Shown here piece after piece: positions 1 to 64,000 of a stretch of 64,000 nucleotides of DNA (position 1 is the first letter of the stretch; the number at the start of each line of letters is the position of its first letter). The stretch lies in the NCBI RefSeq assembly GCF_014842915.1, contig NZ_JACYXI010000005.1, positions 1 through 64,000 of the forward strand, in the 5' to 3' direction. The translations under genes were made by a program, and so were the position numbers. The notes beneath the pieces were generated by a model. It had not been told where the DNA came from and made no database searches. It worked only from the letters and a program-made list of their open reading frames with translations. Origin of the DNA: Roseibium litorale (lineage in GTDB: Bacteria; Pseudomonadota; Alphaproteobacteria; Rhizobiales; Stappiaceae).

Positions 1-288
1 ATGCAACTGTTCAGGTTGGGTGGCTAAAGCGGGAGGGGGCCAAGCCATGCCGCGATCTCCCAAAAGGGGATCAGGATTGCATCGGCCTCCCTCCCGTACC
101 AACAATAGACCAAACCAGACACACAGGGAGTGCGCACCGCTTGCGTTGTGCGCATGAAAGCCCCCAGGCCGCCACTTGTCCAAGGCGTATTAGGCATGTC
201 GTATGCAGAGTTTGCATAGCAGCATGGATTGCCGGGCCCGCCGCCGCATGCTTCCCTGCCCATCAAACTGGAAAATGGGTGTCTCAAC
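1..288. other. Intergenic region upstream of the isoaspartyl peptidase
   Basis: I find no supported gene here; short open frames on both strands look like chance. It holds an inverted repeat at 202-218 (TATGCA, 5-nt spacer, TGCATA), about 70 bp before the peptidase ATG, which could be a regulator site. The promoter for the peptidase presumably lies here. Confidence 0.5.
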
Positions 289-1215
289 ATGACTGACGGA
301 TGGGCAATCGCGCTGCATGGCGGTGCCGGAACAATACTCAAGGAAAACATGACCCCGGAGCGCGAGACCGCCTATAGCGCGGGACTGCGGGAGGCTTTGT
401 TGCGCGGCAGCATCATTTTGAGCGACGGCGGTTCGTGCGAGGACGCCGTGGAAGCCGTTGTCCGGGCGCTTGAGGATGATCCGTTGTTCAACGCTGGACG
501 CGGAGCGGTTCTGACAGCTGATGGCACGTTCGAGTTGGATGCGGCCATCATGCGCGGAAAAGATCTCGCTGCGGGTGCTGTCACCGGCGTCAGCGATATC
601 CGCAATCCCGTCAGCCTGGCGCGGCTGGTGATGGAGCGCTCCGAGCATGTGCTTCTGGCCGGGGATGGAGCTGCCCGTTTTGCCCGTGCGCAAGGGATCG
701 GCGCGGTCTCAAGCGGTTATTTCGAAACCGGATACCGCCGCGAGCAGCTTCTCAAGGCACAGGCCCGGAACGAGGTTTCGCTTGATCACAGCGACCACAA
801 ATACGGGACGGTGGGCGCTGTCGCACGGGACAGGAACGGCCATCTGGCGGCAGCCACCTCGACCGGCGGCATGACCAACAAGAAGCCTGGCCGGATCGGC
901 GACAGCCCTCTGATCGGCGCGGGCACCTATGCCAGCGACAAGAGCTGTGCGGTGTCGGCAACCGGCCACGGCGAAATGTTCATCCGCATGACGGTCGCCC
1001 GGGATATCGCGGCCCTGATGGAATATGCGGGACTGCCGCTTGAGGAAGCCGCCCGGCGCAAGGTGCTGGACGAACTGCCGCTGATCGGTGGGGGCGGCGG
1101 TATCATCGCCGTCGGCAGAAGTGGTCCTCCGGTTCTGACTTTCAACACGGCGGGTATGTACCGCGCCGCCCAATCTGAGGGCGGCACGGTGGAGACAGGT
1201 ATTTACGCCGGTTGA
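289..1215 (+). CDS. Isoaspartyl peptidase/L-asparaginase (plant-type, Ntn hydrolase)
   Basis: Predicted to hydrolyse isoaspartyl dipeptides and probably L-asparagine in the cytoplasm. The protein is 308 aa from ATG 289, the normal length for the IaaA/plant-type asparaginase family. It has the N-terminal IALHGGAGT motif, an NAGRG segment, and the autocleavage site GTVGAVA, whose Thr174 would become the N-terminal nucleophile of the beta subunit. The following STGGMTNK and GDSPLIGAGTYA stretches are family hallmarks. An in-frame start at 229 would add 20 unrelated residues, so I prefer 289. In E. coli iaaA heads the gsiABCD glutathione importer operon; here a peptide importer lies nearby on the opposite strand. 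The 3' end overlaps the convergent aminotransferase by 13 bp. Confidence 0.93.
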   Translation: MTDGWAIALHGGAGTILKENMTPERETAYSAGLREALLRGSIILSDGGSCEDAVEAVVRALEDDPLFNAGRGAVLTADGTFELDAAIMRGKDLAAGAVTGVSDIRNPVSLARLVMERSEHVLLAGDGAARFARAQGIGAVSSGYFETGYRREQLLKAQARNEVSLDHSDHKYGTVGAVARDRNGHLAAATSTGGMTNKKPGRIGDSPLIGAGTYASDKSCAVSATGHGEMFIRMTVARDIAALMEYAGLPLEEAARRKVLDELPLIGGGGGIIAVGRSGPPVLTFNTAGMYRAAQSEGGTVETGIYAG

Positions 1216-2084
1216 GGCGTCAGGGCATCAATGGCAGTGGCAAGACTGTTCTTGATGTAGATTTCGCGCAAGCGCCGGGCCACCGGTCCGGGTTTGCCAT
1301 CACCGACGGCAAAGCCGTCGACCTGCACCACCGGGTTCACGAACCCTGAGGCAGAGGTGGAAAAGGCTTCCCGCGCCTGCCGGATTTCCTCGGCTGAAAA
1401 CGCCCGCTCCTCGACCTTGACCTGCAATTCGGCGGCACACTGGAGCACCGTCTGGCGGGTGATCCCAGCCAGGATAGAGTTGGAGAGCGCACGCGTGACC
1501 AGCGTCCCGTCCGCCGTCACGATATAGGCATTGTTGGAGCAGCCCTCGGTGATCTGCCCGTTCTCAACCATCCAGGCGTCATCCGCCCCCTTGTCCCGTG
1601 CCAGGCTCTTGGCCATGGCGGGATAGAGAAGCTGAACGGTCTTGATGTCACGGCGGAGCCAGCGCCAGTCCTCGACCAGAATCACTTTCTGGCCGCGCTC
1701 TGCCACGGGGTTTTCAATAAGCGCTTTTTCCTGCGTGAACAGCACCAGGGTCGGCGCGACAGGCTCAAGCGGAAAATTAAAATCACGATCCCCTGTCGAT
1801 CCGCGGGAGATCTGCAAATAGATCAGCCCCTCACGCAGGTTGTTGCGCGCAACAACCTGCCGGTGGATTTCGAGAAGAGACGCCTGATCGAAGGGAACCT
1901 CAAGGTTGATCTCACCGAGAGACCGGGTCAACCGCTCCATATGGCCGGGAAAGTCGATCAACTTGCCATCGACGACTGCCGTCACCTCATATATCGCATC
2001 GGCAAACAAGAAGCCGCGGTCAAAAATCGAGACCTTGGCTTCACTTTCCTCTATATAGTCTCCGTTGAGATAAACGGTCCGCAT
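1203..2084 (-). CDS. D-amino-acid aminotransferase (PLP fold type IV)
   Basis: Predicted PLP-dependent transaminase of D-alanine/D-amino acids and 2-oxo acids. The 293-aa protein begins YLNGDYIEESEAKVSIFDRG, as in the DAT/IlvE/PabC family. Lys148 in the IKT motif fits the Schiff-base lysine, and ITEGCSNNAYIV is the conserved phosphate-binding segment. The extended hydrophobic segment and the RWLRRDIK motif are closer to D-amino-acid transaminases than to branched-chain ones. It lies divergent from a LysR regulator and convergent with the isoaspartyl peptidase. A role in handling D-residues or racemised peptides is inferred from context. Branched-chain or aminodeoxychorismate activity cannot be excluded from sequence alone. 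Confidence 0.85.
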   Translation of the reverse strand: MRTVYLNGDYIEESEAKVSIFDRGFLFADAIYEVTAVVDGKLIDFPGHMERLTRSLGEINLEVPFDQASLLEIHRQVVARNNLREGLIYLQISRGSTGDRDFNFPLEPVAPTLVLFTQEKALIENPVAERGQKVILVEDWRWLRRDIKTVQLLYPAMAKSLARDKGADDAWMVENGQITEGCSNNAYIVTADGTLVTRALSNSILAGITRQTVLQCAAELQVKVEERAFSAEEIRQAREAFSTSASGFVNPVVQVDGFAVGDGKPGPVARRLREIYIKNSLATAIDALTPQPA

Positions 2085-2133
2085 TCTCGGAAAACTCCGG
2101 TAGATTTGCTATCTAGGGTTCGGCTTGATGCTG

Positions 2134-2145
2134 TGCATTGATGCA
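2134..2145. promoter_or_regulatory. Short inverted repeat in the aminotransferase/LysR divergent region
   Basis: TGCAT-TG-ATGCA sits between the divergent aminotransferase (start 2084) and LysR gene (start 2209). A LysR operator in such a divergent gap is expected, but this palindrome is short and could be chance. Confidence 0.25.
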
Positions 2146-2208
2146 TTTGGCACTCATCCGGGCAAATGCCGATTTTTTATGAGCTATGCGGCAGCAGGAG
2201 CCTGTGCA

Positions 2209-3120
2209 TTGGAACTGAATTGGCTGGAGGACTTTGTTGAACTGGCCGCCGTACGGAATTTCTCAGTCGCCGCGGCTGCCCGTCACGTAACCCAGCCCGC
2301 CTTTTCGCGCCGGATCCGGGCCTTGGAAAACTGGGTCGGCATCGAGCTTGTCGACCGCAGCTCCTTTCCGGTCAAATTGACCAAGGCGGGAGAAATCTTT
2401 CTTGAAACCGGCCGTGACCTGATGCGGGAAATCTACCGCTTGCGCGATGATTGCCGCCAGCAGGCTAGCCTGACGACCGACACGCTAACCTTCAGCGCCT
2501 TGCACACAATCGCGCTCAGCATCTTTCCGAAGCTGCTCGAAGAGGTGCAGCAAAACGCCGGATCCTTTGCCACACGCATAAGTGCCACCGACTTTTACGA
2601 CTGTATCGAGGCGCTGTCGCTTGGCCGGTGTGAGATCGCACTGTGCTACGGTCACACGCTCGGCCCCCCCATTCTTCAGGCAGGCCGCTTCGAATCCCGC
2701 AAGATCGGCTCTGATCCCTTTCTCCTCATCTCCGCAGCAGGCGGGAACGGCGCGCCTCTTTATAGCCTGGACGGCAGCAGGGATACGTCGTTCATACCGC
2801 TTGTCGCCTATACGACGGATTGTTTTCTCGGCAAAGTGCAGCACGATCTGATCCGGGAAATGTGGGGCCAGGGACCGGAGCTGCGGACTGTTTTCGAGAA
2901 CTCCATGTCCGAGATGGTCAAGCGGATGATCCTGCATGGCGCAGGCATCGGCTGGCTTCCGGAGAGCGCCATCACGGAAGAACTGGAGAGCGGTTCGCTG
3001 GTTGTCCTCGACAGCGGTCTGCCGGACGTCCGGCTCGATGTTCTGGTGTTCCGCAGAACCGTGCCGGGATCTGTGATCATGGAAAGGTTCTGGGCGCATC
3101 TGCCGGACGCGCCCGCCTGA
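2209..3120 (+). CDS. LysR-family transcriptional regulator
   Basis: A DNA-binding regulator with an N-terminal winged HTH (about residues 1-60, including the AAARHVTQPAFSRRIRALE recognition region) and a C-terminal periplasmic-binding-like effector domain. I place the start at TTG 2209: the GCAGGAG ribosome site ends 8 nt upstream, and the resulting N-terminus ELNWLEDFVELA matches where LysR proteins normally begin, giving 303 aa. ATG codons at 2125 and 2179 would add residues without homology. It is divergent from the D-amino-acid aminotransferase and is likely its regulator, though no effector can be named. Confidence 0.88.
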   Translation: MELNWLEDFVELAAVRNFSVAAAARHVTQPAFSRRIRALENWVGIELVDRSSFPVKLTKAGEIFLETGRDLMREIYRLRDDCRQQASLTTDTLTFSALHTIALSIFPKLLEEVQQNAGSFATRISATDFYDCIEALSLGRCEIALCYGHTLGPPILQAGRFESRKIGSDPFLLISAAGGNGAPLYSLDGSRDTSFIPLVAYTTDCFLGKVQHDLIREMWGQGPELRTVFENSMSEMVKRMILHGAGIGWLPESAITEELESGSLVVLDSGLPDVRLDVLVFRRTVPGSVIMERFWAHLPDAPA

Positions 3121-3219
3121 AACCGCCAGCCATGCCCCTCAAAGCCAAAGTCCGGCTGGGAAACGCAGCTCCAGCGTCTTACGCAAGCGCGTCAAAAACA
3201 CTCTCAAGCTGTCAGCTGA

Positions 3220-4005
3220 TCAAAGCTGGACCAACCCGCCATCAGTGATCAGGGCCTTTGGCTTGAAGGCGTGCATATCCTCAAACTGGCAGAACTCCAC
3301 CGGCCCCAGCCGGATATCCGACAGGGCCTCGCGGTGTGGCGCGAGGATCTCGGCGCATTTGCGGATCACCTCTTCCGCCTGTTCCTTGGTCATGAAGCGG
3401 AGTCTATAGGCCAGGGTGACGTGGAAGCGGTAACCATCGTGATCGGCGCGCGAAAGGCCGGTCAACTCCCGCAGCTGCGCCCTCAACCTGCGCAACCTCT
3501 CTTCGGCCTCGGCGCCTTCCGGACGAACCATCATGGAATAACCTGCGTGAAGATGAGGCAAGCTGATCCGCAATCCGGCAGGCGCAGAGAACCCAGCCAA
3601 ACGTTCGATGAAGATCCGGGTCACTTCCGCCAGCGGCAGTCCTTTTTCCACGCCTTCAGGCCAATCATCCGGATCAAGCGGCTCGCCGCCGACACCGCTG
3701 AACACGGTCATGTGGAAGCTGGGTTGCGGCAGATAGGTGAAATGACTGGCTAATGGCTGCGCCATCAATGCGTCCTGAACCTGACACAGCGCCGAATAGG
3801 CCGGAGAGGCTTTGTCGATATGGAAAATGAAGGTGTTGCCGGGCCAGGGCAGAACGGCGCCTTCGGGGGTGAACTTGCCGCCTCCGCCGGGTCCGGTGAT
3901 CGAACTGGGCTGCCCCGTCTCCGCTCCACCGCCCGTCAGCGCCTCCATGGCACGATTGTGCAGGGTCTCCGGGCTATCCGTCGGAGAAGCAAGGTCAGTG
4001 GTCAT
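3220..4005 (-). CDS. DUF1868-type 2H phosphoesterase (2'-5' RNA ligase-like fold)
   Basis: A 261-aa protein with the two HxTx motifs of the 2H phosphoesterase superfamily: FHMTVF in the first half and FHVTLAY in the second. The layout resembles DUF1868 proteins. The 2H fold usually acts on cyclic or 2'-5' phosphodiester bonds of nucleotides or RNA; the substrate here is unknown. ATG 4005 is chosen because a GAGGA site lies 5 nt upstream on the coding strand; the longer frame from 4062 lacks this. It lies downstream of the peptide operon but is separated from it by a strong hairpin at 4098-4135, so it is probably its own unit. Confidence 0.75.
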   Translation of the reverse strand: MTTDLASPTDSPETLHNRAMEALTGGGAETGQPSSITGPGGGGKFTPEGAVLPWPGNTFIFHIDKASPAYSALCQVQDALMAQPLASHFTYLPQPSFHMTVFSGVGGEPLDPDDWPEGVEKGLPLAEVTRIFIERLAGFSAPAGLRISLPHLHAGYSMMVRPEGAEAEERLRRLRAQLRELTGLSRADHDGYRFHVTLAYRLRFMTKEQAEEVIRKCAEILAPHREALSDIRLGPVEFCQFEDMHAFKPKALITDGGLVQL

Positions 4006-4097
4006 GGTGTCATCCTCAGACTGGTAAGGCTCAGGCAGGTATAGAACATCTGCTTCCGGCATACCTCAGGCATATGACCTTTTGGCGACCTTCCCGG

Positions 4098-4135
4098 AAA
4101 TCAGGCGGCAGACAGATTAATCTCCCGCCTGATTT
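4098..4135 (-). terminator. Hairpin ending the peptide-utilisation operon
   Basis: Perfect 11-bp arms (AAATCAGGCGG and its complement) flank a 16-nt loop that itself contains the palindrome AGATTAATCT. It lies 6 bp after the M20 peptidase stop on the minus strand. The T-tract is short (ATTT), so termination is likely but not certain. Confidence 0.65.
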
Positions 4136-4140
4136 CAATC

Positions 4141-5529
4141 TTACAAGCGCGGACAGCCGCCTTCGCCAATATCCCAGAAGAGACCGGCCATCAGGCGCAG
4201 CGCATCCCGGCTGAGAGATTTGAGGGCATGTTCATTCGGCGCATGCTGCGAGCAGGCCCGGTAGGAATGCGGCACCCAGACGGTCGGCAGACCAAGAATA
4301 TCCGTAAAACTGTCATTGGGCAGCGAGCCCGCCAGATTCGGCAGCACATGCGGCGCGCGCCCGCCTGTGCGGGTGAGCGAGTCTTTCACATAAGTCACCC
4401 AGGGATGATCAGGATCGAGCCGCGTGGCGCGGAAGAACCCGCGATCGTGGGGCACGATCTGGACTTTCTCAAAACCATGCTCATCGAGGTGACGGCGGAG
4501 AGACGGCAGAACGGCGTCCGCGTCGGTTCCAACCACATAGCGCAGCTGGCAGGCAGCGCGCGCCCTGGCGGAAATCGCATTCACCGGCGCTTCCGGAACG
4601 CCGCTGGTCATGGCCAGAATGGCAAAGCTGTTCCAGCCATAGGCCCGCTCAGCCGGCGTCAAGCTCTCCTCGCCCCAGTCCTTGTCGATCTGCGGTCCGG
4701 TTTCACTTTCGATCGGCAGACCGTCGAGCGCTTCGCGGATGGCCGGGGTCAGGCTGGTGGGACGCCATTCGGGGATCTTGAGCTGGCCCCGAGCGTCGGT
4801 GATGGTCGCAAGCGCCTGCACCAGGATCATCGCCGGATCGGCCAGAAGCCCGCCCCAATTGCCGGAATGATGCGCCCCTTCGCGCAGATCCACCACCAGA
4901 TCGAAGGTGATGCCGCCGCGCGACCCCATGAACATGGTCGGCCGGTCCGGCTGCAAGCGCGGTCCGTCGGACGCGATGAGTACGTCCGCCGTCAGCTTTT
5001 CTTTCTGGGCAGTGAAGAACTCGGCCAGACCTGATGAGCCGACTTCCTCACTCATTTCCACGACAAAACGGCTGTTGAAGCCAAGCTTGCCGCGGGCGGC
5101 GATCACCGCTTCCAGAGCCGCAAGGTTGATCAGGTGCTGGCCCTTGTTGTCAGCGGTGCCGCGGCCATAAAGCTTGTCGCCTTCTTCAACCAGCTTGAAG
5201 GGGTGCAGCCCTTCGCGCCACTGATCCGTCTGCGCACGGATAACATCGCCGTGGCCATAGGTCAGAACGGTCGGCAGGCTGTCGCCTTCATGACGCTCTG
5301 CAATCAGCAGAGGACCGCCGGACGGATCAGGATTCTCGAAGAGCTCGCAGGTAAAGCCCGCCGCTTCGAACCGCGGCTGCATCGCTTCTTTCAGATAGCG
5401 CAGCAGTTCAGGCTTCTGGACAGGGTTTTGGCTTTCCGTCTCGAACTCCACCAGGCCGGCCAGATCTTTTACAAACTGGCCGTCATCGAAATAGCTGGAG
5501 ACGTGGTCGATCGCTGCATCGCGGGTCAT
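4141..5529 (-). CDS. M20 family metallopeptidase (dipeptidase/ArgE-DapE type)
   Basis: Predicted zinc-dependent cytoplasmic peptidase of 462 aa. Metal-ligand and catalytic motifs are visible: [16 protein letters not shown], and the SEEVGSSG acidic pair, with a dimerisation domain in the middle and the C-terminal HAPNEHA region. ATG 5529 starts 4 nt after the stop of the upstream gamma-glutamyltransferase, indicating translational coupling; a longer start at 5568 would overlap that gene. It is the last gene of the dpp-type operon, so its probable job is to split the Cys-Gly or other dipeptides released by the gamma-glutamyltransferase. The exact substrate is inferred. Confidence 0.88.
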
Positions 5530-5533
5530 TGTT

Positions 5534-7120
5534 TCAACTGTCCTGAATATCTGCTTCAGAGATGGCATCGCCCCAGGGCGACATGATTTCGGTGCAGCCG
5601 GAGTTCAGATCCCCCCGGCGCATGACCCCTGCCGGGCAGGCAAAGGCATAGGGGAAGACTGTCCGGCGGGCGCGGCGCACCTCATGACGCGTGGAAAGGG
5701 TTTCCAATACTGCGCCCGGCAAGGTATCGTCCGCCACGATGAGAGGTCCGCCGGAACTGTCGATCCGGGGCTGATGAAAGACCTCTTCCACTCCCATGCC
5801 GAAATCCAGCGCGAAGGAGGCCATCTGGCTGACGGCGGACACGATCTTCCGCCCGCCCGACGCGCCAAAGGCAATGCGGGTCTGCCCCTTCTCGCCGATC
5901 ACCGGACAGACATTCATCAGGCAGCGCTTTGAAGGCCCGAGGGAATTGGGACGCCCCTGTACCGGATCAAACCACATGAGGCCGTTGTTCATGAGAAGGC
6001 CGGTCGACGGCGACACCACACGTGACCCGAAGATCGACAGAAGCGTCTGGGTCTGCGCCACCATGTTGCCCTCACGGTCGACCACAGAAAAATGCGTCGT
6101 GCAAGCGGGCGTCCCGGGGTTCTCGTTTTCGTCGCCCATGGTCGCCAGCCGCTGTTCATAGGCAGCTTTCAACGCATCGGCGTAGGCCAGATAGGTCTCT
6201 CCATCCGGCTTTGAGCCGAACTGGCTCCGTTCCAGCATCTCAAGGGTCGTCTTGAAGGTTGGACCAGCTGTCAGCCCCGGTACGGCATGCATCCGCGCAT
6301 CGCGATAATCGAAGCTCAAGGCATCCGTGAGCTCGGCCCGGTAATTCACCAGGTCTTCGCGGCTCATCACACTGCCCTTGGCGCGCATGTCGGCCACCAT
6401 GGCCGCGCCGACTTCGCCGTCATAAAGCTCACGCGCACCGTTCCGGGCAATCTGCTCCAGCGTTGCCGCCATGCGGGACTGATCCAGCCGCTTTTCGGCA
6501 AGCGCCGTCCAGCCGGAAATCGTCGGCCACTGGCCATCTTCCAGAAACAGCGCAGCCGCGTCCGGATCATTGGCCAGAGCCCGCGTGCTGGAGGCAATGA
6601 TAAGCGCCGCATACCAGTCGACCAGCAGCCCTTGGCGCGCATGCTGGATGGCAGGTGCGAGCAGATCCGCCCACGGCATTTTACCAAACCTGGCATGAAC
6701 CTGCCCGAGACCATCGACAGTTCCCGGAATGGCGACGGCAGTGGCGCCAAATACATTGCGGTCATCGACCACCTGTTCCCAGAGGAAGAGATCGCTGGCT
6801 TTGCCTTTTCCACTAAGCGGGTAATCCGCAGGATCAAGCGCTGCCGGAGACTTCATACCGTGGTTCACGGCATAGGCGCGGCCTTCCCCGGCCCGCCAGA
6901 GCATCATCGCTCCGCCTGCGGTCGGCCCGCTCATCCAAGGCTCAACAACCCCGATGGCAAAGGAGGCCGCGACAGCCGCATCGACGGCATCCCCACCCGC
7001 TGCCAGAACCTCTGCTCCAGCGCGGGCCGCCAGACTGTTTTGAGCGGCCACCACGCCATGGGGCGTTTCAATCACCGTCTTGCGGACGGTCTGCGTGCTG
7101 GAAAGTGCAATTTCAGACAT
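5534..7120 (-). CDS. Gamma-glutamyltransferase family protein (apparently cytoplasmic)
   Basis: Ntn-hydrolase of the GGT family, 528 aa from ATG 7120 (a GTG at 7129 is also possible). The autoprocessing site is the [13 protein letters not shown] segment, where Thr341 would be the nucleophile of the small subunit. [21 protein letters not shown] and GGAMM match the large subunit. No signal peptide is visible, unlike the secreted E. coli enzyme, and the gene sits in an importer operon, so it probably acts on gamma-glutamyl peptides after uptake. It follows the ATPase gene with a 9-nt gap. Glutathione, gamma-glutamyl dipeptides, or a cephalosporin-acylase-like amide substrate are all possible. 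Confidence 0.87.
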
Positions 7121-7129
7121 ACTGGCCAC

Positions 7130-8122
7130 TCACGCAGCGTGGCTCTGACCAGACATCAAAACGTCCGGATCATGCAGGTGACATTCCACATGCCCGCCAG
7201 GAATGGGGATCTGACGCGGAGCCTTCGTGAAGCAAGGCTCGCCCCGCTTGGGGCAGCGCGGATGGAAATGACAACCGGGCGGCGGCGCAATCGGATTAGG
7301 ATAGGCCATCCCAAGCTGCGTATCGGGAACACCCAGTCCCGGCTCAGGGGTCAGAACCGACTTGAGCAGTGCCTGCGTATAGGGATGACGCGGATTTTCG
7401 AAGAGGCTCGCAACATCCGTCTCTTCCACGATCTGGCCGAGATACATCACGGCGACACGGGTCGCCAGATGCTCCACCACCGCCAGATTGTGGCTGATGA
7501 AGAGATAGGTCAGGCCGAACTCACGGCGCAGATCCCCCAGAAGATTGAGGATCTGGCTCTGTACCGACACGTCCAGCGCCGACGTCGGCTCGTCGCAGAT
7601 GACGATCTCCGGCTTCATGATCAGCGCGCGGGCAATCGCCACGCGCTGGCGCTGGCCACCGGACATCTGGCTCGGATAGGTGTTCATCACGCGGGAGGGC
7701 AATCCCACCACATCCAGCATCTCCCGGACCTGCTTCATGCGGCTGGCATGATCGCCGACCTTGTGCACCACCAGCGGCAGGGAGATGACATCGGCGATGG
7801 TCTTGCGCGGATTGAGCGAGGAATAGGGATCCTGAAAGATCGGCTGGATACGCCGTGCAAGCGCCAGCCGGTCATGACCGCTGATCTCCTCGCCATCCAC
7901 CAGAACCCTTCCGGCAGTTGGTTGTTCGAGCCCCAAGAGGATCTTCGCCATGGTGGACTTGCCACAGCCAGACTCGCCAACGAGGCCGAGAACATCGCCC
8001 TTTTGCAGAGACAGGGAGACATTGTTGACGGCGGTCAGCGGCTTGACGCCCCCGAACAGGCCCTGCTTGACCCGGTAGGTCTTGGTAACGCCTTCAAGTT
8101 CCAGAACAGGTTTGTCTGTCAT
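7130..8122 (-). CDS. Peptide ABC transporter ATP-binding protein (DppF/OppF type)
   Basis: A 330-aa cytoplasmic ATPase with Walker A GESGCGKST, the signature [15 protein letters not shown], Walker B VICDEPTSALD and the C-terminal oligopeptide-transporter extension with a Cys-rich motif (CHFHPRCPKRGEPC) typical of Dpp/OppF subunits. It overlaps the upstream DppD-type gene by 4 nt (ATGA). With its partner it would power the two permeases encoded upstream. Confidence 0.95.
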   Translation of the reverse strand: MTDKPVLELEGVTKTYRVKQGLFGGVKPLTAVNNVSLSLQKGDVLGLVGESGCGKSTMAKILLGLEQPTAGRVLVDGEEISGHDRLALARRIQPIFQDPYSSLNPRKTIADVISLPLVVHKVGDHASRMKQVREMLDVVGLPSRVMNTYPSQMSGGQRQRVAIARALIMKPEIVICDEPTSALDVSVQSQILNLLGDLRREFGLTYLFISHNLAVVEHLATRVAVMYLGQIVEETDVASLFENPRHPYTQALLKSVLTPEPGLGVPDTQLGMAYPNPIAPPPGCHFHPRCPKRGEPCFTKAPRQIPIPGGHVECHLHDPDVLMSGQSHAA

Positions 8123-9114
8123 GCCGGGACCTCCTCAGCGTGGCGCATGCCGTCAGGGTGTATGCAGCGGAATCTGTGCGCACCGTTCGTGCGGTGGGGA
8201 ATGGCTTCCCGGCAGGCAGCTTCAGCATAGTCACAGCGGGTGCGGAACACGCAGCCTTCCACCTCGCCAACCAGAGACGGAACGATCCCCGGAATGGTGC
8301 CGAGTTCACTGCCCCGCTCGGTCTTGCCGGGCAGCGGAATGCAGCGCAGAAGACCTCGGGTGTAGGGGTGGCAGGGTGTGGCGAAAATATCTGCAGCCGG
8401 GCCAGTCTCCACCAACTCGCCCGCATACATCACCGCCACCTTGTCGGCGACACGGGCCACGACGCCGAGATCATGGGTGATCAGGATCATGGCCATATTC
8501 ATCTCGCGGGTGAGATCCACCAGCAGGCGCAGGATCTGCGCCTGGATGGTCACATCCAGTGCGGTCGTCGGCTCATCAGCAATGATCAGCTCCGGACCGC
8601 ACATCAGCGCCATTGCAATCATGACACGCTGGCGCAAACCGCCGGAGAGCTGGTGCGGATACTGGCCAAGACGGCTTTCCGCCGCGGTGATGCCAACCTT
8701 TTCCAGAAGCTCAATCGCCCGCGCCCGGGCGGCGGCCCGTCCAACCGGCTGGTGAAGCAGCAGCGCCTCCATCAGCTGATCGCCAATGGTGTAGGCCGGA
8801 TTGAGCGAGGTCATCGGCTCCTGGAAGATCATCGACATCCGCCCGCCGCGCAATTTGCGCAGCTCCTTGGCGGACATCGTGGTCAACTCCGTGCCGTCAA
8901 ACGTCATCTGATCCGCCTTGCGGAGAATGCGTTTGCCGAGGAGCCCCATCAGGGCAAGAGAGGTCAGCGACTTGCCGGACCCGCTCTCACCTACGATGCA
9001 CAGGGTTTCGCCGCGGTTGAGTTCGAAATCGATGCCGCGTACGGCATGAAGCGTGCCGCTAGCAACCGGGATGTCCAGCTTCAGATTGCGGACAGTCAGG
9101 AGAGGTTCAGTCAT
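8119..9114 (-). CDS. Peptide ABC transporter ATP-binding protein (DppD/OppD type)
   Basis: A 331-aa ATPase with Walker A GESGSGKS, signature [15 protein letters not shown], Walker [13 protein letters not shown] and the C-terminal oligo_HPY region ([14 protein letters not shown]). It starts 3 nt after the DppC-type permease stop and overlaps the next ATPase by 4 nt, so the subunits are translationally coupled. It is the first of the two nucleotide-binding subunits of the importer. Confidence 0.95.
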
Positions 9115-9117
9115 CCA

Positions 9118-10020
9118 TCAGCTCCTGTTTTCCGGGGCTGTGACGTCACGCAGACCATCACCCATCAGATTGATCGCCAGCACGAGCACGAACAGCACCG
9201 CACCGGGAATGAGAACCAGCCAGGCGTCAAAGAGCATCATCTTCTTGCCTTCACTCACCATCAGGCCCCAGCTTGGCGTCGGTGGCTGCACGCCAACGCC
9301 GAGGAAGGACAAAGCGGCCTCAAGCAAGATGGCGTGGGCCATTTCAAGAGTGACGACAACGATGAGGTTGTTGACGATGTTCGGCATGATCTCGGACAAG
9401 ATCACGCGCGGGGTCGAGGCTCCGATTGCCTGGGCGGCTGCAACATATTCCCTGCGCCGGATCTGCAAGGTGGAGGACCGCATCACCACCGCGAACCGGT
9501 CCCAGAGCAAGAGTCCAAGCACCATAATCACGATCTGCAACGACCCGCCCATGACGGCAACCACCGCGAGGGCAACCAGCACCACCGGCAAGGCAAGGCG
9601 CACGTTGATCAGGAAGGTCACCGCCGCATCAACCTTGCCGCCGAAGTAGCCGGCGGATACTCCAAGGGCCGTGCCGATGAAGCCGGAAATCAGGGCTGCA
9701 ATGGCCCCGATCATCAGCGACACGCGTGCGCCATAGATCAGACGGGAAAGATAGTCGCGGCCAAGATGGTCTGTTCCAAGCGGGTACTCCCAGGTCCCGC
9801 CCAGGAAAACCGGTGGCTTCATGCGCGCCAGAAGATTTTGCGCATAGGGATCATGCGGAGCCAGGAGCGGCGCGAAAAGCGCGACCAAAGCCAGCAGCAA
9901 GACCACGGCCAAACCAAACATCAGCCCTTGATGCGTGACGACACGGCGGATCAGGATCTGGCTCGGGGATGGACCTGAGACTTCCTGCAAAAGAGGATCG
10001 TTTGCGTTCATGTCTGTCAT
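9118..10020 (-). CDS. Peptide ABC transporter permease (DppC type)
   Basis: Inner-membrane permease of 300 aa with the N-terminal hydrophobic segment, the APHDPYAQNLLARMKPP periplasmic stretch typical of DppC/OppC proteins, and the BPD_transp_1 core with the EAA-like loop (EYVAAAQAIGASTPRVILSEIMPN). ATG 10020 follows the DppB-type stop by one nucleotide and has a GGAG site 7 nt upstream; an upstream extension to 10056 lies inside the previous gene and is rejected. Confidence 0.93.
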   Translation of the reverse strand: MTDMNANDPLLQEVSGPSPSQILIRRVVTHQGLMFGLAVVLLLALVALFAPLLAPHDPYAQNLLARMKPPVFLGGTWEYPLGTDHLGRDYLSRLIYGARVSLMIGAIAALISGFIGTALGVSAGYFGGKVDAAVTFLINVRLALPVVLVALAVVAVMGGSLQIVIMVLGLLLWDRFAVVMRSSTLQIRRREYVAAAQAIGASTPRVILSEIMPNIVNNLIVVVTLEMAHAILLEAALSFLGVGVQPPTPSWGLMVSEGKKMMLFDAWLVLIPGAVLFVLVLAINLMGDGLRDVTAPENRS

Positions 10021-10021
10021 C

Positions 10022-10939
10022 TCAGCTGCTCCGCATACGAGGATCGAGCCAGGCATTCAGCACATCTGCCAGGAAGGTGAAGACGATGTAGAACATCGCG
10101 AAGATGAGAATGAGAGCCTGAACTGTGGGCAGGTCGTTGCGGCCAATGCTTTCCCAGGCGAGGAAGCCGGCACCATGCAAAGCGAAAATCGATTCAACAA
10201 CGATCGAGCCGCCCAGCATGAAACCCATCTGCACGGCGGCGAGAGAGACCACCGGAATGATGGCGTTACGCAACCCGTGCTTGAACAAAACCCGGGTCTC
10301 GGATGCCCCCTTGGCGCGTGCTGTGCGGATATAATCGGACGACAGCACGTCCAGCATCCCAGCGCGCGTCAGACGCATGATCGCGGGCATCGCATAGTAG
10401 CCAAGGACGATGGTCGGCATGATGAAATGCCTCCAGCTATTGGCCCCTGATGGTGGAAGAAGACCCAACTTGATGGAAAACACGACAATGAGGATCAGGC
10501 CGAACCAAAAGCTCGGCATGGCCTGGCCCGCGACGGAAAGGAAAAGGGAGAGACGGTCGATGAAGGAGTTCGGGCGGATAGCCGCGGCAACCCCGAGCGG
10601 CACGGCCGTGAGCAGAGCAAAGCTAATGCCGCAAACCCCGAGCGTCATCGTCACACCGAGACGGTCGGCGATGAGGGACGCCACTGGCAGCTTGAAATAA
10701 TAGCTTTGCCCGAAATCGCCTGACAGAGCCGAGCCCAGCCACTCCCAGTACTGAACCAGCATGGGCCGGTCGAAGCCGTAGAGAGCGCGGATCGCCTCGA
10801 TGTCCTCACCGCTCGCGGTTTCACCCGCAAGAGCTGCCGCCGGATCTCCGGACAGAAACATCAGGCTGAAGCTTATGAAGGAAACCGTCAAAGCAACAAT
10901 GGCGGCCAGCATCAGCCGTTTCAATATGAAGTTCAGCAC
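10022..10939 (-). CDS. Peptide ABC transporter permease (DppB type)
   Basis: Inner-membrane permease of 305 aa starting with a GTG at 10939, preceded by GGAG at 7 nt spacing. The N-terminus LNFILKRLMLAAIVALTVS is the usual DppB opening, followed by the conserved GLDRP-like segment (YGFDRPMLVQYWEW) and the EAA loop YIRTARAKGASETRVLFKHG. An upstream extension of 31 residues runs into the intergenic hairpin and is not coding. Confidence 0.92.
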   Translation of the reverse strand: MLNFILKRLMLAAIVALTVSFISFSLMFLSGDPAAALAGETASGEDIEAIRALYGFDRPMLVQYWEWLGSALSGDFGQSYYFKLPVASLIADRLGVTMTLGVCGISFALLTAVPLGVAAAIRPNSFIDRLSLFLSVAGQAMPSFWFGLILIVVFSIKLGLLPPSGANSWRHFIMPTIVLGYYAMPAIMRLTRAGMLDVLSSDYIRTARAKGASETRVLFKHGLRNAIIPVVSLAAVQMGFMLGGSIVVESIFALHGAGFLAWESIGRNDLPTVQALILIFAMFYIVFTFLADVLNAWLDPRMRSS

Positions 10940-11015
10940 GGGGGTACTCCACAGGATCAAGAACACGGGATCTCTCCCAGCCGCAACACGGCCAGAGGCA
11001 AATCCGGGCAATAGA

Positions 11016-11041
11016 CCGGGCGGCCAGGACAAGCCGCCCGG
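11016..11041 (-). terminator. Intra-operon hairpin between binding protein and permease genes
   Basis: Nine-base arms CCGGGCGGC and GCCGCCCGG with an 8-nt loop, 11 bp after the binding-protein stop. No long T-tract follows, so it is more likely a partial terminator or an mRNA-protecting 3' structure that raises binding-protein output relative to the permeases. Confidence 0.6.
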
Positions 11042-11051
11042 AGAGAGCCTG

Positions 11052-12569
11052 TTAGTTCCAGGTCATGGTTGTGAAGCGCAGGACCTCATCCGCCGTCGGC
11101 GTGTAGGACACTTCCTTCGTGAACACATAGTTCGTGTTGTAGGAGAACATCGGCGCCCAGTATGCTTCGTCGGCAATCCGCTTCAGAGCCTTGCTGTAGT
11201 ACTCCTTGCGCACTTCCGGATCAGTCGCGCTGTCGGCAACGTTCAGATCGGCAAGCACCTGATCGTCACGGGCATCGTCCAGCGAGCCGTGCTTGAAGTA
11301 CTGGCTGACCATGGCCGATGCATCGTTCAAGGAGTAGCTGCCCCAGGTCTGGAACGAGATCGGCACTTCGCCCTTCATGTTGATTTCACGAAGCGCGGAA
11401 TACTGCAGCATCTTGAAATCGGTCTTGATGCCGACAGCATTCAGGTAAAGCGAAATGGCTTCCGCGTATTCACGGTCACGATAGGCATAGAACTCCGTCG
11501 TAAACCCATCCGGGTATCCGGCTTCGGCAAGAAGCTCCTTGGCTTTTTCCGGGTTGTAGTCGTAATGGGTGACGTTCTGATCGCAACCGAACTGGCTCGG
11601 ATAGCAAGGCGTCCAGATGACCTGGCTCTTGCCCTTGAGCAACGCGCTGACGAGCGTCTTGCGGTCAATCGCATAGTTGACGGCCTGGCGCACCTTCAAC
11701 TTGGTGAAGGGATTGTCCGCACCGCTGCGGCCTGCTGCATCCATCGCCAGGTAACCGACGCGCATGGTCGACTCGTTCGCCACCGTGAACTGTTCCATGC
11801 TGGAGAGCCGTTCCGCCAGATCCACAGGAACCTGCCAGATGAGGTCAAGCGTGCCGCTGAACAGTTCAGCCATCTGGGTATTCACGTCCGGGATGGTGCG
11901 GATATCGATCTTGCCGATCGTCGGCTGGCCCTTCGGTCCGTCGAAATAATTTTCGTTCTTCTCCAGCACGAAATGCTGACCGGGAACCACTTCGGTCACC
12001 TTGTAAGGACCCGTGCCGACCGGCTTCAGCCCCATGCCGGAAGCACCGACTTCAGCATAATATTCGTTCGGATAGATCGCCACTGGACCCGCGAGATATT
12101 CAATAGCCGCCGGGAACTTGTCCTTGAGATAGATGCGAACCGTGTAGTCGTCGATCTTCTCGGCAGACTTCATCCAATTGACGTTCCGCTGTGTCTTTAC
12201 GCCGTTTTCTTCCTTCGCAACGAAGTTGACCGTATAGACCACGTCATCCGCGTTGAAGGGTTCCCCATTGTGGAACTTGACGCCCTGGCGGAGCTTGAAC
12301 TCCAGGGTCGTGTCGTCGACCCAGGTCCAGGATTCAGCAAGGTTGCCCTTGTATTCATTGGTGACCGGGTCGAGGTAAATCAGCCCGTCCCAGATGGCGC
12401 GCATAAGAACGACGCCTTCACGTGCCGAATTGAAGTAGCTGTCGACGCTTTCCAGCTCCTTCGTAAAGGCGACATTCAACGTTCCGCTGGCCTTGTCCGC
12501 CCAAGCCGAACCTGCGGCGGCGAGAAGCGCAGACGCCGCGATCGTGGTCTTCAGAAATGATGCCTTCAT
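11052..12569 (-). CDS. Peptide ABC transporter substrate-binding protein (SBP_bac_5)
   Basis: Periplasmic receptor of 505 aa. The N-terminus MKASFLKTTIAASALLAAAG ending SAWA-DK is a clear Sec signal peptide. The mature part carries family-5 motifs such as AESWTWVDDTTLEFKLRQGVKFHNGEPFNADDVVYT. ATG 12569 has AAGGA 8 nt upstream; the 12-residue extension from 12605 would spoil the signal peptide. First gene of the operon, with a divergent IclR regulator. Substrate class (di- or oligopeptides, perhaps glutathione) is inferred from the co-transcribed peptidases. Confidence 0.93.
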   Translation of the reverse strand: MKASFLKTTIAASALLAAAGSAWADKASGTLNVAFTKELESVDSYFNSAREGVVLMRAIWDGLIYLDPVTNEYKGNLAESWTWVDDTTLEFKLRQGVKFHNGEPFNADDVVYTVNFVAKEENGVKTQRNVNWMKSAEKIDDYTVRIYLKDKFPAAIEYLAGPVAIYPNEYYAEVGASGMGLKPVGTGPYKVTEVVPGQHFVLEKNENYFDGPKGQPTIGKIDIRTIPDVNTQMAELFSGTLDLIWQVPVDLAERLSSMEQFTVANESTMRVGYLAMDAAGRSGADNPFTKLKVRQAVNYAIDRKTLVSALLKGKSQVIWTPCYPSQFGCDQNVTHYDYNPEKAKELLAEAGYPDGFTTEFYAYRDREYAEAISLYLNAVGIKTDFKMLQYSALREINMKGEVPISFQTWGSYSLNDASAMVSQYFKHGSLDDARDDQVLADLNVADSATDPEVRKEYYSKALKRIADEAYWAPMFSYNTNYVFTKEVSYTPTADEVLRFTTMTWN

Positions 12570-12623
12570 TCCCCTGTTCCTTCTCTTTGCATGCCTTTGA
12601 AACACGCATCCATTGCTCTGAAA

Positions 12624-12640
12624 GTATTATATATTAATAC
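12624..12640. promoter_or_regulatory. Candidate IclR operator (GTATTA-N5-TAATAC)
   Basis: A perfect 6-bp inverted repeat with a TATAT centre in an AT-rich block between the divergent binding-protein gene (start 12569) and the IclR gene (start 12728). Position and symmetry fit a regulator site controlling one or both promoters; binding is inferred. Confidence 0.5.
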
Positions 12641-12727
12641 CTAGTATTTTTTTATTTTTAAAATATTCTCGGAACTGACCAGATCGTCAAGTCTCGAATG
12701 GAAATTTCGCTCAAAAAGGCGGCATGC

Positions 12728-13531
12728 ATGCAGACAAAGCAAAACACTCTCTATGTCGGTTCACTGGCGAAAGGTCTGAAATTGCTGCGGGCATTCGACG
12801 ACCAGCACACCGACCTCTCCTTGACGGATCTCATGGAGCGAACCGGTCTCGATAAAAGCGCCACTCAGAGGCTGGCGAACACGCTCCACGTTGAAGGGAT
12901 GCTGGACAAGGACCCGGTCACCAAACGCTACCGGCCTTCTCATGCCTGGCTGGAACTTGCCTTCGCCTATTACTGGGCCGACCCGGTTGTCGGCAGGACG
13001 CTGCCCAAGCTGATCGAACTCTCCCAGCAGTTGGGGGAAACCGTCAACCTGGCGGAAATGTCCGGAGATCACATCATCTATGTCAACCGTCTGCCCTGCA
13101 AGCGCACGCACTTTGCCGCGACGGTTATCGGACGGCGTCTCCCTGCGCTGATGACGACAAGCGGCCGCGTTATGATCGCGACTTACCCGGAAGAAGAAAG
13201 AAAGAGGATTGTGGAGACCTGGACGCTGAGGGCATTCACACCTCACACGCTTTTGGACAGGGAGGCCCTTGGACGGGCCGTAGAGCAAGCAGCGACGGAT
13301 GGCTACGCGGTTGCGGCAAGCCAGATGATCATTGGCGAGCTTGCCATCGCCGCCCCCATCATCGGCCCGGATGGCAGATCCTCTGCCGCCATCCAATGCT
13401 CGGTGTCATCGCATCACTATGACGAGGACCGGTTGCTCAAGGAAATTCTGCCGGCCCTTCGCGACACGGCAAACTCCATCTCGCCAGCCATGCGCCAACC
13501 CGCCGTCCGGGATTTTACGCCGGGGCTTTGA
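12728..13531 (+). CDS. IclR-family transcriptional regulator
   Basis: A 267-aa regulator with an N-terminal winged HTH (about residues 10-70: LAKGLKLLRAF, LMERTGLDKSATQRLANTL) and a C-terminal GAF-like IclR effector domain ending in CSVSSH. ATG 12728 is chosen because AAGG lies 8 nt upstream; an ATG at 12698 lacks a ribosome site. It is divergent from the dpp-type operon and is its most likely regulator, responding to an unknown small ligand. Confidence 0.9.
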   Translation: MQTKQNTLYVGSLAKGLKLLRAFDDQHTDLSLTDLMERTGLDKSATQRLANTLHVEGMLDKDPVTKRYRPSHAWLELAFAYYWADPVVGRTLPKLIELSQQLGETVNLAEMSGDHIIYVNRLPCKRTHFAATVIGRRLPALMTTSGRVMIATYPEEERKRIVETWTLRAFTPHTLLDREALGRAVEQAATDGYAVAASQMIIGELAIAAPIIGPDGRSSAAIQCSVSSHHYDEDRLLKEILPALRDTANSISPAMRQPAVRDFTPGL

Positions 13532-13559
13532 CCCGGCTCATGCGGCCGTTGGGCAAGCA

Positions 13560-13578
13560 GGACGGGAAGTTCCCGTCC
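13560..13578. terminator. Hairpin between convergent iclR-type gene and panB
   Basis: GGACGGGA-AGT-TCCCGTCC, 8-bp arms, lies in the short gap between the convergent stops at 13531 and 13589. There is no T-run on either side, so a factor-assisted or weak bidirectional stop is the best guess. Confidence 0.45.
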
Positions 13579-13588
13579 GGAAAGCAAA

Positions 13589-14398
13589 TCAGCGGTAAAC
13601 CTGGCCTTCGCCGGGGAAAGCGCGGCTTTTGACTTCTTCCGCGTAGTTCTTGACAGCGTCTTCGATCTGCTCCCCGAGAGAGCCGTAGACCTTCACGAAC
13701 TTCGGCGGCTTCGGGTTGAGGCCGAGCATGTCTTCCAGCACGAGAATCTGGCCGTCGCAGACGGAAGAGGCGCCGATGCCGATCGTCGGGATGTGGACCT
13801 CCTTGGTGACGGCAGCGGCCAGTGGCTCGACCATACCTTCCACCACGAGGCTGAACGCCCCCGCTTCGGCAACGTCGCGAGCATCCTTCAGGTGATGCGC
13901 CCAATCGTTTTCGGAACGGCCCTGGGTCTTGAAGCCACCCATCACATGAACCGACTGCGGGGTCAGTCCGATGTGGCCCATGACCGGAATGCCGCGCTCG
14001 GTCAGAAAATGGATTGTCTCGGCCATACGGCTACCGCCTTCCAGCTTCACTGCACCGCAGCCGGTCTCCTTCATGATGTGGGCCGCGTTGCGGAACGCCA
14101 CGGAGGGGCTTTCCTCATAGCTGCCAAAGGGCATGTCGACGACAACGAGCGCGCGCTCGGTGCCGCGCACCACAGCCTTGCCATGGGCGATCATCATGTC
14201 GATGGTCACGCCAATGGTCGTTTCCAACCCGTGCATGACCATGCCAAGACTGTCACCGACGAGAATGAAATCCGCATATTTGTCCACGATCGCAGCGGTG
14301 TGCGAATGATAGGACGTCAGAGAGACAATCGGCTCGCCGCCCTTGCGCGCAGCAATCTGGGGAACCGTAATCCGGCGGACGGCTTTCTGAACGCTCAT
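13589..14398 (-). CDS. panB: 3-methyl-2-oxobutanoate hydroxymethyltransferase
   Basis: First committed enzyme of pantothenate synthesis: transfers a hydroxymethyl group from methylene-tetrahydrofolate to 2-oxoisovalerate. The 269-aa protein shows family motifs ISLTSYHS-like ([15 protein letters not shown]), [20 protein letters not shown], and [14 protein letters not shown] 14398 has AAAGGAAA 4 nt upstream; six further upstream residues are not needed. It follows panC on the same strand with a 61-bp gap, so the two probably form an operon. Confidence 0.96.
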
Positions 14399-14459
14399 GG
14401 CGTTTCCTTTCAGCAAATGTGCCTAGGCGGCGACCCGGCGGGCCGGGTCACGAGAAATC

Positions 14460-15305
14460 TCAAGGAGCGATGACGCGCTGGTCGATCAGAAGAACCGGTC
14501 CGAACCGCACGGCAAGCAGAATCACCGCCTCCCGGTCCAGCTCGCCGGTCAGAGGCGCAAGGGTCGCCGCATCGCGGATATCGACGCTTTCGACCTTGCC
14601 GCCGGGCGCTTCTGCCAGAACCGCGCGGATAGTGCTTTCAAGGCTGGCGATCCCGGGACGGGACGGTGCAAGCGCGGCTGCCGCTGCCAATGACCGGTTT
14701 AAGGCTGGCGCCTGAGCCCGGTGCTCGGGTGAAAGGCGCACATTCCGGGACGACATGGCGAGGCCGTCATCCTCCCGCACGGTCGGATGACCAGCGATCT
14801 GGAGCGGCATATCCAGATCACGCACCATCTGGCGGATGATCGCCAGCTGCTGGAAATCCTTCTCGCCAAAGACGGCGACATCGGGCTGGATGATATTGAA
14901 GAGCTTGGTCACGACGGTGGAAACGCCACGGAAATGCCCCGGCCGGAGCGCACCTTGCAGCACGCCTGAGAGCCCAGGCACCTCGACGAATGTGTCTCCA
15001 CGGGCGCCGTACATTTCCTCCACGTCCGGCATGAAAACAGCCTCGACGCCTTCGGCCCTCAGCTTTGCCAGATCCCCCTCCGGGTCACGCGGATAGGTGG
15101 CCAGATCCTCATTGGGGCCAAACTGGGTCGGATTGACGAAGATGGAGACGATCACCCGGTCCGTCCGGCGCGCAGCTTCCCGCACCAGCGAAAGGTGGCC
15201 CTCATGGAGAAAGCCCATGGTCGGCACAAGACCGATGGTCTGCCCCTGACGGCGCAGGCTGGCAACCCGGTCGCGTACTTCCTGTTTCCTTGCACAAATC
15301 TGCAT
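14460..15305 (-). CDS. panC: Pantothenate synthetase (pantoate-beta-alanine ligase)
   Basis: ATP-dependent ligase joining pantoate and beta-alanine, 281 aa. The nucleotide-binding HIGH-like motif is in PTMGFLHEGHLSLV; VSIFVNPTQFGPNEDL, FGEKDFQQL and SSRNVRLSP are diagnostic. ATG 15305 has GAAGGA just upstream; the longer frame from 15362 is rejected. panC is the promoter-proximal gene of panC-panB, in a divergent gap shared with the phosphonate cluster. Confidence 0.96.
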   Translation of the reverse strand: MQICARKQEVRDRVASLRRQGQTIGLVPTMGFLHEGHLSLVREAARRTDRVIVSIFVNPTQFGPNEDLATYPRDPEGDLAKLRAEGVEAVFMPDVEEMYGARGDTFVEVPGLSGVLQGALRPGHFRGVSTVVTKLFNIIQPDVAVFGEKDFQQLAIIRQMVRDLDMPLQIAGHPTVREDDGLAMSSRNVRLSPEHRAQAPALNRSLAAAAALAPSRPGIASLESTIRAVLAEAPGGKVESVDIRDAATLAPLTGELDREAVILLAVRFGPVLLIDQRVIAP

Positions 15306-15428
15306 GGCGTCCTTCCCATGGATCCTGTGTAAGCTTCGCTCCCGGACCCTTTTCTTGAGCAAAGTTCTTATCGCCTCACCGCTGGGCCGGTCCAGCGGGA
15401 ATTTGTGCAGCGCGGTCGTCTGATCTGA

Positions 15429-15451
15429 AATTATAGCTAAAAGCTATAATT
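15429..15451. promoter_or_regulatory. 23-bp perfect palindrome, candidate operator of the phosphonate operon
   Basis: AATTATAGCT-AAA-AGCTATAATT: 10-bp perfect arms, 3-nt spacer. It lies between divergent panC (start 15305) and the TIGR03364 gene (start 15547), about 95 bp before the latter. The AT-rich symmetry is typical of a dimeric regulator site; no regulator gene is adjacent. Confidence 0.6.
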
Positions 15452-15546
15452 ATGAGAATTCGATACAAACATTCCGCCTACCATCGTAGCTTCTCCCGGC
15501 CAGTCCTCCGGGCTGGGCCTTTCACATCCCGAGGGATCTCGTACGC

Positions 15547-16689
15547 ATGGCTCACCCCCATTATGACCTTGCCGTTGTTGGCGCTGGAATTGTCGGCCTC
15601 TCCCATGCCCTTGCCGCCGCAAGGCTTGGCAAATCCGTGGTGGTGATGGACCGGGATGCCGCAGCCAATGGCGCATCGATCCGCAATTTCGGCTTCGTTA
15701 CAGTCACCGGCCAGCAGGCGGGAGACTGCTGGGAAAAGGCCTGGCGCAGCCGGGCCGTCTGGACAGAGGTCTCGGAAGCTGCCCGCATCCCCGTGCTGCA
15801 TCAGGGACTGACCATGACCGCCCGGCGGCCCGAGGCCGAAGCCGTGATCGATGCCTTTCTTCAGACCCCTATGGCCGAAGGCTGCCGGCGGCTGTCTCCA
15901 AAAGAGGCAAAGACCCTTTCCCCTTGCCTGCGGGCGGAGAGAATCACGGCAGCGCTTTATTCGCCCCATGAGCTGCGCGTTGAATCCCGGGAGGCCCTGC
16001 CCCGGCTGGCCGCCTGGCTGGAAGAACAGTTCGGCGTGACCTTTCTATGGCAGACGAGCGTCACGTCGGTCGAAACACCGAAGCTCGTGACATCGCGGGG
16101 CAAGGTTCATGCGGAAACAGTTGTCGTCTGTCCCGGCGATGATTTCACCGGACTTTTCGCAAGCCGGATCGCCCCCTACGGCGTGACCCGCTGCAAGCTG
16201 CAGATGCTCAGGGTTTCTCCGCAAACGCCGATGTCCCTTGGAACCGCCGTCATGTCCGACCTCGGGCTAGCCCGCTATCTCGGCTACGCGGAACTGCCCG
16301 AGGCCGAAGCGCTGAAGCAAAGCCTCGACAAGGAACAGGCACAGCTGCGAGAGAACGGCATTCACCTGATCGTGGTGCAATCGGCCGACGGCAGTCTGGT
16401 CGTGGGGGACAGCCACCATTATTCGCCAACACCCGACCCGTTCCTGCACAAGCGGGTCAACGAACTCATCCTTGAGGAAATGGACGCGGTCCTGGATCTT
16501 GGCCCCTATCAGATCAGTGAGAGCTGGATAGGAACCTACGCCTCCGCAGCCGATCGCTGGCGGTTTACCGATGCGCCCGACGAGGCCACACGTATTGTTG
16601 TGGTCACGGCAGGCTGCGGCGCGTCGACCGCCTTTGCTATTGGCGAGGAAACAATTTCGGATCTGTTCGGCAAGGGAGCCGCCGCATGA
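15547..16689 (+). CDS. TIGR03364 FAD-dependent oxidoreductase of phosphonate clusters
   Basis: A 380-aa flavoprotein of the glycine-oxidase/DAO fold. It opens with the dinucleotide-binding motif VVGAGIVGLSHALAAARLG and has the GASIRNFGFVTVTGQQ segment characteristic of TIGR03364 enzymes, which are known from phosphonate-catabolism clusters. Related FAD enzymes oxidise 2-aminoethylphosphonate or its N-methyl form to phosphonoacetaldehyde. Its 3' end overlaps phnX by 4 nt, so its product very likely feeds PhnX. No PhnW transaminase gene is present in the window. The exact amine substrate is inferred. Confidence 0.85.
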   Translation: MAHPHYDLAVVGAGIVGLSHALAAARLGKSVVVMDRDAAANGASIRNFGFVTVTGQQAGDCWEKAWRSRAVWTEVSEAARIPVLHQGLTMTARRPEAEAVIDAFLQTPMAEGCRRLSPKEAKTLSPCLRAERITAALYSPHELRVESREALPRLAAWLEEQFGVTFLWQTSVTSVETPKLVTSRGKVHAETVVVCPGDDFTGLFASRIAPYGVTRCKLQMLRVSPQTPMSLGTAVMSDLGLARYLGYAELPEAEALKQSLDKEQAQLRENGIHLIVVQSADGSLVVGDSHHYSPTPDPFLHKRVNELILEEMDAVLDLGPYQISESWIGTYASAADRWRFTDAPDEATRIVVVTAGCGASTAFAIGEETISDLFGKGAAA

Positions 16690-17465
16690 CCAAATTCAAG
16701 GCCGTCGTCTTCGACTGGGCCGGAACCATGATCGACTTCGGGTCCTTCGCGCCAATGGGCGTTTTCGTGAAGGCCTTCGCAAAGTTCGGCATCACCGCGA
16801 CCATCGAACAGGCCCGGGGCCCAATGGGAGCGCCGAAGTGGCATCACATCCGGGCCATGATGAATGGCCCGGATATCGCTGCCCAGTGGCAGCAGACCTT
16901 CGGGCAATTGCCGCAGGATGAGGATGTAGACGCGGTCTACAAGATCTTCGTGCCGATGAACGAGGACGTGGTCGCAGACTATGCAACACTGGTCCCCGGG
17001 GCCCTCGAGACGGTGCAGTGGCTCCGCAGCCGGGGCATGAAGATCGGCTCCACAACGGGCTACACAAGGTCGATCATGGAAAGGGTTCTGCCTGTTGCGG
17101 CCGCCCAGGGCTACGAGCCGGACAATTTGATCTGCGCCGACGATCTGGCCGAGGGACGCCCCGGCCCTCTCGGCATGTATCAGTGTTTCGTGGATCTGGC
17201 GGTCTATCCCCCCAGCGCCGTGATCAAGGTGGATGACACCGAGCCTGGCATAGCTGAGGGCGTGGCTGCCGGTTGCGTCACTGTTGGCCTTGCCCTGTCG
17301 GGCAATTATGCCGGCAAGACCCCGCAAGAGCTGGCAAGCCTTTCGCCGGAAGCAGTCGATGCGCTCCGCATTTATGCGACGGCCCAACTGAAAGCTGCAG
17401 GTGCCGACCATGTCATCGATACGGTCGCCGACTTGCCGGAGCTGATCAAGAGCCTGGAGCCGTAA
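16686..17465 (+). CDS. phnX: Phosphonoacetaldehyde hydrolase (phosphonatase)
   Basis: HAD-family C-P bond hydrolase converting phosphonoacetaldehyde to acetaldehyde and phosphate, 259 aa. Asp10 in VFDWAGTMID is the HAD nucleophile, and Lys51 in GPMGAPKWHHI matches the Schiff-base lysine that separates PhnX from ordinary HAD phosphatases. TTGYTRSIM and VKVDDTEPGIAEG are further PhnX motifs. It overlaps the oxidoreductase (ATGA) and its TAA shares one base with the ATG of the following hydrolase, so the three form a tight operon. Confidence 0.96.
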   Translation: MTKFKAVVFDWAGTMIDFGSFAPMGVFVKAFAKFGITATIEQARGPMGAPKWHHIRAMMNGPDIAAQWQQTFGQLPQDEDVDAVYKIFVPMNEDVVADYATLVPGALETVQWLRSRGMKIGSTTGYTRSIMERVLPVAAAQGYEPDNLICADDLAEGRPGPLGMYQCFVDLAVYPPSAVIKVDDTEPGIAEGVAAGCVTVGLALSGNYAGKTPQELASLSPEAVDALRIYATAQLKAAGADHVIDTVADLPELIKSLEP

Positions 17466-18976
17466 TGAAGCGGCGTCCTAACATTCTGCTGATCACGGCT
17501 GACCAGTGGCGAGGCGACAGTCTCGGATGCGCGGGACATCCGGCCGTCAAAACGCCGAATGTGGATGCGCTTGCCCGGCAGGGTACCCTGTTCACCCGCC
17601 ATTTCGCGGCAACGGCCCCCTGTTCTCCAGCGCGGGCCTCACTCTATACCGGCCTTTACCAGATGAACCACCGGGTGATCTGGAACGGCTCGCCCTTGGA
17701 CGCACGGTTCGACACCATCGCCCTGGCCGCCCGGCGGGCCGGTTACCGGCCAACGTTGTTCGGCTACACGGACACCGCACCTGACCCGCGGCGCCTTGCC
17801 CCCGGCGATCCGGCGCTTTTGACCTATGAAGGCGTCCTGCCGGGCTTTGAGACCGGCCAGATCCTGCCGGAAGACGATGGCCCCTGGCTCGACTGGTTGA
17901 AAGAACGCGGCTATGGCGAGGAAGACCTCGCGGCGATCCATCACGTCGAAATGGAGCCTGGCGAACGCGTTTCGCTGAAACCGGCAAAATATGGCGCGAA
18001 TGAAACCCAGACCGCATTCCTGACGGACAGGTTTCTGGACTGGCTGGCCGGTCAGGCGACAGACCAGCCGTGGTTTGCCCATGTCTCTTTCCTGCGCCCG
18101 CATCCGCCGCTTTGCGCACCGGCCCCCTATAACGCACTCTATGATCCGGAGGATGACGCCGGATTTGAAGGCGCTGAAACGGCCGAGGAAGAAGCAGCCT
18201 TCCATCCACTGGTCAAAGCGCTGCAGCAGACCCAGAAGATCTCAAGCCATATTCCCGGAGCCGGTGGTTTGGTCAGCGATCTCAGCCGCCGCGACCTCAA
18301 GCGGATCCGGGCGCTCTACCATGGCATGATTTCAGAAGTGGACGCCCAGCTCGGCAGGCTGCTTGAGGGTCTTCGGAACGCGGGAATGGAGGACAACACA
18401 GTCATCCTCTTCACCTCCGACCATGCGGAGATGATGGGCGACCACTGGATGCTCGGCAAAGGCGGTTTTTACCCGCAGAGCTACCACATCCCGCTGGTGA
18501 TCCGGCTGCCGGGTGCCAAAGCTGGCCAGACCTGTGAAGCTTTCACTTCAGCGGCAGATGTTTTTCCGACACTGACGGCGCTCATGGGCATTGCCCCGGA
18601 CCATGCGCCGGATGGCCGCTCTCTCTTGCCGATCCTGCAAGGCGAAGTTCCGGAAGACTGGCGCGACGGCGCAGTCTTTGAATATGACTTCCGCAATCTC
18701 GCTGTCACGCCAGACGGCATCGCAGCGGGAGCGAAGAATGGCTTGTCGGTCCTGTGCCTGCAGACCCAGGACTGGCTCTATGTCCATTGCCCGACATTGC
18801 CGCCGGTTCTGATGAAGACCGGCAAGGCAGCGGCCCACCAAAACCTCGCGTTCGATCCGGTTTACCGGAACGTGCTGCTGGACTGCCAATCCCGGCTGCT
18901 AAGCACCCGCATGCGGCTCAACGACGAAACGCTCTCGCAAAAGCTGGTCTGGGAGTTCTATCCGGAAAACCTTTAA
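17465..18976 (+). CDS. Sulfatase-fold hydrolase, probably phosphonate monoester hydrolase/phosphodiesterase
   Basis: Alkaline-phosphatase superfamily protein of 503 aa. It has the formylglycine signature CSPAR (Cys53), the N-terminal metal-site Asp in LLITADQWRGDSLG, and the second metal motif LFTSDHAEMMGDHWMLGKGG. The Cys needs conversion to formylglycine for activity. Family members include arylsulfatases, choline sulfatases and phosphonate monoester hydrolases; the one-base overlap with phnX argues for release of phosphonate or phosphate from esters. The real start is ATG 17465; an upstream extension lies in another frame over phnX. It ends 4 nt into the convergent TPP-enzyme gene. Confidence 0.8.
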   Translation: MKRRPNILLITADQWRGDSLGCAGHPAVKTPNVDALARQGTLFTRHFAATAPCSPARASLYTGLYQMNHRVIWNGSPLDARFDTIALAARRAGYRPTLFGYTDTAPDPRRLAPGDPALLTYEGVLPGFETGQILPEDDGPWLDWLKERGYGEEDLAAIHHVEMEPGERVSLKPAKYGANETQTAFLTDRFLDWLAGQATDQPWFAHVSFLRPHPPLCAPAPYNALYDPEDDAGFEGAETAEEEAAFHPLVKALQQTQKISSHIPGAGGLVSDLSRRDLKRIRALYHGMISEVDAQLGRLLEGLRNAGMEDNTVILFTSDHAEMMGDHWMLGKGGFYPQSYHIPLVIRLPGAKAGQTCEAFTSAADVFPTLTALMGIAPDHAPDGRSLLPILQGEVPEDWRDGAVFEYDFRNLAVTPDGIAAGAKNGLSVLCLQTQDWLYVHCPTLPPVLMKTGKAAAHQNLAFDPVYRNVLLDCQSRLLSTRMRLNDETLSQKLVWEFYPENL

Positions 18977-20616
18977 AGCCGCCCGTCGTAAGCCCTGTCG
19001 GAGATCCGGCAGGCCAGCAGGGTAAAGCCAGGGCGCGTCAGAGCCTCCTCCGCGGCCTTGGCCAACGTTGCCGCATCTTCCACCCAGACGCCAGTTCCGC
19101 CATAGGCTTGCGCAACCGCGACAAAATCCGTCTCGCCGAACTCGACGCCAACATTTGGCCTTTGGCTGGCGCGCTGCTTGAGTTCGATCAAGGACAGGCA
19201 GCGGTCCACCAGGACGCAGATGATCACCGGGATCTGCAAATCCCGGAGGGTCGACAATTCGCCAAGGCACATTTCCAGCCCGGCATCGCCAACGAATGCA
19301 ACAACCGGCGCCTTGTCTGCATCGACCAGCCGGTGCCCCATGGCCAGCGGAACGGCGCATCCCATGGTGCACAGCGCCGAGGACTGCAACATTCCCCGCG
19401 GCGAATGGCTGCGCCAGATCTGGCTGACCAGAATGCGATGTGCACCGCTATCCGCCGTCGCAACGGTTTCAGGCGGCAGCACCTGATTGAGCGTGTGGAA
19501 GACCGTCGCCGGGCCCCAGCCGGAGGCTTCCGGTGCGAAGGCCACTTCGAGCGCGGCCCGTGCCCGCTCCGGCTCCCCATCCGGCCAGGACTGAGCCTCT
19601 TCATTGCGCGCTGCCGTTAACATGCCCAACGCTGGTACTACGGAACTACGGAGAGCAACGCTGGACTTGTGCATGCCGTGGGTGCGCAACACCGGCGCGA
19701 TGTCAATGACGGGCGCCGTCTCCGGCCAGGGGTTGCGCCAGTTGATCCGCATCTCGATCGGGTCATAGCCCAAAAGCAGGATGCAATCGCTTTGGTTGAT
19801 CAACGGCAGGAGAATTCCGTCCGCCTTGGGAGACAATCCTGCCCCGCCCAGCGCCAGTGGGTCTGTTTCTTCCAACAGGCCTTTGCCCTTGTAGCTGGTC
19901 ACAAGCGGAATGGAGAACTTCCGGCAAAAAGCGGTAATCTCCGGCCCTGCCCCCTCATTCACCGCATCGACGCCTGCGATCGCAATCGGCCGTTTTGCGC
20001 CTGCAAAAAGGGTCAATGCCTGCTGCAAGGCTGGCCCCGGAGCTGGAGCGAGGATAGCAGGCCCCGGCAAGGGATTGCTCGACCATGGCTCGCTGGTTTG
20101 CGCCTCGGCAACGGAGATCGGCACATCGATGTGAACGGGACCTGGCTGGCCATCCAGAGCAATGGCAATGGCCTTTTCCATCATGACGTCCAGTGCGCCA
20201 AGCTCCGCCCGGAAGCTCGCCTTCACGATGGGCCGCAGCATCTGCTGGTGATCGAAGACCTGATGGGTGTAGCTCTCCGCCTCGGCGCCACTGACACAGC
20301 CGGTCAGGAAGATCAGAGGCACCCGGTCCTGCCAGGCATTTGCAACCACATTGACCGCATTGGCAGCACCCGGACCAAGCGTTGCCAAAAGCACACCGGG
20401 CGCGCCGTCCGCATGCCAACCGCCCTCGGCCATGAAGCCACCGGCATTCTCGTGCTTCACCAGCACGAAACGCAGGCCCGCCTGATCCAGTGCCCCCATG
20501 AGCGCCAGAACCTCTCCGCCCGGAATGCCGAAAGCGTGACGGCACCCCGCCGCATGCAGCTTGCCTGCAATGATATCCGCGCCGGTGATGCTGCCCGAAT
20601 CTGCGCCTGAAGTCAT
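18973..20616 (-). CDS. Thiamine-diphosphate-dependent enzyme (acetolactate-synthase-like)
   Basis: A 547-aa protein with the three-domain TPP fold: PYR domain with the catalytic Glu56 in KHENAGGFMAEGG, central domain, and PP domain with GDAG (443-446). The usual Asn-Asn that closes the TPP/Mg motif is replaced: the sequence reads LVDRCLSLIE, so only the Asp471 position fits. It could be an acetolactate synthase-like or 2-oxo-acid decarboxylase enzyme. It converges on the phosphonate operon with a 4-nt overlap; whether it uses the acetaldehyde made there is speculation. Confidence 0.72.
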   Translation of the reverse strand: MTSGADSGSITGADIIAGKLHAAGCRHAFGIPGGEVLALMGALDQAGLRFVLVKHENAGGFMAEGGWHADGAPGVLLATLGPGAANAVNVVANAWQDRVPLIFLTGCVSGAEAESYTHQVFDHQQMLRPIVKASFRAELGALDVMMEKAIAIALDGQPGPVHIDVPISVAEAQTSEPWSSNPLPGPAILAPAPGPALQQALTLFAGAKRPIAIAGVDAVNEGAGPEITAFCRKFSIPLVTSYKGKGLLEETDPLALGGAGLSPKADGILLPLINQSDCILLLGYDPIEMRINWRNPWPETAPVIDIAPVLRTHGMHKSSVALRSSVVPALGMLTAARNEEAQSWPDGEPERARAALEVAFAPEASGWGPATVFHTLNQVLPPETVATADSGAHRILVSQIWRSHSPRGMLQSSALCTMGCAVPLAMGHRLVDADKAPVVAFVGDAGLEMCLGELSTLRDLQIPVIICVLVDRCLSLIELKQRASQRPNVGVEFGETDFVAVAQAYGGTGVWVEDAATLAKAAEEALTRPGFTLLACRISDRAYDGRL

Positions 20617-20743
20617 GACGATGCCTGTCTTCCCATACCTGTCTGTGTCAGGTCAGCACCTGACCCCGGCAGCTCTTCCGGGTCAACAGTCAGAAAGGGC
20701 AGACCCAACACGTTGCGGTGAAAGATCTGTCATCGGCCGGAGC

Positions 20744-21529
20744 TCAGCTCCACTCGCCCTCGGTCGGAATGTTCAGAACCTTGCCGCAATGTTTGCAATG
20801 CACCGCATCCGGATCATGCCGGGAGAGACCGCAATCCGGACAGGGGACCTTCACCTTGGCAGGACGGAAAATTGTCTGAACCAGGCGCAGGAACAGGGCC
20901 ACCCCGAAGATCATGATCGCGACCGTGAGGAGCCGTCCCATGCTGTCGGTCATGGTGATGTCCCCGAAACCCGTCGTGGTCAGGGTGGTCACGGTGAAAT
21001 AGAGCGCATCAAGGTAATTGTTGATCGAAGCGTTGCGGTCATGCTCGACCACATAGACAATCGCGGTCACCACGAAAATGAACACCGACAGGTTCAGGCC
21101 GGAGTGAATGATTTCCTCGTTCCGCTTGAACCAGGCGGAGGAACTTCTGAGCTCCTTGAGCAGATGATAGGACCGCAGCAGCCGCAACATCCGCACCACG
21201 CGCAGGAAGCCGAAATTCTCCAGAATGGCGGGAACGAGCAGGGACACGATCACCACGAGATCGGCCAGCGACACAAACTCCATCGCGTGGCGCATGGGCC
21301 TGTCCGATGCCAGGAGACGGCCGATGTAGTCGGCAGCCAGAATGGCCGCAATCACATAGTCCAGCTCATGATGGACCCGGTCAGGGTCGACCATCGATGA
21401 AACGATGAAATAGAGAATGGTGAGGATATCGAAAGCCAGGATGGCATAGCGCCAGATCCTTGCTTCCCGGGTTTCGCCAAAATAGAGACCTCTCAGCCTC
21501 TGCCTCAAAGGGGACATTGCTTCACTCAT
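20744..21529 (-). CDS. Voltage-gated potassium channel-like protein with C-terminal zinc ribbon
   Basis: A 261-aa inner-membrane protein with six predicted helices. The S4-like segment FLRVVRMLRLLRSYHLL carries regular Arg residues, and the pore loop TVTTLTTTGFGDITMTD holds the TGFGD selectivity filter of K+ channels. After S6 comes a short tail with two CxxC pairs (CPDCGLS and CKHCGK), a predicted zinc ribbon that most bacterial Kv-like channels lack. The tail could sense metal or redox state, but that is inference. It is monocistronic and divergent from the SDR gene. Confidence 0.82.
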   Translation of the reverse strand: MSEAMSPLRQRLRGLYFGETREARIWRYAILAFDILTILYFIVSSMVDPDRVHHELDYVIAAILAADYIGRLLASDRPMRHAMEFVSLADLVVIVSLLVPAILENFGFLRVVRMLRLLRSYHLLKELRSSSAWFKRNEEIIHSGLNLSVFIFVVTAIVYVVEHDRNASINNYLDALYFTVTTLTTTGFGDITMTDSMGRLLTVAIMIFGVALFLRLVQTIFRPAKVKVPCPDCGLSRHDPDAVHCKHCGKVLNIPTEGEWS

Positions 21530-21668
21530 AAAATGACCATGACAAAATGAGTTGCCCGCACATAGCGGAATAGTTCTTTACCCCTGAAAAATATCAGCAA
21601 GATAATAACCCAACACGGGTCTTCGAACCGCAAGCCCGGCAATTCTATCGTTCTTTGGAGTATCTGGC

Positions 21669-22430
21669 GTGACTGACCTTTCCGGCAAGACTGCCCTGAT
21701 CACGGGAGCAAGCCGCGGCATCGGCGCGGCTGCCGCCCGCCACCTTGCTGCCAGCGGCGCGACCGTGTTCCTGACCGCCCGCACCCAGGAAGCCGTAGAG
21801 CCCGTCGCCGAAGCAATCACCGCCGACGGCGGCATTGCCCATGCCCTTGCCTGCGACGTCTCCCGGTTCGCCGATGTGGAAGCTGCCGTCCGTGCGGCTC
21901 TGGCAGAGACCGGGCGCCTCGATATTCTCGTCAATAACGCAGGGCTGATCGATCCCATCAGCCGTCTGGAAACATCCGATCCGGATGCCTGGGGCAAGGT
22001 GGCTGACGTCAACATAAAGGGCGTCTACCACGGGCTGCGGGCAGCCGGCCCCGTCATGCTGGAGCAGAAATCCGGAACGATCATCAACCTGTCCTCGGGG
22101 GCGGCAAGCCGGCCGATCGAGGGTTGGAGCCACTATTGCGCCTCCAAGGCGGCCGTTCTGTCCCTCACCCGCTCGGCCGACCTGGAATGGCGCAGAGAGG
22201 GAATCCGCGTCCTGGGCCTCAGCCCCGGCACGGTGGCGACCGGCATGCAGGCCAGCATTCGCGCATCCGGCATCAACGATTACAGCCGCCTCGCCCCCAC
22301 GGCCCATCTCGACCCGGACTGGGTCGGACAGGCCATCGCCTGGCTCTGCGGCAAGGCAGGCGATGCGTATCTGGGAGAAGACTGCTCGCTCAAGGATCCA
22401 GTGGTCCGCAAGGCACTTGGCATCGGGTAA
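21669..22430 (+). CDS. Short-chain dehydrogenase/reductase (SDR)
   Basis: NAD(P)-dependent oxidoreductase of 253 aa starting with GTG 21669, preceded by GGAG at 8 nt. It has the Rossmann motif TGASRGIG, the NNAG motif (LVNNAGLI) and the catalytic Ser/Tyr-x3-Lys (NLSSGAAS; YCASK), plus the late SPGTVATGM segment. It resembles classical FabG-like SDRs but the substrate cannot be read from sequence. It is convergent with the maiA-like gene. Confidence 0.9.
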   Translation: MTDLSGKTALITGASRGIGAAAARHLAASGATVFLTARTQEAVEPVAEAITADGGIAHALACDVSRFADVEAAVRAALAETGRLDILVNNAGLIDPISRLETSDPDAWGKVADVNIKGVYHGLRAAGPVMLEQKSGTIINLSSGAASRPIEGWSHYCASKAAVLSLTRSADLEWRREGIRVLGLSPGTVATGMQASIRASGINDYSRLAPTAHLDPDWVGQAIAWLCGKAGDAYLGEDCSLKDPVVRKALGIG

Positions 22431-22439
22431 GTCTGAGAC

Positions 22440-23087
22440 CTACTCCGCATCCGGCTGATTGGCAGGGGCTGCCTTCTGAAAGGCAGGCAGTTCCATGCAG
22501 CGCTCGTAAATGGCGGAAATGACCGGATAGGGCGTCATGTCCACTGCAAACCGCTTGTTGTTCGTCACCTGCGCCACCAGGCAGATGTCCGCAAGCCCTG
22601 GCGTGTCACCACAGCAATAGGCATGCGCGACCGGCCGGTTTGCCAGCAGGTTTTCCAGTGGCGCGAACGTTTCAGCCACCCAATGCCGGAACCAGACCGC
22701 AACGGCCTCCTCTCCTGCCCCGAATTCGGTCTTCAGATAGGTCAGGATCTTGAGATTGTTCACCGGATGGATTTCACAGGCGATCATCTGGGCCATTGCC
22801 CGTGCCTGCGCCCGTGCCACAGGTTCCTCCGGCAGCAGCGGCGGCTCCGGAACGGTTTCGTCCAGATATTCGATGATCGCCATCGACTGGGTCAGAACCG
22901 TTCCATCCGGCAGTTCAAGCGCGGGCACCAGCCCTTGCGGATTGAGCTTGAGATAGGCGGGAGAGCGCTGCTCGCCGAGGCGCAAATGATGGGCCCGGTA
23001 TTCCGTTTCGATGCCCTTGAGGTTCAGCGCAGCGCGCAGCCTGAACGAGGTGGAACTGCGGAAATAGGAATGAAGCACCGGTATCAT
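22440..23087 (-). CDS. maiA: Maleylacetoacetate isomerase (zeta-class glutathione S-transferase)
   Basis: A 215-aa protein of the zeta GST family, which uses glutathione to isomerise maleylacetoacetate in tyrosine/homogentisate breakdown (or maleylpyruvate in gentisate breakdown). The N-terminal thioredoxin-like domain has SYFRSSTSFRLR, where Ser residues bind glutathione; QSMAIIEYLDE and the helical domain IHPVNNLKIL are zeta hallmarks. No other tyrosine-pathway gene is adjacent. A strong inverted repeat at 23169-23184 upstream is a candidate operator. Confidence 0.88.
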   Translation of the reverse strand: MIPVLHSYFRSSTSFRLRAALNLKGIETEYRAHHLRLGEQRSPAYLKLNPQGLVPALELPDGTVLTQSMAIIEYLDETVPEPPLLPEEPVARAQARAMAQMIACEIHPVNNLKILTYLKTEFGAGEEAVAVWFRHWVAETFAPLENLLANRPVAHAYCCGDTPGLADICLVAQVTNNKRFAVDMTPYPVISAIYERCMELPAFQKAAPANQPDAE

Positions 23088-23168
23088 CTGTCACCTCCCA
23101 GGGTCCTGCGCCCGCTCCGGACCGCTTCCTCCAAAGCAGAAGGTCCGGGGATGCATGGAAGGTCAATT

Positions 23169-23184
23169 AGTTGCATACGCAACT
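23169..23184. promoter_or_regulatory. Inverted repeat upstream of maiA
   Basis: AGTTGC-ATAC-GCAACT, perfect 6-bp arms, about 80 bp before the maiA ATG. The layout resembles MarR-type operators of aromatic catabolism genes; the regulator is not in the window. Confidence 0.45.
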
Positions 23185-23238
23185 TAATCCGGCAAGGCCA
23201 CTCAGGCCAAACGATGGAGTGGGCGCTTCAAAAGCAAA

Positions 23239-23260
23239 GAGGGCCGCAGCTGCGGCCCTC
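23239..23260 (-). terminator. Rho-independent terminator of the small gene at 23.3 kb
   Basis: A perfect 22-bp palindrome (arm GAGGGCCGCAG) is followed on the minus strand by TCTTTGCTTTTG. It lies 31 bp after the stop of the 31-codon gene, which makes that gene a closed transcription unit. Confidence 0.75.
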
Positions 23261-23291
23261 CCATGAGATCGATTTGACCTAATTGTCCGGA

Positions 23292-23387
23292 TCAGATCCC
23301 GGCGAAACTGCGCGACACCAGAGGCTGCTCCAGCACCGGCAAATTCCGCCCAGACATTTGGGCCAATTTCGGGGTCTCACTAGACAT
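23292..23387 (-). CDS. Small 31-aa protein of unknown function with an optimal ribosome site
   Basis: I do not recognise this protein. The ATG at 23387 is preceded by AAAGGAGGTG with the AGGAGG core 8 nt away, one of the best ribosome sites in the window. The product starts MSSETPKLAQMSGRNLPV and ends SRSFAGI; it has no Cys, no membrane segment and no signal peptide. A terminator follows 31 bp downstream, and a 160-bp upstream gap is shared with the divergent GIY-YIG gene. It may be a small regulatory or structural protein, a leader peptide or a modified-peptide precursor; nothing nearby favours one of these. Confidence 0.6.
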   Translation of the reverse strand: MSSETPKLAQMSGRNLPVLEQPLVSRSFAGI

Positions 23388-23435
23388 GGGCACACCTCCT
23401 TTCAAGCTGTTGACGATATGGAGAGTGTGGGGATT

Positions 23436-23453
23436 CTTGCGCCTCGGTGCAAG
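23436..23453. promoter_or_regulatory. Imperfect inverted repeat in the upstream region of the small gene
   Basis: CTTGCGCC-TC-GGTGCAAG, 8-bp arms with one mismatch that pairs as G-U in RNA. It is 50-65 bp upstream of the small gene's ATG and could be an operator or part of a structured leader. Confidence 0.35.
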
Positions 23454-23559
23454 ACCGTTAAACAGGCAAAACCGGTGAAAGTGGCGCCAGAACCGGCTAA
23501 GAAATGATCTTGACCATCCGCCCGTCAGGTCCCCTGAATTATCCGCTCAAGACAAGATC

Positions 23560-24171
23560 ATGCGCCACCGCACCTTCGCCCCCGACTGCAACCAGCCTCT
23601 TGATGGTCTCGGCTACGAGGCCGGGCGGCCGTTTTCGGGCTGGCAATCCCGTCATCTTGAGACGCTGATTGGCGGCTGGCTGCAGCTTGACCCACCCAAT
23701 CTGGAGCTCGCAACGCTTGCGCTTGAAGAGTTGACGGAGCGGCGGGAGGATCTGAACGCACGGATGAAGTTCGCAAGACTGGAACTGGCGCCGATCCCCT
23801 GGCTTGGCGCGGCCAGAGCGGCTGTGCTCGGCACGCTTCTGCCGCAGCTTGCCAATGAGCGCAAAGGCACGGGCGGCAGGGGAAAGGTCTATGTGATCCT
23901 GCGCGGCGGATACACGGAAACGAGCCAGTGGTACGGCGCCTATGTCGGCTCGACCTCCCGCCCGATCGCCAGCCGTTTCAAGGAACACCGTGAGGGAGGC
24001 GCCAGATCGGCGAGAGGGCTGCCGGTCCATGGCATAGAACCGCTCTACAGCCTGTTTCTGCCGCTCAACCCTATCGGATCAAGCCGGGCAAAGATGGTAG
24101 AATGGGAGACGCGGCTGCATGAATGCCTCGCCCCCATTATTCCGAAGGTTACGGGTGATGTTGCCTTTTAG
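23560..24171 (+). CDS. GIY-YIG-like domain protein
   Basis: A 203-aa protein. Residues 108-190 show a GIY-YIG-like pattern: VYVIL (Tyr111), AYVGSTSR (Tyr128), Arg139, His143 in RFKEHREGG, and a late Glu183 in VEWETRL that would be the metal-binding acid. The first 100 residues are helical and of unknown function. GIY-YIG domains usually nick DNA. No restriction or mobile partner is next to it; it is divergent from the small 31-aa gene and convergent with a transporter. Family membership is my reading of motifs. Confidence 0.6.
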   Translation: MRHRTFAPDCNQPLDGLGYEAGRPFSGWQSRHLETLIGGWLQLDPPNLELATLALEELTERREDLNARMKFARLELAPIPWLGAARAAVLGTLLPQLANERKGTGGRGKVYVILRGGYTETSQWYGAYVGSTSRPIASRFKEHREGGARSARGLPVHGIEPLYSLFLPLNPIGSSRAKMVEWETRLHECLAPIIPKVTGDVAF

Positions 24172-24179
24172 GCGAAGGC

Positions 24180-25334
24180 TCAACCCATCCCCAGCTTCAG
24201 GCGCAGGCGGGTACCAAGAAGGCTGCCCAGGAAGCCGAACACCAGCCACAGCCAGCCGTGGAGCGAGCCGGAAACAATTCCGCCAAGATAGGCGCCAATG
24301 TTGCAGCCAAAGGCAAGGCGGGCCCCATAGCCCATCAGCAGCCCTCCAAGGGTTGCGGTCGCCAGGTCTTTCCCGGACGGTTTCCAGACGGGTGCAAACT
24401 TGCCCGCAAGAGCCGCTGCGGCAAAAGCCCCGATCAGAATGCCAAAGTTCATCACGGACGTCGTGTCCCTGAACACGCTGCCCTCGAGCGCTGCGGTCTG
24501 CCCCTGCCAGAAGGGCCAGGTCTCAACCGGTATGCCTGCCGCATGGAAAACCTTCGCGCCCCAAAGCGCAAAGCCGGAGGTAATGCCCCAAGGGCGCCCC
24601 ACCACCACGAATGTTAGCACCGAGACAACCGCGATCATCACCGCGCCGAGCATCGGCGACCAGGGTCCGCGCAGCAGCGAACCGGTCTTGCGCGGTTCAA
24701 GCAATTGCCCATGCGCCTTACGCTCGATCGAGATCGTCAACAACGCGATGGCACCTAGCACCAGTGCGGTCAGCAGAAACGCCAGCACGGGTCCAAACGT
24801 GGTCACAATGGAAATCGCCGGAAGCGCTGGCAGCGCATTCCACAGATGCAGATGCGCCGTCGCAATCACAGATCCGAGAATGAAGGCAGCAAGCGTGACC
24901 ATCATACGGGTCGAGCCACCTCCCGCCGTGAACAGCGTGCCGGATGCACAACCACCGCCAAGCTGCATGCCAACGCCGAACATGAAGGCGCCGATGGCGG
25001 CAGCAACGCCGAACGGGAACACGAAAGCACCGGTTGGCCAGCCCAGATCAGCCCCCCAAGCGATCAGCGGGAAGGACACAGCCGACGTCAGCAGCAGGAG
25101 CACAAACTGCGCCCTGAGGCCGGTTCCCTTGCGCTCGGTCACGATGTGGCGCCAGGCCGCCGTGAACCCAAAGCTGGCGTGATACAGCGCAAGCCCTGCC
25201 AGAGCGCCAATCAGCACCGCTCCGGCCTGCCGTGGCCCGGAGACCCCATAGGCAAAGACAGTGACAAGGCCCAAAGCAAGGACAGCGCCGGTTACAGCGA
25301 GCCGCTGGGATGCGGGAAGAGATACGTTCGTCAT
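24180..25334 (-). CDS. YeeE/YedE family membrane transporter (TsuA-like)
   Basis: Inner-membrane protein of 384 aa with about ten hydrophobic helices. The two half-sites MQLGGGCASGTLFTAGGG and GARLAFGCNIGAYLGG hold the conserved cysteines that in TsuA-like proteins bind and pass thiosulfate; related members carry sulfur or selenium species. It stands alone with no TusA or rhodanese gene beside it, divergent from the TPR protein. Confidence 0.86.
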   Translation of the reverse strand: MTNVSLPASQRLAVTGAVLALGLVTVFAYGVSGPRQAGAVLIGALAGLALYHASFGFTAAWRHIVTERKGTGLRAQFVLLLLTSAVSFPLIAWGADLGWPTGAFVFPFGVAAAIGAFMFGVGMQLGGGCASGTLFTAGGGSTRMMVTLAAFILGSVIATAHLHLWNALPALPAISIVTTFGPVLAFLLTALVLGAIALLTISIERKAHGQLLEPRKTGSLLRGPWSPMLGAVMIAVVSVLTFVVVGRPWGITSGFALWGAKVFHAAGIPVETWPFWQGQTAALEGSVFRDTTSVMNFGILIGAFAAAALAGKFAPVWKPSGKDLATATLGGLLMGYGARLAFGCNIGAYLGGIVSGSLHGWLWLVFGFLGSLLGTRLRLKLGMG

Positions 25335-25496
25335 GACCAGTCAACTAAGTGTTTGAGGAGAAAATCACAAGCAAACGAGGGGCTCAACACACGCATAACA
25401 CCATCTTGTGTTTTGCAGTTCAGAACGCCCTTGCGGTTTTCTGAAACTCACACCTCCTGACCGCAGAGACCATTTTTAAAGAGAGGACCCGGCCAA
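25335..25496. other. Divergent promoter region of the YeeE/YedE and TPR genes
   Basis: 162 bp between two divergent starts; the TPR gene has an AGAGAGGA purine-rich ribosome site. I see no convincing palindrome. Confidence 0.4.
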
Positions 25497-26882
25497 ATGG
25501 CTCAAACCGACCAGTTTGGATATGAACTTACCCTCTCAAGCCCGGAATGTGCCACCTTCTGGAACAGTACCGTGACAGCCTTTCTGGCGCATGGACGCGA
25601 AACACCCGTGTTTCTTGGCAAGACACTTGAGCTGGATCCGCTCTTCGCCCTGGGTCACGCAGCCCGGGGCTTGTTCTGCCTCATGCTGGGCAGGCGTGAA
25701 ATGACCCTGGCCGCAACAGAGGCCTGGCAGAGCGCCGATGCCGCACGCAAAGCACGCAACGTGACTGACCGCGAAGCTGCCGTTGTCGACGCGTTGAAAG
25801 ACTGGCTCGACGGCTGGCCAAGCAGGGCGGCGTTCAGGATGGACCGGGCGCTTCTATCCGCCCCAGAGGACGCATTTCTCCTCAAGCTGGTCCATGCCAC
25901 CCGCTTCATGATGGGGGACAGCACGGGAATGCGGGCCTCGATTGAGGCTGTTCTGGGCTCCTATGACGAAACCCATCCCGCTTATGGCTATGTGCTTGGC
26001 TGCCGTGCCTTCTCACTGGAAGAAACAGGAGACTACCGCCTGGCGGAAGCCTGCGGAAAAAGGGGACTGGAGTTTGCGGCCAATGATGCCTGGGGGCTTC
26101 ATGCCGTTGCCCATGTTCACGATATGACAGGTCGGTCAGAGGAAGGCATAGCATGGCTGGAGAAGCGCCCCGATGGCTGGGCGCATTGCAACAACTTCGG
26201 CTATCACGTCTGGTGGCATCTGGCCCTCATGTATCTGGATCAAGGCAAGCCGGACAAGGCGCTGGAACTCTACGACAGCGAGGTCCGGCGGGACCGAACC
26301 GACGATTTCCGCGACATTTCAAATGCTGTTTCGCTTCTGGTCCGCCTGGAGCTGGAAGGCGTGGCAGTGGGCAGCCGCTGGCATGAACTGGTGCATTTGT
26401 CCGACAAGCGTGCGGAGGATGGCTGCAACGTCTTTGCGGATCTTCACTACATGATTGCTCTTGCCAATGGCGGGACCGGTCAGGCGGTGAACCGGCTGCT
26501 GCTTAGTTTGCAACAGCGCGCCACGCTTCCAGGAGGAGACATGCAGCCAGTTGCTGAAAAAGCGGGCCTTCCGGCCGCTCAAGGATTGGAAGAGTTCCGG
26601 GCAGGCAACTACGGTACGGCCTTCCGCTTCCTGACCATCGCGCAAAAGGACTTGCAGATCATCGGCGGCTCGCACGCCCAAAGGGATGTTTTCGACAGGA
26701 TAACCATCGACGCCGCACTGCGCGCTGGTCTTGCGGCAGAAGCAGAAGCTGCCTTGCGGACAAGGGCAAAACGCCGGGGTGCACTCGACCGCTTCGCCGA
26801 ACTGAGGCTTGAAACCTGTCACAAGATGCAAACGGCTCAAAGCGTGATGTTGGATAACCGCCTTCGCGCCACAATGACATGA
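25497..26882 (+). CDS. TTC38-like tetratricopeptide repeat protein
   Basis: A 461-aa, mostly helical soluble protein with no signal peptide. Its layout, including HAARGLFCLMLGRR near the N-terminus, HAVAHVHDMTGRSEEG in the middle and FGYHVWWHLALMYLDQGKPDKALELYD after it, matches bacterial relatives of human TTC38. The TPR-like helix pairs suggest protein binding; the molecular role of the family is unknown. It precedes opgC-like on the same strand by 48 bp, but a small hairpin (26891-26911) lies between. Confidence 0.78.
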   Translation: MAQTDQFGYELTLSSPECATFWNSTVTAFLAHGRETPVFLGKTLELDPLFALGHAARGLFCLMLGRREMTLAATEAWQSADAARKARNVTDREAAVVDALKDWLDGWPSRAAFRMDRALLSAPEDAFLLKLVHATRFMMGDSTGMRASIEAVLGSYDETHPAYGYVLGCRAFSLEETGDYRLAEACGKRGLEFAANDAWGLHAVAHVHDMTGRSEEGIAWLEKRPDGWAHCNNFGYHVWWHLALMYLDQGKPDKALELYDSEVRRDRTDDFRDISNAVSLLVRLELEGVAVGSRWHELVHLSDKRAEDGCNVFADLHYMIALANGGTGQAVNRLLLSLQQRATLPGGDMQPVAEKAGLPAAQGLEEFRAGNYGTAFRFLTIAQKDLQIIGGSHAQRDVFDRITIDAALRAGLAAEAEAALRTRAKRRGALDRFAELRLETCHKMQTAQSVMLDNRLRATMT

Positions 26883-26930
26883 CATCTGAATTGCCGCCCT
26901 GTAGGCGGGCATTCCCTGTCCCTGACATAT

Positions 26931-28187
26931 TTGCAGTTGAACGTGAACGCACAGACCCAAATCAAGAAGCAACGTGACCCACGCCTGGATTTCTTCCGTG
27001 GCCTCGGCATGTTCATCATTTATATCGCTCACCTGCCCAACAGCTGGTGGGCGCTCTGGATCCCAGCCCGCTTCGGATATTCCGACGCAACGGAGATTTT
27101 CGTTTTCTGCTCCGGAATGGCGTCAGCGATCGCCTTTGGCAAGGTTTTCGACTTTCATGGCCTTGGCCTCGGCACGGCCCGCATCCTGCACCGCATGTGG
27201 CAGGTTTACTGGGCGCATATCGGCCAGTTTCTTGTCATCGCCTCCGGCCTGGTTGTGGTTCAAAACAGCGGCTATCTCACGCTGTGCTGCAATCTCGATT
27301 ACAATTACGTTGAGGCATTGAACCTCCACAGGTTCTTCAACTCGCCGGAAACGACACTTCCGCGCCTTCTGACGCTCACCTATGTGCCGAATTATTTCGA
27401 CATCCTGCCGATGTACATCGTGATCCTCGGCCTCGTGCCGGTCATGATGGCTGTGGCACGGTTTTCGGTGCCAGCCGGCTTCGTATTGTCGGTCTCACTC
27501 TGGCTGCTCGCAAACTTCGGTTATCTGAACCTTCCGGCGGAGCCCTGGTCAGACCGGCCCTGGTTCTTCAACCCCTTCGCCTGGCAGCTAATCTTCTTCA
27601 CCGGCTTTGCGTTCATGCGCGGCTGGATTCCGGCCCCGCCGGTAGACCGGCGCCTGGTGATTCTAGCTGCGGTCCTGGTAATCGGCACCATTCCGCTGGC
27701 ATGGTTCCGCATTCAGGAAGCCGTGCCGGGCATCTCCCAGTTCAACGCGGATATTGAGCCGCTTCGGGTCAAGACCGAGTTCGGTATCCTGCGCTTCATG
27801 CATTTCCTGTCCCTTGCCTATCTGGCCTGGGTAGCTGCGGGTCAGCATGGCCGCCGCCTGCTCGCAACGAAGGGAAGCCTTTGGGGCAAGACCGTTCATG
27901 TCGTTCAAAAAGTCGGACAGCAATCCCTGCCCGTCTTCATGGCAAGCCTGGCGATCGCCCAGGCTGCGGCGATGCTGCGCGATATGGCTGGTGCGCATGA
28001 CACGCTTATGGGTCAGATTCTCTCCAATGGCCTGGGTCTTCTGGCGCTTGTTGCGGTGGCATATGTGGCAGGCTGGTTCAAGAGCCAGCCCTGGCGCAAG
28101 CAGCCGGTAGCACCGCTGTCAAAGCCTGTGTCCAATGCCGGGCCCCACACCGTGGCCTCCCAAAACAAAGTCCTGGAGAAAGCCTGA
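26931..28187 (+). CDS. OpgC-family membrane protein (glucan succinyltransferase-like acyltransferase)
   Basis: A 418-aa integral membrane protein with about ten helices, opening RDPRLDFFRGLGMFIIYIAHLP and continuing FGYSDATEIFVFCSGMASA, both typical of OpgC, which adds succinyl groups to periplasmic osmoregulated glucans. The start is uncertain: TTG 26931 is used here, and GTG 26943 is an alternative; neither has a strong ribosome site. No opgG/H gene is in the window. Another substrate of this acyltransferase-3-like family is possible. Confidence 0.8.
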   Translation: MQLNVNAQTQIKKQRDPRLDFFRGLGMFIIYIAHLPNSWWALWIPARFGYSDATEIFVFCSGMASAIAFGKVFDFHGLGLGTARILHRMWQVYWAHIGQFLVIASGLVVVQNSGYLTLCCNLDYNYVEALNLHRFFNSPETTLPRLLTLTYVPNYFDILPMYIVILGLVPVMMAVARFSVPAGFVLSVSLWLLANFGYLNLPAEPWSDRPWFFNPFAWQLIFFTGFAFMRGWIPAPPVDRRLVILAAVLVIGTIPLAWFRIQEAVPGISQFNADIEPLRVKTEFGILRFMHFLSLAYLAWVAAGQHGRRLLATKGSLWGKTVHVVQKVGQQSLPVFMASLAIAQAAAMLRDMAGAHDTLMGQILSNGLGLLALVAVAYVAGWFKSQPWRKQPVAPLSKPVSNAGPHTVASQNKVLEKA

Positions 28188-28228
28188 CCGCGCTTTGTCC
28201 ACTCACCAGAATCTCTTGTCCTGAATGC

Positions 28229-28256
28229 AAAACGCCGGCCCAGAAGCCGGCGTTTT
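28229..28256. terminator. Bidirectional Rho-independent terminator
   Basis: AAAACGCCGGC, 6-nt loop, GCCGGCGTTTT. It lies between the convergent OpgC-like gene (stop 28187) and the DUF1150 gene (stop 28282) and has A- and T-runs suited to both strands. Confidence 0.85.
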
Positions 28257-28281
28257 ATCTATTGCTCTGGTTCTCGTGGTC

Positions 28282-28569
28282 TTAGTGCAAGCTGACCATT
28301 TCCAGATCATGCTCGAAAGCATTTGCCAGAGCCGCTTCACGGCTGTCGGCCACCAGAATCGGTGTGCCATCCGCGTTCAGCAGGGCCCACAGGACCGTCG
28401 TGTCCTGGATCGGGGGCGCCTCCGGGAAATATTTCGCCAGATCCTTGGCCTGCACCTCACGCACATAGGCAACGATGCCGGCGCCCAGACTGGCCAGAAC
28501 TTCCTCGCTCATGGCAGCAATTTCCTGTTCCCGCGCGATAGCGGCGGGATCGTTGGGATCACGCGTCAT
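28282..28569 (-). CDS. DUF1150 family protein
   Basis: A 95-aa acidic soluble protein. The AVAYVREV-like stretch (GIVAYVREVQAKDLAKYFPEA) and the C-terminal LWALLNADGTPILVADSREAALANAFEHDL region match DUF1150, a small alphaproteobacterial family often downstream of Hsp20 genes. ATG 28569 has GGAG 8 nt upstream. It follows hsp20 by 35 bp and is probably co-transcribed from the heat-shock promoter. Function unknown. Confidence 0.82.
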   Translation of the reverse strand: MTRDPNDPAAIAREQEIAAMSEEVLASLGAGIVAYVREVQAKDLAKYFPEAPPIQDTTVLWALLNADGTPILVADSREAALANAFEHDLEMVSLH

Positions 28570-28604
28570 AGAGATCACTCCAATGGTAAGTCCGGCGGTG
28601 GCGA

Positions 28605-29033
28605 TCAGTCGCCGCTGGAGATTTCGATCTTCCGGATCACTCGTTCCGGCTCAGGACGCGCCAAGTCGATGGACAGAAGCCCATCCCTCAGGTCTGCTCC
28701 CAGAATCTCTATTCCCTCCGCGAGCACGAAGGCGCGCTGGAACTGCCGGGCCGCGATGCCCCGGTGGAGATACTGGCGGGTCTTGTCATCCACCTGACGG
28801 CCGCGGATCACCAGCTGGCTTTCCTCGACCGACACATCAAGCTGATCCCGGGTAAATCCGGCGACCGCAAGCGTGATGCGGATGATATCGCCCTGACCAC
28901 CAGTCTTCGGCAACCGCTCGATATTGTAGGGCGGATAGCCGTCGTTGGCGGCTTTTGAAACACGATCCAGCACGCGTTCGATATCATCGAAGCCGAGCAT
29001 GAACGGGCTGGAAAACGCTGACATGCGTGTCAT
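28605..29033 (-). CDS. Small heat-shock protein, Hsp20/alpha-crystallin family
   Basis: ATP-independent holdase chaperone of 142 aa. The alpha-crystallin domain spans about residues 30-130 with YNIERL, ITLAVAGFTRDQLDVSVEESQLVIRG and the FVLAEGIEILGADLRDGLLSIDL end. A C-terminal IRKIEIS gives the anchoring motif. ATG 29033 is preceded by AAGGA at 7 nt. A textbook RpoH promoter and a possible thermometer leader lie upstream. The domain resembles IbpA-like class A proteins of rhizobia. Confidence 0.93.
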   Translation of the reverse strand: MTRMSAFSSPFMLGFDDIERVLDRVSKAANDGYPPYNIERLPKTGGQGDIIRITLAVAGFTRDQLDVSVEESQLVIRGRQVDDKTRQYLHRGIAARQFQRAFVLAEGIEILGADLRDGLLSIDLARPEPERVIRKIEISSGD

Positions 29034-29114
29034 CGTCAAAGTCCTTCATAAAGCGACCTTGCGCCCGAACCCTTTTCTAGGCATCCGGACTGGAGTGCTC
29101 ACCACTCCGTATTG
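29034..29114 (-). promoter_or_regulatory. Candidate ROSE-like RNA thermometer in the hsp20 leader
   Basis: The predicted transcript leader is about 80 nt, the length of ROSE elements in rhizobial hsp20 mRNAs. Just before the start it reads TCGCTTTATGAAGGA, in which UCGCU can pair with the AGGA ribosome site around a bulged G, the hallmark of ROSE. The fold was not computed. Confidence 0.4.
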
Positions 29115-29120
29115 ATTCGA

Positions 29121-29149
29121 ATATGGCGACAGTCGGACCGGGTTTCAAG
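29121..29149 (-). promoter_or_regulatory. RpoH (sigma-32) promoter of hsp20-DUF1150
   Basis: On the minus strand CTTGAA is followed after exactly 17 nt by CCATAT, matching the alphaproteobacterial heat-shock consensus. It sits about 90 bp before the Hsp20 start. Confidence 0.75.
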
Positions 29150-29294
29150 TTCGCCCCCCTCCGAGCGCCCGGCATGCCCTGATTTATGAGTGGGCATCCT
29201 TAATCCCCACAGAAAAACCTGGAAGTTTGGAGATCTCCGGGCAACTCCTGTAGCAAATGGCAGGCATCAACTGCCCCCGGACGGAGACGCACAA

Positions 29295-29654
29295 ATGACA
29301 CGCGGCGAATTCGACATCTATTGCGGCGCCCTCCCCAAGGCCACCCACGTCATTCAATGGGGCAATGCTTCGGTCTGGAAGGTGGGCGGCAAAATATTTG
29401 CTATCTGCTCGGGCTGGGGCGGGGCAAATGGTGACCGGATCAGTTTCAAGTGCTCGGACCTGTCCTACGCGATGCTGATACAGGAACCCGGTATCATCCC
29501 CGCCCCGTATCTGGCACGGGCCAAGTGGGTCATGATCGAGCAGGCCGGAGCCCTGACCGGAGATGAAATACGGGCCTATATTGCCTCAGCACACAAGCTT
29601 ATTGCTGCCACGCTGACCCGGAAGGTCCGCGCGGAGCTTGGGCTATCCGTCTAA
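29295..29654 (+). CDS. MmcQ/YjbR family protein
   Basis: A 119-aa protein with the YjbR-like fold: TRGEFDIYCGALPKATHVIQWG, WKVGGKIFAICS, and the C-terminal YLARAKWVMIE segment. ATG 29295 is chosen because GGAG is 8 nt upstream and the family is about 120 aa; a longer frame from 29190 adds unrelated residues. The family has a DNA-binding-like fold but no firmly known function. Confidence 0.83.
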   Translation: MTRGEFDIYCGALPKATHVIQWGNASVWKVGGKIFAICSGWGGANGDRISFKCSDLSYAMLIQEPGIIPAPYLARAKWVMIEQAGALTGDEIRAYIASAHKLIAATLTRKVRAELGLSV

Positions 29655-29726
29655 GCGCATTTACTGCCATCACGACTGCCCCGCCAGTGCGTCTTCAGGC
29701 ATATTGCTGAACACGGAGCCGTATCC

Positions 29727-30368
29727 ATGAGCACCCCGCAAAATCTGACCGGGATCGATGTGTCCCACTATCAAGGCACCATCGACTGGACCGAAGCCGC
29801 TGCCAATCCCGTCAGTTTCTCAATGATGAAGGCGACCCAAGGCACCGGATTTGTGGACCCGATGTTTCAGACCAATTGGCAGGGAGCCAACGCGGCGGGG
29901 ATCAAGACGGGCGCCTATCACTATTTCACGCCGGAAAAGAGCTTTCTTGAGCAAGCCCAATTGCTTCTGGGGCAGCTTGCCTCCGTGGGATACGATCCGG
30001 CATCGGATCTGCCGCCTGCAATCGACTGCGAGGTGACCGATGGCGTCAGCAACGCCGCCTTCACCTTTGCCCTTTCCAGCTTTGTTGACATTCTGCGGCG
30101 GCAGCTTGGCGTGATGCCCATGATCTACACATCCTCAGGCTTCTGGAACCAGATCGGCGACCCGGACTTTTCCGAATGCCCGCTCTGGATCGCTGATTAC
30201 ACCAGCGCCAGCCAGCCCACCCTGCCCGCCTCCTGGACCGGCTATGTGATCTGGCAATACAGCCAGGATGGCTCGGTGAACGGAATCGAGGGGCCTGTCG
30301 ACCTCAACCGGCTGGGCAGCGCCTTGCCGGCAATGTCCAGTTCCAGACGCGTTCTCGACTGGTTCTGA
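29727..30368 (+). CDS. Glycoside hydrolase family 25 lysozyme
   Basis: A 213-aa protein with the GH25 TIM-barrel motifs: GIDVSHYQGTIDW at the N-terminus, FSMMKATQG, GAYHYF, and the catalytic DxE pair in AIDCEV. The C-terminal VIWQYSQDGSVNGIEGPVDLNR closes the barrel. It would cleave the beta-1,4 bond between MurNAc and GlcNAc. No signal peptide or holin gene is evident and there are no phage genes around, so it may be a housekeeping or contact-use enzyme or a prophage relic. Confidence 0.88.
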   Translation: MSTPQNLTGIDVSHYQGTIDWTEAAANPVSFSMMKATQGTGFVDPMFQTNWQGANAAGIKTGAYHYFTPEKSFLEQAQLLLGQLASVGYDPASDLPPAIDCEVTDGVSNAAFTFALSSFVDILRRQLGVMPMIYTSSGFWNQIGDPDFSECPLWIADYTSASQPTLPASWTGYVIWQYSQDGSVNGIEGPVDLNRLGSALPAMSSSRRVLDWF

Positions 30369-30376
30369 CAGGAAAA

Positions 30377-30402
30377 GGCCGCCCCGGTTTCCCGGGACGG
30401 CC
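30377..30402 (-). terminator. Terminator of the ugp operon
   Basis: A GC-rich hairpin with GGCC ends and CCGG inner pairs is followed on the minus strand by TTTTCC. It lies 56 bp past the ugpC stop and also separates it from the convergent lysozyme gene. Confidence 0.7.
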
Positions 30403-30457
30403 CTTCCGCCAGCCATTGGGACCCTCGTAGATCCAATGGCAGACTTTCAAAAACAGG

Positions 30458-31537
30458 TCAGCCGTCGATCCGGCGGCCCGTGTCAGCGTCGAAGAAGTGC
30501 ACGTCCTTGGCCTTGGCGCTCAGAACGATCTCCTGACCCGGCTCGAAATGCGCATGGCTTTCAACCCGGATGACAATTTCCGGACCGCCATCGCCACACT
30601 CCGCATAGAGATAGCTTTCCGCGCCCACCGGCTCCAGCACGTTCACCTTGGCCTTCAGCGTCAGGGCAGCTTCCGGAGATCCGGCCGGGACAACGTCCAG
30701 ATGCTCGGGACGGACACCGGCAATATAGCGGTCTCGGCCATGCGGATTAGCTCCGCTGAGGCCCGCCCCTGTTTCAAATGCCAGACCGGACGCATCGGTC
30801 TTCACCTTCAGAAGGTTCATGGCCGGAGAACCGATGAAGCTGGCGACGAAGGTTGAGGCCGGCTTGTCATAGACCTCAATCGGCGCACCAATCTGCTCGA
30901 TGTTGCCACCGTTCAGAACCACAAGCCGGTCAGCCAGGGTCATGGCTTCCAGCTGATCGTGGGTCACATAGACGCTGGTGGTCTTCAAGGACTTCTGCAG
31001 CCGCTTGATTTCCACCCGCATCTGCACGCGCAGCTTGGCATCGAGGTTCGACAGCGGCTCATCAAAGAGGAAGGCAGCCGGTTCACGTACGATGGCGCGG
31101 CCCATGGCGACGCGCTGACGCTGGCCGCCGGACAAAGCCCGCGGCTTGCGGTCGAGATAATCGCCGATTTCCAGAATCCGCGCGGCTTCCTTCACCCGGC
31201 GGTCGATCTCGTCCTTGGCCATGCCCCGGTTCTTCAGACCATAGGCAAGGTTGTTATAGACCGTCATATGCGGATAGAGCGCGTAGTTCTGGAACACCAT
31301 GGCGATGTCCCGGTTGGCCGGATCAACATTGTTCACGACTTTGTCGCCAATCTTGATCTCGCCCGTGGTGATATCTTCCAACCCTGCAACCATGCGCAGA
31401 AGGGTGGACTTGCCGCAGCCGGACGGGCCGACCAGGACAATGAACTCGCCGTCGGCGATGTCGATCGAGACGCCTTTGACGGCTTCAACAGCCCCGCCAT
31501 AGACCTTCCGGACCGTATCGAGAGTAATCGTAGCCAT
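30458..31537 (-). CDS. ugpC: sn-glycerol-3-phosphate ABC transporter ATP-binding protein
   Basis: A 359-aa MalK/UgpC-type ATPase: Walker [11 protein letters not shown]-loop [10 protein letters not shown], signature [14 protein letters not shown], Walker [12 protein letters not shown], then a C-terminal TOBE/regulatory domain (GVRPEHL). MalK-type subunits can serve several importers, but this one is the last gene of a clear ugpBAEC operon, 8 bp after ugpE. Confidence 0.92.
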
Positions 31538-31545
31538 TTAAATCC

Positions 31546-32388
31546 TCACTTATCGCTCTCGACGAGCCCTTTGATGAACCAGCTCTGGAACACGATGACG
31601 ACAATCACAGGCGGCAGCATCGCCAGGATGGCCAGCGCCATCGCGTCGTTGTAGGCGGGGATCTGAGCCCCGATCCAAACCTGCAGGATCTGCTTGATGC
31701 CGCGCACCAGGGTGAAGAAGCCCTCATCCGTGGTGATCAGGGTCGGCCACAGATACTGGTTCCAGCCGTAAACGAACATGATGATGAAGATCGCCGCGAT
31801 CATCGTCTTGGACAGCGGCACCAGAATGTCGATGAAGAACTTCCACGGGCCTGCCCCATCGATCCGGGCAGCCTCAAGAAGCTCGTCCGGAACCGACTTG
31901 AAGAACTGACGGAAGTAGAAGGTCCCCGTTGCCGACGCGATCAAAGGCACGATGAGACCGGTGTAGGTGTTCACCAGCCCCAGCTTCTGAACGATTTCAT
32001 AGGACGGCAGGATGCGGACTTCCAGCGGCAGAAGCAGCGTGCAGAAAATGACCCAGAAGCACAGAGTCGCCAGGGGAAAGCGGAAATAGACGATGGCGTA
32101 GGCCGCCAGCATCGAGATCACGATCTTGCCCACGGCAAATCCGATACCAAGGATCAGCGAGTTCTTCAGCATTACGAAGCCATTGACTTCCTTCGTGAAG
32201 CCGCCGGCCTTGGTCAGAACACGCTCGTAGGTGCTGACAAATTCGTTGCCGAAGTCGAACTGCAGCCCCGTACGGAAGATTTCAATGTTGTCATGGGTCG
32301 AGGTCAGAAACGCCAGAACGACGGGCGTAACCATGAACAGGACACCAGCAATCAGGATAAGGTGGTCGCCCACTTTGAGACGGTTCAC
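31546..32388 (-). CDS. ugpE: sn-glycerol-3-phosphate ABC transporter permease
   Basis: Inner-membrane permease of 280 aa with six helices and the EAA loop ELLEAARIDGAGPWKFFIDILVPL. The start is GTG 32388, with GAGGAGG upstream overlapping the ugpA stop, which suggests coupled translation. The length matches E. coli UgpE. Partner of UgpA in the G3P channel. Confidence 0.9.
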   Translation of the reverse strand: MNRLKVGDHLILIAGVLFMVTPVVLAFLTSTHDNIEIFRTGLQFDFGNEFVSTYERVLTKAGGFTKEVNGFVMLKNSLILGIGFAVGKIVISMLAAYAIVYFRFPLATLCFWVIFCTLLLPLEVRILPSYEIVQKLGLVNTYTGLIVPLIASATGTFYFRQFFKSVPDELLEAARIDGAGPWKFFIDILVPLSKTMIAAIFIIMFVYGWNQYLWPTLITTDEGFFTLVRGIKQILQVWIGAQIPAYNDAMALAILAMLPPVIVVIVFQSWFIKGLVESDK

Positions 32389-32398
32389 TTATGCCTCC

Positions 32399-33280
32399 TC
32401 AATTGTAGTGGACACGCCGCTCAATCAGCCGGAACTGAATGACGGTGAGAACAAAGACAACAACCATCAGGATCACCGACTGCGCAGACGATCCGCCCAG
32501 ATCGTTGCCGCGGAATCCGTCCTGATAGACCTTGTAGACAAGGGTGATCGGGTCATCGCCGGGCTGCGTCTTCAAAAGAACGTCAATCACGCCGAACGTA
32601 TCGAACAGGGCATAGGTGATGTTGATGATCAGAAGGAAGAAACCGGTCGGCGCCAGAAGCGGGAAGGTCACTGTCCAGAACCTGCGGAACCCTGAGGGGC
32701 AGTCAATGGCGGCAGCTTCCTGAACAGACTTGGAAATGCCCTGCAGGCCGGAAAGCAGAAAGATGAAGTTCACCGGGATCTGCTTCCAGACCGCCACAAC
32801 CACCATGGCAAAACCTGTGTCATTGTAGTTCACCCCGATCCGCATATCCCAGCCGAGAGCCTTGAACATCTTCACGATCGGGCCGACGTGCTGGTCAAAC
32901 AGGAAGATACCGATCAGACCTGCAACGGGCGGTGCAACCGCATAGACCCACATGAGCAGGGTCTTGTAGGCGGAACTGCCGTGAATGACCTTGTCCGCCT
33001 TGACGGCGAGCACCAGCGCAATGGCGAGCGAGAAAAAGGTTACGCAGAAGGTGAACACGCCGGTGAACCGGACAACCCGGCCATAGTTACTGTCGGCGAA
33101 GACATCCTTGAAATTGTCCAGGCCGACGAAGGTCGAGCCGAAACCAAACGGATCTTCTAAATAAAAGGACGAGCGCACGGCCTCCGCTGCCGGCCACAGG
33201 AAGAAGATCGCAACGATCGCAAGCTGTGGCAAAAGCAGGATGTAAGGCGTTAGGCGGCTGTCGAACTGGACTTTCTTCAT
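32399..33280 (-). CDS. ugpA: sn-glycerol-3-phosphate ABC transporter permease
   Basis: Inner-membrane permease of 293 aa (E. coli UgpA is 295) with six helices; LLPQLAIVAIFFLWPAAEAV is the first, and SVQEAAAIDCPSGFRRFWTVTFPLL is the EAA loop. ATG 33280 gives the family length; an extension to 33355 would run into a strong hairpin and is rejected. Confidence 0.9.
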   Translation of the reverse strand: MKKVQFDSRLTPYILLLPQLAIVAIFFLWPAAEAVRSSFYLEDPFGFGSTFVGLDNFKDVFADSNYGRVVRFTGVFTFCVTFFSLAIALVLAVKADKVIHGSSAYKTLLMWVYAVAPPVAGLIGIFLFDQHVGPIVKMFKALGWDMRIGVNYNDTGFAMVVVAVWKQIPVNFIFLLSGLQGISKSVQEAAAIDCPSGFRRFWTVTFPLLAPTGFFLLIINITYALFDTFGVIDVLLKTQPGDDPITLVYKVYQDGFRGNDLGGSSAQSVILMVVVFVLTVIQFRLIERRVHYN

Positions 33281-33340
33281 GGCCCCATTCCCTGAACCGC
33301 GGCCAGCCTTGGGTAAGACCGACCGGATCAAAACACGAAA

Positions 33341-33368
33341 AGGTGGGGACGCCAATGCGTCCCCACCT
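33341..33368 (-). terminator. Intra-operon hairpin between ugpB and ugpA
   Basis: Perfect 12-bp arms (AGGTGGGGACGC and complement) with a 4-nt loop, followed on the minus strand by TTTTCG. It lies 20 bp after the ugpB stop. It probably stops part of the transcripts or protects the ugpB mRNA, giving more binding protein than permease. Confidence 0.75.
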
Positions 33369-33388
33369 GTCAGACCGTGGGGCCTGAA

Positions 33389-34699
33389 TTACTGAGCAGT
33401 GGTCTTTGCGAAACGCTCAAGCAGCTTGTCGCCCTCGGACTTGATCGTGGCGAAAGCGTCCTCAGAAGATTCTTCACCAGCGAAGACCTTGCCGAGTTCA
33501 CGGTTCATCACGTCACGGATCTGGACGTAGAAGCCCATCCGGTAGCCCTTGGTCCACTCGCCGCCCGGCAGGGTCAGCTGCTTGATGCCGACTTCAGCAG
33601 CCGGAGTGCGCTCGTAATGACCGTCCTTCTTGGCCAGCTCGTAAGCAGCGTTGGTGATCGGCACATAGCCGGTTTCACGGTGCCACATGTACTGGACTTC
33701 CGGAGAGGTCAGGTACTGGAAGAAGGACGCAACGCACTTGTTTTCCTCAGCCGGCTTGCCGGACATCGCGAAGAGAGCCGCACCACCAATGAAGGTGTTG
33801 GTGCCTTCGTCGATCACAGACTTCCAGTAAGGCAGGAAGGTTGCGGAGAACGGGAACTGAACGGTCTTGGCAACACCGCCGAAGGATCCAGAAGACCCGA
33901 GCCAGAAGGCAACCTTGCCGTCGTTGAACGGAGCCTGGTTATCGTTCCAGCCAGCGCCGTAATAGGCGTAGTAGCCGTCATCGATCCACTTCTTCAAGGA
34001 GGAGAAGTGCGCCTTGATTTCCGGGCCGAAAACCAGCTCGGTGCCTTCTGCGCCGTCGTAACCATTGTGGTTGGTTGCGAACTGCAGGTTATGACGGGAC
34101 ATGAAGTTTTCGACGAAGATCCACGGGGTGTGAGACTGGGCCAGCGGAATGTAGCCGGCTTCCTTCAGCTTCGGAGCGATTGCTTCGAACTCTTCCCAGG
34201 TCTTCGGAGCTTCGACACCAGCCTTCTTCAGCGCATCTTCGTTCACGTACATGATCGGAGAAGACGAGTTGAAAGGCATGCCGATCATCTTGCCGTCCTT
34301 GTCGGCATAGAAGTAACGGACGCCGGAGATGTAATCTTCAATGTTGAAGTTGACGCCGTTCTCGGTCAGCAGATCCTGAACCGGAACAACTGCGCCCTTG
34401 GCACCGATGATGGTGGCGGAACCGGCGTCAAACACCTGCAGGATGTTCGGCTGTTCGCCAGCGCGGAAAGACGCGATACCGGCGGTCAGGGTGTCTTCAT
34501 AACCGCCCTTGTAGACGGGGGTGAGGTTACAAGCATCCTGAGACGAGTTGTAGTCTGCGGAGATCTTGTTAACGACTTCGCCCAGGGCACCACCCATGGC
34601 GTGCCACCAGGTGATATCGGTCGCTGCGAAAGATGCAGTGGAAGTTCCGAGCAGTGCAGCAGCGGCAACTACGCTCGCAACCGTCTTACGATAAGCCAT
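33389..34699 (-). CDS. ugpB: sn-glycerol-3-phosphate-binding periplasmic protein
   Basis: A 436-aa periplasmic receptor. The signal peptide runs to about residue 25 (AAALLGTSTASFA-AT). The mature protein resembles E. coli UgpB through its length: ITWWHAMGGALGEVV, AGIASFRAGEQPNILQVFDAG, MPFNSSSPIMYVNEDALKKAG, TPWIFVENF and the WHRETGYVPITNAAYELAKKDG region. ATG 34699 has GGGAG 8 nt upstream. The four-repeat Pho box upstream supports a phosphate-starvation role. Confidence 0.92.
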   Translation of the reverse strand: MAYRKTVASVVAAAALLGTSTASFAATDITWWHAMGGALGEVVNKISADYNSSQDACNLTPVYKGGYEDTLTAGIASFRAGEQPNILQVFDAGSATIIGAKGAVVPVQDLLTENGVNFNIEDYISGVRYFYADKDGKMIGMPFNSSSPIMYVNEDALKKAGVEAPKTWEEFEAIAPKLKEAGYIPLAQSHTPWIFVENFMSRHNLQFATNHNGYDGAEGTELVFGPEIKAHFSSLKKWIDDGYYAYYGAGWNDNQAPFNDGKVAFWLGSSGSFGGVAKTVQFPFSATFLPYWKSVIDEGTNTFIGGAALFAMSGKPAEENKCVASFFQYLTSPEVQYMWHRETGYVPITNAAYELAKKDGHYERTPAAEVGIKQLTLPGGEWTKGYRMGFYVQIRDVMNRELGKVFAGEESSEDAFATIKSEGDKLLERFAKTTAQ

Positions 34700-34809
34700 T
34701 TTTATGCTCCCATCCCTGGGGGAAGTTCCCCGGTCAGCAGTACGAAATCCTGAGGGACAGCCTGTTGGCGGCAGCGCCCTCGTGACAACACCTGCGCTTC
34801 GTATTGTTT

Positions 34810-34853
34810 TCGTATGAACGCCTTATGACATTCATATGAACCTTAAACGACAG
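34810..34853 (-). promoter_or_regulatory. Tandem Pho box (PhoB site) upstream of ugpB
   Basis: On the minus strand four 11-bp units follow each other, with heptamers CTGTCGT, GGTTCAT, ATGTCAT and CGTTCAT against the CTGTCAT consensus. TCATA cores recur at exact 11-bp spacing. It is about 110 bp before the ugpB ATG. Confidence 0.75.
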
Positions 34854-35156
34854 TTCGAGCGCTCGGAAAGAGCTTTTTTGTTTTCATTAGCCAGATAACG
34901 CGCCGGTTTTTAGAAGTGGCAGACAAATATCAATATTTACAAATGGTTACTCCGGTATACGGAGGTTTTGCGGCTCAATTATTTTCACGGGCATGGCCGC
35001 ATCCGTCCTCCTTGAGGCGTAAAATCTCACCATTCGCATTTCAACGGCCGCCGCGAAAAGTTGTCACAAAAACAACTCTTCCGGGAGCTACTCCTGTAGG
35101 ACATCATAAGCAGGTCAAATCCAGACCGGATCTCAGACTTCATACGGGAGATACAA
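34854..35156. other. Gap between ugpB promoter and PfpI-like gene
   Basis: No gene is supported. Two inverted repeats are visible: CTCCG-GTATA-CGGAG at 34950-34964 and AGTTGT-N7-ACAACT at 35059-35077. Either could be an operator or leader hairpin for the PfpI-like gene. A weak GCTC/GAGC hairpin with six T at 34861-34879 could stop upstream read-through. Confidence 0.35.
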
Positions 35157-35747
35157 ATGAAGCGCATCGCAATCGCACTGACCAACGATTTCGCCGACTG
35201 GGAGTGCGCACTCGTGAGCGCGGCGGCCCGCTCCTATCTTGGCGCGCAGGTTACAACGGCCTCGCCGGATGGAAACCCTGTCACCTCGATGGGCGGCCTC
35301 AAAGTGCTTCCAGATTGCTCCTATAGCAATCTGAAGCCAGACGATTTCGACGCTCTTCTGATCCCCGGCGGTCTCTCCTGGGAAAAAGGCACCGCGCCGG
35401 ATTTCTCCCGGATGATCAATGCGTTCCAGTCCGCAGGAAAGGTCGTTGGCGGCATCTGCGCAGCCGCCAGCGCCGTTGCGGGAAGCGGTGCCGTCAACAC
35501 GCTCCGGCACACGGGCAACTCGCTCGAATCCCACCAGAAATACGCTGGATACAAAGGGGAAGCCCTTTTCCAAAGCCAGGCGGCAGCCGTTCAGGACGGC
35601 GGCATCGTCACAGCGCCCGGCACAGCCCCCATCACCTTTGCCGCAGAAGTCATGAAGGCTCTGGGCCTCTGGGTCCCCGAAGCAGAAGCCGTGATCGCTC
35701 AATTTGCCGGAGAGCATCTGGAACGGGCTCCTGCCAGCGCGATGTGA
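35157..35747 (+). CDS. DJ-1/PfpI family protein (class I glutamine amidotransferase-like)
   Basis: A 196-aa single-domain protein. The nucleophile elbow is in VVGGICAAASAVAGSG, with the Cys after Gly-Ile, and an LIPGG motif precedes it (DALLIPGGLSWEKG). Such proteins act as proteases, glyoxalases or deglycases; this sequence does not tell which. ATG 35157 has GGGAG at 7 nt. The ATG-proximal MKRIAIALTNDFADWE is the first beta strand of the fold. Confidence 0.88.
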   Translation: MKRIAIALTNDFADWECALVSAAARSYLGAQVTTASPDGNPVTSMGGLKVLPDCSYSNLKPDDFDALLIPGGLSWEKGTAPDFSRMINAFQSAGKVVGGICAAASAVAGSGAVNTLRHTGNSLESHQKYAGYKGEALFQSQAAAVQDGGIVTAPGTAPITFAAEVMKALGLWVPEAEAVIAQFAGEHLERAPASAM

Positions 35748-35799
35748 AAAAGCTTGCCATCCCACCCGTGTGGCGGGATATCATGCCCCTCGATGGTTC

Positions 35800-35985
35800 C
35801 GCCAAGCAATCTGTACGGCGGATTAAAAGGGAACACGGTGAGGCGTACCCAAAAGGGACCGAGACCGTGGCTGCCCCCGCAACTGTGAGCGGAGAGCCAA
35901 CCCCATGACTGCCACTGGGCCCAAGGTCCGGGAAGGCGGGGAAGGCGAAGAACCGCAAGCCAGGAGACCTGCCATTGCGAACCGG
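35800..35985 (+). promoter_or_regulatory. Cobalamin riboswitch
   Basis: All core elements appear in order: AAAAGGGAACACGGTGAGGC, the CTGCCCCCGCAACTGTGAGC block, GCCACTGGG, GGGAAGGCGG, and the B12 box AGCCAGGAGACCTGCC (35958-35973). A hairpin with arms GGCAGCCC/GGGCTGCC at 35985-36003 follows and may be the expression platform. It should repress the downstream cbiM when cobalamin is plentiful. Ends are approximate. Confidence 0.93.
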
Positions 35986-36047
35986 GCAGCCCGACGGGCT
36001 GCCTCAGTCAACTCTTTCCCACGGTGGGTGGGGACAGGAGAAACAAC

Positions 36048-36728
36048 ATGCATATCGAACCCGGCATCGTTGACGGTGCCAAGCTTTCCCTGAGCATTGT
36101 GACCGCCCTTGGCTCTCTCGGGCTGGCCGCGAAGATGGCCGCCTCCGGCCTTCGCCATGACGGCGGCTTCGGTGGGCTTGTCAGCCGCAGTGTGCTGACC
36201 ACCGCCCTGGTCTTCAGCTTCTTTGAAATCCTGCCGCATTATCCGGTTGGTGTTTCCGAAGTTCACCTGATCCTCGGCTCCACCCTGTTCCTGATCTTCG
36301 GAGCGGGACCGGCTGCCATCGGTCTGGCCGCAGGCCTGCTGCTGCAAGGGCTGTTCTTCGCGCCCTTCGATCTGCCGCAATATGGCATGAACGTCACAAC
36401 GCTGCTGGTGCCTCTCTTTGCGGTTTCCCTGCTTGCCAGGAAGATCATCCCGGAAAAGTCGGCCTATGTGGATGTGACTTATGCCCAGGCTCTGGCGCTC
36501 TCGACCGCCTACCAGGGCGGCATCGTCACCTGGGTTGCCTTCTGGGCCTTCTATGGCCACGGCGTGACGGAAGCGACCTTCGCTTCGGTTGGCACGTTCG
36601 GCGCCGCCTATATGACGGTGGTTCTGCTGGAGCCTCTTGTCGACCTTGCAGTGCTTGCCGCGGCAAAGGCGCTCAACGGCCTGTCCCAGACACCCGTCGT
36701 CCAGCGCCGTCTCTACAGCGCTGTCTGA
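36048..36728 (+). CDS. cbiM: CbiM-type cobalt transporter membrane component
   Basis: A 226-aa inner-membrane S component with about six helices. The N-terminus MHIEPGIVDG has the His2 that CbiM proteins use with the terminal amine to bind cobalt, and ALSTAYQGGIVTW lies in the later helices. ATG 36048 has GGAG at 8 nt. It is directly under a cobalamin riboswitch, which supports cobalt rather than nickel as substrate. CbiN, CbiQ and CbiO genes are not beside it, so it either works with subunits encoded elsewhere or alone. Confidence 0.87.
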   Translation: MHIEPGIVDGAKLSLSIVTALGSLGLAAKMAASGLRHDGGFGGLVSRSVLTTALVFSFFEILPHYPVGVSEVHLILGSTLFLIFGAGPAAIGLAAGLLLQGLFFAPFDLPQYGMNVTTLLVPLFAVSLLARKIIPEKSAYVDVTYAQALALSTAYQGGIVTWVAFWAFYGHGVTEATFASVGTFGAAYMTVVLLEPLVDLAVLAAAKALNGLSQTPVVQRRLYSAV

Positions 36729-36752
36729 TCAGGACAACCAGCCTGAATACGG

Positions 36753-36781
36753 AAAGCCCGGCGGAAACGCTGGGCTTTTTT
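36753..36781 (+). terminator. Rho-independent terminator of cbiM
   Basis: AGCCCGGC, 6-nt loop, GCTGGGCT followed by a T-run, 25 bp after the cbiM stop. Confidence 0.85.
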
Positions 36782-36787
36782 CATGCG

Positions 36788-37219
36788 CTACCAAAGAACC
36801 AGCGCAGCGACGATCAGATAACGCGCCGTCTTGGCCAGCGCGACAAGCAGAAGAAATGGCAGAAATGGCTCACGCAGCACGCCCGCAGCAAGGGTCAAGG
36901 GGTCGCCGATGACCGGTGCCCAGCTCAAGAGCAGGCTCCATTTGCCCCAGCGCTGATACCAGGCGGACGCCCGATCCAGTTGCGCCGGCGTCACGGGAAA
37001 CCAGCGCCTGGACGAGAACCGCGCAACGCCGCGCCCTAAGAACCAGTTGACCACCGACCCAAGCGTATTGCCTGTGCTGGCCGCCAGAATCAGCATCCAG
37101 ACAGGCGCAGTATCCGCCGCAAGCAATCCGGCCAAACCAAGCTCCGACTGGGCGGGCAGCAAGGTGGCAGCAACGAATGAAACGAAAAACAGCCCGAGGA
37201 CACTGGAGATCGCGGTCAT
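36788..37219 (-). CDS. YqaA-like DedA/SNARE-associated (VTT) membrane protein
   Basis: A 143-aa membrane protein with four hydrophobic segments. The motif NTLGSVVNWFLGRG, followed by the charged loop and LLSWAPVIGDPLTLAAGVLR, matches the YqaA branch of the DedA superfamily. These proteins are linked to envelope integrity and lipid carrier traffic. ATG 37219 has GGAG at 5 nt; the longer frame from 37264 is not needed. Confidence 0.82.
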   Translation of the reverse strand: MTAISSVLGLFFVSFVAATLLPAQSELGLAGLLAADTAPVWMLILAASTGNTLGSVVNWFLGRGVARFSSRRWFPVTPAQLDRASAWYQRWGKWSLLLSWAPVIGDPLTLAAGVLREPFLPFLLLVALAKTARYLIVAALVLW

Positions 37220-37340
37220 GGCATCTCCGCACCGTGCGTAACAAGGCCGGAAGTGCCGTGGCATATGCTGCCGGACAAGCGGTCATACCGCTTCAAGCGC
37301 AAACAACCAGATTGAAAATGCAGGAGATGTTCTGAGGAGA

Positions 37341-37416
<76 letters not shown>

Positions 37417-37523
37417 GAACTCCGTGGCCGGTTTGGGTGACCGGCGTCGATGTGGGCGGTTTATAGACGGGCTGCCCGCATCGATCAAGAGGAATTTCAC
37501 GGCAAAGAAAAATCCCTCTGTGG

Positions 37524-37554
37524 AAAAACCCCGAAGCTTAAAAAAGCTTCGGGG
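37524..37554 (-). terminator. Terminator of the TIGR02300 gene
   Basis: CCCCGAAGCTT and AAGCTTCGGGG (11-bp perfect arms) with an A/T loop, followed on the minus strand by GGTTTTTCC. It lies about 9 bp past the gene's stop. Confidence 0.88.
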
Positions 37555-37562
37555 TCAAATGC

Positions 37563-37952
37563 TTAGAGCTCGACGTCGTCTTCACGCTCGACGCGGATAC
37601 CCGGAACGGACTCTTCGTCCTCATCTTCGTCGTCGATGAAGATCTCATCATCGGCGTCGTCATCTTCCAGGTCGACGTCCTCGTCGTCGATATCCGGCAC
37701 ATCATCATCAGAAGCACCTTCAGCTTCTGCATCCGCTTCTTCCAGCGTTACGATCTCCGGACCAACTTCGTCCTCGTCTTCATCGTCCTCGACCTCTTCG
37801 ACAACCTTCGATGCCTTAGCCGAACGCGAAACCATGACGGCTTCGAAAATCGTGCCGCATTTGGGGCAACTGATCGGGCTCCGGTTCAAGTCGTAATATT
37901 TGGATCCGCAGCTGGGGCACAGCCGCTTGGTGCCAAGTTCAGGTTTTGCCAC
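37563..37952 (-). CDS. TIGR02300 family protein (zinc ribbon plus acidic tail)
   Basis: A 129-aa protein. The first 40 residues form a zinc ribbon with two CxxC pairs (CPSCGSKYYD and CPKCGTIFE); the rest is highly acidic with long Asp/Glu runs. This layout and the start MAKPELGTKRLCPSCG match TIGR02300, an alphaproteobacterial family of unknown function. It is divergent from aroA, a position kept in many relatives. Confidence 0.92.
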   Translation of the reverse strand: MAKPELGTKRLCPSCGSKYYDLNRSPISCPKCGTIFEAVMVSRSAKASKVVEEVEDDEDEDEVGPEIVTLEEADAEAEGASDDDVPDIDDEDVDLEDDDADDEIFIDDEDEDEESVPGIRVEREDDVEL

Positions 37953-38116
37953 TGTGCTAACCCTTCATCTTCGTGAGTTTTGTCGCGCCCCATACCCTTG
38001 GACGGGACCCTGTGTCAAAGCGAAATCGTGAAAAAACTGTCTGCGGCAGACTTCAGCAAGAGGCAAGGAAAAATTGAAGGCGACGAACAGATGACGAATG
38101 CGGATCCACATGATAG

Positions 38117-40140
<2,024 letters not shown>

Positions 40141-40508
40141 AGCCGGACAGCCAGGGTTGACCGGTCTGCGCAAGCAGACAGAAAAACTGGCGCGGCCTTC
40201 GCGTTGTGAACTGCCGAACAAAAAGCTGGCGCGGGCCCTATTTGCGGGGCCTGACCGGCTTATCGGTGTTTCAGGAACAGACGATTTCTGGCTGGAAGCT
40301 GCCCTCAAAGGGCTCTTTCAAGCCTACCGACACAAAATCGGGCGCCTGGCGCCTGATGAAAGGGACAGGATCCTGCACCTTCTGCCCCGCCGGCCCGTTC
40401 GAGTTTTCGGACGGCAGGCATGGTCAAAGACCGTGCCCGGGAGTTTCAGGGTCCTCAATGCAACACAAACCCGCCGGCGGCCTGCCCGGAGTGGCACCAG
40501 GAGTTTCA
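40141..40508 (+). other. Leader/intergenic region of rpsA
   Basis: 368 bp without a supported gene; an in-frame upstream extension of rpsA from 40206 has no S1-like content. It probably holds the rpsA promoter and leader. A hairpin at 40417-40437 (GGCATGGTC-AAA-GACCGTGCC, one G-U pair) could be part of autogenous S1 control. Confidence 0.5.
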
Positions 40509-42206
40509 ATGTCTGACTTTAATCCCTCTACTGAGGATTTTGCAGCTCTTCTCGAAGAGTCCTTTACCCACAACGATCTGTACGAAGGTGCAGTCGTCAA
40601 GGGTATCGTTGTCGCAATCGAAAAGGACCTCGCCGTCATCGACGTAGGTCTGAAGGTCGAAGGCCGCGTGCCGCTGAAGGAATTCGGCGCCAAGGGCCGC
40701 GACGGCGACATGAAGGTTGGCGACGAAGTCGAAGTCTACCTTGAGCGTGTTGAAAATGCGCTCGGTGAAGCCGTTCTGTCGCGCGAGAAGGCTCGCCGCG
40801 AAGAGAGCTGGGTCCGCCTGGAAGTCGCTTTCGAAGCTGGCGAAAAGGTCAACGGCCAGATCTTCAACCAGGTCAAGGGTGGTTTCACCGTCGATCTGGA
40901 CGGCGCCGTTGCCTTCCTGCCGCGTTCGCAGGTCGATATCCGCCCTGTGCGCGATGTCACCCCGCTGATGCACACTCCGCAGCCGTTCCAGATCCTGAAG
41001 ATGGACAAGCGCCGCGGCAACATCGTGGTCTCCCGCCGCGTCGTTCTGGAAGAAACCCGCGCCGAACAGCGTTCGGAACTGGTCCAGAGCCTCGAAGAGG
41101 GCCAGACCGTGGAAGGCGTGGTCAAGAACATCACCGATTACGGTGCGTTCGTCGACCTCGGTGGTATCGACGGCCTGCTGCATGTCACCGACATCGCATG
41201 GCGCCGCATCAACCATCCGTCGGAAGTTCTCACCATCGGCCAGACCGTTCGCGTGCAGATCATCCGCGTCAACCAGGACACGCATCGCATCAGCCTCGGC
41301 ATGAAGCAGCTTGAAACCGATCCGTGGGATGGCATCGAAGCCAAGTACCCGATCGAAGCCAAGTTCTCTGGCCGCGTGACCAACATCACCGACTACGGCG
41401 CATTCGTTGAACTGGAGCCGGGCATCGAAGGCCTGATCCACGTCTCCGAAATGTCCTGGACCAAGAAGAACGTCCATCCGGGCAAGATCGTTTCCACCTC
41501 TCAGGAAGTGGAAGTGATGATCCTGGAAGTCGATCCGGTGAAGCGCCGCATCTCCCTGGGCCTCAAGCAGACCCTGCAGAACCCGTGGGATGCCTTTGCT
41601 GACCGTTTCCCGGTCAACACCGAAGTCGAAGGCGAAGTCAAGAACAAGACCGAATTCGGCCTGTTCATTGGCCTCGACGGCGATGTCGACGGCATGGTCC
41701 ACCTGTCCGATCTGGACTGGAACCGTCCGGGCGAACAGGTCATCGAAGAGTACAAGAAGGGCGACATGGTCAAGGCCGTCGTTCTTGATGTTGACGTCGA
41801 GAAGGAGCGCATCTCCCTCGGCATCAAGCAGCTCGGTGGCGACCCGATGGAATCGGGTGCAGCTGGTGAACTGCGCAAAAACGCTATCGTGACCTGTGAA
41901 GTCATCGAAGTCACCGATGGTGGCCTGAACGTCAAGATCGCAGACAGCGACCTGACCGCGTTCATCCGCCGCGCTGACCTGTCCCGCGACCGTGCGGATC
42001 AGCGTCCGGAGCGTTTCTCCGTTGGCGACAAGTTCGATGCCCGCATCACTCAGTTCGACAAGAAGACCCGCCGCGTGACCGCGTCCATCAAGGCGCTGGA
42101 AATCGCAGAAGAGAAGGAAGCAGTCGCTCAGTACGGCTCCTCCGACTCCGGCGCTTCTCTCGGCGACATCCTGAGCGCCGCTCTGAAGGCTCGCGACGAA
42201 GACTAA
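40509..42206 (+). CDS. rpsA: 30S ribosomal protein S1
   Basis: mRNA-binding protein of the small subunit, 565 aa from ATG 40509 with AGGAG 5 nt upstream. It contains six S1 repeats; repeated motifs such as VKNITDYGAFVDLGGIDGLLHVTD, VTNITDYGAFVELEPGIEGLIHVSE and KTEFGLFIGLDGDVDGMVHLSD show repeats 3-5 clearly. Codon use is strongly biased, as expected for a highly expressed gene. Confidence 0.98.
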   Translation: MSDFNPSTEDFAALLEESFTHNDLYEGAVVKGIVVAIEKDLAVIDVGLKVEGRVPLKEFGAKGRDGDMKVGDEVEVYLERVENALGEAVLSREKARREESWVRLEVAFEAGEKVNGQIFNQVKGGFTVDLDGAVAFLPRSQVDIRPVRDVTPLMHTPQPFQILKMDKRRGNIVVSRRVVLEETRAEQRSELVQSLEEGQTVEGVVKNITDYGAFVDLGGIDGLLHVTDIAWRRINHPSEVLTIGQTVRVQIIRVNQDTHRISLGMKQLETDPWDGIEAKYPIEAKFSGRVTNITDYGAFVELEPGIEGLIHVSEMSWTKKNVHPGKIVSTSQEVEVMILEVDPVKRRISLGLKQTLQNPWDAFADRFPVNTEVEGEVKNKTEFGLFIGLDGDVDGMVHLSDLDWNRPGEQVIEEYKKGDMVKAVVLDVDVEKERISLGIKQLGGDPMESGAAGELRKNAIVTCEVIEVTDGGLNVKIADSDLTAFIRRADLSRDRADQRPERFSVGDKFDARITQFDKKTRRVTASIKALEIAEEKEAVAQYGSSDSGASLGDILSAALKARDED

Positions 42207-42229
42207 TCGTCTTCTGGCAACCGACATGG

Positions 42230-42259
42230 AAAAGCCCGGCCTCGCGCCGGGCTTTTTTT
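42230..42259 (+). terminator. Rho-independent terminator of rpsA
   Basis: AAAAGCCCGGC, CTCGC loop, GCCGGGCT and a run of seven T, 24 bp after the rpsA stop. Confidence 0.95.
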
Positions 42260-42602
42260 GTTGCCCAGTTCCAGGCCGCCGGCCTTCAACCGGGTGCGGT
42301 ATCCAAAGGCGGAACTTGATCTGCGGCGGCTATCGTGCCACTGGCATGTCCACCCGCTTTTCCCGCCGGAAGCTTGGCTGCCAGGCCCCACGCTTTGACA
42401 TTTGAGACCAGCAGGTTAGGCTGCCAGAAGCATTTTGCGTTCCAGCGAACGCGTCAAAGATGCTCGAACTTTGAAACTGATCGGCTTTCAGGCGTTTACC
42501 GGATTCCGGTTGAACGCCACCTGCTGATCCTGATCGTCGAGTACCCGCGCAAGGGACGCGTGGCCTCATAGATTCACCAAAAGACAACACACGAGGCACC
42601 TG
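42260..42602. other. Intergenic region before the FKBP gene
   Basis: 343 bp in which I see no supported gene. A 78-codon open frame (42335-42571) has no recognisable features and no ribosome site. The FKBP promoter should lie in the 3' half. Confidence 0.5.
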
Positions 42603-43031
42603 ATGTCCGAAGTCAAAGCGGGCGATACCGTTTCCATACACTACACAGGAACCCTCAATGACGGCTCCGTGTTTGACAGCTCCGATGGCCGCGAGCCCCT
42701 GCAGTTTACTGTTGGTTCCGGACAGATCATCTCCGGCCTCGATAAGGCTATTCCCGGCATGGCCATTGGCGATGAGAAAACCGTCAACGTTCCGGCCGAC
42801 GAGGCTTACGGCCAGAAAGATCCGCACGCGATGCAGCCGGTTCCCCGGGATCAGTTCCCGGCCGACATTCCGCTCGAAGTCGGTGTGCAGCTCCAGGTCC
42901 AGACACCAAATGGCCAGGTCATGTCCGTCTCTATTGCAGAAGTCGGAGAGGAAGCGGTCATTCTGGATGCGAACCACCCGCTGGCAGGCAAGGATCTGAC
43001 CTTTGAAATCAAACTGGTGAGCATCGGCTGA
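42603..43031 (+). CDS. FKBP-type peptidyl-prolyl cis-trans isomerase (SlyD-like)
   Basis: A 142-aa isomerase/chaperone. The FKBP part (DTVSIHYTGTLNDGSVFDSS, SGQIISGLDKAIPGMAIGDEKTV) is interrupted after about residue 68 by an insert-in-flap domain (residues 70-125) and closes with NHPLAGKDLTFEIKLVSI, as in SlyD. The His-rich metal-binding tail of E. coli SlyD is absent. ATG 42603 has GAGG at 6 nt. Confidence 0.92.
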   Translation: MSEVKAGDTVSIHYTGTLNDGSVFDSSDGREPLQFTVGSGQIISGLDKAIPGMAIGDEKTVNVPADEAYGQKDPHAMQPVPRDQFPADIPLEVGVQLQVQTPNGQVMSVSIAEVGEEAVILDANHPLAGKDLTFEIKLVSIG

Positions 43032-43148
43032 TAGCAAAAGGGAAACGGCGGTTATTCATTTGAACCTCCGCGCTTTTATCTTTTCCCTTGCCCATATTGC
43101 CGCTACGTTCTCAACGCGTTCCGTGCAGCTTGGGGGGAGAAATAAAAA

Positions 43149-43526
43149 ATGCGTGGCGTAGCATTCTGGTTCTTTGTGACCGCCGTTTTATATGTGATCG
43201 CCGGAATGTTGTTCGGCATCCATATGTCTGTCAGTCAGGATCATAGCCTGGCACCTGCCCATGCCCACCTCAACCTTGTCGGCTGGGTGTCGATGGGTCT
43301 TTTCGGCACTTATTATCACGTCGTTCCAAAGGCTGCGGAAGGCCTGCTTCCCAAAATCCACTTTGCGGTGGCAACTGTCGGACTCTGGCTGCTGGTCCCC
43401 GGGATCGTGTCTGCGATCCAGGACAATGGCGAAACCCTCGCCAAGGCCGGATCCCTTCTGACCGTTGTCTCGGCTCTCATCTTTCTCGCCACCGTCATCA
43501 GGTCCCGTGCGCCTGCCTGGCAGTAA
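43149..43526 (+). CDS. Small four-helix membrane protein related to haem-copper oxidase subunit I
   Basis: A 125-aa protein with four hydrophobic helices. The segment LAPAHAHLNLVGWVSMGLFGTYYH strongly resembles helix II of cytochrome oxidase/NorB subunit I, where the His residues bind haem. Stand-alone proteins of this type are annotated as cytochrome-c-oxidase-like in relatives. It is too short for a full oxidase, so it may bind haem or act in haem or redox sensing; that is inference. It stands alone between fkbp and sppA. Confidence 0.68.
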   Translation: MRGVAFWFFVTAVLYVIAGMLFGIHMSVSQDHSLAPAHAHLNLVGWVSMGLFGTYYHVVPKAAEGLLPKIHFAVATVGLWLLVPGIVSAIQDNGETLAKAGSLLTVVSALIFLATVIRSRAPAWQ

Positions 43527-43666
43527 CAACTTTAAAATCAGCGGCTTCCCGCATTGTCCGGGAACCGCATTGATTGCTTCATCTCCGCCGGAACAATTGC
43601 AATTGGGGGGCGTTCTCGCCTATCAAGAGCAACGATGAAAGTTTCCAGGCGGAGGCATGCGACCGA

Positions 43667-44674
43667 ATGAGTGTTGACGCGGACTATCTGGTGGACCGCC
43701 GCCGCATACGGCGGAAGCTCACATTCTGGCGGGTGACGGCCTTTGTCATTCTGGTGATCGCCCTGATTGCCGGGCTTCTGGCGGTGTCGGACTACGGCAA
43801 CCTGTCGAAACGCTCTGCGCATATCGCCAGACTGCCGGTCAATGGCGTCATTCTCGACAACCGCGACCAGTTGAAGCTAATCGAGAAGATCGGGCAATCC
43901 GCCTCTGTGAAGGGCGTGATTATCTCGATCAATTCCCCCGGCGGCAGCACCACCGGCGGAGAGACGCTTTACAATGCGATACGTGAGCTTTCCAAGAAGA
44001 AGCCGGTCGTCGCGGAAATCCGCACTGTCGGAGCGTCCGCTGGGTACATGATCGCGCTGGCTGCTGACCATATTGTTGCGCGCTACAATTCGATCACAGG
44101 TTCCATCGGCGTTCTCTTCCAGTTTGGCAATGCGGCCAAGCTGATGGAGACCCTGGGACTGGAGATGGACGCGGTGAAAAGCGCACCGTTGAAGGCAGAG
44201 CCAGACTTCTATTCCCCGGCAAGCGAGGAAGCGAAGGGTGTCCTCAAGGATCTTGTCATGGACAGCTTCGACTGGTTCGTTGCCCTTGTTGCCGAGCGCC
44301 GCAATCTGCCCCCCGGAGAGGCCCGGCGTCTCGCCGATGGCAGGATCTATTCCGGACATGCTGCAAACCAGAATGGCCTGATTGACGAGATCGGGGGAGA
44401 AGATGCCGCGATCGCCTGGTTGACGGAAAAAAAGGGGGTCGAAGCTGATCTGCCGGTGCTCGACTGGACCCTCGCCGACGACCAGAACAACCTGCCTTTG
44501 TCGGTCAAAATGTCACAAGCCATCGGCTTTGGCATCGCGAATGGGCTTTTTGAGCAGGTTGGAGAGGCTAAGCGGCTGATTTCACCCGCTCTTACGCTTG
44601 ACGGTCTCGTATCCGTTTGGCAGGCTCCGGGGGCGGAGCAAGAAAAGTCTTTAAGACGAGGGGGCGGCCAATGA
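43667..44674 (+). CDS. sppA: Signal peptide peptidase SppA (short form, S49)
   Basis: Membrane-anchored serine protease that digests cleaved signal peptides, 335 aa. One N-terminal helix (about residues 22-42) anchors it. Ser124 in [19 protein letters not shown] and Lys176 in [11 protein letters not shown] form the Ser/Lys dyad at the same 52-residue spacing as in Bacillus SppA. ATG 43667 gives the normal short-form length; an in-frame extension from 43574 is not supported. It overlaps ihfB by 4 nt. Confidence 0.93.
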
Positions 44675-44970
44675 TTAAATCGGAGTTGGTTCAGCAGATC
44701 GCTGAACAGAATCCCCATCTCTACCAGCGCGATGTCGAGAACATCGTCAACGCCATTCTCGATGAGATCACCGAAGCGCTGATGCGCGGTGACCGGGTGG
44801 AACTGCGTGGTTTCGGGGCATTTTCAGTGAAGAACCGGCCCGCAAGGACCGGTCGCAATCCCCGGACTGGTCAGAAGGTGGAAGTGGAAGAAAAATACGT
44901 TCCTTTCTTCAAGACGGGCAAGGAAATGCGTGTACGTCTCAATGACGGGGTAGACCACGGCGAAGACTAA
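44671..44970 (+). CDS. ihfB: Integration host factor subunit beta
   Basis: DNA-bending protein of 99 aa. The DNA-binding arm carries [20 protein letters not shown], and [14 protein letters not shown] is diagnostic of the HU/IHF family. The [23 protein letters not shown] start is IHF-beta-like. ATG 44671 overlaps the sppA stop (ATGA), so the two are co-translated. It would pair with an alpha subunit encoded elsewhere. Confidence 0.96.
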
Positions 44971-44989
44971 CGGGTAGACAAAGACCTGA

Positions 44990-45023
44990 CCGGTACCCTG
45001 ACGGGCACCGGCCTTATTCTTTT
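44990..45023 (+). terminator. Probable terminator/attenuator after ihfB
   Basis: CCGGTACCC-TGAC-GGGCACCGG (one mismatch) followed by CCTTATTCTTTT. It lies between ihfB and lapA, so it may only partly stop transcription. Confidence 0.65.
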
Positions 45024-45040
45024 GGCTCCGGGAGCAGGAC

Positions 45041-45406
45041 ATGACCCGTTTCATCAAGAACGCGATCCTCATCGTCGTCGCGATCATTCTGGTGCCTCTG
45101 TCGGTCGCCAACAGACACCCGGTTACGCTGGCGCTGAACCCGTTCGACCCGCAAGACCCGCGTCTTTCGATAACGGATATCCCGCTTTTCTGGGTGATCT
45201 TCGCCAGCCTTGGCGCCGGGATCGTGGTGGGCGGCATTGGCGCGTGGATGAAGCAAGGCAAGTGGCGCAAGGAAGCCCGTGTCAAGCGCCGCGAAGCGCG
45301 CAACCTGCACAAGGAAGCTGACCAGCTTCGCGAAATCGCAAATCAGCACACTCCCAGCACTGTCCCGGGCCTCGCGGCCCCTGAAGGCAAACGGCCCGCC
45401 GCCTGA
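45041..45406 (+). CDS. lapA: LapA domain-containing membrane protein
   Basis: A 121-aa inner-membrane protein with two helices (about 6-23 and 48-68), the short loop between them carrying PVTLALNPFD, and a basic coiled-coil tail WRKEARVKRREARNLHKEAD. This fits the LapA (DUF1049) family; in E. coli LapA works with LapB in controlling lipopolysaccharide synthesis. The ihfB-lapA order is common in Alphaproteobacteria. GGAG is 7 nt before the ATG. Confidence 0.88.
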   Translation: MTRFIKNAILIVVAIILVPLSVANRHPVTLALNPFDPQDPRLSITDIPLFWVIFASLGAGIVVGGIGAWMKQGKWRKEARVKRREARNLHKEADQLREIANQHTPSTVPGLAAPEGKRPAA

Positions 45407-45430
45407 TCTGCGGAATGGTCTGGCTCCGGT

Positions 45431-46321
45431 ATGCGCGTCCTGTCCAGCGGCGAAATCGATGCAATCGTCAATCACCGCGAACTGGTGGAAACGCTGCGCC
45501 GCGCCTACCGGTCCCAGACGATCGTTCCTTCGCCTGTAAGGCTGCCCATTGACCGCCCGGAGACGCCCGACGCATCACTGACCATCAGTCCGGCCTGGAC
45601 GAATTTTGCAGCCCAGGGGCATTCCAGACGCGGTTATATCGGCTGCACCATCAGTGCGGCCCTGGAAGGCGGCGCAGCGAGCGGCGCCTATCTGCTGCTG
45701 TCCGGTGTCGACGGCACTCCGATTGCCATTCTGGATGGCGTAAGGCTGGCCGCATGGCGGCACACTGCCGTGCATGCCCTCGCCTGCCAGTATCTTGCCC
45801 GGGAAGACTGCAGCCGCCTCCTGATCCTCGGGAAATCCCCGTTGCTGCCATTGCTGGTCCTGGCACTGGTAACCGTGCGTGATGTCCGCTCGGTTCTGGT
45901 GGCTGGCGCAACGGGTGAAATCGTCCAGCAACTCTCCGCCTTGCCCGGAACAGACAAGATCGTCTTTGGCACGACCACGGACCTGACCGGCGCAATTGAG
46001 GGGGCGGACATGATCTGCTGTGCGGAAGGCGGACTCGCCCTTCTGACCGGCAATCCTCTTCCTGAGGGCATACATGTGAGCGTTCTGAACCCGGCGGAAA
46101 CGCTCTCAGAAGCTCTTTCCGAAGATATCCGGCTGTTCACTGCGGACCGTCAGGACCAATCGGCTCAGGGAGTGGCCGATCTTGCTGCGGATCTTGGCGA
46201 ACTGACACAGGGCCAGAAAGCCGGCCGGAGGTTCTATGGTCAGAAGACGCTTTTTGCCGGGGGGGATGTTACCGGTCTGACCGATCTGGCCACGGCGGGC
46301 CACATCTTCCTGCGAAGCTGA
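45431..46321 (+). CDS. Divergent ornithine cyclodeaminase/mu-crystallin family protein
   Basis: A 296-aa protein with the OCD layout: N-terminal LSSGEIDAIVNHRELVETLRRAYRS, the ILDGVRLAAWRHTAVHALAC segment (compare LDG-LTA-RT in the family), and a Rossmann domain with LLILGKS instead of the usual glycine-rich GTG. The region where OCD enzymes have an active-site Lys reads RRGYIGCTISAALEGG. Several catalytic and NAD-binding residues thus look altered, and activity as ornithine cyclodeaminase is doubtful. It is 24 bp after lapA and may be in that operon. Confidence 0.72.
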   Translation: MRVLSSGEIDAIVNHRELVETLRRAYRSQTIVPSPVRLPIDRPETPDASLTISPAWTNFAAQGHSRRGYIGCTISAALEGGAASGAYLLLSGVDGTPIAILDGVRLAAWRHTAVHALACQYLAREDCSRLLILGKSPLLPLLVLALVTVRDVRSVLVAGATGEIVQQLSALPGTDKIVFGTTTDLTGAIEGADMICCAEGGLALLTGNPLPEGIHVSVLNPAETLSEALSEDIRLFTADRQDQSAQGVADLAADLGELTQGQKAGRRFYGQKTLFAGGDVTGLTDLATAGHIFLRS

Positions 46322-46334
46322 CAGGAAGCCTGCC

Positions 46335-46949
46335 TTACTTCTTGTGCGCAGGCGGTTTGTAACCCGGCAAGGTCCAGCCCCATTCGATCGCCCCGCCGCG
46401 CAGAATGAGCGACAGTGCGGCCCCCGCGAAGGCGGCAACCCAGCCATTGAAATCCGCGGACATCAAAAGAACATACGTCCCGGCGCCAACGAAAGCGGCG
46501 CTCACGTAAATTTCCGGCTTCACGATGGCCGAGGGTTCGCCGGCAATCACATCGCGTAGAACCCCGCCGAAGGTCGCCGTTGCGACGCCCATCAGCACCG
46601 CTACAAAGGCCGTCGTTCCGAGGCTCAGCGCCTTCGCCGCCCCCATGACCGAATAGGCTGACATCCCGATTGCGTCGGCCCAGCGCAGGGGCTTGCCGAA
46701 CCCTTCTATGACGTGCGCGAAGAACCACATGAAGATTGCGGTCCCCAGGCACACGAGAAGATAGCCGTCAGAGCGGATCCAGAATACCGGAGCATCCAGC
46801 AGAAGATCACGCAGGGTGCCGCCGCCCATGCCGGTGAAGGTGGCGAAAAACAGGAAGGCGATGAAATCCAGCCCCTTGCGGGACGCTGCGATTCCGCCCG
46901 CGGTGGCGAAGACCACCACACCAAGATAGTCCAGAACCTGAAACAGCAT
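46335..46949 (-). CDS. TRIC/UPF0126-type cation channel family membrane protein
   Basis: A 204-aa inner-membrane protein of seven predicted helices built from two repeats: FATFTGMGGGTLRDLLLDAP in the first and GVATATFGGVLRDVIAGEP in the second. This duplicated GGG-x-RD pattern is the mark of the UPF0126/TRIC family, whose members act as monovalent-cation channels or glycine uptake proteins. ATG 46949 has GGGAG upstream; a 93-residue extension to 47228 lies antisense to no gene's reading frame of value and overlaps grpE, so it is rejected. Confidence 0.9.
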   Translation of the reverse strand: MLFQVLDYLGVVVFATAGGIAASRKGLDFIAFLFFATFTGMGGGTLRDLLLDAPVFWIRSDGYLLVCLGTAIFMWFFAHVIEGFGKPLRWADAIGMSAYSVMGAAKALSLGTTAFVAVLMGVATATFGGVLRDVIAGEPSAIVKPEIYVSAAFVGAGTYVLLMSADFNGWVAAFAGAALSLILRGGAIEWGWTLPGYKPPAHKK

Positions 46950-46986
46950 TTTGGCTCCCTGCTCAGCGCCTTCTGCTGATAGCACA

Positions 46987-47019
46987 AAGGCCGCTTTCCC
47001 GGCACAGGAAAGCGGCCTT
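46987..47019 (-). terminator. Terminator of grpE
   Basis: Thirteen-base perfect arms (AAGGCCGCTTTCC and complement) with a 7-nt loop, 28 bp after the grpE stop; TTTGTG follows on the minus strand. Confidence 0.82.
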
Positions 47020-47046
47020 GTTGGTCTCGCTGAAACGCAAATGCGC

Positions 47047-47682
47047 TCAGGCGTTCTTGTCGACGGTCTGGCCTGGCTCCGCTGTTGCATCGGCTGCCGG
47101 CATTTCCTTCGGGCCGCCCTTGGCAACACCAACCATCGCCGGGCGCAACACGCGGTCACCGATCTGATAGCCAGCCTGCACCACCTGAACGACCGTGTTG
47201 TTCGGCACATTCGGGTTCGGCACTTCAAACATGGCCTGATGGAAATTCGGATCGAACTTCTGGCCTTCCGGCTGAAGCTTCTTCACACCGTGCTTTTCCA
47301 GCTGGGACAGAAGATCCCGCTCGGTCATTTCCACGCCTTCGATCAAGGCCTTGATGCCATCATCGATCGCTGTGCGCAGTTCTTCGGGAACGGAATCCAG
47401 CGCGCGGCGCAGGTTGTCGGAAACGGACAGCATGTCACGCGCGAAGCTGGAGACAGCATAGACTCGGGTGTCCTTGATTTCCTTTTCCGTGCGGCGGCGC
47501 AGATTTTCCATCTCGGCCATGGTGCGCAGGGCCCGGTCCTTCAACTCGGCGTTTTCTGCCGTCAGAGCCGCAATCGGGTCGAGCGCATCCTCACCGGCAG
47601 CCTCAGCCTGGGACGCGTTGTCAGCCGCGGCAGCCGCTGCCTCCGGCTCCTGGTCTACGGGGGTGTTGTTCTCGTCGGTCAT
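47047..47682 (-). CDS. grpE: Nucleotide exchange factor GrpE
   Basis: Co-chaperone that releases ADP from DnaK, 211 aa. It has an acidic, Ala-rich N-terminus, a long coiled coil ([30 protein letters not shown]) and a beta-domain with [14 protein letters not shown] and [21 protein letters not shown]. hrcA, its usual partner, is not next to it. No RpoH-type promoter was seen in the 160 bp upstream. Confidence 0.96.
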
Positions 47683-47762
47683 ATTCGGTCCGCTAACAAG
47701 TCTGGCCGGTGGCGGCCAGTTTGGGTCTTAAAAACAAATGGGGCGGACATGCTTGTGCATAT

Positions 47763-47798
47763 CCGCTCCGGCTTCGTCAAGCAGAGCCGCCGGAGCGG
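47763..47798 (-). terminator. Hairpin downstream of trxA
   Basis: Ten-base arms CCGCTCCGGC/GCCGGAGCGG with a 16-nt loop, about 46 bp past the trxA stop, on the way to grpE. There is no clear T-run, so it may be a weak terminator or a stabilising 3' structure. Confidence 0.5.
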
Positions 47799-47844
47799 CC
47801 AGATTTCCATCCGGACCTGTCTTCCGGTCCAGACGGTTTCAGAA

Positions 47845-48165
47845 TCAGAGCGCGCTCTTGATCCAGTCGGCAAGCTTGCCCTTCGGCGCTGCGCCAACCT
47901 GCTGTGCCATCGGCTCGCCGTCCTTGAACAGGATCAGCATGGGGATGGAGCGCACGCCATACTTCATAGCAGCGTTCTGGTTCTCGTCGATGTTGATCTT
48001 GGCAATCTTGACCTTGCCAGCCATCTCTTCGGAGATTTCCTCAAGCGCCGGAGCGATCATCTTACACGGGCCGCACCATTCAGCCCAGAAGTCGACAACA
48101 ACCGGTTCGGAAGAATTCAGAACGTCGGTTTCAAAGCTGGCATCGGTGATCGTGGTGGTAGCCAT
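47845..48165 (-). CDS. trxA: Thioredoxin
   Basis: Cytoplasmic disulfide reductase of 106 aa with the active site [11 protein letters not shown] (Cys31 and Cys34) and the cis-Pro region [14 protein letters not shown]. It follows addA by about 80 bp, the usual addB-addA-trxA order in Alphaproteobacteria. Confidence 0.97.
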
Positions 48166-48248
48166 GACATGTCTCTTTCATGAAATTGCCGGACAGCACC
48201 TGCCGTCCCTTCGAGTTGCACCGAAGGTAGGAAGCCTGGGTGCCTCCG

Positions 48249-51200
48249 TCAAGCCGGAGTCCCGTCCCGGCGCAGTCCGGCAAGGGTCTGATCCAGAACT
48301 TCACCGGGAATCCGCATCAAGCTGGGCTCAGAGGTCCACAAGAGAGCCGCATTGACTGTCCGGCCCGGATAAATGTCCTGCAGGAGACGCCGGTAGACAC
48401 TGAGCTGGGCCAGATATTCCAGCGGAACAGAATCGGCCGCGTCCGGCGGATAGAGGTTGGTCTTGTAATCGACAATCAGGACCTCGTCCGCCGAGACGGC
48501 CAGCCGGTCGATCTGCCCGGAGATCGAGACTTCTGTCCCGTCTGCTGCCGTCAGCGTTCCCACGACCGGCACTTCCGCACGGGCATCGCCTGAAAAAAGC
48601 GGCGCGAAGGCTGGTTCATCGAGCACTACGCTAATTTCCAGAAGCAGCTTGTCTCGGAAACGCAGGAATTCATCGGACAAGGACTGATCAACAAGGCGCG
48701 CCGCAGCTTCGTCCCGGCGACCCGCTGGAATATCCGGCAGCACCTCCAGAAGCCGGTGCACCAGCCGCCCGCGTTCCAACGGCCAGGCGGCGGGTTGACG
48801 GCGGGCTTCGAGACGCGAAGCGCCTGCGGGCTGCTCGGTGCCTTCCTTGTCCTCCATCGCCTCAAAGGCCCGGGAGGGCTGCAGACGGGCTTTGCGGACA
48901 GGCTGAGGTGCGCGCTCGAATAGCCAGGATGGCGCTGGCTCAGCAGCCTGTTCTGGCCGTTCACCGCCATGGCTGCCGTGCCCATTCGGCTGATCATTGT
49001 CCTGCGTGATAGATCCCGGCTTTTGCCAGCGCCATCCGCTGATTTCCCCCGACGCGTCGCGAAGCTCTGCCGCATCCGGCAGGAGTGCCCGGGAGACGAG
49101 ATTGTACCAGCAATCGTCGCGGGCCCCGCTCTTAGGCTCCCAGCCGCAGACCACCAGCCGGTCTTCGGCCCGGGTCAAGGCCACATAGAGCAGCCGCCGG
49201 TATTCCTCGGCCTGGGTTTCCCGTAAGGCATCGATGGTTTCCGAATGCCAGGCCTGAGCTTCGGATTTCACAGGCCGCCAGACAAGAGCCGGTGGCAGCA
49301 GCGGATTGCCATGGCGCAGGCGCGGCAGGAAGGACGGATCATGGCGCGAACTGACAGGTGCGCTGCCGGGGTCCACCAGGATAACCACCTTGGCTTCCAG
49401 TCCCTTGGAGCCGTGAACCGTCATGATCCGGACCATTCCCTTGGAGTTGGTCAGCTCACGCTTGATCTCGGTTGGCGCTGCGGCCATCCAGGCAAGAAAC
49501 CCTTCCAGACCAGGCGTGCCTGCCTGCTCATAGGCCATGGTGAGCGCCAGGAATTCATCCAGAACGTCATCCACTTCGACGCCGAGCCGGCCCCGGAAGC
49601 GCTGACGGCCACCGTCGGCGGACAGAAGCCGGGCGTAGAACTCGTAAGGCGGCATGAAGTCGGCACGGGAGCGCCATAGTTCCAGAAGCCGCCGCGCCTC
49701 CAGCCATTGCGGCTTGAACTCAGCCTTCTTGACCAGCGACTGCCAGAGCGTTCCGGCCCGCGGCTTGTCTGCCGCGTCGCGGGCAAGGGCGGTCAGATCC
49801 TCATCATCCAGGCCGATCAAGGGACTTTTCAAAACAGCAGCCAGAGACAAGTCATCCTCCGGCAGCAGCAGAAACCGCCCGAGCGCGGCGAGATCCTTGA
49901 CCGCGATGTGATCGGTCAGGACAAGCCGGTCACTGCCCGCAGCCGGAACATTGAGGCTCTTCAGTTCGCGGTTCAGCGCTTCCACGAAAGGCCCGCGCTT
50001 GCGCACAAGCACCATGACCTCACCAGGGTCCGCAGTGCCATCGCGCATCCACCCGGCAATTGTTTCGGCGATACGCCGGGCCACCTTGAGCATAGGGCTG
50101 CCACTGCCGACCCGGTCCAGCGGCTCGGTCCAGTCCTCAGGCTCCTGCACCTCGGACACTTGCTCCAGCGGCCAGATTTCAACGACCCCCGGATCTTTCC
50201 GGATCGCCTCATGCACCGGAGCCTTCAGTTCCTGTGACAGCCCCTTGTGAGCATCCTGCAAGGCGAAGACCTTGTCGACGGCACCAAGCACATCCGGGGT
50301 CGAACGGAAAGAGAGTTGCAGATCGACCGAGTGAAACAGCCGCTCAGATTCTTCCGAGCGCTTGGCGAAAGCCCGGCGCATTTCGTCGAAATAGGCGGGA
50401 ACAGCGCCCTGGAAGGAATAGATCGACTGCTTTTCATCGCCGACGGCAAAGATCGTGCGGACCTGTCCTCTTGCCCCTTCGCCGGTGAAGAACTCTTCCG
50501 CCAGCGCCCGGACGACCTGCCACTGGCGCGGGCTGGTGTCCTGGGCCTCATCGACCAGAATGTGATCAAGCCCCTGATCAAGCTTGTATTGCACCCATTG
50601 AGCGGCATCAGAGCGGGAGAGCAGATTGGCCGTGCGCACGACCAGATCTTCAAAGTCAAGAAAGCCCTTCGCCGCTTTTGCCGCCTCGTAACGGGAGATC
50701 ACAGCTCCGGCGAGGCGCAACAACGCGGCAGTGCCGGTCATGGTGACCACAGCCTTGCGCTCTTCCAGCAGGCCCAGCAGGCGGTCCCGCTCCTCGCCCA
50801 TCCGTTCCATCATCTGCGGAAAGGCTTCGGCGACCTTCTTGGTCGCAAGGGACGCTCTCGGCTCCAGCTTAGCCGTCAGAAAGACGGACAGCCACGCCTC
50901 CCGGAAGGCTGCCACATCCCCCAAACGCCAGGGCATCAAAAGACGATCCGCAGCCTTCTGGTCATTGGCAGAGCCGGTGCGATAGGCCTCCGCATAGGCC
51001 TTGGCCGTGTTCTCGTCGATCAGGCTTTCACTGCGGAACCGAGCATCCAACTGGTCGAGAGACACATCAGGATCGGCTCCCAGATCCCTTGCCAAATGCG
51101 CAAGAGCCGTCTCCAGATCGCCTTCGTCATCGATCCAGCGCCGGAAGGAATCCCGGCTGCCGATCAGCTCGTCCAACGCGCCTTCCGCGCTGGAATCGGG

Positions 51201-51767
51201 CATCAGGCTGATCAGCGCGGCAAGGGACTGACCAAAGAGGCTCTCCGGCGCGGCCTCGGCTTCCTGCAGCACGGAGCCGCGCGCCTCTGCCATCAGCTCG
51301 CCCGCGATCCGGTCGTCCAGAACGGTGAAATGGCCTGCCACATTGGCTTCCAGCGGAAACTGATGCAGCAGGGCTTCGCAGAAAGCGTGAATGGTCTGGA
51401 TCTTCAGTCCGCCCGGCGTTTCCAGTGCCCGTGCAAACAGGCGCCGCGCCAGCGCAATGCGCTTGGCATCTGGCTTGCGGCCATCAATGGCCGTCAACTC
51501 GTCTGCCAGCCTGGCGTCATCCAGCGTTACCCAGTCCCCGAGAATCCGGAACACACGGGTCGCCATTTCGGCGGCGGCGGCCTTGGTGAAGGTCAGACAG
51601 AGAATGCGCGAGGGATCTGTGCCGTCGAGCAGCAGGCGCACCACCCGGCGGGACAGAACGAAGGTCTTGCCGGAGCCGGCGTTGGCGCTCACCCAGGCGG
51701 AGGCGCGCGGCTGGGAGGCCCTGTCCTGCTTTTCACGGGTCAGCTCGGGGATCTGAAAACCGCTCAT
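48249..51767 (-). CDS. addA: Double-strand break repair helicase-nuclease AddA
   Basis: Helicase-nuclease subunit of AddAB, which resects DNA ends up to a recombination hot spot for RecA loading. The 1172-aa protein has the UvrD-type Walker A SANAGSGKT (28-35), DEAQDTSPRQWQV (Walker B), MTVHGSKGLEAKVV (motif V area), YVALTRAEDRLVV (motif VI) and a C-terminal RecB-like nuclease with LIVDYKTN. ATG 51767 overlaps the addB stop by 4 nt. This is the alphaproteobacterial AddA type. Confidence 0.96.
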   Translation of the reverse strand: MSGFQIPELTREKQDRASQPRASAWVSANAGSGKTFVLSRRVVRLLLDGTDPSRILCLTFTKAAAAEMATRVFRILGDWVTLDDARLADELTAIDGRKPDAKRIALARRLFARALETPGGLKIQTIHAFCEALLHQFPLEANVAGHFTVLDDRIAGELMAEARGSVLQEAEAAPESLFGQSLAALISLMPDSSAEGALDELIGSRDSFRRWIDDEGDLETALAHLARDLGADPDVSLDQLDARFRSESLIDENTAKAYAEAYRTGSANDQKAADRLLMPWRLGDVAAFREAWLSVFLTAKLEPRASLATKKVAEAFPQMMERMGEERDRLLGLLEERKAVVTMTGTAALLRLAGAVISRYEAAKAAKGFLDFEDLVVRTANLLSRSDAAQWVQYKLDQGLDHILVDEAQDTSPRQWQVVRALAEEFFTGEGARGQVRTIFAVGDEKQSIYSFQGAVPAYFDEMRRAFAKRSEESERLFHSVDLQLSFRSTPDVLGAVDKVFALQDAHKGLSQELKAPVHEAIRKDPGVVEIWPLEQVSEVQEPEDWTEPLDRVGSGSPMLKVARRIAETIAGWMRDGTADPGEVMVLVRKRGPFVEALNRELKSLNVPAAGSDRLVLTDHIAVKDLAALGRFLLLPEDDLSLAAVLKSPLIGLDDEDLTALARDAADKPRAGTLWQSLVKKAEFKPQWLEARRLLELWRSRADFMPPYEFYARLLSADGGRQRFRGRLGVEVDDVLDEFLALTMAYEQAGTPGLEGFLAWMAAAPTEIKRELTNSKGMVRIMTVHGSKGLEAKVVILVDPGSAPVSSRHDPSFLPRLRHGNPLLPPALVWRPVKSEAQAWHSETIDALRETQAEEYRRLLYVALTRAEDRLVVCGWEPKSGARDDCWYNLVSRALLPDAAELRDASGEISGWRWQKPGSITQDNDQPNGHGSHGGERPEQAAEPAPSWLFERAPQPVRKARLQPSRAFEAMEDKEGTEQPAGASRLEARRQPAAWPLERGRLVHRLLEVLPDIPAGRRDEAAARLVDQSLSDEFLRFRDKLLLEISVVLDEPAFAPLFSGDARAEVPVVGTLTAADGTEVSISGQIDRLAVSADEVLIVDYKTNLYPPDAADSVPLEYLAQLSVYRRLLQDIYPGRTVNAALLWTSEPSLMRIPGEVLDQTLAGLRRDGTPA

Positions 51768-54700
51768 TCGCCGTCCTCCCCGCCTGCGGACCATTCCTGC
51801 ACACGCGCCAGATGGTCATAGGGGCCATCTGTCCGCCCCTCCATCATCACCCGCGAGCGGGAGAGATAGCCATTCTCCAGCTTGGCATAGTGAGCCACCA
51901 GCTTTTCGAGCCGCTTCCAGGCGTCTTCCGCCAAATCTCCCAGATCCGTGTCCTTTGGATTGCGCGGGAAAGGAATGACGGGCGTTGCCCCACCCTTTAG
52001 CTGCACATAGAGCAAGGAGGAGACGGGCGCGGTGGCAGGAACATCCTTGAAGCCGAAGCGCGTGATCATGGCCGCTTCCAGCGGAAGCTGAGGCGCAAGA
52101 AGGCTTTCCACCTGCTTGAGGGAAGGTGCCTGCCCGGTCTTGTAGTCGATCACCACCAGAGATCCATCCTTCAAGAGGTCAAACCGGTCAGCCCTGCCCC
52201 GAAGACGAAACTCAATGCCGGGAAGCTTCAGCTCCGCCCCACCGGAAATCTCCAGGAACCGCCGCTCAATCTCCGGCGCGCGCTCTGCTTCAAAGGCGAT
52301 AAAGCCTCTGGCGATGCGCTGGAAGCGGGGCCACCACAGCGCCCGGATTGCGGGAAAAGCGTCGAGTGGCGCGAAATAGCCAGAGCCCACCTCGATCAGC
52401 CGCTGAACCGCCCGCTCGTCAAAGGGACCATCCCAGGCTTCCAGAAACTCGGCCAGCGCATCATGGATGATCGTGCCCTTGTCCGCCGCATCTGGCTCGC
52501 CGCCGATCGGGTCGACCGGCTCCAGATCCAGCACATGCCTGGCATAGATCGCGTAAGGGTCGCGCACCAGCCGCTCGATTTCGGTGACGGAAAGCGACTT
52601 TGGACGGGCGTCCAGAGGCGGGCATGGTTCGGGACGGGCCGCAGGGCGCACAGGCCCTTCCGGCCGGTCAAGCATGGCGGAGTATTTGGTATAGACCCTG
52701 CCCCGGCCTTCCATTTCGGCCTGAACGTCCGGGCCTGCCAGAGTGATCAAACGCTGCAGCCAGCGGGAGGCCACGGTCGGAGCACCATCGGCGCGCGCGG
52801 CGCGGGACATCAGCACCCGGCGCGCGCCAAGCCCCTGAGCAAAATCATGCGCAGCCGCACCGATGCGCCGCTCGGGCGGATCCAGCCCGAGGTCCCGTTT
52901 CATGGGACGGTTAAGCCAGGGATCGTTGCGGGTCCGCTGCGGCCAGATGCCTTCGTTCAGTCCCCCCAGAATCACAAGATCCGGCGACTGGAGGCGGGCC
53001 TCCATCGGACCGAGGATCTGGATCCGCGGATCACCAGGCAGCCTGCGGCGCACGGAGATGCCGCCCATGAGTGCTGCGAACACCGACGGCCAATCATGAG
53101 GCTTGACCATGAGACCACTGCTTTCGGCCTCGATCAGCCCGGCCAGCATCTGGGCCAGTGCATCCCCGGTTTCGCCGGAGTAAAGCTCTGCATCCGATCC
53201 AGTTTCATCCCGTGACAGCAAATGCATCACGTCCGCGTGGGCCTTTGCCAGCTCTGTGACGGCAAGCGGTTCATAACTGCCTGCAAGGTGTTCCAAAGGC
53301 GCGAGAGCTTCAGCGAGCCGGTCCACGAGATCCAGAATCGCGTCCCAGTCACCGTCATGGATTTTCTTCCAGCGGGGCGGTGTCCGGCCCTTCTCAGCTG
53401 CATCCCGGCTGGCCAGAACAGCCTCACGCAGACCTGCCGTTCCAGCCCGCGCACGCGGCCCGCGCAGCACCCCGCGCTCGAGCGCACGGGCCGCGGACCG
53501 GATATCCTTAACCGGCAAACCAAGCCGCGCGAGAGGGTGTTTCAGCAGGGACAAAAGGTCGATCGGATCGCAGCCATCGAGCGCCAGACGTGCTGCAAGA
53601 CTGGCCAGAATCGCAGGCGGCGTTTGGTCCAGCGGGCGGCCCGCGCTGTCATCCACCTGGATCTGCCAGCGGGCAAGTTCATTGGCCACCCTGCGGGCCA
53701 GAAGCCTATCCGGAGAGACCAGGGCAGCCGTCTCGCCCCGTTCCAGGGCCTCCCGCAAAGCGATTGCGACGGACAAGGCTTCCTCTGCCTCGTTTGCGGC
53801 GGTGATCATGCCAACATCCGCCAGCGCACGGGACCGGCGCTCTTGCGGAAAGCTCTCCAAAAAGGCTGTCCAGCCCTCCGAGGTATCGGCAGGACGCAGC
53901 GCCTCGGACACCAGGATTTCCCGGTCGCGAAGGGCATCACTATCAACAAGCGCCAGCAGCTCGACGTCGCCGCGGGGAAGCCCGAGTTCTCCCAGAAGCT
54001 GTTTCAGACCATATTGCGGATGGCCCGGCACAGAGTCTCCGCCGCCAAGCGCCGCAATCTGCCCCTGTCGTACCGGTCTGCCACCGAGACTTTTCCAGGA
54101 CGCGTCGTCCAGATGAAGATCAAGGCCAGGCAGTACGATGGCGCCATTTTCAAGCCCTGCCACAGCCTTCAGCAAGGCGGCAGTCGCAGGCACAGAACCG
54201 GTCGCCCCTGCCACGATCACCGGACCTTTCGGCGGATCAACAGCGAGCCGCGCCGCCTCGCGGCGGATCAGGAGAGACCGGCGCACCTTGGGGTCCATGC
54301 GGTTCTGCTGTGCCAGATGCGCAGGCCAGGCCTCCTGCACGATCTTCAGAAAATCGAGAGTGATCTGCCAATAGCGAGCGTGATCGTCCGGCACCAGACC
54401 GGCAAGGTCGGTCCAATCCGCCTCTTCGGTCGCCACCTCATCCATGAGGGAGAGAAGATCGCTGGCGAGCCAGGCCGCATCGGCAGCAGAGGCCGGAACG
54501 CCAAGCGGCTCATCCAGCTTCAGGTTCAGGATTTCACGGCGCAGCGCCCCCTTCCAGGCGAGCACCAGCCGGGTCATGGCAAGCTGTCGCTCCAGAGGCG
54601 GCATCTCAGGTGGCAGCGCCTCCGCGTCACGCTCGGCACGCAGCATCTGGTCTTCTTCGTCCACGTCGCCAATCGGCAGAATTTTGGGAAGAAGAACCGG

Positions 54701-54916
54701 GCGTCCGCCAAACAACTCCTGAAAGATTTCCGGCAGCAAACGCGCCGCGCGGCGAGTGGGGAGATAGAGCGTGACCGTCGACAGCAGCAACGGGTCATCG
54801 AGCGGACAGAACCCCGGCAGCAATGACCCATCCACCAGCTTTTGCGCCAGGGTTCTCAGGAACGGAACCGATGGCGGAATGGTGGTGATCCTTGGCGCTG
54901 CCCTCCTGTCAGCCAT
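51764..54916 (-). CDS. addB: Double-strand break repair protein AddB
   Basis: Partner nuclease of AddA, 1050 aa. The N-terminal helicase-like domain lacks an intact Walker A, as usual for AddB (VYLPTRRAARLL replaces it). ILGGLNEGIWPQRTRNDPWLNRPMKRDLGL is the conserved middle motif, and the C-terminal nuclease domain carries VVIDYKTGQAPS. It starts 3 nt after the murU stop, so it is in the same operon. Confidence 0.95.
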   Translation of the reverse strand: MADRRAAPRITTIPPSVPFLRTLAQKLVDGSLLPGFCPLDDPLLLSTVTLYLPTRRAARLLPEIFQELFGGRPVLLPKILPIGDVDEEDQMLRAERDAEALPPEMPPLERQLAMTRLVLAWKGALRREILNLKLDEPLGVPASAADAAWLASDLLSLMDEVATEEADWTDLAGLVPDDHARYWQITLDFLKIVQEAWPAHLAQQNRMDPKVRRSLLIRREAARLAVDPPKGPVIVAGATGSVPATAALLKAVAGLENGAIVLPGLDLHLDDASWKSLGGRPVRQGQIAALGGGDSVPGHPQYGLKQLLGELGLPRGDVELLALVDSDALRDREILVSEALRPADTSEGWTAFLESFPQERRSRALADVGMITAANEAEEALSVAIALREALERGETAALVSPDRLLARRVANELARWQIQVDDSAGRPLDQTPPAILASLAARLALDGCDPIDLLSLLKHPLARLGLPVKDIRSAARALERGVLRGPRARAGTAGLREAVLASRDAAEKGRTPPRWKKIHDGDWDAILDLVDRLAEALAPLEHLAGSYEPLAVTELAKAHADVMHLLSRDETGSDAELYSGETGDALAQMLAGLIEAESSGLMVKPHDWPSVFAALMGGISVRRRLPGDPRIQILGPMEARLQSPDLVILGGLNEGIWPQRTRNDPWLNRPMKRDLGLDPPERRIGAAAHDFAQGLGARRVLMSRAARADGAPTVASRWLQRLITLAGPDVQAEMEGRGRVYTKYSAMLDRPEGPVRPAARPEPCPPLDARPKSLSVTEIERLVRDPYAIYARHVLDLEPVDPIGGEPDAADKGTIIHDALAEFLEAWDGPFDERAVQRLIEVGSGYFAPLDAFPAIRALWWPRFQRIARGFIAFEAERAPEIERRFLEISGGAELKLPGIEFRLRGRADRFDLLKDGSLVVIDYKTGQAPSLKQVESLLAPQLPLEAAMITRFGFKDVPATAPVSSLLYVQLKGGATPVIPFPRNPKDTDLGDLAEDAWKRLEKLVAHYAKLENGYLSRSRVMMEGRTDGPYDHLARVQEWSAGGEDGE

Positions 54917-54919
54917 CCC

Positions 54920-55654
54920 TTAAGCCGCGCTTTCGCGGATCGCGTATTCTGCGGCGGCGATGGCGTCCGGTGTCCCGATATGCAGCCAGATCCCATCCAT
55001 CTGGACGCCATAAAGCCGTCCGGCCTCGATGGCCTTGTCGAAGAGCTGGTTCATGGAGAAGGACCCCTTGGGAGCGCCTTCAAACAGCCGCGGATGCAGG
55101 ATCGCAGCGCCCGCATAAGCGAAAGGCGTGACGCTTTTCTCAGGGCGGCGGGCCAGAGCCCCGTCCTGCGACATCACAAAATCCCCCTTACCGCTGTAGC
55201 CGACCGAATGCACCGTTTCGGCCACCAGAAGCAACGCATCCATCTTGTCCGCATCAAAGGTCTCGATCATCAATTCGAGATTTGGCTGAACACCTTCGAT
55301 CCAGTAGGCGGTATCGGCATTGATCTGGAAGAACGGATCATCTCCCAGCATCGGCAGGGCCTTGACGATGCCGCCACCGGTTTCCAGAAGTTCGGCACGT
55401 TCATCCGAGATCAGGACCTCCATGTCCTTGCGCTTCAACGCATGAACCTCCACGAGATCCGCCAGATAGTGAACGTTGACCACGCAGCGCTTCACACCGG
55501 CTTCGGCCAGCTTGTCCATGCCATGATCAATCAGCGCCTTACCGTTCACCTCGATGAGCGGCTTGGGTGTTGTCGCCGTAATCGGGCGCATACGCTTGCC
55601 ATGACCTGCAGCCAGAATCATTGCGGTGTGGGGTCGGAAAAAGTCGCTCTTCAT
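54920..55654 (-). CDS. murU: MurU-like nucleotidyltransferase (MurNAc-1-phosphate uridylyltransferase)
   Basis: A 244-aa sugar nucleotidyltransferase: AMILAAGHGKRMRPITATTPKPL (nucleotide site), DERAELLETGGGIVKAL, and INADTAYW. The gene sits directly after an AmgK-like kinase domain, the pairing of the anabolic cell-wall recycling route in which AmgK phosphorylates MurNAc and MurU makes UDP-MurNAc, by-passing the fosfomycin target MurA. The start ATG 55654 is the first good one; a frame extending to 55762 begins with TTG inside the upstream gene. Confidence 0.88.
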   Translation of the reverse strand: MKSDFFRPHTAMILAAGHGKRMRPITATTPKPLIEVNGKALIDHGMDKLAEAGVKRCVVNVHYLADLVEVHALKRKDMEVLISDERAELLETGGGIVKALPMLGDDPFFQINADTAYWIEGVQPNLELMIETFDADKMDALLLVAETVHSVGYSGKGDFVMSQDGALARRPEKSVTPFAYAGAAILHPRLFEGAPKGSFSMNQLFDKAIEAGRLYGVQMDGIWLHIGTPDAIAAAEYAIRESAA

Positions 55655-55751
55655 CAGGGGTCCGTGGATCTCTCCGGTTCGCTTAAAATGCCCATCGGAG
55701 ATAGGAAGTTCGGCAGGCAACAGCAAGATGACGATGGTACGCCGGAACGGT

Positions 55752-57299
55752 TCAGCCGCCAAGGCTGCGGCGGAACCAGCTGTGCAAATCGCTCAGAACC
55801 GGATGGGCAAGCACCCGCTCAAGATAGGCCTCCATCCGCGGCATGTGCTGAATGTAAGCCGACTTGTTTTCCTGCTTGGCCAAACGCACAAAAATGCCCA
55901 GGATTTTCGCAATCCGCTGTGCACCCATGACCGCGTAAGCAGCACCGAACAGCTCTGCATCAAAACCTGCGTCGCGCGCCTTCCGGCCAGAAAGATAGCT
56001 GGCAAATAATTCCTGTTCCAGCACGACCGGCACATCGGCTCTTGCGTCCATCAGGAGGGAGGCAAGGTCATAAGCGACAGAACCGATGAGGCAGTCCTGA
56101 TAGTCGATCAACCCAATCTTGGCCAACCCTGTCCGGGCGTCCTGCCAAAGAATATTCGGCGAATGATAGTCCCGCAGAACCCAGCCGGTCTGCGCCCCAG
56201 AAATTACGGCAAATGCAGCCCGCCATAGATCGCGGTATTCCTCGCGCTGTGCCCGACTGACTTCGGCCGGAAAGATCTGTGCGCCGGAGCGCCAGGGCAT
56301 ATACCAGTCCAGAAACAGATCCGCTTCAGTTAGCAGTGCTTCTTCGCTGTAATCAGGAATTCGGTAAGAGCCACCTGAGCCAACCGGCAATTCACGCGGA
56401 AAATCATTGGCCGCATGCAACTCCACCAGCAGCTCCACGGCCAAAGCATAACGCTCCGGAACCGGTTGCCTGTCCGGGGTCAGAATGCCCTCGCTGCCGA
56501 GATTCTCCAAAATGAGCAGCCCGGCTTCGCGGTCACTTGCCAGAATTTGCGGAGCGCTCAGATTGCGGCGGCGTAGCGCTTCCGTCAAAGCGATGAAGGC
56601 ATCGACCGTGCGGGCGCGGTGGACGATTTCGCCATAACTGCGGGTCTGCCCCGGCAAAGCCAACTGATAGGCTTCCGGGGAGTTCATCAGGATCGCATCA
56701 ACAGCCGGACCAGTCAGCTTTTCATAAACCCGGTAAGATGCGTCACCACTGAGATAGCCTCGCGAGGCATCTAGCCCCGCCTCAGCAATCAGATCCCGAA
56801 TCCGGAAGGTGCGTGTCAGCCGGGTTTCCCAGCGTGTGGCAGCATCCGGCGACAGCTCAAAATCGACCGTACGGCGGTCGTCCTCGCCGCCTTGAATGAT
56901 CCGCATCACAAGATGATCACGGGGCAATCCGTCCCATGCGCGTTCCGGCCATTCGATTAGAGCAGCGCCGGTTTCCGCCAGCTCATCCAGACCCAGCTCC
57001 TCGAGCTCTTCCGGCTCTTCCAGACGGTAGAGGTCGAAGTGGGAAATCGTCAGGCGGCCGAGTTCATAGGTTTGGACCAGCGTGAAGGTGGGACTTGGAA
57101 CTTCCAGCTCCGGATCCCCGGCGAAGCTGCGCAGCAGAGCACGGGAAAAGGTAGATTTTCCCGCTCCCAGATCACCCGACAAGGCAATAACGTCGCCCGG
57201 CTTCAAAATGGCAGCGATATCTTCCGCCAGACGCACCATGGCGTCTTCATCGGCAATCTCGACGGTCCTGAAAGGGGAAGACGGGGCGTCCTGCGCCAT
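55752..57299 (-). CDS. TsaE-AmgK fusion: t6A37 ATPase plus sugar kinase
   Basis: A 515-aa natural fusion. Residues 1-155 are TsaE, the ATPase of the tRNA threonylcarbamoyladenosine complex, with Walker A SGDLGAGKST (41-50), SPTFTLV and HFDLYRL. Residues from about 165 form an aminoglycoside-phosphotransferase fold like AmgK (N-acetylmuramate/glucosamine kinase), with catalytic Asp377 in RDYHSPN and metal Asp399 in LIDYQD. It begins 5 nt after divL and precedes murU. One protein thus serves tRNA modification and peptidoglycan recycling. Such fusions occur in other Alphaproteobacteria. Confidence 0.9.
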   Translation of the reverse strand: MAQDAPSSPFRTVEIADEDAMVRLAEDIAAILKPGDVIALSGDLGAGKSTFSRALLRSFAGDPELEVPSPTFTLVQTYELGRLTISHFDLYRLEEPEELEELGLDELAETGAALIEWPERAWDGLPRDHLVMRIIQGGEDDRRTVDFELSPDAATRWETRLTRTFRIRDLIAEAGLDASRGYLSGDASYRVYEKLTGPAVDAILMNSPEAYQLALPGQTRSYGEIVHRARTVDAFIALTEALRRRNLSAPQILASDREAGLLILENLGSEGILTPDRQPVPERYALAVELLVELHAANDFPRELPVGSGGSYRIPDYSEEALLTEADLFLDWYMPWRSGAQIFPAEVSRAQREEYRDLWRAAFAVISGAQTGWVLRDYHSPNILWQDARTGLAKIGLIDYQDCLIGSVAYDLASLLMDARADVPVVLEQELFASYLSGRKARDAGFDAELFGAAYAVMGAQRIAKILGIFVRLAKQENKSAYIQHMPRMEAYLERVLAHPVLSDLHSWFRRSLGG

Positions 57300-57304
57300 G
57301 ATGA

Positions 57305-59818
57305 TTATTCCGCAGCAACGCGGCCGCTGGCCTGCGGCTTTGCCGGGAAAGTGCAGGTCACGGTCGTGCCGCGGCCTTCTTCGGATTCGATATCGACATG
57401 CCCGCCATGAAGCTCGACAAAGCTCTTGACGATGGCAAGGCCAAGTCCTGCGCCCTGACGGCGGGACCCTGCATCCCGGCCAACGAACCGGTTGAACACC
57501 TGGGTCAGGATATCTGCCGGAATGCCGCAGCCATGATCCTGAACGACAAAGACGATGTCGCCATTCTGACGCTTGCAGCTCAGGTCAACGACACTATCGT
57601 CCTGGGAATAGCGCACCGCGTTGGAGATCAGGTTGAAGAGCACTTGGCGCAGGCGCTTTTCGTCGGCAAACATTGTGCCGATATCGCTCGGCACCTGGGT
57701 ACGCAGGGTGATCCGGGTTTCGTTCAGCCGGTCCTTCAGCCCTTCGACTGCTGCCGAAACGGTTGCGGCCACATCGACCTCACCAAGATCCAGCTCCATG
57801 ATGCCGGCATCGAGCGTCGCCAGATCCAGAATGTCGTTGATGATCGCCAAGAGCGCGGAGGACGAGGACAGGATGTAATCCGCGTATTCACCCTGCTTTT
57901 CGGACAGATCGCCAAACTTCGGATCGGACAGCAGCTGGGCAAAACCGATAATATTGGTCAGCGGCGAACGCAACTCATAGGAGACATGCTGGATGAAGGC
58001 GTTCTTCAGCTGATCCGCCTGTTCCAGAGCCTCGTTCTTTTCGACCAGTGCCCGTTCCACATTCACGCTGTCGGTCACATCGACGAAGGTGACAAGCGTG
58101 CCACCATCCGGCAGCGGAACGGTGGCGTAATCGAGAACGGTGCCGTCATGGCGCTCCATTCGGCTGACAACCTGGGTTCGGTTGTCCATCAGCCCGGTAA
58201 CGCTCATGGCCAAGCTGTCCCATGCGGCGCGCTCGTCTTCTCGTTTGGCGCAGGCGCGAACCACTTCCTTCACATGCGGCAGCTCGGAAAGCTGGTCTTC
58301 CGGCAGGCTCCAGATCCGGCCAAAGGCCGGGTTCCAAAGGCGCAGACGGCCATCGGACCCGAACACGGCAACAGCTTCCGACAGATTGTCGAGCGTCTCG
58401 CCCTGAACACGGGCCAGCGCGTTGTAGCGGCTTTCCAGATCCAGCTGCTCGGTCACATTCTCGTAGATATAAGTCACGCCGCCCTGCGGATGCGGGTTGG
58501 CGATGACGCGCAGGGTCCGTCCATCCGGCAGATGCCACCAGCTCTCGCGCGCTTCGAGAGACTGATAGCTCTCGAGCATCTTGTTGCGCCAGCCACGATA
58601 GTCCGCCTGTTCCGGTATCTTGCGAGCCGCACGCAATGCATCAAGCACGGCACCATCATCCGGATGGCCATCCAGGAACCCGGCATCCAGATCCCAAAGC
58701 TGACGAAAGGCTGCATTGTAGAACTGCAGTTTGCGCTCTGCGCTGAAGATCGCAACAGCGGTCGCGAGCTGATCCAGCGTCCGGCCGTGGAACTCTTCCG
58801 CCCGGTTTAGCTCCTTGCGGACCTGCTCCAGCTCGCTGATATCGATGGCGATACCGGCGCTGCCAACATTGGCGGACACATCGGTCACCTCGAAGATGCG
58901 GCGCTCACCGGCAGCCACAATCGGCATGCGGGCATTAAAGCAGCCGTCTTCGTTCCGGGTCAGCGTCATCGCCTTGCGGGCGGCTGCATCCAGGAAGGCC
59001 GCATCCTCACGCACGGCGGCAGCAGCATCTACAACTTCAACGGCATCGGCATAGGCCTGGTTGGCCCAGAGCATCGCTCCTTCTGCGTCCCGCTGCCAGG
59101 CCGGTGCGGGCATGGCATCGAGAAGCGCATGGAGCATATGCAGCTCACCGGAAATGCGGGCATTGCGCGCCGCGAGCTCCGCCTGCATTTGGCGCTCACC
59201 GGTCAGATCACGCAGGCGCAGAACGACAGCGCCCCCGGTGGTTCTGCCTGAGGCTTCAACATAGGTGCCGGAACTGGTCTTGAAGGAGGTGCAGAAGGCT
59301 TCACCGGTCTGGAACAGACGGTCGAGCTGCAACTCAAGGTCAGCTGCGCATTTGGCCGTTAGCCAGGATCCAAAGGCCAGCAATTGGCCAGCGGATTCCG
59401 GTACCCCAGAGGTTGCAGGCAGGATGCCCCAGATCTTCGGAGAGGAACCAGAGCCGCTCCAGACGATCACACGCTGCTCATCAGTGTTCAGCATCGCCTC
59501 AAGTCGGTCGATACCGAGCTTCAGGTCCTGATTTTCACGGGTCAGGCGTGCGGCTTTCTGGGAGGAATGCTTCTGCAGATGGATAAATGCAGCGGCTGCC
59601 GTCACCGCAAAGGCGCAGACGCCACCAAGAACGCCCAGCCACATCATGCTGCCGGCATCGATAGACGCATCCGGGAAACCGGCAAGGCTGGCTGCGTCGG
59701 CGGGATAACGCGCGGTCAGCAAGGCAGCGGCACTCACGGTCAAAAACTTGACCGAAGTCCGAATCCTTCCTCGCCACGCCGCGCCATTGCGCGCGCCGTC
59801 TGAGCCGACAACCGGCAT
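57305..59818 (-). CDS. divL: DivL-like cell-cycle histidine-kinase homologue with Tyr at the H-box
   Basis: An 837-aa membrane protein with an N-terminal helix (about 59-80), several PAS-type domains (about 130-590), a dimerisation domain and an HATPase domain (NAVRYSQDD, DHGCGIP, GAGLGLAIVKSFVELHGG). The H-box reads HVSYELRSPLT: Tyr614 stands where kinases have His in SHELRTPL. This Tyr is the hallmark of Caulobacter DivL, which controls CckA and thus CtrA. It is the first gene of the tsaE-amgK-murU-addBA run. Gene name is assigned from this motif and the order, not from a search. Confidence 0.84.
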   Translation of the reverse strand: MPVVGSDGARNGAAWRGRIRTSVKFLTVSAAALLTARYPADAASLAGFPDASIDAGSMMWLGVLGGVCAFAVTAAAAFIHLQKHSSQKAARLTRENQDLKLGIDRLEAMLNTDEQRVIVWSGSGSSPKIWGILPATSGVPESAGQLLAFGSWLTAKCAADLELQLDRLFQTGEAFCTSFKTSSGTYVEASGRTTGGAVVLRLRDLTGERQMQAELAARNARISGELHMLHALLDAMPAPAWQRDAEGAMLWANQAYADAVEVVDAAAAVREDAAFLDAAARKAMTLTRNEDGCFNARMPIVAAGERRIFEVTDVSANVGSAGIAIDISELEQVRKELNRAEEFHGRTLDQLATAVAIFSAERKLQFYNAAFRQLWDLDAGFLDGHPDDGAVLDALRAARKIPEQADYRGWRNKMLESYQSLEARESWWHLPDGRTLRVIANPHPQGGVTYIYENVTEQLDLESRYNALARVQGETLDNLSEAVAVFGSDGRLRLWNPAFGRIWSLPEDQLSELPHVKEVVRACAKREDERAAWDSLAMSVTGLMDNRTQVVSRMERHDGTVLDYATVPLPDGGTLVTFVDVTDSVNVERALVEKNEALEQADQLKNAFIQHVSYELRSPLTNIIGFAQLLSDPKFGDLSEKQGEYADYILSSSSALLAIINDILDLATLDAGIMELDLGEVDVAATVSAAVEGLKDRLNETRITLRTQVPSDIGTMFADEKRLRQVLFNLISNAVRYSQDDSVVDLSCKRQNGDIVFVVQDHGCGIPADILTQVFNRFVGRDAGSRRQGAGLGLAIVKSFVELHGGHVDIESEEGRGTTVTCTFPAKPQASGRVAAE

Positions 59819-60010
59819 GTTGATGATCCCCTTACGCCGCCAAATCCCCGGGTGCCCGGTTCCAACCCGGCGCGCGTGCCTCTGCGCCGTGATTCGTTAA
59901 AACCATAACCTTTTTGGGAATCGCGAAGAAGAGTCTCTTGCTGAAAAGTTAACGGGATCACTCAAATTGTGGTTTTCCGTTAACACTTTTTCTGGTGGCC
60001 CAAACGAAAG
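59819..60010. promoter_or_regulatory. divL upstream region with GTTAACGG inverted repeat
   Basis: The 192-bp gap to ahcY holds GTTAACGG (59948-59955) and CCGTTAAC (59977-59984), 8-bp perfect inverted arms 21 nt apart. The TTAAC cores recall CtrA half-sites, and another TTAAC lies nearer divL. This is a candidate cell-cycle control region. Confidence 0.4.
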
Positions 60011-60033
60011 AGGCCCCACATGTTGTGGGGCCT
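60011..60033 (-). terminator. Terminator of ahcY
   Basis: AGGCCCCACA-TGT-TGTGGGGCCT hairpin, 12 bp past the ahcY stop, followed on the minus strand by CTTTCGTTTG. Confidence 0.82.
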
Positions 60034-60044
60034 CCGGAGTTTTG

Positions 60045-61433
60045 TCAGTACTTGTAGTGCTCGGACTTGAACGGACCGGTTTGGTTAATCCCCAGATATT
60101 GGGCCTGGGATTCCGTCAGTTCGGTCAGGGTCACACCAAGCTTTTCAAGGTGCAAACGGGCCACCTTTTCATCCAGGTGCTTCGGCAGCACATAGACTTC
60201 GTTGCCGTACTGCTCACCCTTGGTCCAGAGCTCGATCTGAGCCAGAACCTGGTTGGTGAAGCTTGCGGACATAACGAAGCTCGGGTGGCCGGTCGCGTTG
60301 CCGAGGTTCACCAGACGCCCCTGAGACAGAAGGATCATGCGCTTGCCATCCGGGAAAACGTACATGTCGACCTGGTCCTTAACCGGACGGCGCTGAACGT
60401 TCTTCAGGCTCGCGACCTGGATCTCATTGTCGAAGTGGCCGATGTTGCACACGATTGCCATGTCCTTCATGCCCTTCATGTGTTCCAGCGTGATGATGTC
60501 CTTGTTGCCTGTCGCGGTAACGTAGATATCGCCTTCCGGAAGCGCCTGCTCGATGGTCTTGACCTCGTAGCCGTCCATAGAAGCCTGCAGAGCGCAGATC
60601 GGATCGATTTCGGTCACGATCACGCGCGCACCAGCACCAGCCAGAGACTGAGCGGAGCCCTTGCCCACATCACCATAACCGCAGACGACAGCGACCTTGC
60701 CGGACATCATGACGTCCGTGCCACGGCGGATACCATCGACCAGCGACTCACGGCAACCGTAACGGTTGTCAAACTTGGACTTGGTGACGCTGTCGTTGAC
60801 GTTGATCGCCGGGAAAGGCAGCTGGCCCTTCTTCTGCATTTCATAAAGACGCAGAACGCCGGTGGTGGTTTCTTCCGAAACGCCCTTGATGAGGGCTTTC
60901 TGCTTCGTGAACCAGCCCGGATTTGCCGCCATACGCTTCTTGATCTGAGCGAAGAGAACTTCCTCTTCTTCGGATCCCGGATTGTCGAGAAGGCCGGTTT
61001 CGCCTGATTCAACCCGCGCGCCGAGGAGGATGTACAGCGTTGCATCGCCGCCATCGTCCAGGATCATGTTCGCGCCTTCCGGGAAGTCGAAAATCTTGTC
61101 GGCATAATCCCAGTATTCTTCCAGAGTCTCGCCCTTGATGGCGAAGACCGGAATGCCGGCAGCAGCGATAGCGGCAGCAGCCTGATCTTGGGTGGAGTAG
61201 ATGTTGCAGGACGCCCAGCGCACTTCGGCACCCAGCGCGACCAGAGTCTCAATCAGAACGGCGGTCTGAATCGTCATGTGCAGGGAACCGGCAATGCGGG
61301 CGCCCTTCAGCGGCTTGCTTTCACCGAACTCGGCGCGGCAGGCCATCAGGCCCGGCATCTCGTGCTCGGCGATTTCGATTTCGGTGCGGCCCCAATCCGC
61401 AAGCTCAATGTTCTTGACGATATAGTCGGTCAT
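60045..61433 (-). CDS. ahcY: Adenosylhomocysteinase
   Basis: NAD-dependent hydrolase splitting S-adenosylhomocysteine to adenosine and homocysteine in the methyl cycle; 462 aa. Motifs include [36 protein letters not shown] (catalytic Lys/Asp), [16 protein letters not shown] (NAD site) and the C-terminal KSEHYKY. ATG 61433 has AGGAC at 7 nt. A 16-bp inverted repeat 157 bp upstream is a likely regulator site. Confidence 0.98.
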
Positions 61434-61589
61434 GAAAACGTCCTGAATGGTTGCTCCGCCCAATGCAGAAGCACCACGGGCAGAAGGATGACGGGGTTTG
61501 GCACGAATGAAGGCGCCCCCCTTACGGAAGGCATGCCATCCCATTGGCGCCTGTATATACCCCTGTCTGTCTCATGTAGCAATGGAGAT

Positions 61590-61605
61590 ATAAAGATTTC
61601 TTTAT
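61590..61605. promoter_or_regulatory. Candidate ArsR-type (SahR-like) operator upstream of ahcY
   Basis: ATAAAGA-TT-TCTTTAT, 7-bp perfect arms with a 2-nt centre, flanked by near-symmetric GAT/GTC. SahR-type ArsR regulators control ahcY in many Proteobacteria from AT-rich palindromes, so this is a plausible site. Assignment is inferred. Confidence 0.45.
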
Positions 61606-61629
61606 GTCAATTTACGGAAGCATGAGGAC

Positions 61630-62133
61630 CTAGCCAGGCAATCCGAACTGGCCGAGCAAGCCGGACGGAAAGAGGCCAAACCCGACAAGCCGGTCATAGA
61701 GAAGAAGAAGCACCGCGATCACGACGGCCCAGAGGATGCTGCAGAGCGATCCGATAAGGAAATATTCCGCCCGGATCTGTTTATCGAGCTCCTTGTACCG
61801 CGCAGTGGTCTTGAGGGCGATCACAGCCACCAGCACCTCCCATTTCCCCAGAAGAAGGCCCGTGAGGATAAGCAGACGCTCCAGACCGCCGATAATGCGG
61901 CCAGCCTTCAGCTCCTTCTTGTCCGCCTCTTTCTGCTCATGCGAAGGCTCGCCTTCGCCCAAGGCGCCCACAGAAGATGTGTCCTGCTGCGGTAAGGCAG
62001 CCGGTTGCGGCACGACGGATTTGACCGACGAGGTGACGACCCATTTGATCAGACCATTGCCTGCCCACCAGATGAGCGGCAGAAAAACGAAATAGCCCAA
62101 CCCGATCAGGATTTCTTCAAGCATCCCCATCAT
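61630..62133 (-). CDS. DUF3307-like membrane protein, partner of SatD
   Basis: A 167-aa membrane protein: one N-terminal helix (about 5-32), a charged cytoplasmic linker rich in Pro/Gln/Glu, then RIIGGLERLLILTGLLLGKW, ALKTTARYKELDKQIRAEYFLIGSL and a last helix. The RIIG-LER and AEYFLIG-S-motifs match the C-terminal part of DUF3307 proteins, but the family's larger N-terminal membrane domain is missing. ATG 62133 overlaps the satD-like stop (ATGA). The conserved pairing suggests that the two act together. Function unknown. Confidence 0.65.
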   Translation of the reverse strand: MMGMLEEILIGLGYFVFLPLIWWAGNGLIKWVVTSSVKSVVPQPAALPQQDTSSVGALGEGEPSHEQKEADKKELKAGRIIGGLERLLILTGLLLGKWEVLVAVIALKTTARYKELDKQIRAEYFLIGSLCSILWAVVIAVLLLLYDRLVGFGLFPSGLLGQFGLPG

Positions 62134-62804
62134 TCCTCCCCGCTCCTCAACTCGTCGCGGCTCGCCAGAAACGTCAGCAAAGCCTCTATCTGGTCCTGAT
62201 AGAAGCTCAAGCGCGCAGCCGACAGGACCTTGTAGACCGCCCGCTCGCTGACGGCGTTCTTCCCGGCGATTTCCGGCACCTCCGCCCCATCCAGAATATG
62301 GGACAGGACATAACTTGCCTGCGTCGGCGTCCAGCCTTCTTCAATCATAGTCAGCGTACTGCCGACGGCTTCCAGCAGCCCGGACAACGGCTTGTCCTGA
62401 TAGAAGGAAAACCGGTAGGCATTGCCATCCTTCTTGTCATTCAACCGCTCGCGCGCCTGAGCCAACCCGTCACCCATCATGTTCCAGGCCCGGTCCGGAT
62501 TGACAGGGGTTGCCAGATCAACCGGCCCGATCACGAACCTGCACAGAACATGGACGCGAAGCAGCCGGAGCCGGATAGCCAGCACAATGCGAAACGCTTC
62601 TGCAGCCGTAAAGGTTAGGCCCTGGAATTCATCGCCCAGAGTGATCGTCAGGGGAGACGGCAGGCTGACGGAGAATTGCGCATTTACGGCAGATACCGCA
62701 TTATTGAAATTCTGATGCAGCTGCGCTCTGGAGGTCACGCTCTCGCTGGAGACCAGGTCCCCCATGACCGCTATGAAGCGTCCGGCCTTGGCTTTTTCAG
62801 ACAT
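62130..62804 (-). CDS. SatD family protein
   Basis: A 224-aa protein of the SatD family (named after a streptococcal acid-tolerance gene), function unknown. Visible motifs: VMGDLVSSE (Asp16), LGDEFQGLT (Asp58, Glu59), a RFVIGPVDLATPVNP strand and MMGDGLAQARERL. A C-terminal HTH-like segment follows (about 155-205: WTPTQASYVLSHILDG, NAVSERAVYKVLSAAR). ATG 62804 has AGGAG at 7 nt. It is co-translated with the DUF3307-like gene and preceded by three phased inverted repeats, so it may bind them and control itself. Confidence 0.78.
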   Translation of the reverse strand: MSEKAKAGRFIAVMGDLVSSESVTSRAQLHQNFNNAVSAVNAQFSVSLPSPLTITLGDEFQGLTFTAAEAFRIVLAIRLRLLRVHVLCRFVIGPVDLATPVNPDRAWNMMGDGLAQARERLNDKKDGNAYRFSFYQDKPLSGLLEAVGSTLTMIEEGWTPTQASYVLSHILDGAEVPEIAGKNAVSERAVYKVLSAARLSFYQDQIEALLTFLASRDELRSGEE

Positions 62805-62870
62805 AGGAGCTCCTTCGCCAGCTCAACCGCTGCCATTGCTGGCACGGAAGGTAGCACAAACGCTTCTTAG

Positions 62871-62944
62871 GAACCATAATGAGTTCACTTCATAATAACG
62901 AACCTAAAATGGTTCACTTTGAATTAATGAACTAAAACTGGTTC
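62871..62944. repeat. Three phased inverted repeats GAAC-N8-GTTC with 29-bp period
   Basis: Copies at 62871-62886, 62900-62915 and 62929-62944. Each has perfect GAAC/GTTC arms with an AT-rich 8-nt centre, and starts are exactly 29 bp apart; the second and third bases beyond the arms are also similar (ACTT after the first two). The array is 67-140 bp upstream of the SatD start. It looks like a multi-site operator. Confidence 0.8.
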
Positions 62945-63211
62945 CTCTTTCTTTCCGCAGGGCCCTACACGTCTCGCAGCAGATCCAGCCTGCGTCATCG
63001 CCCCCAAGATCTAGGCTCCGCCAACAATCAACCATCCCTCTGGATGGCATATGGTCAGCCACACCTCGTCCCGGTCAGGCCACCGAAGTTCCGCGCCCAA
63101 TCCTAAACGCGCCAGTGGCACTCAACGTAACAAGCTGACATCATAGCGCTTGGTGATCTGGACCCAACCGTATGCCCGGAGCCGACCCTTGCCGCGAACG
63201 AAAGCTTGAAT
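62945..63211. other. Intergenic region between the repeat array and the cfa-type gene
   Basis: 267 bp with no supported gene or strong hairpin. It presumably contains the promoter of the cyclopropane synthase gene and part of the divergent SatD promoter. Confidence 0.4.
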
Positions 63212-64000
63212 GTGACCGATAGCTTGAATAGTTCCAACAGCAGCGCGCATCTTGCCGAAGCCGTGCACACCGCAGTCGCCGCGTTGCGGCCCTATCTCAA
63301 TATCCATTTTTCCATGAGATTATGGGACGGTTCTATTGTCCAACTTGGAAAAGACGTGATCCCCGGCCTGCTGTTGACGATCAACGAGCCAGGTGTGCTG
63401 CCATCCCTGCTCAGACTGCCAACGCTCGACCGCTTGATCCGGCACTACGCACACGGCCACATCGATATCGAAGGCGGTACGATCGTCGATATAGGCATGC
63501 CTTTTGCCGTAGATAAAACAGCCCAGAGGCAGCTGCGGAAGATGAGCAAGCTTGCCGCAGTGAAGGCACTTTGGCCCATCCTGAAGGCGCCCGGCATCCC
63601 GCCCGACAAGACCCGGGGATTTGGCGCCGACGCTGACGGCAAAAGACGTCAGACAGCAGACAACAAACGCTTCATCGGCTTTCACTATGATGTCGGCAAT
63701 GATTTCTACAATCTCTTCCTTGACCCGGAGATGCAGTATTCCTGCGCTTATTTCCCGGAGCCGGAAACGGATCTCGATGCGGCCCAAGCCGCCAAGATCG
63801 AGATCACTTGCCGGAAACTGCGTCTCAAGCCGGGGGACAGGCTTCTCGATATCGGCTGCGGCTGGGGCGGTCTGCTCTGCCATGCGGTGATGCATCACGG
63901 CGCCATCGGTCACGGGGTTACCCTGTCAGAAGAACAACTCGCATTCGCCAAAGCGAAAGCGGAACGCCTGGGTCTTTCCGGCCGCCTCACCTTCGAATTG
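63212..64000 (+). CDS. Cyclopropane-fatty-acyl-phospholipid synthase family protein (partial, 3' end outside window)
   Basis: SAM-dependent methyltransferase of the Cfa/CmaS family, cut by the window end. The open frame runs from 63131 and reads MRLWDGSIVQLGKD from ATG 63314, a family N-terminal motif; then GFHYDVGNDFYNLFLDPEMQ, YSCAYF, and the SAM site LLDIGCGWGGL. It would add a methylene group across double bonds of membrane fatty acids, or a related step. The start is uncertain: GTG 63212 is used, but TTG 63206 or 63224 are possible and none has a good ribosome site. Confidence 0.87.
   Translation, partial: MTDSLNSSNSSAHLAEAVHTAVAALRPYLNIHFSMRLWDGSIVQLGKDVIPGLLLTINEPGVLPSLLRLPTLDRLIRHYAHGHIDIEGGTIVDIGMPFAVDKTAQRQLRKMSKLAAVKALWPILKAPGIPPDKTRGFGADADGKRRQTADNKRFIGFHYDVGNDFYNLFLDPEMQYSCAYFPEPETDLDAAQAAKIEITCRKLRLKPGDRLLDIGCGWGGLLCHAVMHHGAIGHGVTLSEEQLAFAKAKAERLGLSGRLTFEL

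Follow-up and report, generated by a model that had tools for sequence, protein, structure and literature searches.

The satD locus of Roseibium litorale

The DNA analysed here, a 64,000-nucleotide stretch of the Roseibium litorale genome (the window), contains a two-gene unit on its minus strand, composed of satD and the gene for a small membrane protein, here called the partner. The unit is preceded by an array of three inverted repeats, and beyond the array lies a divergent gene related to cyclopropane fatty acid (CFA) synthases, which was not judged part of the module (Table 1). The SatD identity of the first gene, proposed in the initial annotation, was confirmed by a match to PF16264 well above the gathering cut-off (E 3e-21). 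Among the best 80 of 368 relatives, the nearest named one is from R. suaedae, with 85% identity.

Table 1. Features of the satD locus in the window, in order of position. Dyads are written on the satD strand as left arm, middle and right arm.
Feature	Position	Strand	Remarks
Partner gene, 167 aa, three TM segments (simple hydropathy)	61630..62133	-	4-bp overlap with the satD stop
satD, 224 aa, PF16264	62130..62804	-	76.5 bits, gathering cut-off 29
Dyad 3, proximal, TGAACT-CATTAT-GGTTCC	62870..62887	-	65 bp to the satD ATG
Linker TTATTATGAAG, 11 bp	62888..62898	-	
Dyad 2, TGAACC-ATTTTA-GGTTCG	62899..62916	-	
Linker TTAATTCAAAG, 11 bp	62917..62927	-	
Dyad 1, distal to satD, GGAACC-AGTTTT-AGTTCA	62928..62945	-	
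Divergent neighbour, CFA synthase-like (PF02353)	63206..64000	+	260 bp from the array to its first listed start

The sequence GAAC-N8-GTTC occurs at 62871-62886, 62900-62915 and 62929-62944, with a period of exactly 29 bp, as had been annotated. The three repeats lie where they had been placed, but the array is slightly wider than the 62871..62944 assigned to it, extending from about 62870 to 62945. The conserved arms and AT-rich centres that had been described correspond to 18-bp dyads with 6-bp arms of the TGAACC type and AT-rich middles. Read on the satD strand, the dyads are GGAACCAGTTTTAGTTCA, TGAACCATTTTAGGTTCG and TGAACTCATTATGGTTCC; the 11-bp linkers between them, TTAATTCAAAG and TTATTATGAAG, resemble each other. 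The location directly before the two-gene unit was also correct, the nearest dyad being 65 bp away from the satD ATG.

The repeat is more frequent in the window than expected by chance: GAAC-N8-GTTC has five matches in the window against 0.95 expected, and none of 100 shuffles reached five. The single dyad pattern is frequent in the genome (156 places versus 95 for the reversed control), so the special feature of the locus is the phasing. In the 4.94-Mb assembly, the 29-bp doublet was found in this array only, as two overlapping doublets with no mismatches, and the reversed-pattern control gave none. A whole-genome search for a diverged second array with up to three mismatches yielded 32 places versus 30 for the control, the best other place having two mismatches, which gives no sign of such an array. 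The phased repeats are not common to many unrelated promoters, and the possibility of a regulon of a general factor was rejected because no other array was found in the genome.

A consensus scan detected no sigma-70-like promoter at the window array. The stretch of about 260 bp that separates the array from the CFA start listed first (62946-63205) lacks plus-strand frames of at least 60 aa. It contains, on the minus strand, a terminator-like site with a 7-bp stem (63031-63048).

Phased dyads upstream of satD in other genomes

The distribution of satD is patchy. The gene was found in 9 of the 37 genomes of the genus (its own included) and in none of the 24 others of the order, and among 385 genomes sampled in the class it was present in the R. 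litorale genome only. With the centre genome included in each case, satD was present in 14 of 348 genomes of the family of the Caulobacter locus, in 40 of 295 of the family of the Algoriphagus locus (where the best 30 of 41 matches were taken for the array analysis), and in 2 of 345 of the family of the Maritimibacter locus. Full-length satD was found in 15 of 295 genomes of the genus of the Sphingomonas locus; the other 22 matching genomes contain only short matches to the C-terminal half, in which this part of the SatD profile matches stretches of other proteins (E 1e-4 to 1e-3). Copies of satD also occur on large plasmids, in Agrobacterium, in Sphingomonas and in haloarchaea. A phage origin of the gene was rejected, as no match was found in phage and viral collections.

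The 163 satD matches were condensed to 114 non-redundant loci, counting identical last 120 upstream bases once; two loci, L012 and L073, had no upstream sequence. The upstream regions were scanned for pairs of similar palindromes, allowing every period between 21 and 45 bp, with a threshold score of at least 16 of 20. Dyads paired at 28 or 29 bp were detected in 90 of the 114 loci versus 0-13% of shuffles, so that phased repeats also precede most orthologous pairs, often with arms other than GAAC/GTTC. The remaining 24 loci fall below this strict threshold. Pairs were present in 50 of 68 loci of Proteobacteria (shuffles 2.0-2.5%), in 34 of 37 of Bacteroidota and allies (6.4-13.1%) and in both haloarchaeal loci, which are closely related copies with 29-bp phasing (0%). 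The signal was weak in Firmicutes, where only 4 of 7 loci reached the threshold (shuffles 8.6%). A third haloarchaeal SatD, 31% identical to the first, is preceded by a pair with the maximum score of 20 at 29 bp, which was equalled by none of 500 mononucleotide shuffles.

The preference for these two periods was clear in a set of 82 upstream regions, obtained from 90 by removing eight duplicate or cut loci by hand: 39 loci had a pair at period 29 and 26 at period 28, against 0-11 at any other period. In control stretches the corresponding values were 2 and 1 of 81, with 0-9 elsewhere, and shuffles gave about 1.5% per period. Among 32 held-out non-redundant loci, 26 of them from one Bacteroidota family, all had a pair at 28 or 29 bp versus 2 of 32 control stretches; in this AT-rich set, 24 loci scored at 28, 19 at 29 and 0-10 at other periods. 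Four of these loci (L122-L125) had been viewed by eye earlier, so 28 were unseen.

The number of dyads per locus varies. Of 64 proteobacterial arrays, 24 contain two dyads, 33 contain three and seven contain four, and 100 of the 111 steps between dyads measure 28 or 29 bp when steps of 27-30 bp are searched. No -10 element at a sharp position relative to the dyads was seen across these 64 loci. In L032 and L057 (Rhodobacteraceae group) and L027 (Novosphingobium) the outer arms are asymmetric, with GTAACC outside and TGACCC inside, making the dyad pair as a whole one large palindrome.

Inspection by eye of the eight other Roseibium copies with upstream sequence (L005-L011 and L013) revealed the same kind of array upstream of satD, more degenerate in L006 and L007 and with GAAG-N8-CTTC arms in L010 and L013. 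These arrays are present whether the next gene is CFA synthase-like or HPr-like. Judged from sequence comparison, the array belongs to satD.

The SatD protein, its partner and the spelling of the arms

PF16264 matches all 80 SatD sequences of the family alignment (A2; E up to 10). Two putative domains were delimited in the window protein: a cyclase-like N-terminal domain at about residues 9-152, and a C-terminal helix-turn-helix (HTH) at about 155-213, with R188 in the recognition helix. The HTH-like C-terminus noted in the initial annotation was borne out at the family level, since scans at E up to 10 matched HTH_23 in 33 of the 80 sequences (best E 2.4e-6) and Sigma70_r4_2 in 14 (best E 2.4e-4). 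The window SatD alone gave HTH matches below the cut-offs, to Sigma70_ECF (0.003), UPF0122 (0.025) and HTH_23 (0.073).

The N-terminal domain weakly resembles class III cyclases. Invariant columns in the 80 sequences include D16, S20, N41, T53, T55, G57, D58, E59, F60, Q61 and R118. The order of motifs in class III cyclases, DIVxS followed by GD.F, is also found in SatD, and the distance between the two Asp residues is 42 (D16-D58) versus 43 in the cyclase L100 of the same genome. Searching PDB with the N-domain profile gave four sequences at E up to 10. One of them was 1ybt (E 1.7; lipJ in the PDB list), the class III adenylyl cyclase Rv1900c, with an alignment that stays in register over DIVGST, GDGF and RIGIHAGEVE. 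The cyclase E values in two PDB profile searches were 1.4 and 1.7, and a thiamine enzyme and HR1 outscored 1ybt; as other PDB entries match better, the cyclase link is a lead only.

Profile comparisons gave a similar picture. Two hhalign runs against cyclases returned P values of 0.12 and 0.022 (probability 0.5 and 2%), the second being against the cyclases of the same genome and in the same register as the 1ybt alignment. Against GGDEF the P values were 0.0011 and 0.0099 (probability 20 and 4%), with only a short stretch around GDEF aligned. When the N-domain profile was run among 1703 decoy reading frames, 4 of 11 matches were GGDEF or cyclase sequences (19 offered), all at E above 1. The searches in the reverse direction recovered 3 and 14 of the N-domains from the 114 SatD loci, together with 13 and 14 decoys.

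The partner had been described as DUF3307-like, which held in part. The window protein has no match to PF11750 (DUF3307) at E up to 10, nor to any Pfam family at E up to 1e-3, but its family profile, built from 61 proteobacterial partners, matches the C-terminal part of the DUF3307 partners of Firmicutes and haloarchaea. Since the profile also matches this part of the longer proteins, the window partner is a member of the core family, without DUF3307. The longer partners of Firmicutes and haloarchaea (L093, L078, L084, L123 and L124) have a C-terminal membrane segment of the type GRxIGxxER ... AEYFLxGSLxS. That segment makes up the partner in Proteobacteria and Bacteroidota. In the two longer partners that were scanned, L093 and L123, DUF3307 occupies the N-terminal half (9.6e-19 and 3.3e-16).

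The partner profile matches a frame in 107 of the 114 satD loci, which includes all 60 loci whose partners went into building the profile (the window among them) and 47 of the 54 others. Loci without a match are L013, L050, L089, L077, L088, L090 and L205; in the first three, at most 94 bases remain beyond satD. Neighbour clustering covered 77 of 84 loci, the others being under 5 kb, and among the 25 largest clusters only satD and the partner recurred widely on the sense strand, the next cluster comprising 13 loci. Clusters of 42 and 18 loci were set aside as presumed shadow frames, as the examples printed for them lie on the opposite strand and overlap either the partner or satD.

By eye, and with one printed sequence per cluster, genes resembling topoisomerase or gyrase subunits were seen near satD in several Bacteroidota (L076, L080, L081, L082, L087 and L091) and two Betaproteobacteria (L030 and L066). 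On the Agrobacterium plasmid pAt, the partner-profile frame (L122:4630-5091) overlaps the satD end; the record annotates this frame from a later start (4819-5091), with which the N-terminal part would be lost. The same neighbourhood contains HEPN/nucleotidyltransferase and HipA-like genes.

The arms of the dyads were compared with the SatD sequences in 67 proteobacterial loci, with the register set by an aid that prefers half-sites beginning with T and ending in CC and has no preference at position 2. Left-arm identity was 0.77 within a locus, a value inflated by the choice of sites, for which agreement was one criterion, versus 0.60 between loci. Residue 188, in the predicted recognition helix, ranked first of 217 SatD columns in excess mutual information with the half-site (1.03, followed by 0.78), and decoy DNA from 66 loci gave 0.01-0.14 at this column. 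Columns 79, 22 and 75, outside the HTH, reached 0.63-0.64, indicating the background due to shared ancestry. All 20 loci with Arg188 have G at half-site position 2, as do 12 of 45 with other residues, and all 13 loci with Gln or Pro have A, compared with 5 of 52 with other residues. Arg-guanine and Gln-adenine are classical contacts. His188 is found with G, T or A, so the residue-base code is not clean.

A tree based on the N-domain only, which leaves out two fragments, contains two well-supported independent Arg188 switches (five in all), and where position 2 differs it does so in the expected direction. As independent switches are few, shared ancestry inflates the residue-base counts, and the coupling is not significant after correction for ancestry. 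In Bacteroidota, TTTCA arms (L079, L206 and L207) occur where the recognition helix begins with Arg-Ser-Leu, while TTGCA/TTGTA arms (L081, L082 and L186) occur mostly with other residues; L085, with Arg and TTGCA, is an exception. The helix start in this group is possibly a second specificity switch, with exceptions.

SatD as a candidate autoregulator

The SatD family (PF16264) takes its name from the sat operon of Streptococcus mutans. The window protein shares membership of the family with the SatD of that operon, scoring above the gathering cut-off, and its gene too is followed by a membrane-protein gene. No SatD operator array or DNA binding was described in the titles and abstracts among the matches listed for the open-access literature. 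Two reports tie satD to acid tolerance in streptococci (PMC11323703, PMC10326533). According to the first, satD is the only accessory gene of S. pyogenes whose essentiality ranks in the top quarter, and 178 of 249 genomes contain it (PMC11323703).

From the sequence evidence, the three dyads are very likely operators of SatD itself, whose dimers would repress the satD-partner operon. That SatD binds the dyads is the part of this reading held with most confidence. Its action is probably repression and not activation, and the cooperative binding hinted at in the initial annotation is moderately likely. We lean, to a similar degree, toward an N-domain that is a cyclase-like ligand domain, and a toxic or envelope role for the membrane partner is a guess. 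The suggestion of a self-controlled module was well placed: arrays precede satD pairs, are absent elsewhere in the genome, which would be the pattern for an autoregulator, and have arms that covary with the predicted recognition helix.

In the proposed mechanism, each 18-bp dyad would be occupied by a SatD dimer, which uses its C-terminal HTH for binding and recognises the G at position 2 of the half-site by R188 in the recognition helix. With a spacing of 28-29 bp, two to four such dimers would cover the promoter region and shut the satD-partner operon. Repression by promoter occlusion is assumed here, given that no promoter was detected at the window array and no sharp -10 across loci. Steps of 28-29 bp correspond to 2.7-2.8 helical turns (2.76 turns for 29 bp at 10.5 bp per turn), and adjacent dyads therefore do not share one face of the helix. 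The repression could perhaps be relieved by a ligand that acts on the N-terminal domain, or by way of the membrane partner, and the small membrane protein would then be expressed.

In a possible, though rather unlikely, alternative, the two genes constitute a module of defence or of a toxin-antitoxin-like kind; SatD would then keep a harmful membrane partner in check and would not be a housekeeping stress regulator. The patchy distribution of satD, the overlapping genes and the plasmid copies point in this direction. Autorepressing antitoxin operons with several operators exist, and like the satD pair they comprise two overlapping genes, an HTH in the first protein and several dyads in front, with a patchy distribution and some plasmid copies. 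Unlike them, the satD pair has a putative cyclase-like N-domain, and PADLOC gave no match for either protein (0 families at E up to 1). Neither the lack of matches in the phage and viral collections nor the housekeeping neighbourhood common to the Roseibium copies favours such a module. The Pycsar system consists of a cyclase and a membrane effector, and the satD pair, with a cyclase-like gene followed by a gene for a TM protein, is superficially alike; it differs in having no PADLOC match, and in its HTH and predicted operators. The essentiality of the accessory satD gene in S. pyogenes, as reported in PMC11323703, would be in keeping with SatD restraining a harmful partner, although it may have other causes.

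Returning to SatD as the predicted reader of the array, it is very unlikely that another host transcription factor binds the dyads and controls satD. Dyads of 16-18 bp are bound by many bacterial regulators. However, further targets would be expected for such a factor, yet no second array was found in the genome; the arms change along with the SatD recognition helix; and satD is preceded by this architecture in both Bacteria and haloarchaea, which probably do not have the factor in common.

Still less probable is that the array acts as RNA, in the form of tandem hairpins in a leader or an antisense transcript. The strand folds well (z -5.4) and one dyad is terminator-like on the plus strand, but palindromes fold by construction. 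Among 1050 arm positions, 290 are mismatched (59 G-U, 47 A-C and 184 others), close to the 48, 48 and 193 expected from equal frequencies of the 12 mismatch types, which indicates no clear wobble tolerance. Arm sequences also tend to agree among the copies of one locus, an agreement that hairpins do not need, and this reading was rejected on the mismatch pattern and the shared arms. Finally, the array lies in the upstream region common to both genes in the window, but it can hardly be the operator of the divergent CFA synthase gene with satD as a bystander, being 65 bp from satD versus 260 bp from the first listed CFA start, and this reading was rejected because the neighbours change (HPr-like by eye in Roseibium L005, L006, L007 and L009, and different in other groups) while the array stays with satD.

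In its widest form, which we regard as speculative and doubtful, the satD pair of Bacteria and haloarchaea could be a self-repressed module of signalling or self-restraint, in which a protein with a class III cyclase-like domain and an HTH senses or makes a nucleotide, occupies 29-bp-phased operators that co-evolve with one helix residue, and gates a membrane effector that is harmful if unrestrained. The analysis would make SatD an autoregulator open to testing: its operator and its specificity residue (R188) can be predicted, and arm/helix pairs that occur in nature are available for swapping. It also offers a lead on why satD is essential in the tested S. pyogenes strains and yet missing from others. 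A 29-bp operator lattice extending from Roseibium to haloarchaea, with a spelling that appears to drift with its putative reader, offers a good natural experiment in protein-DNA co-evolution.
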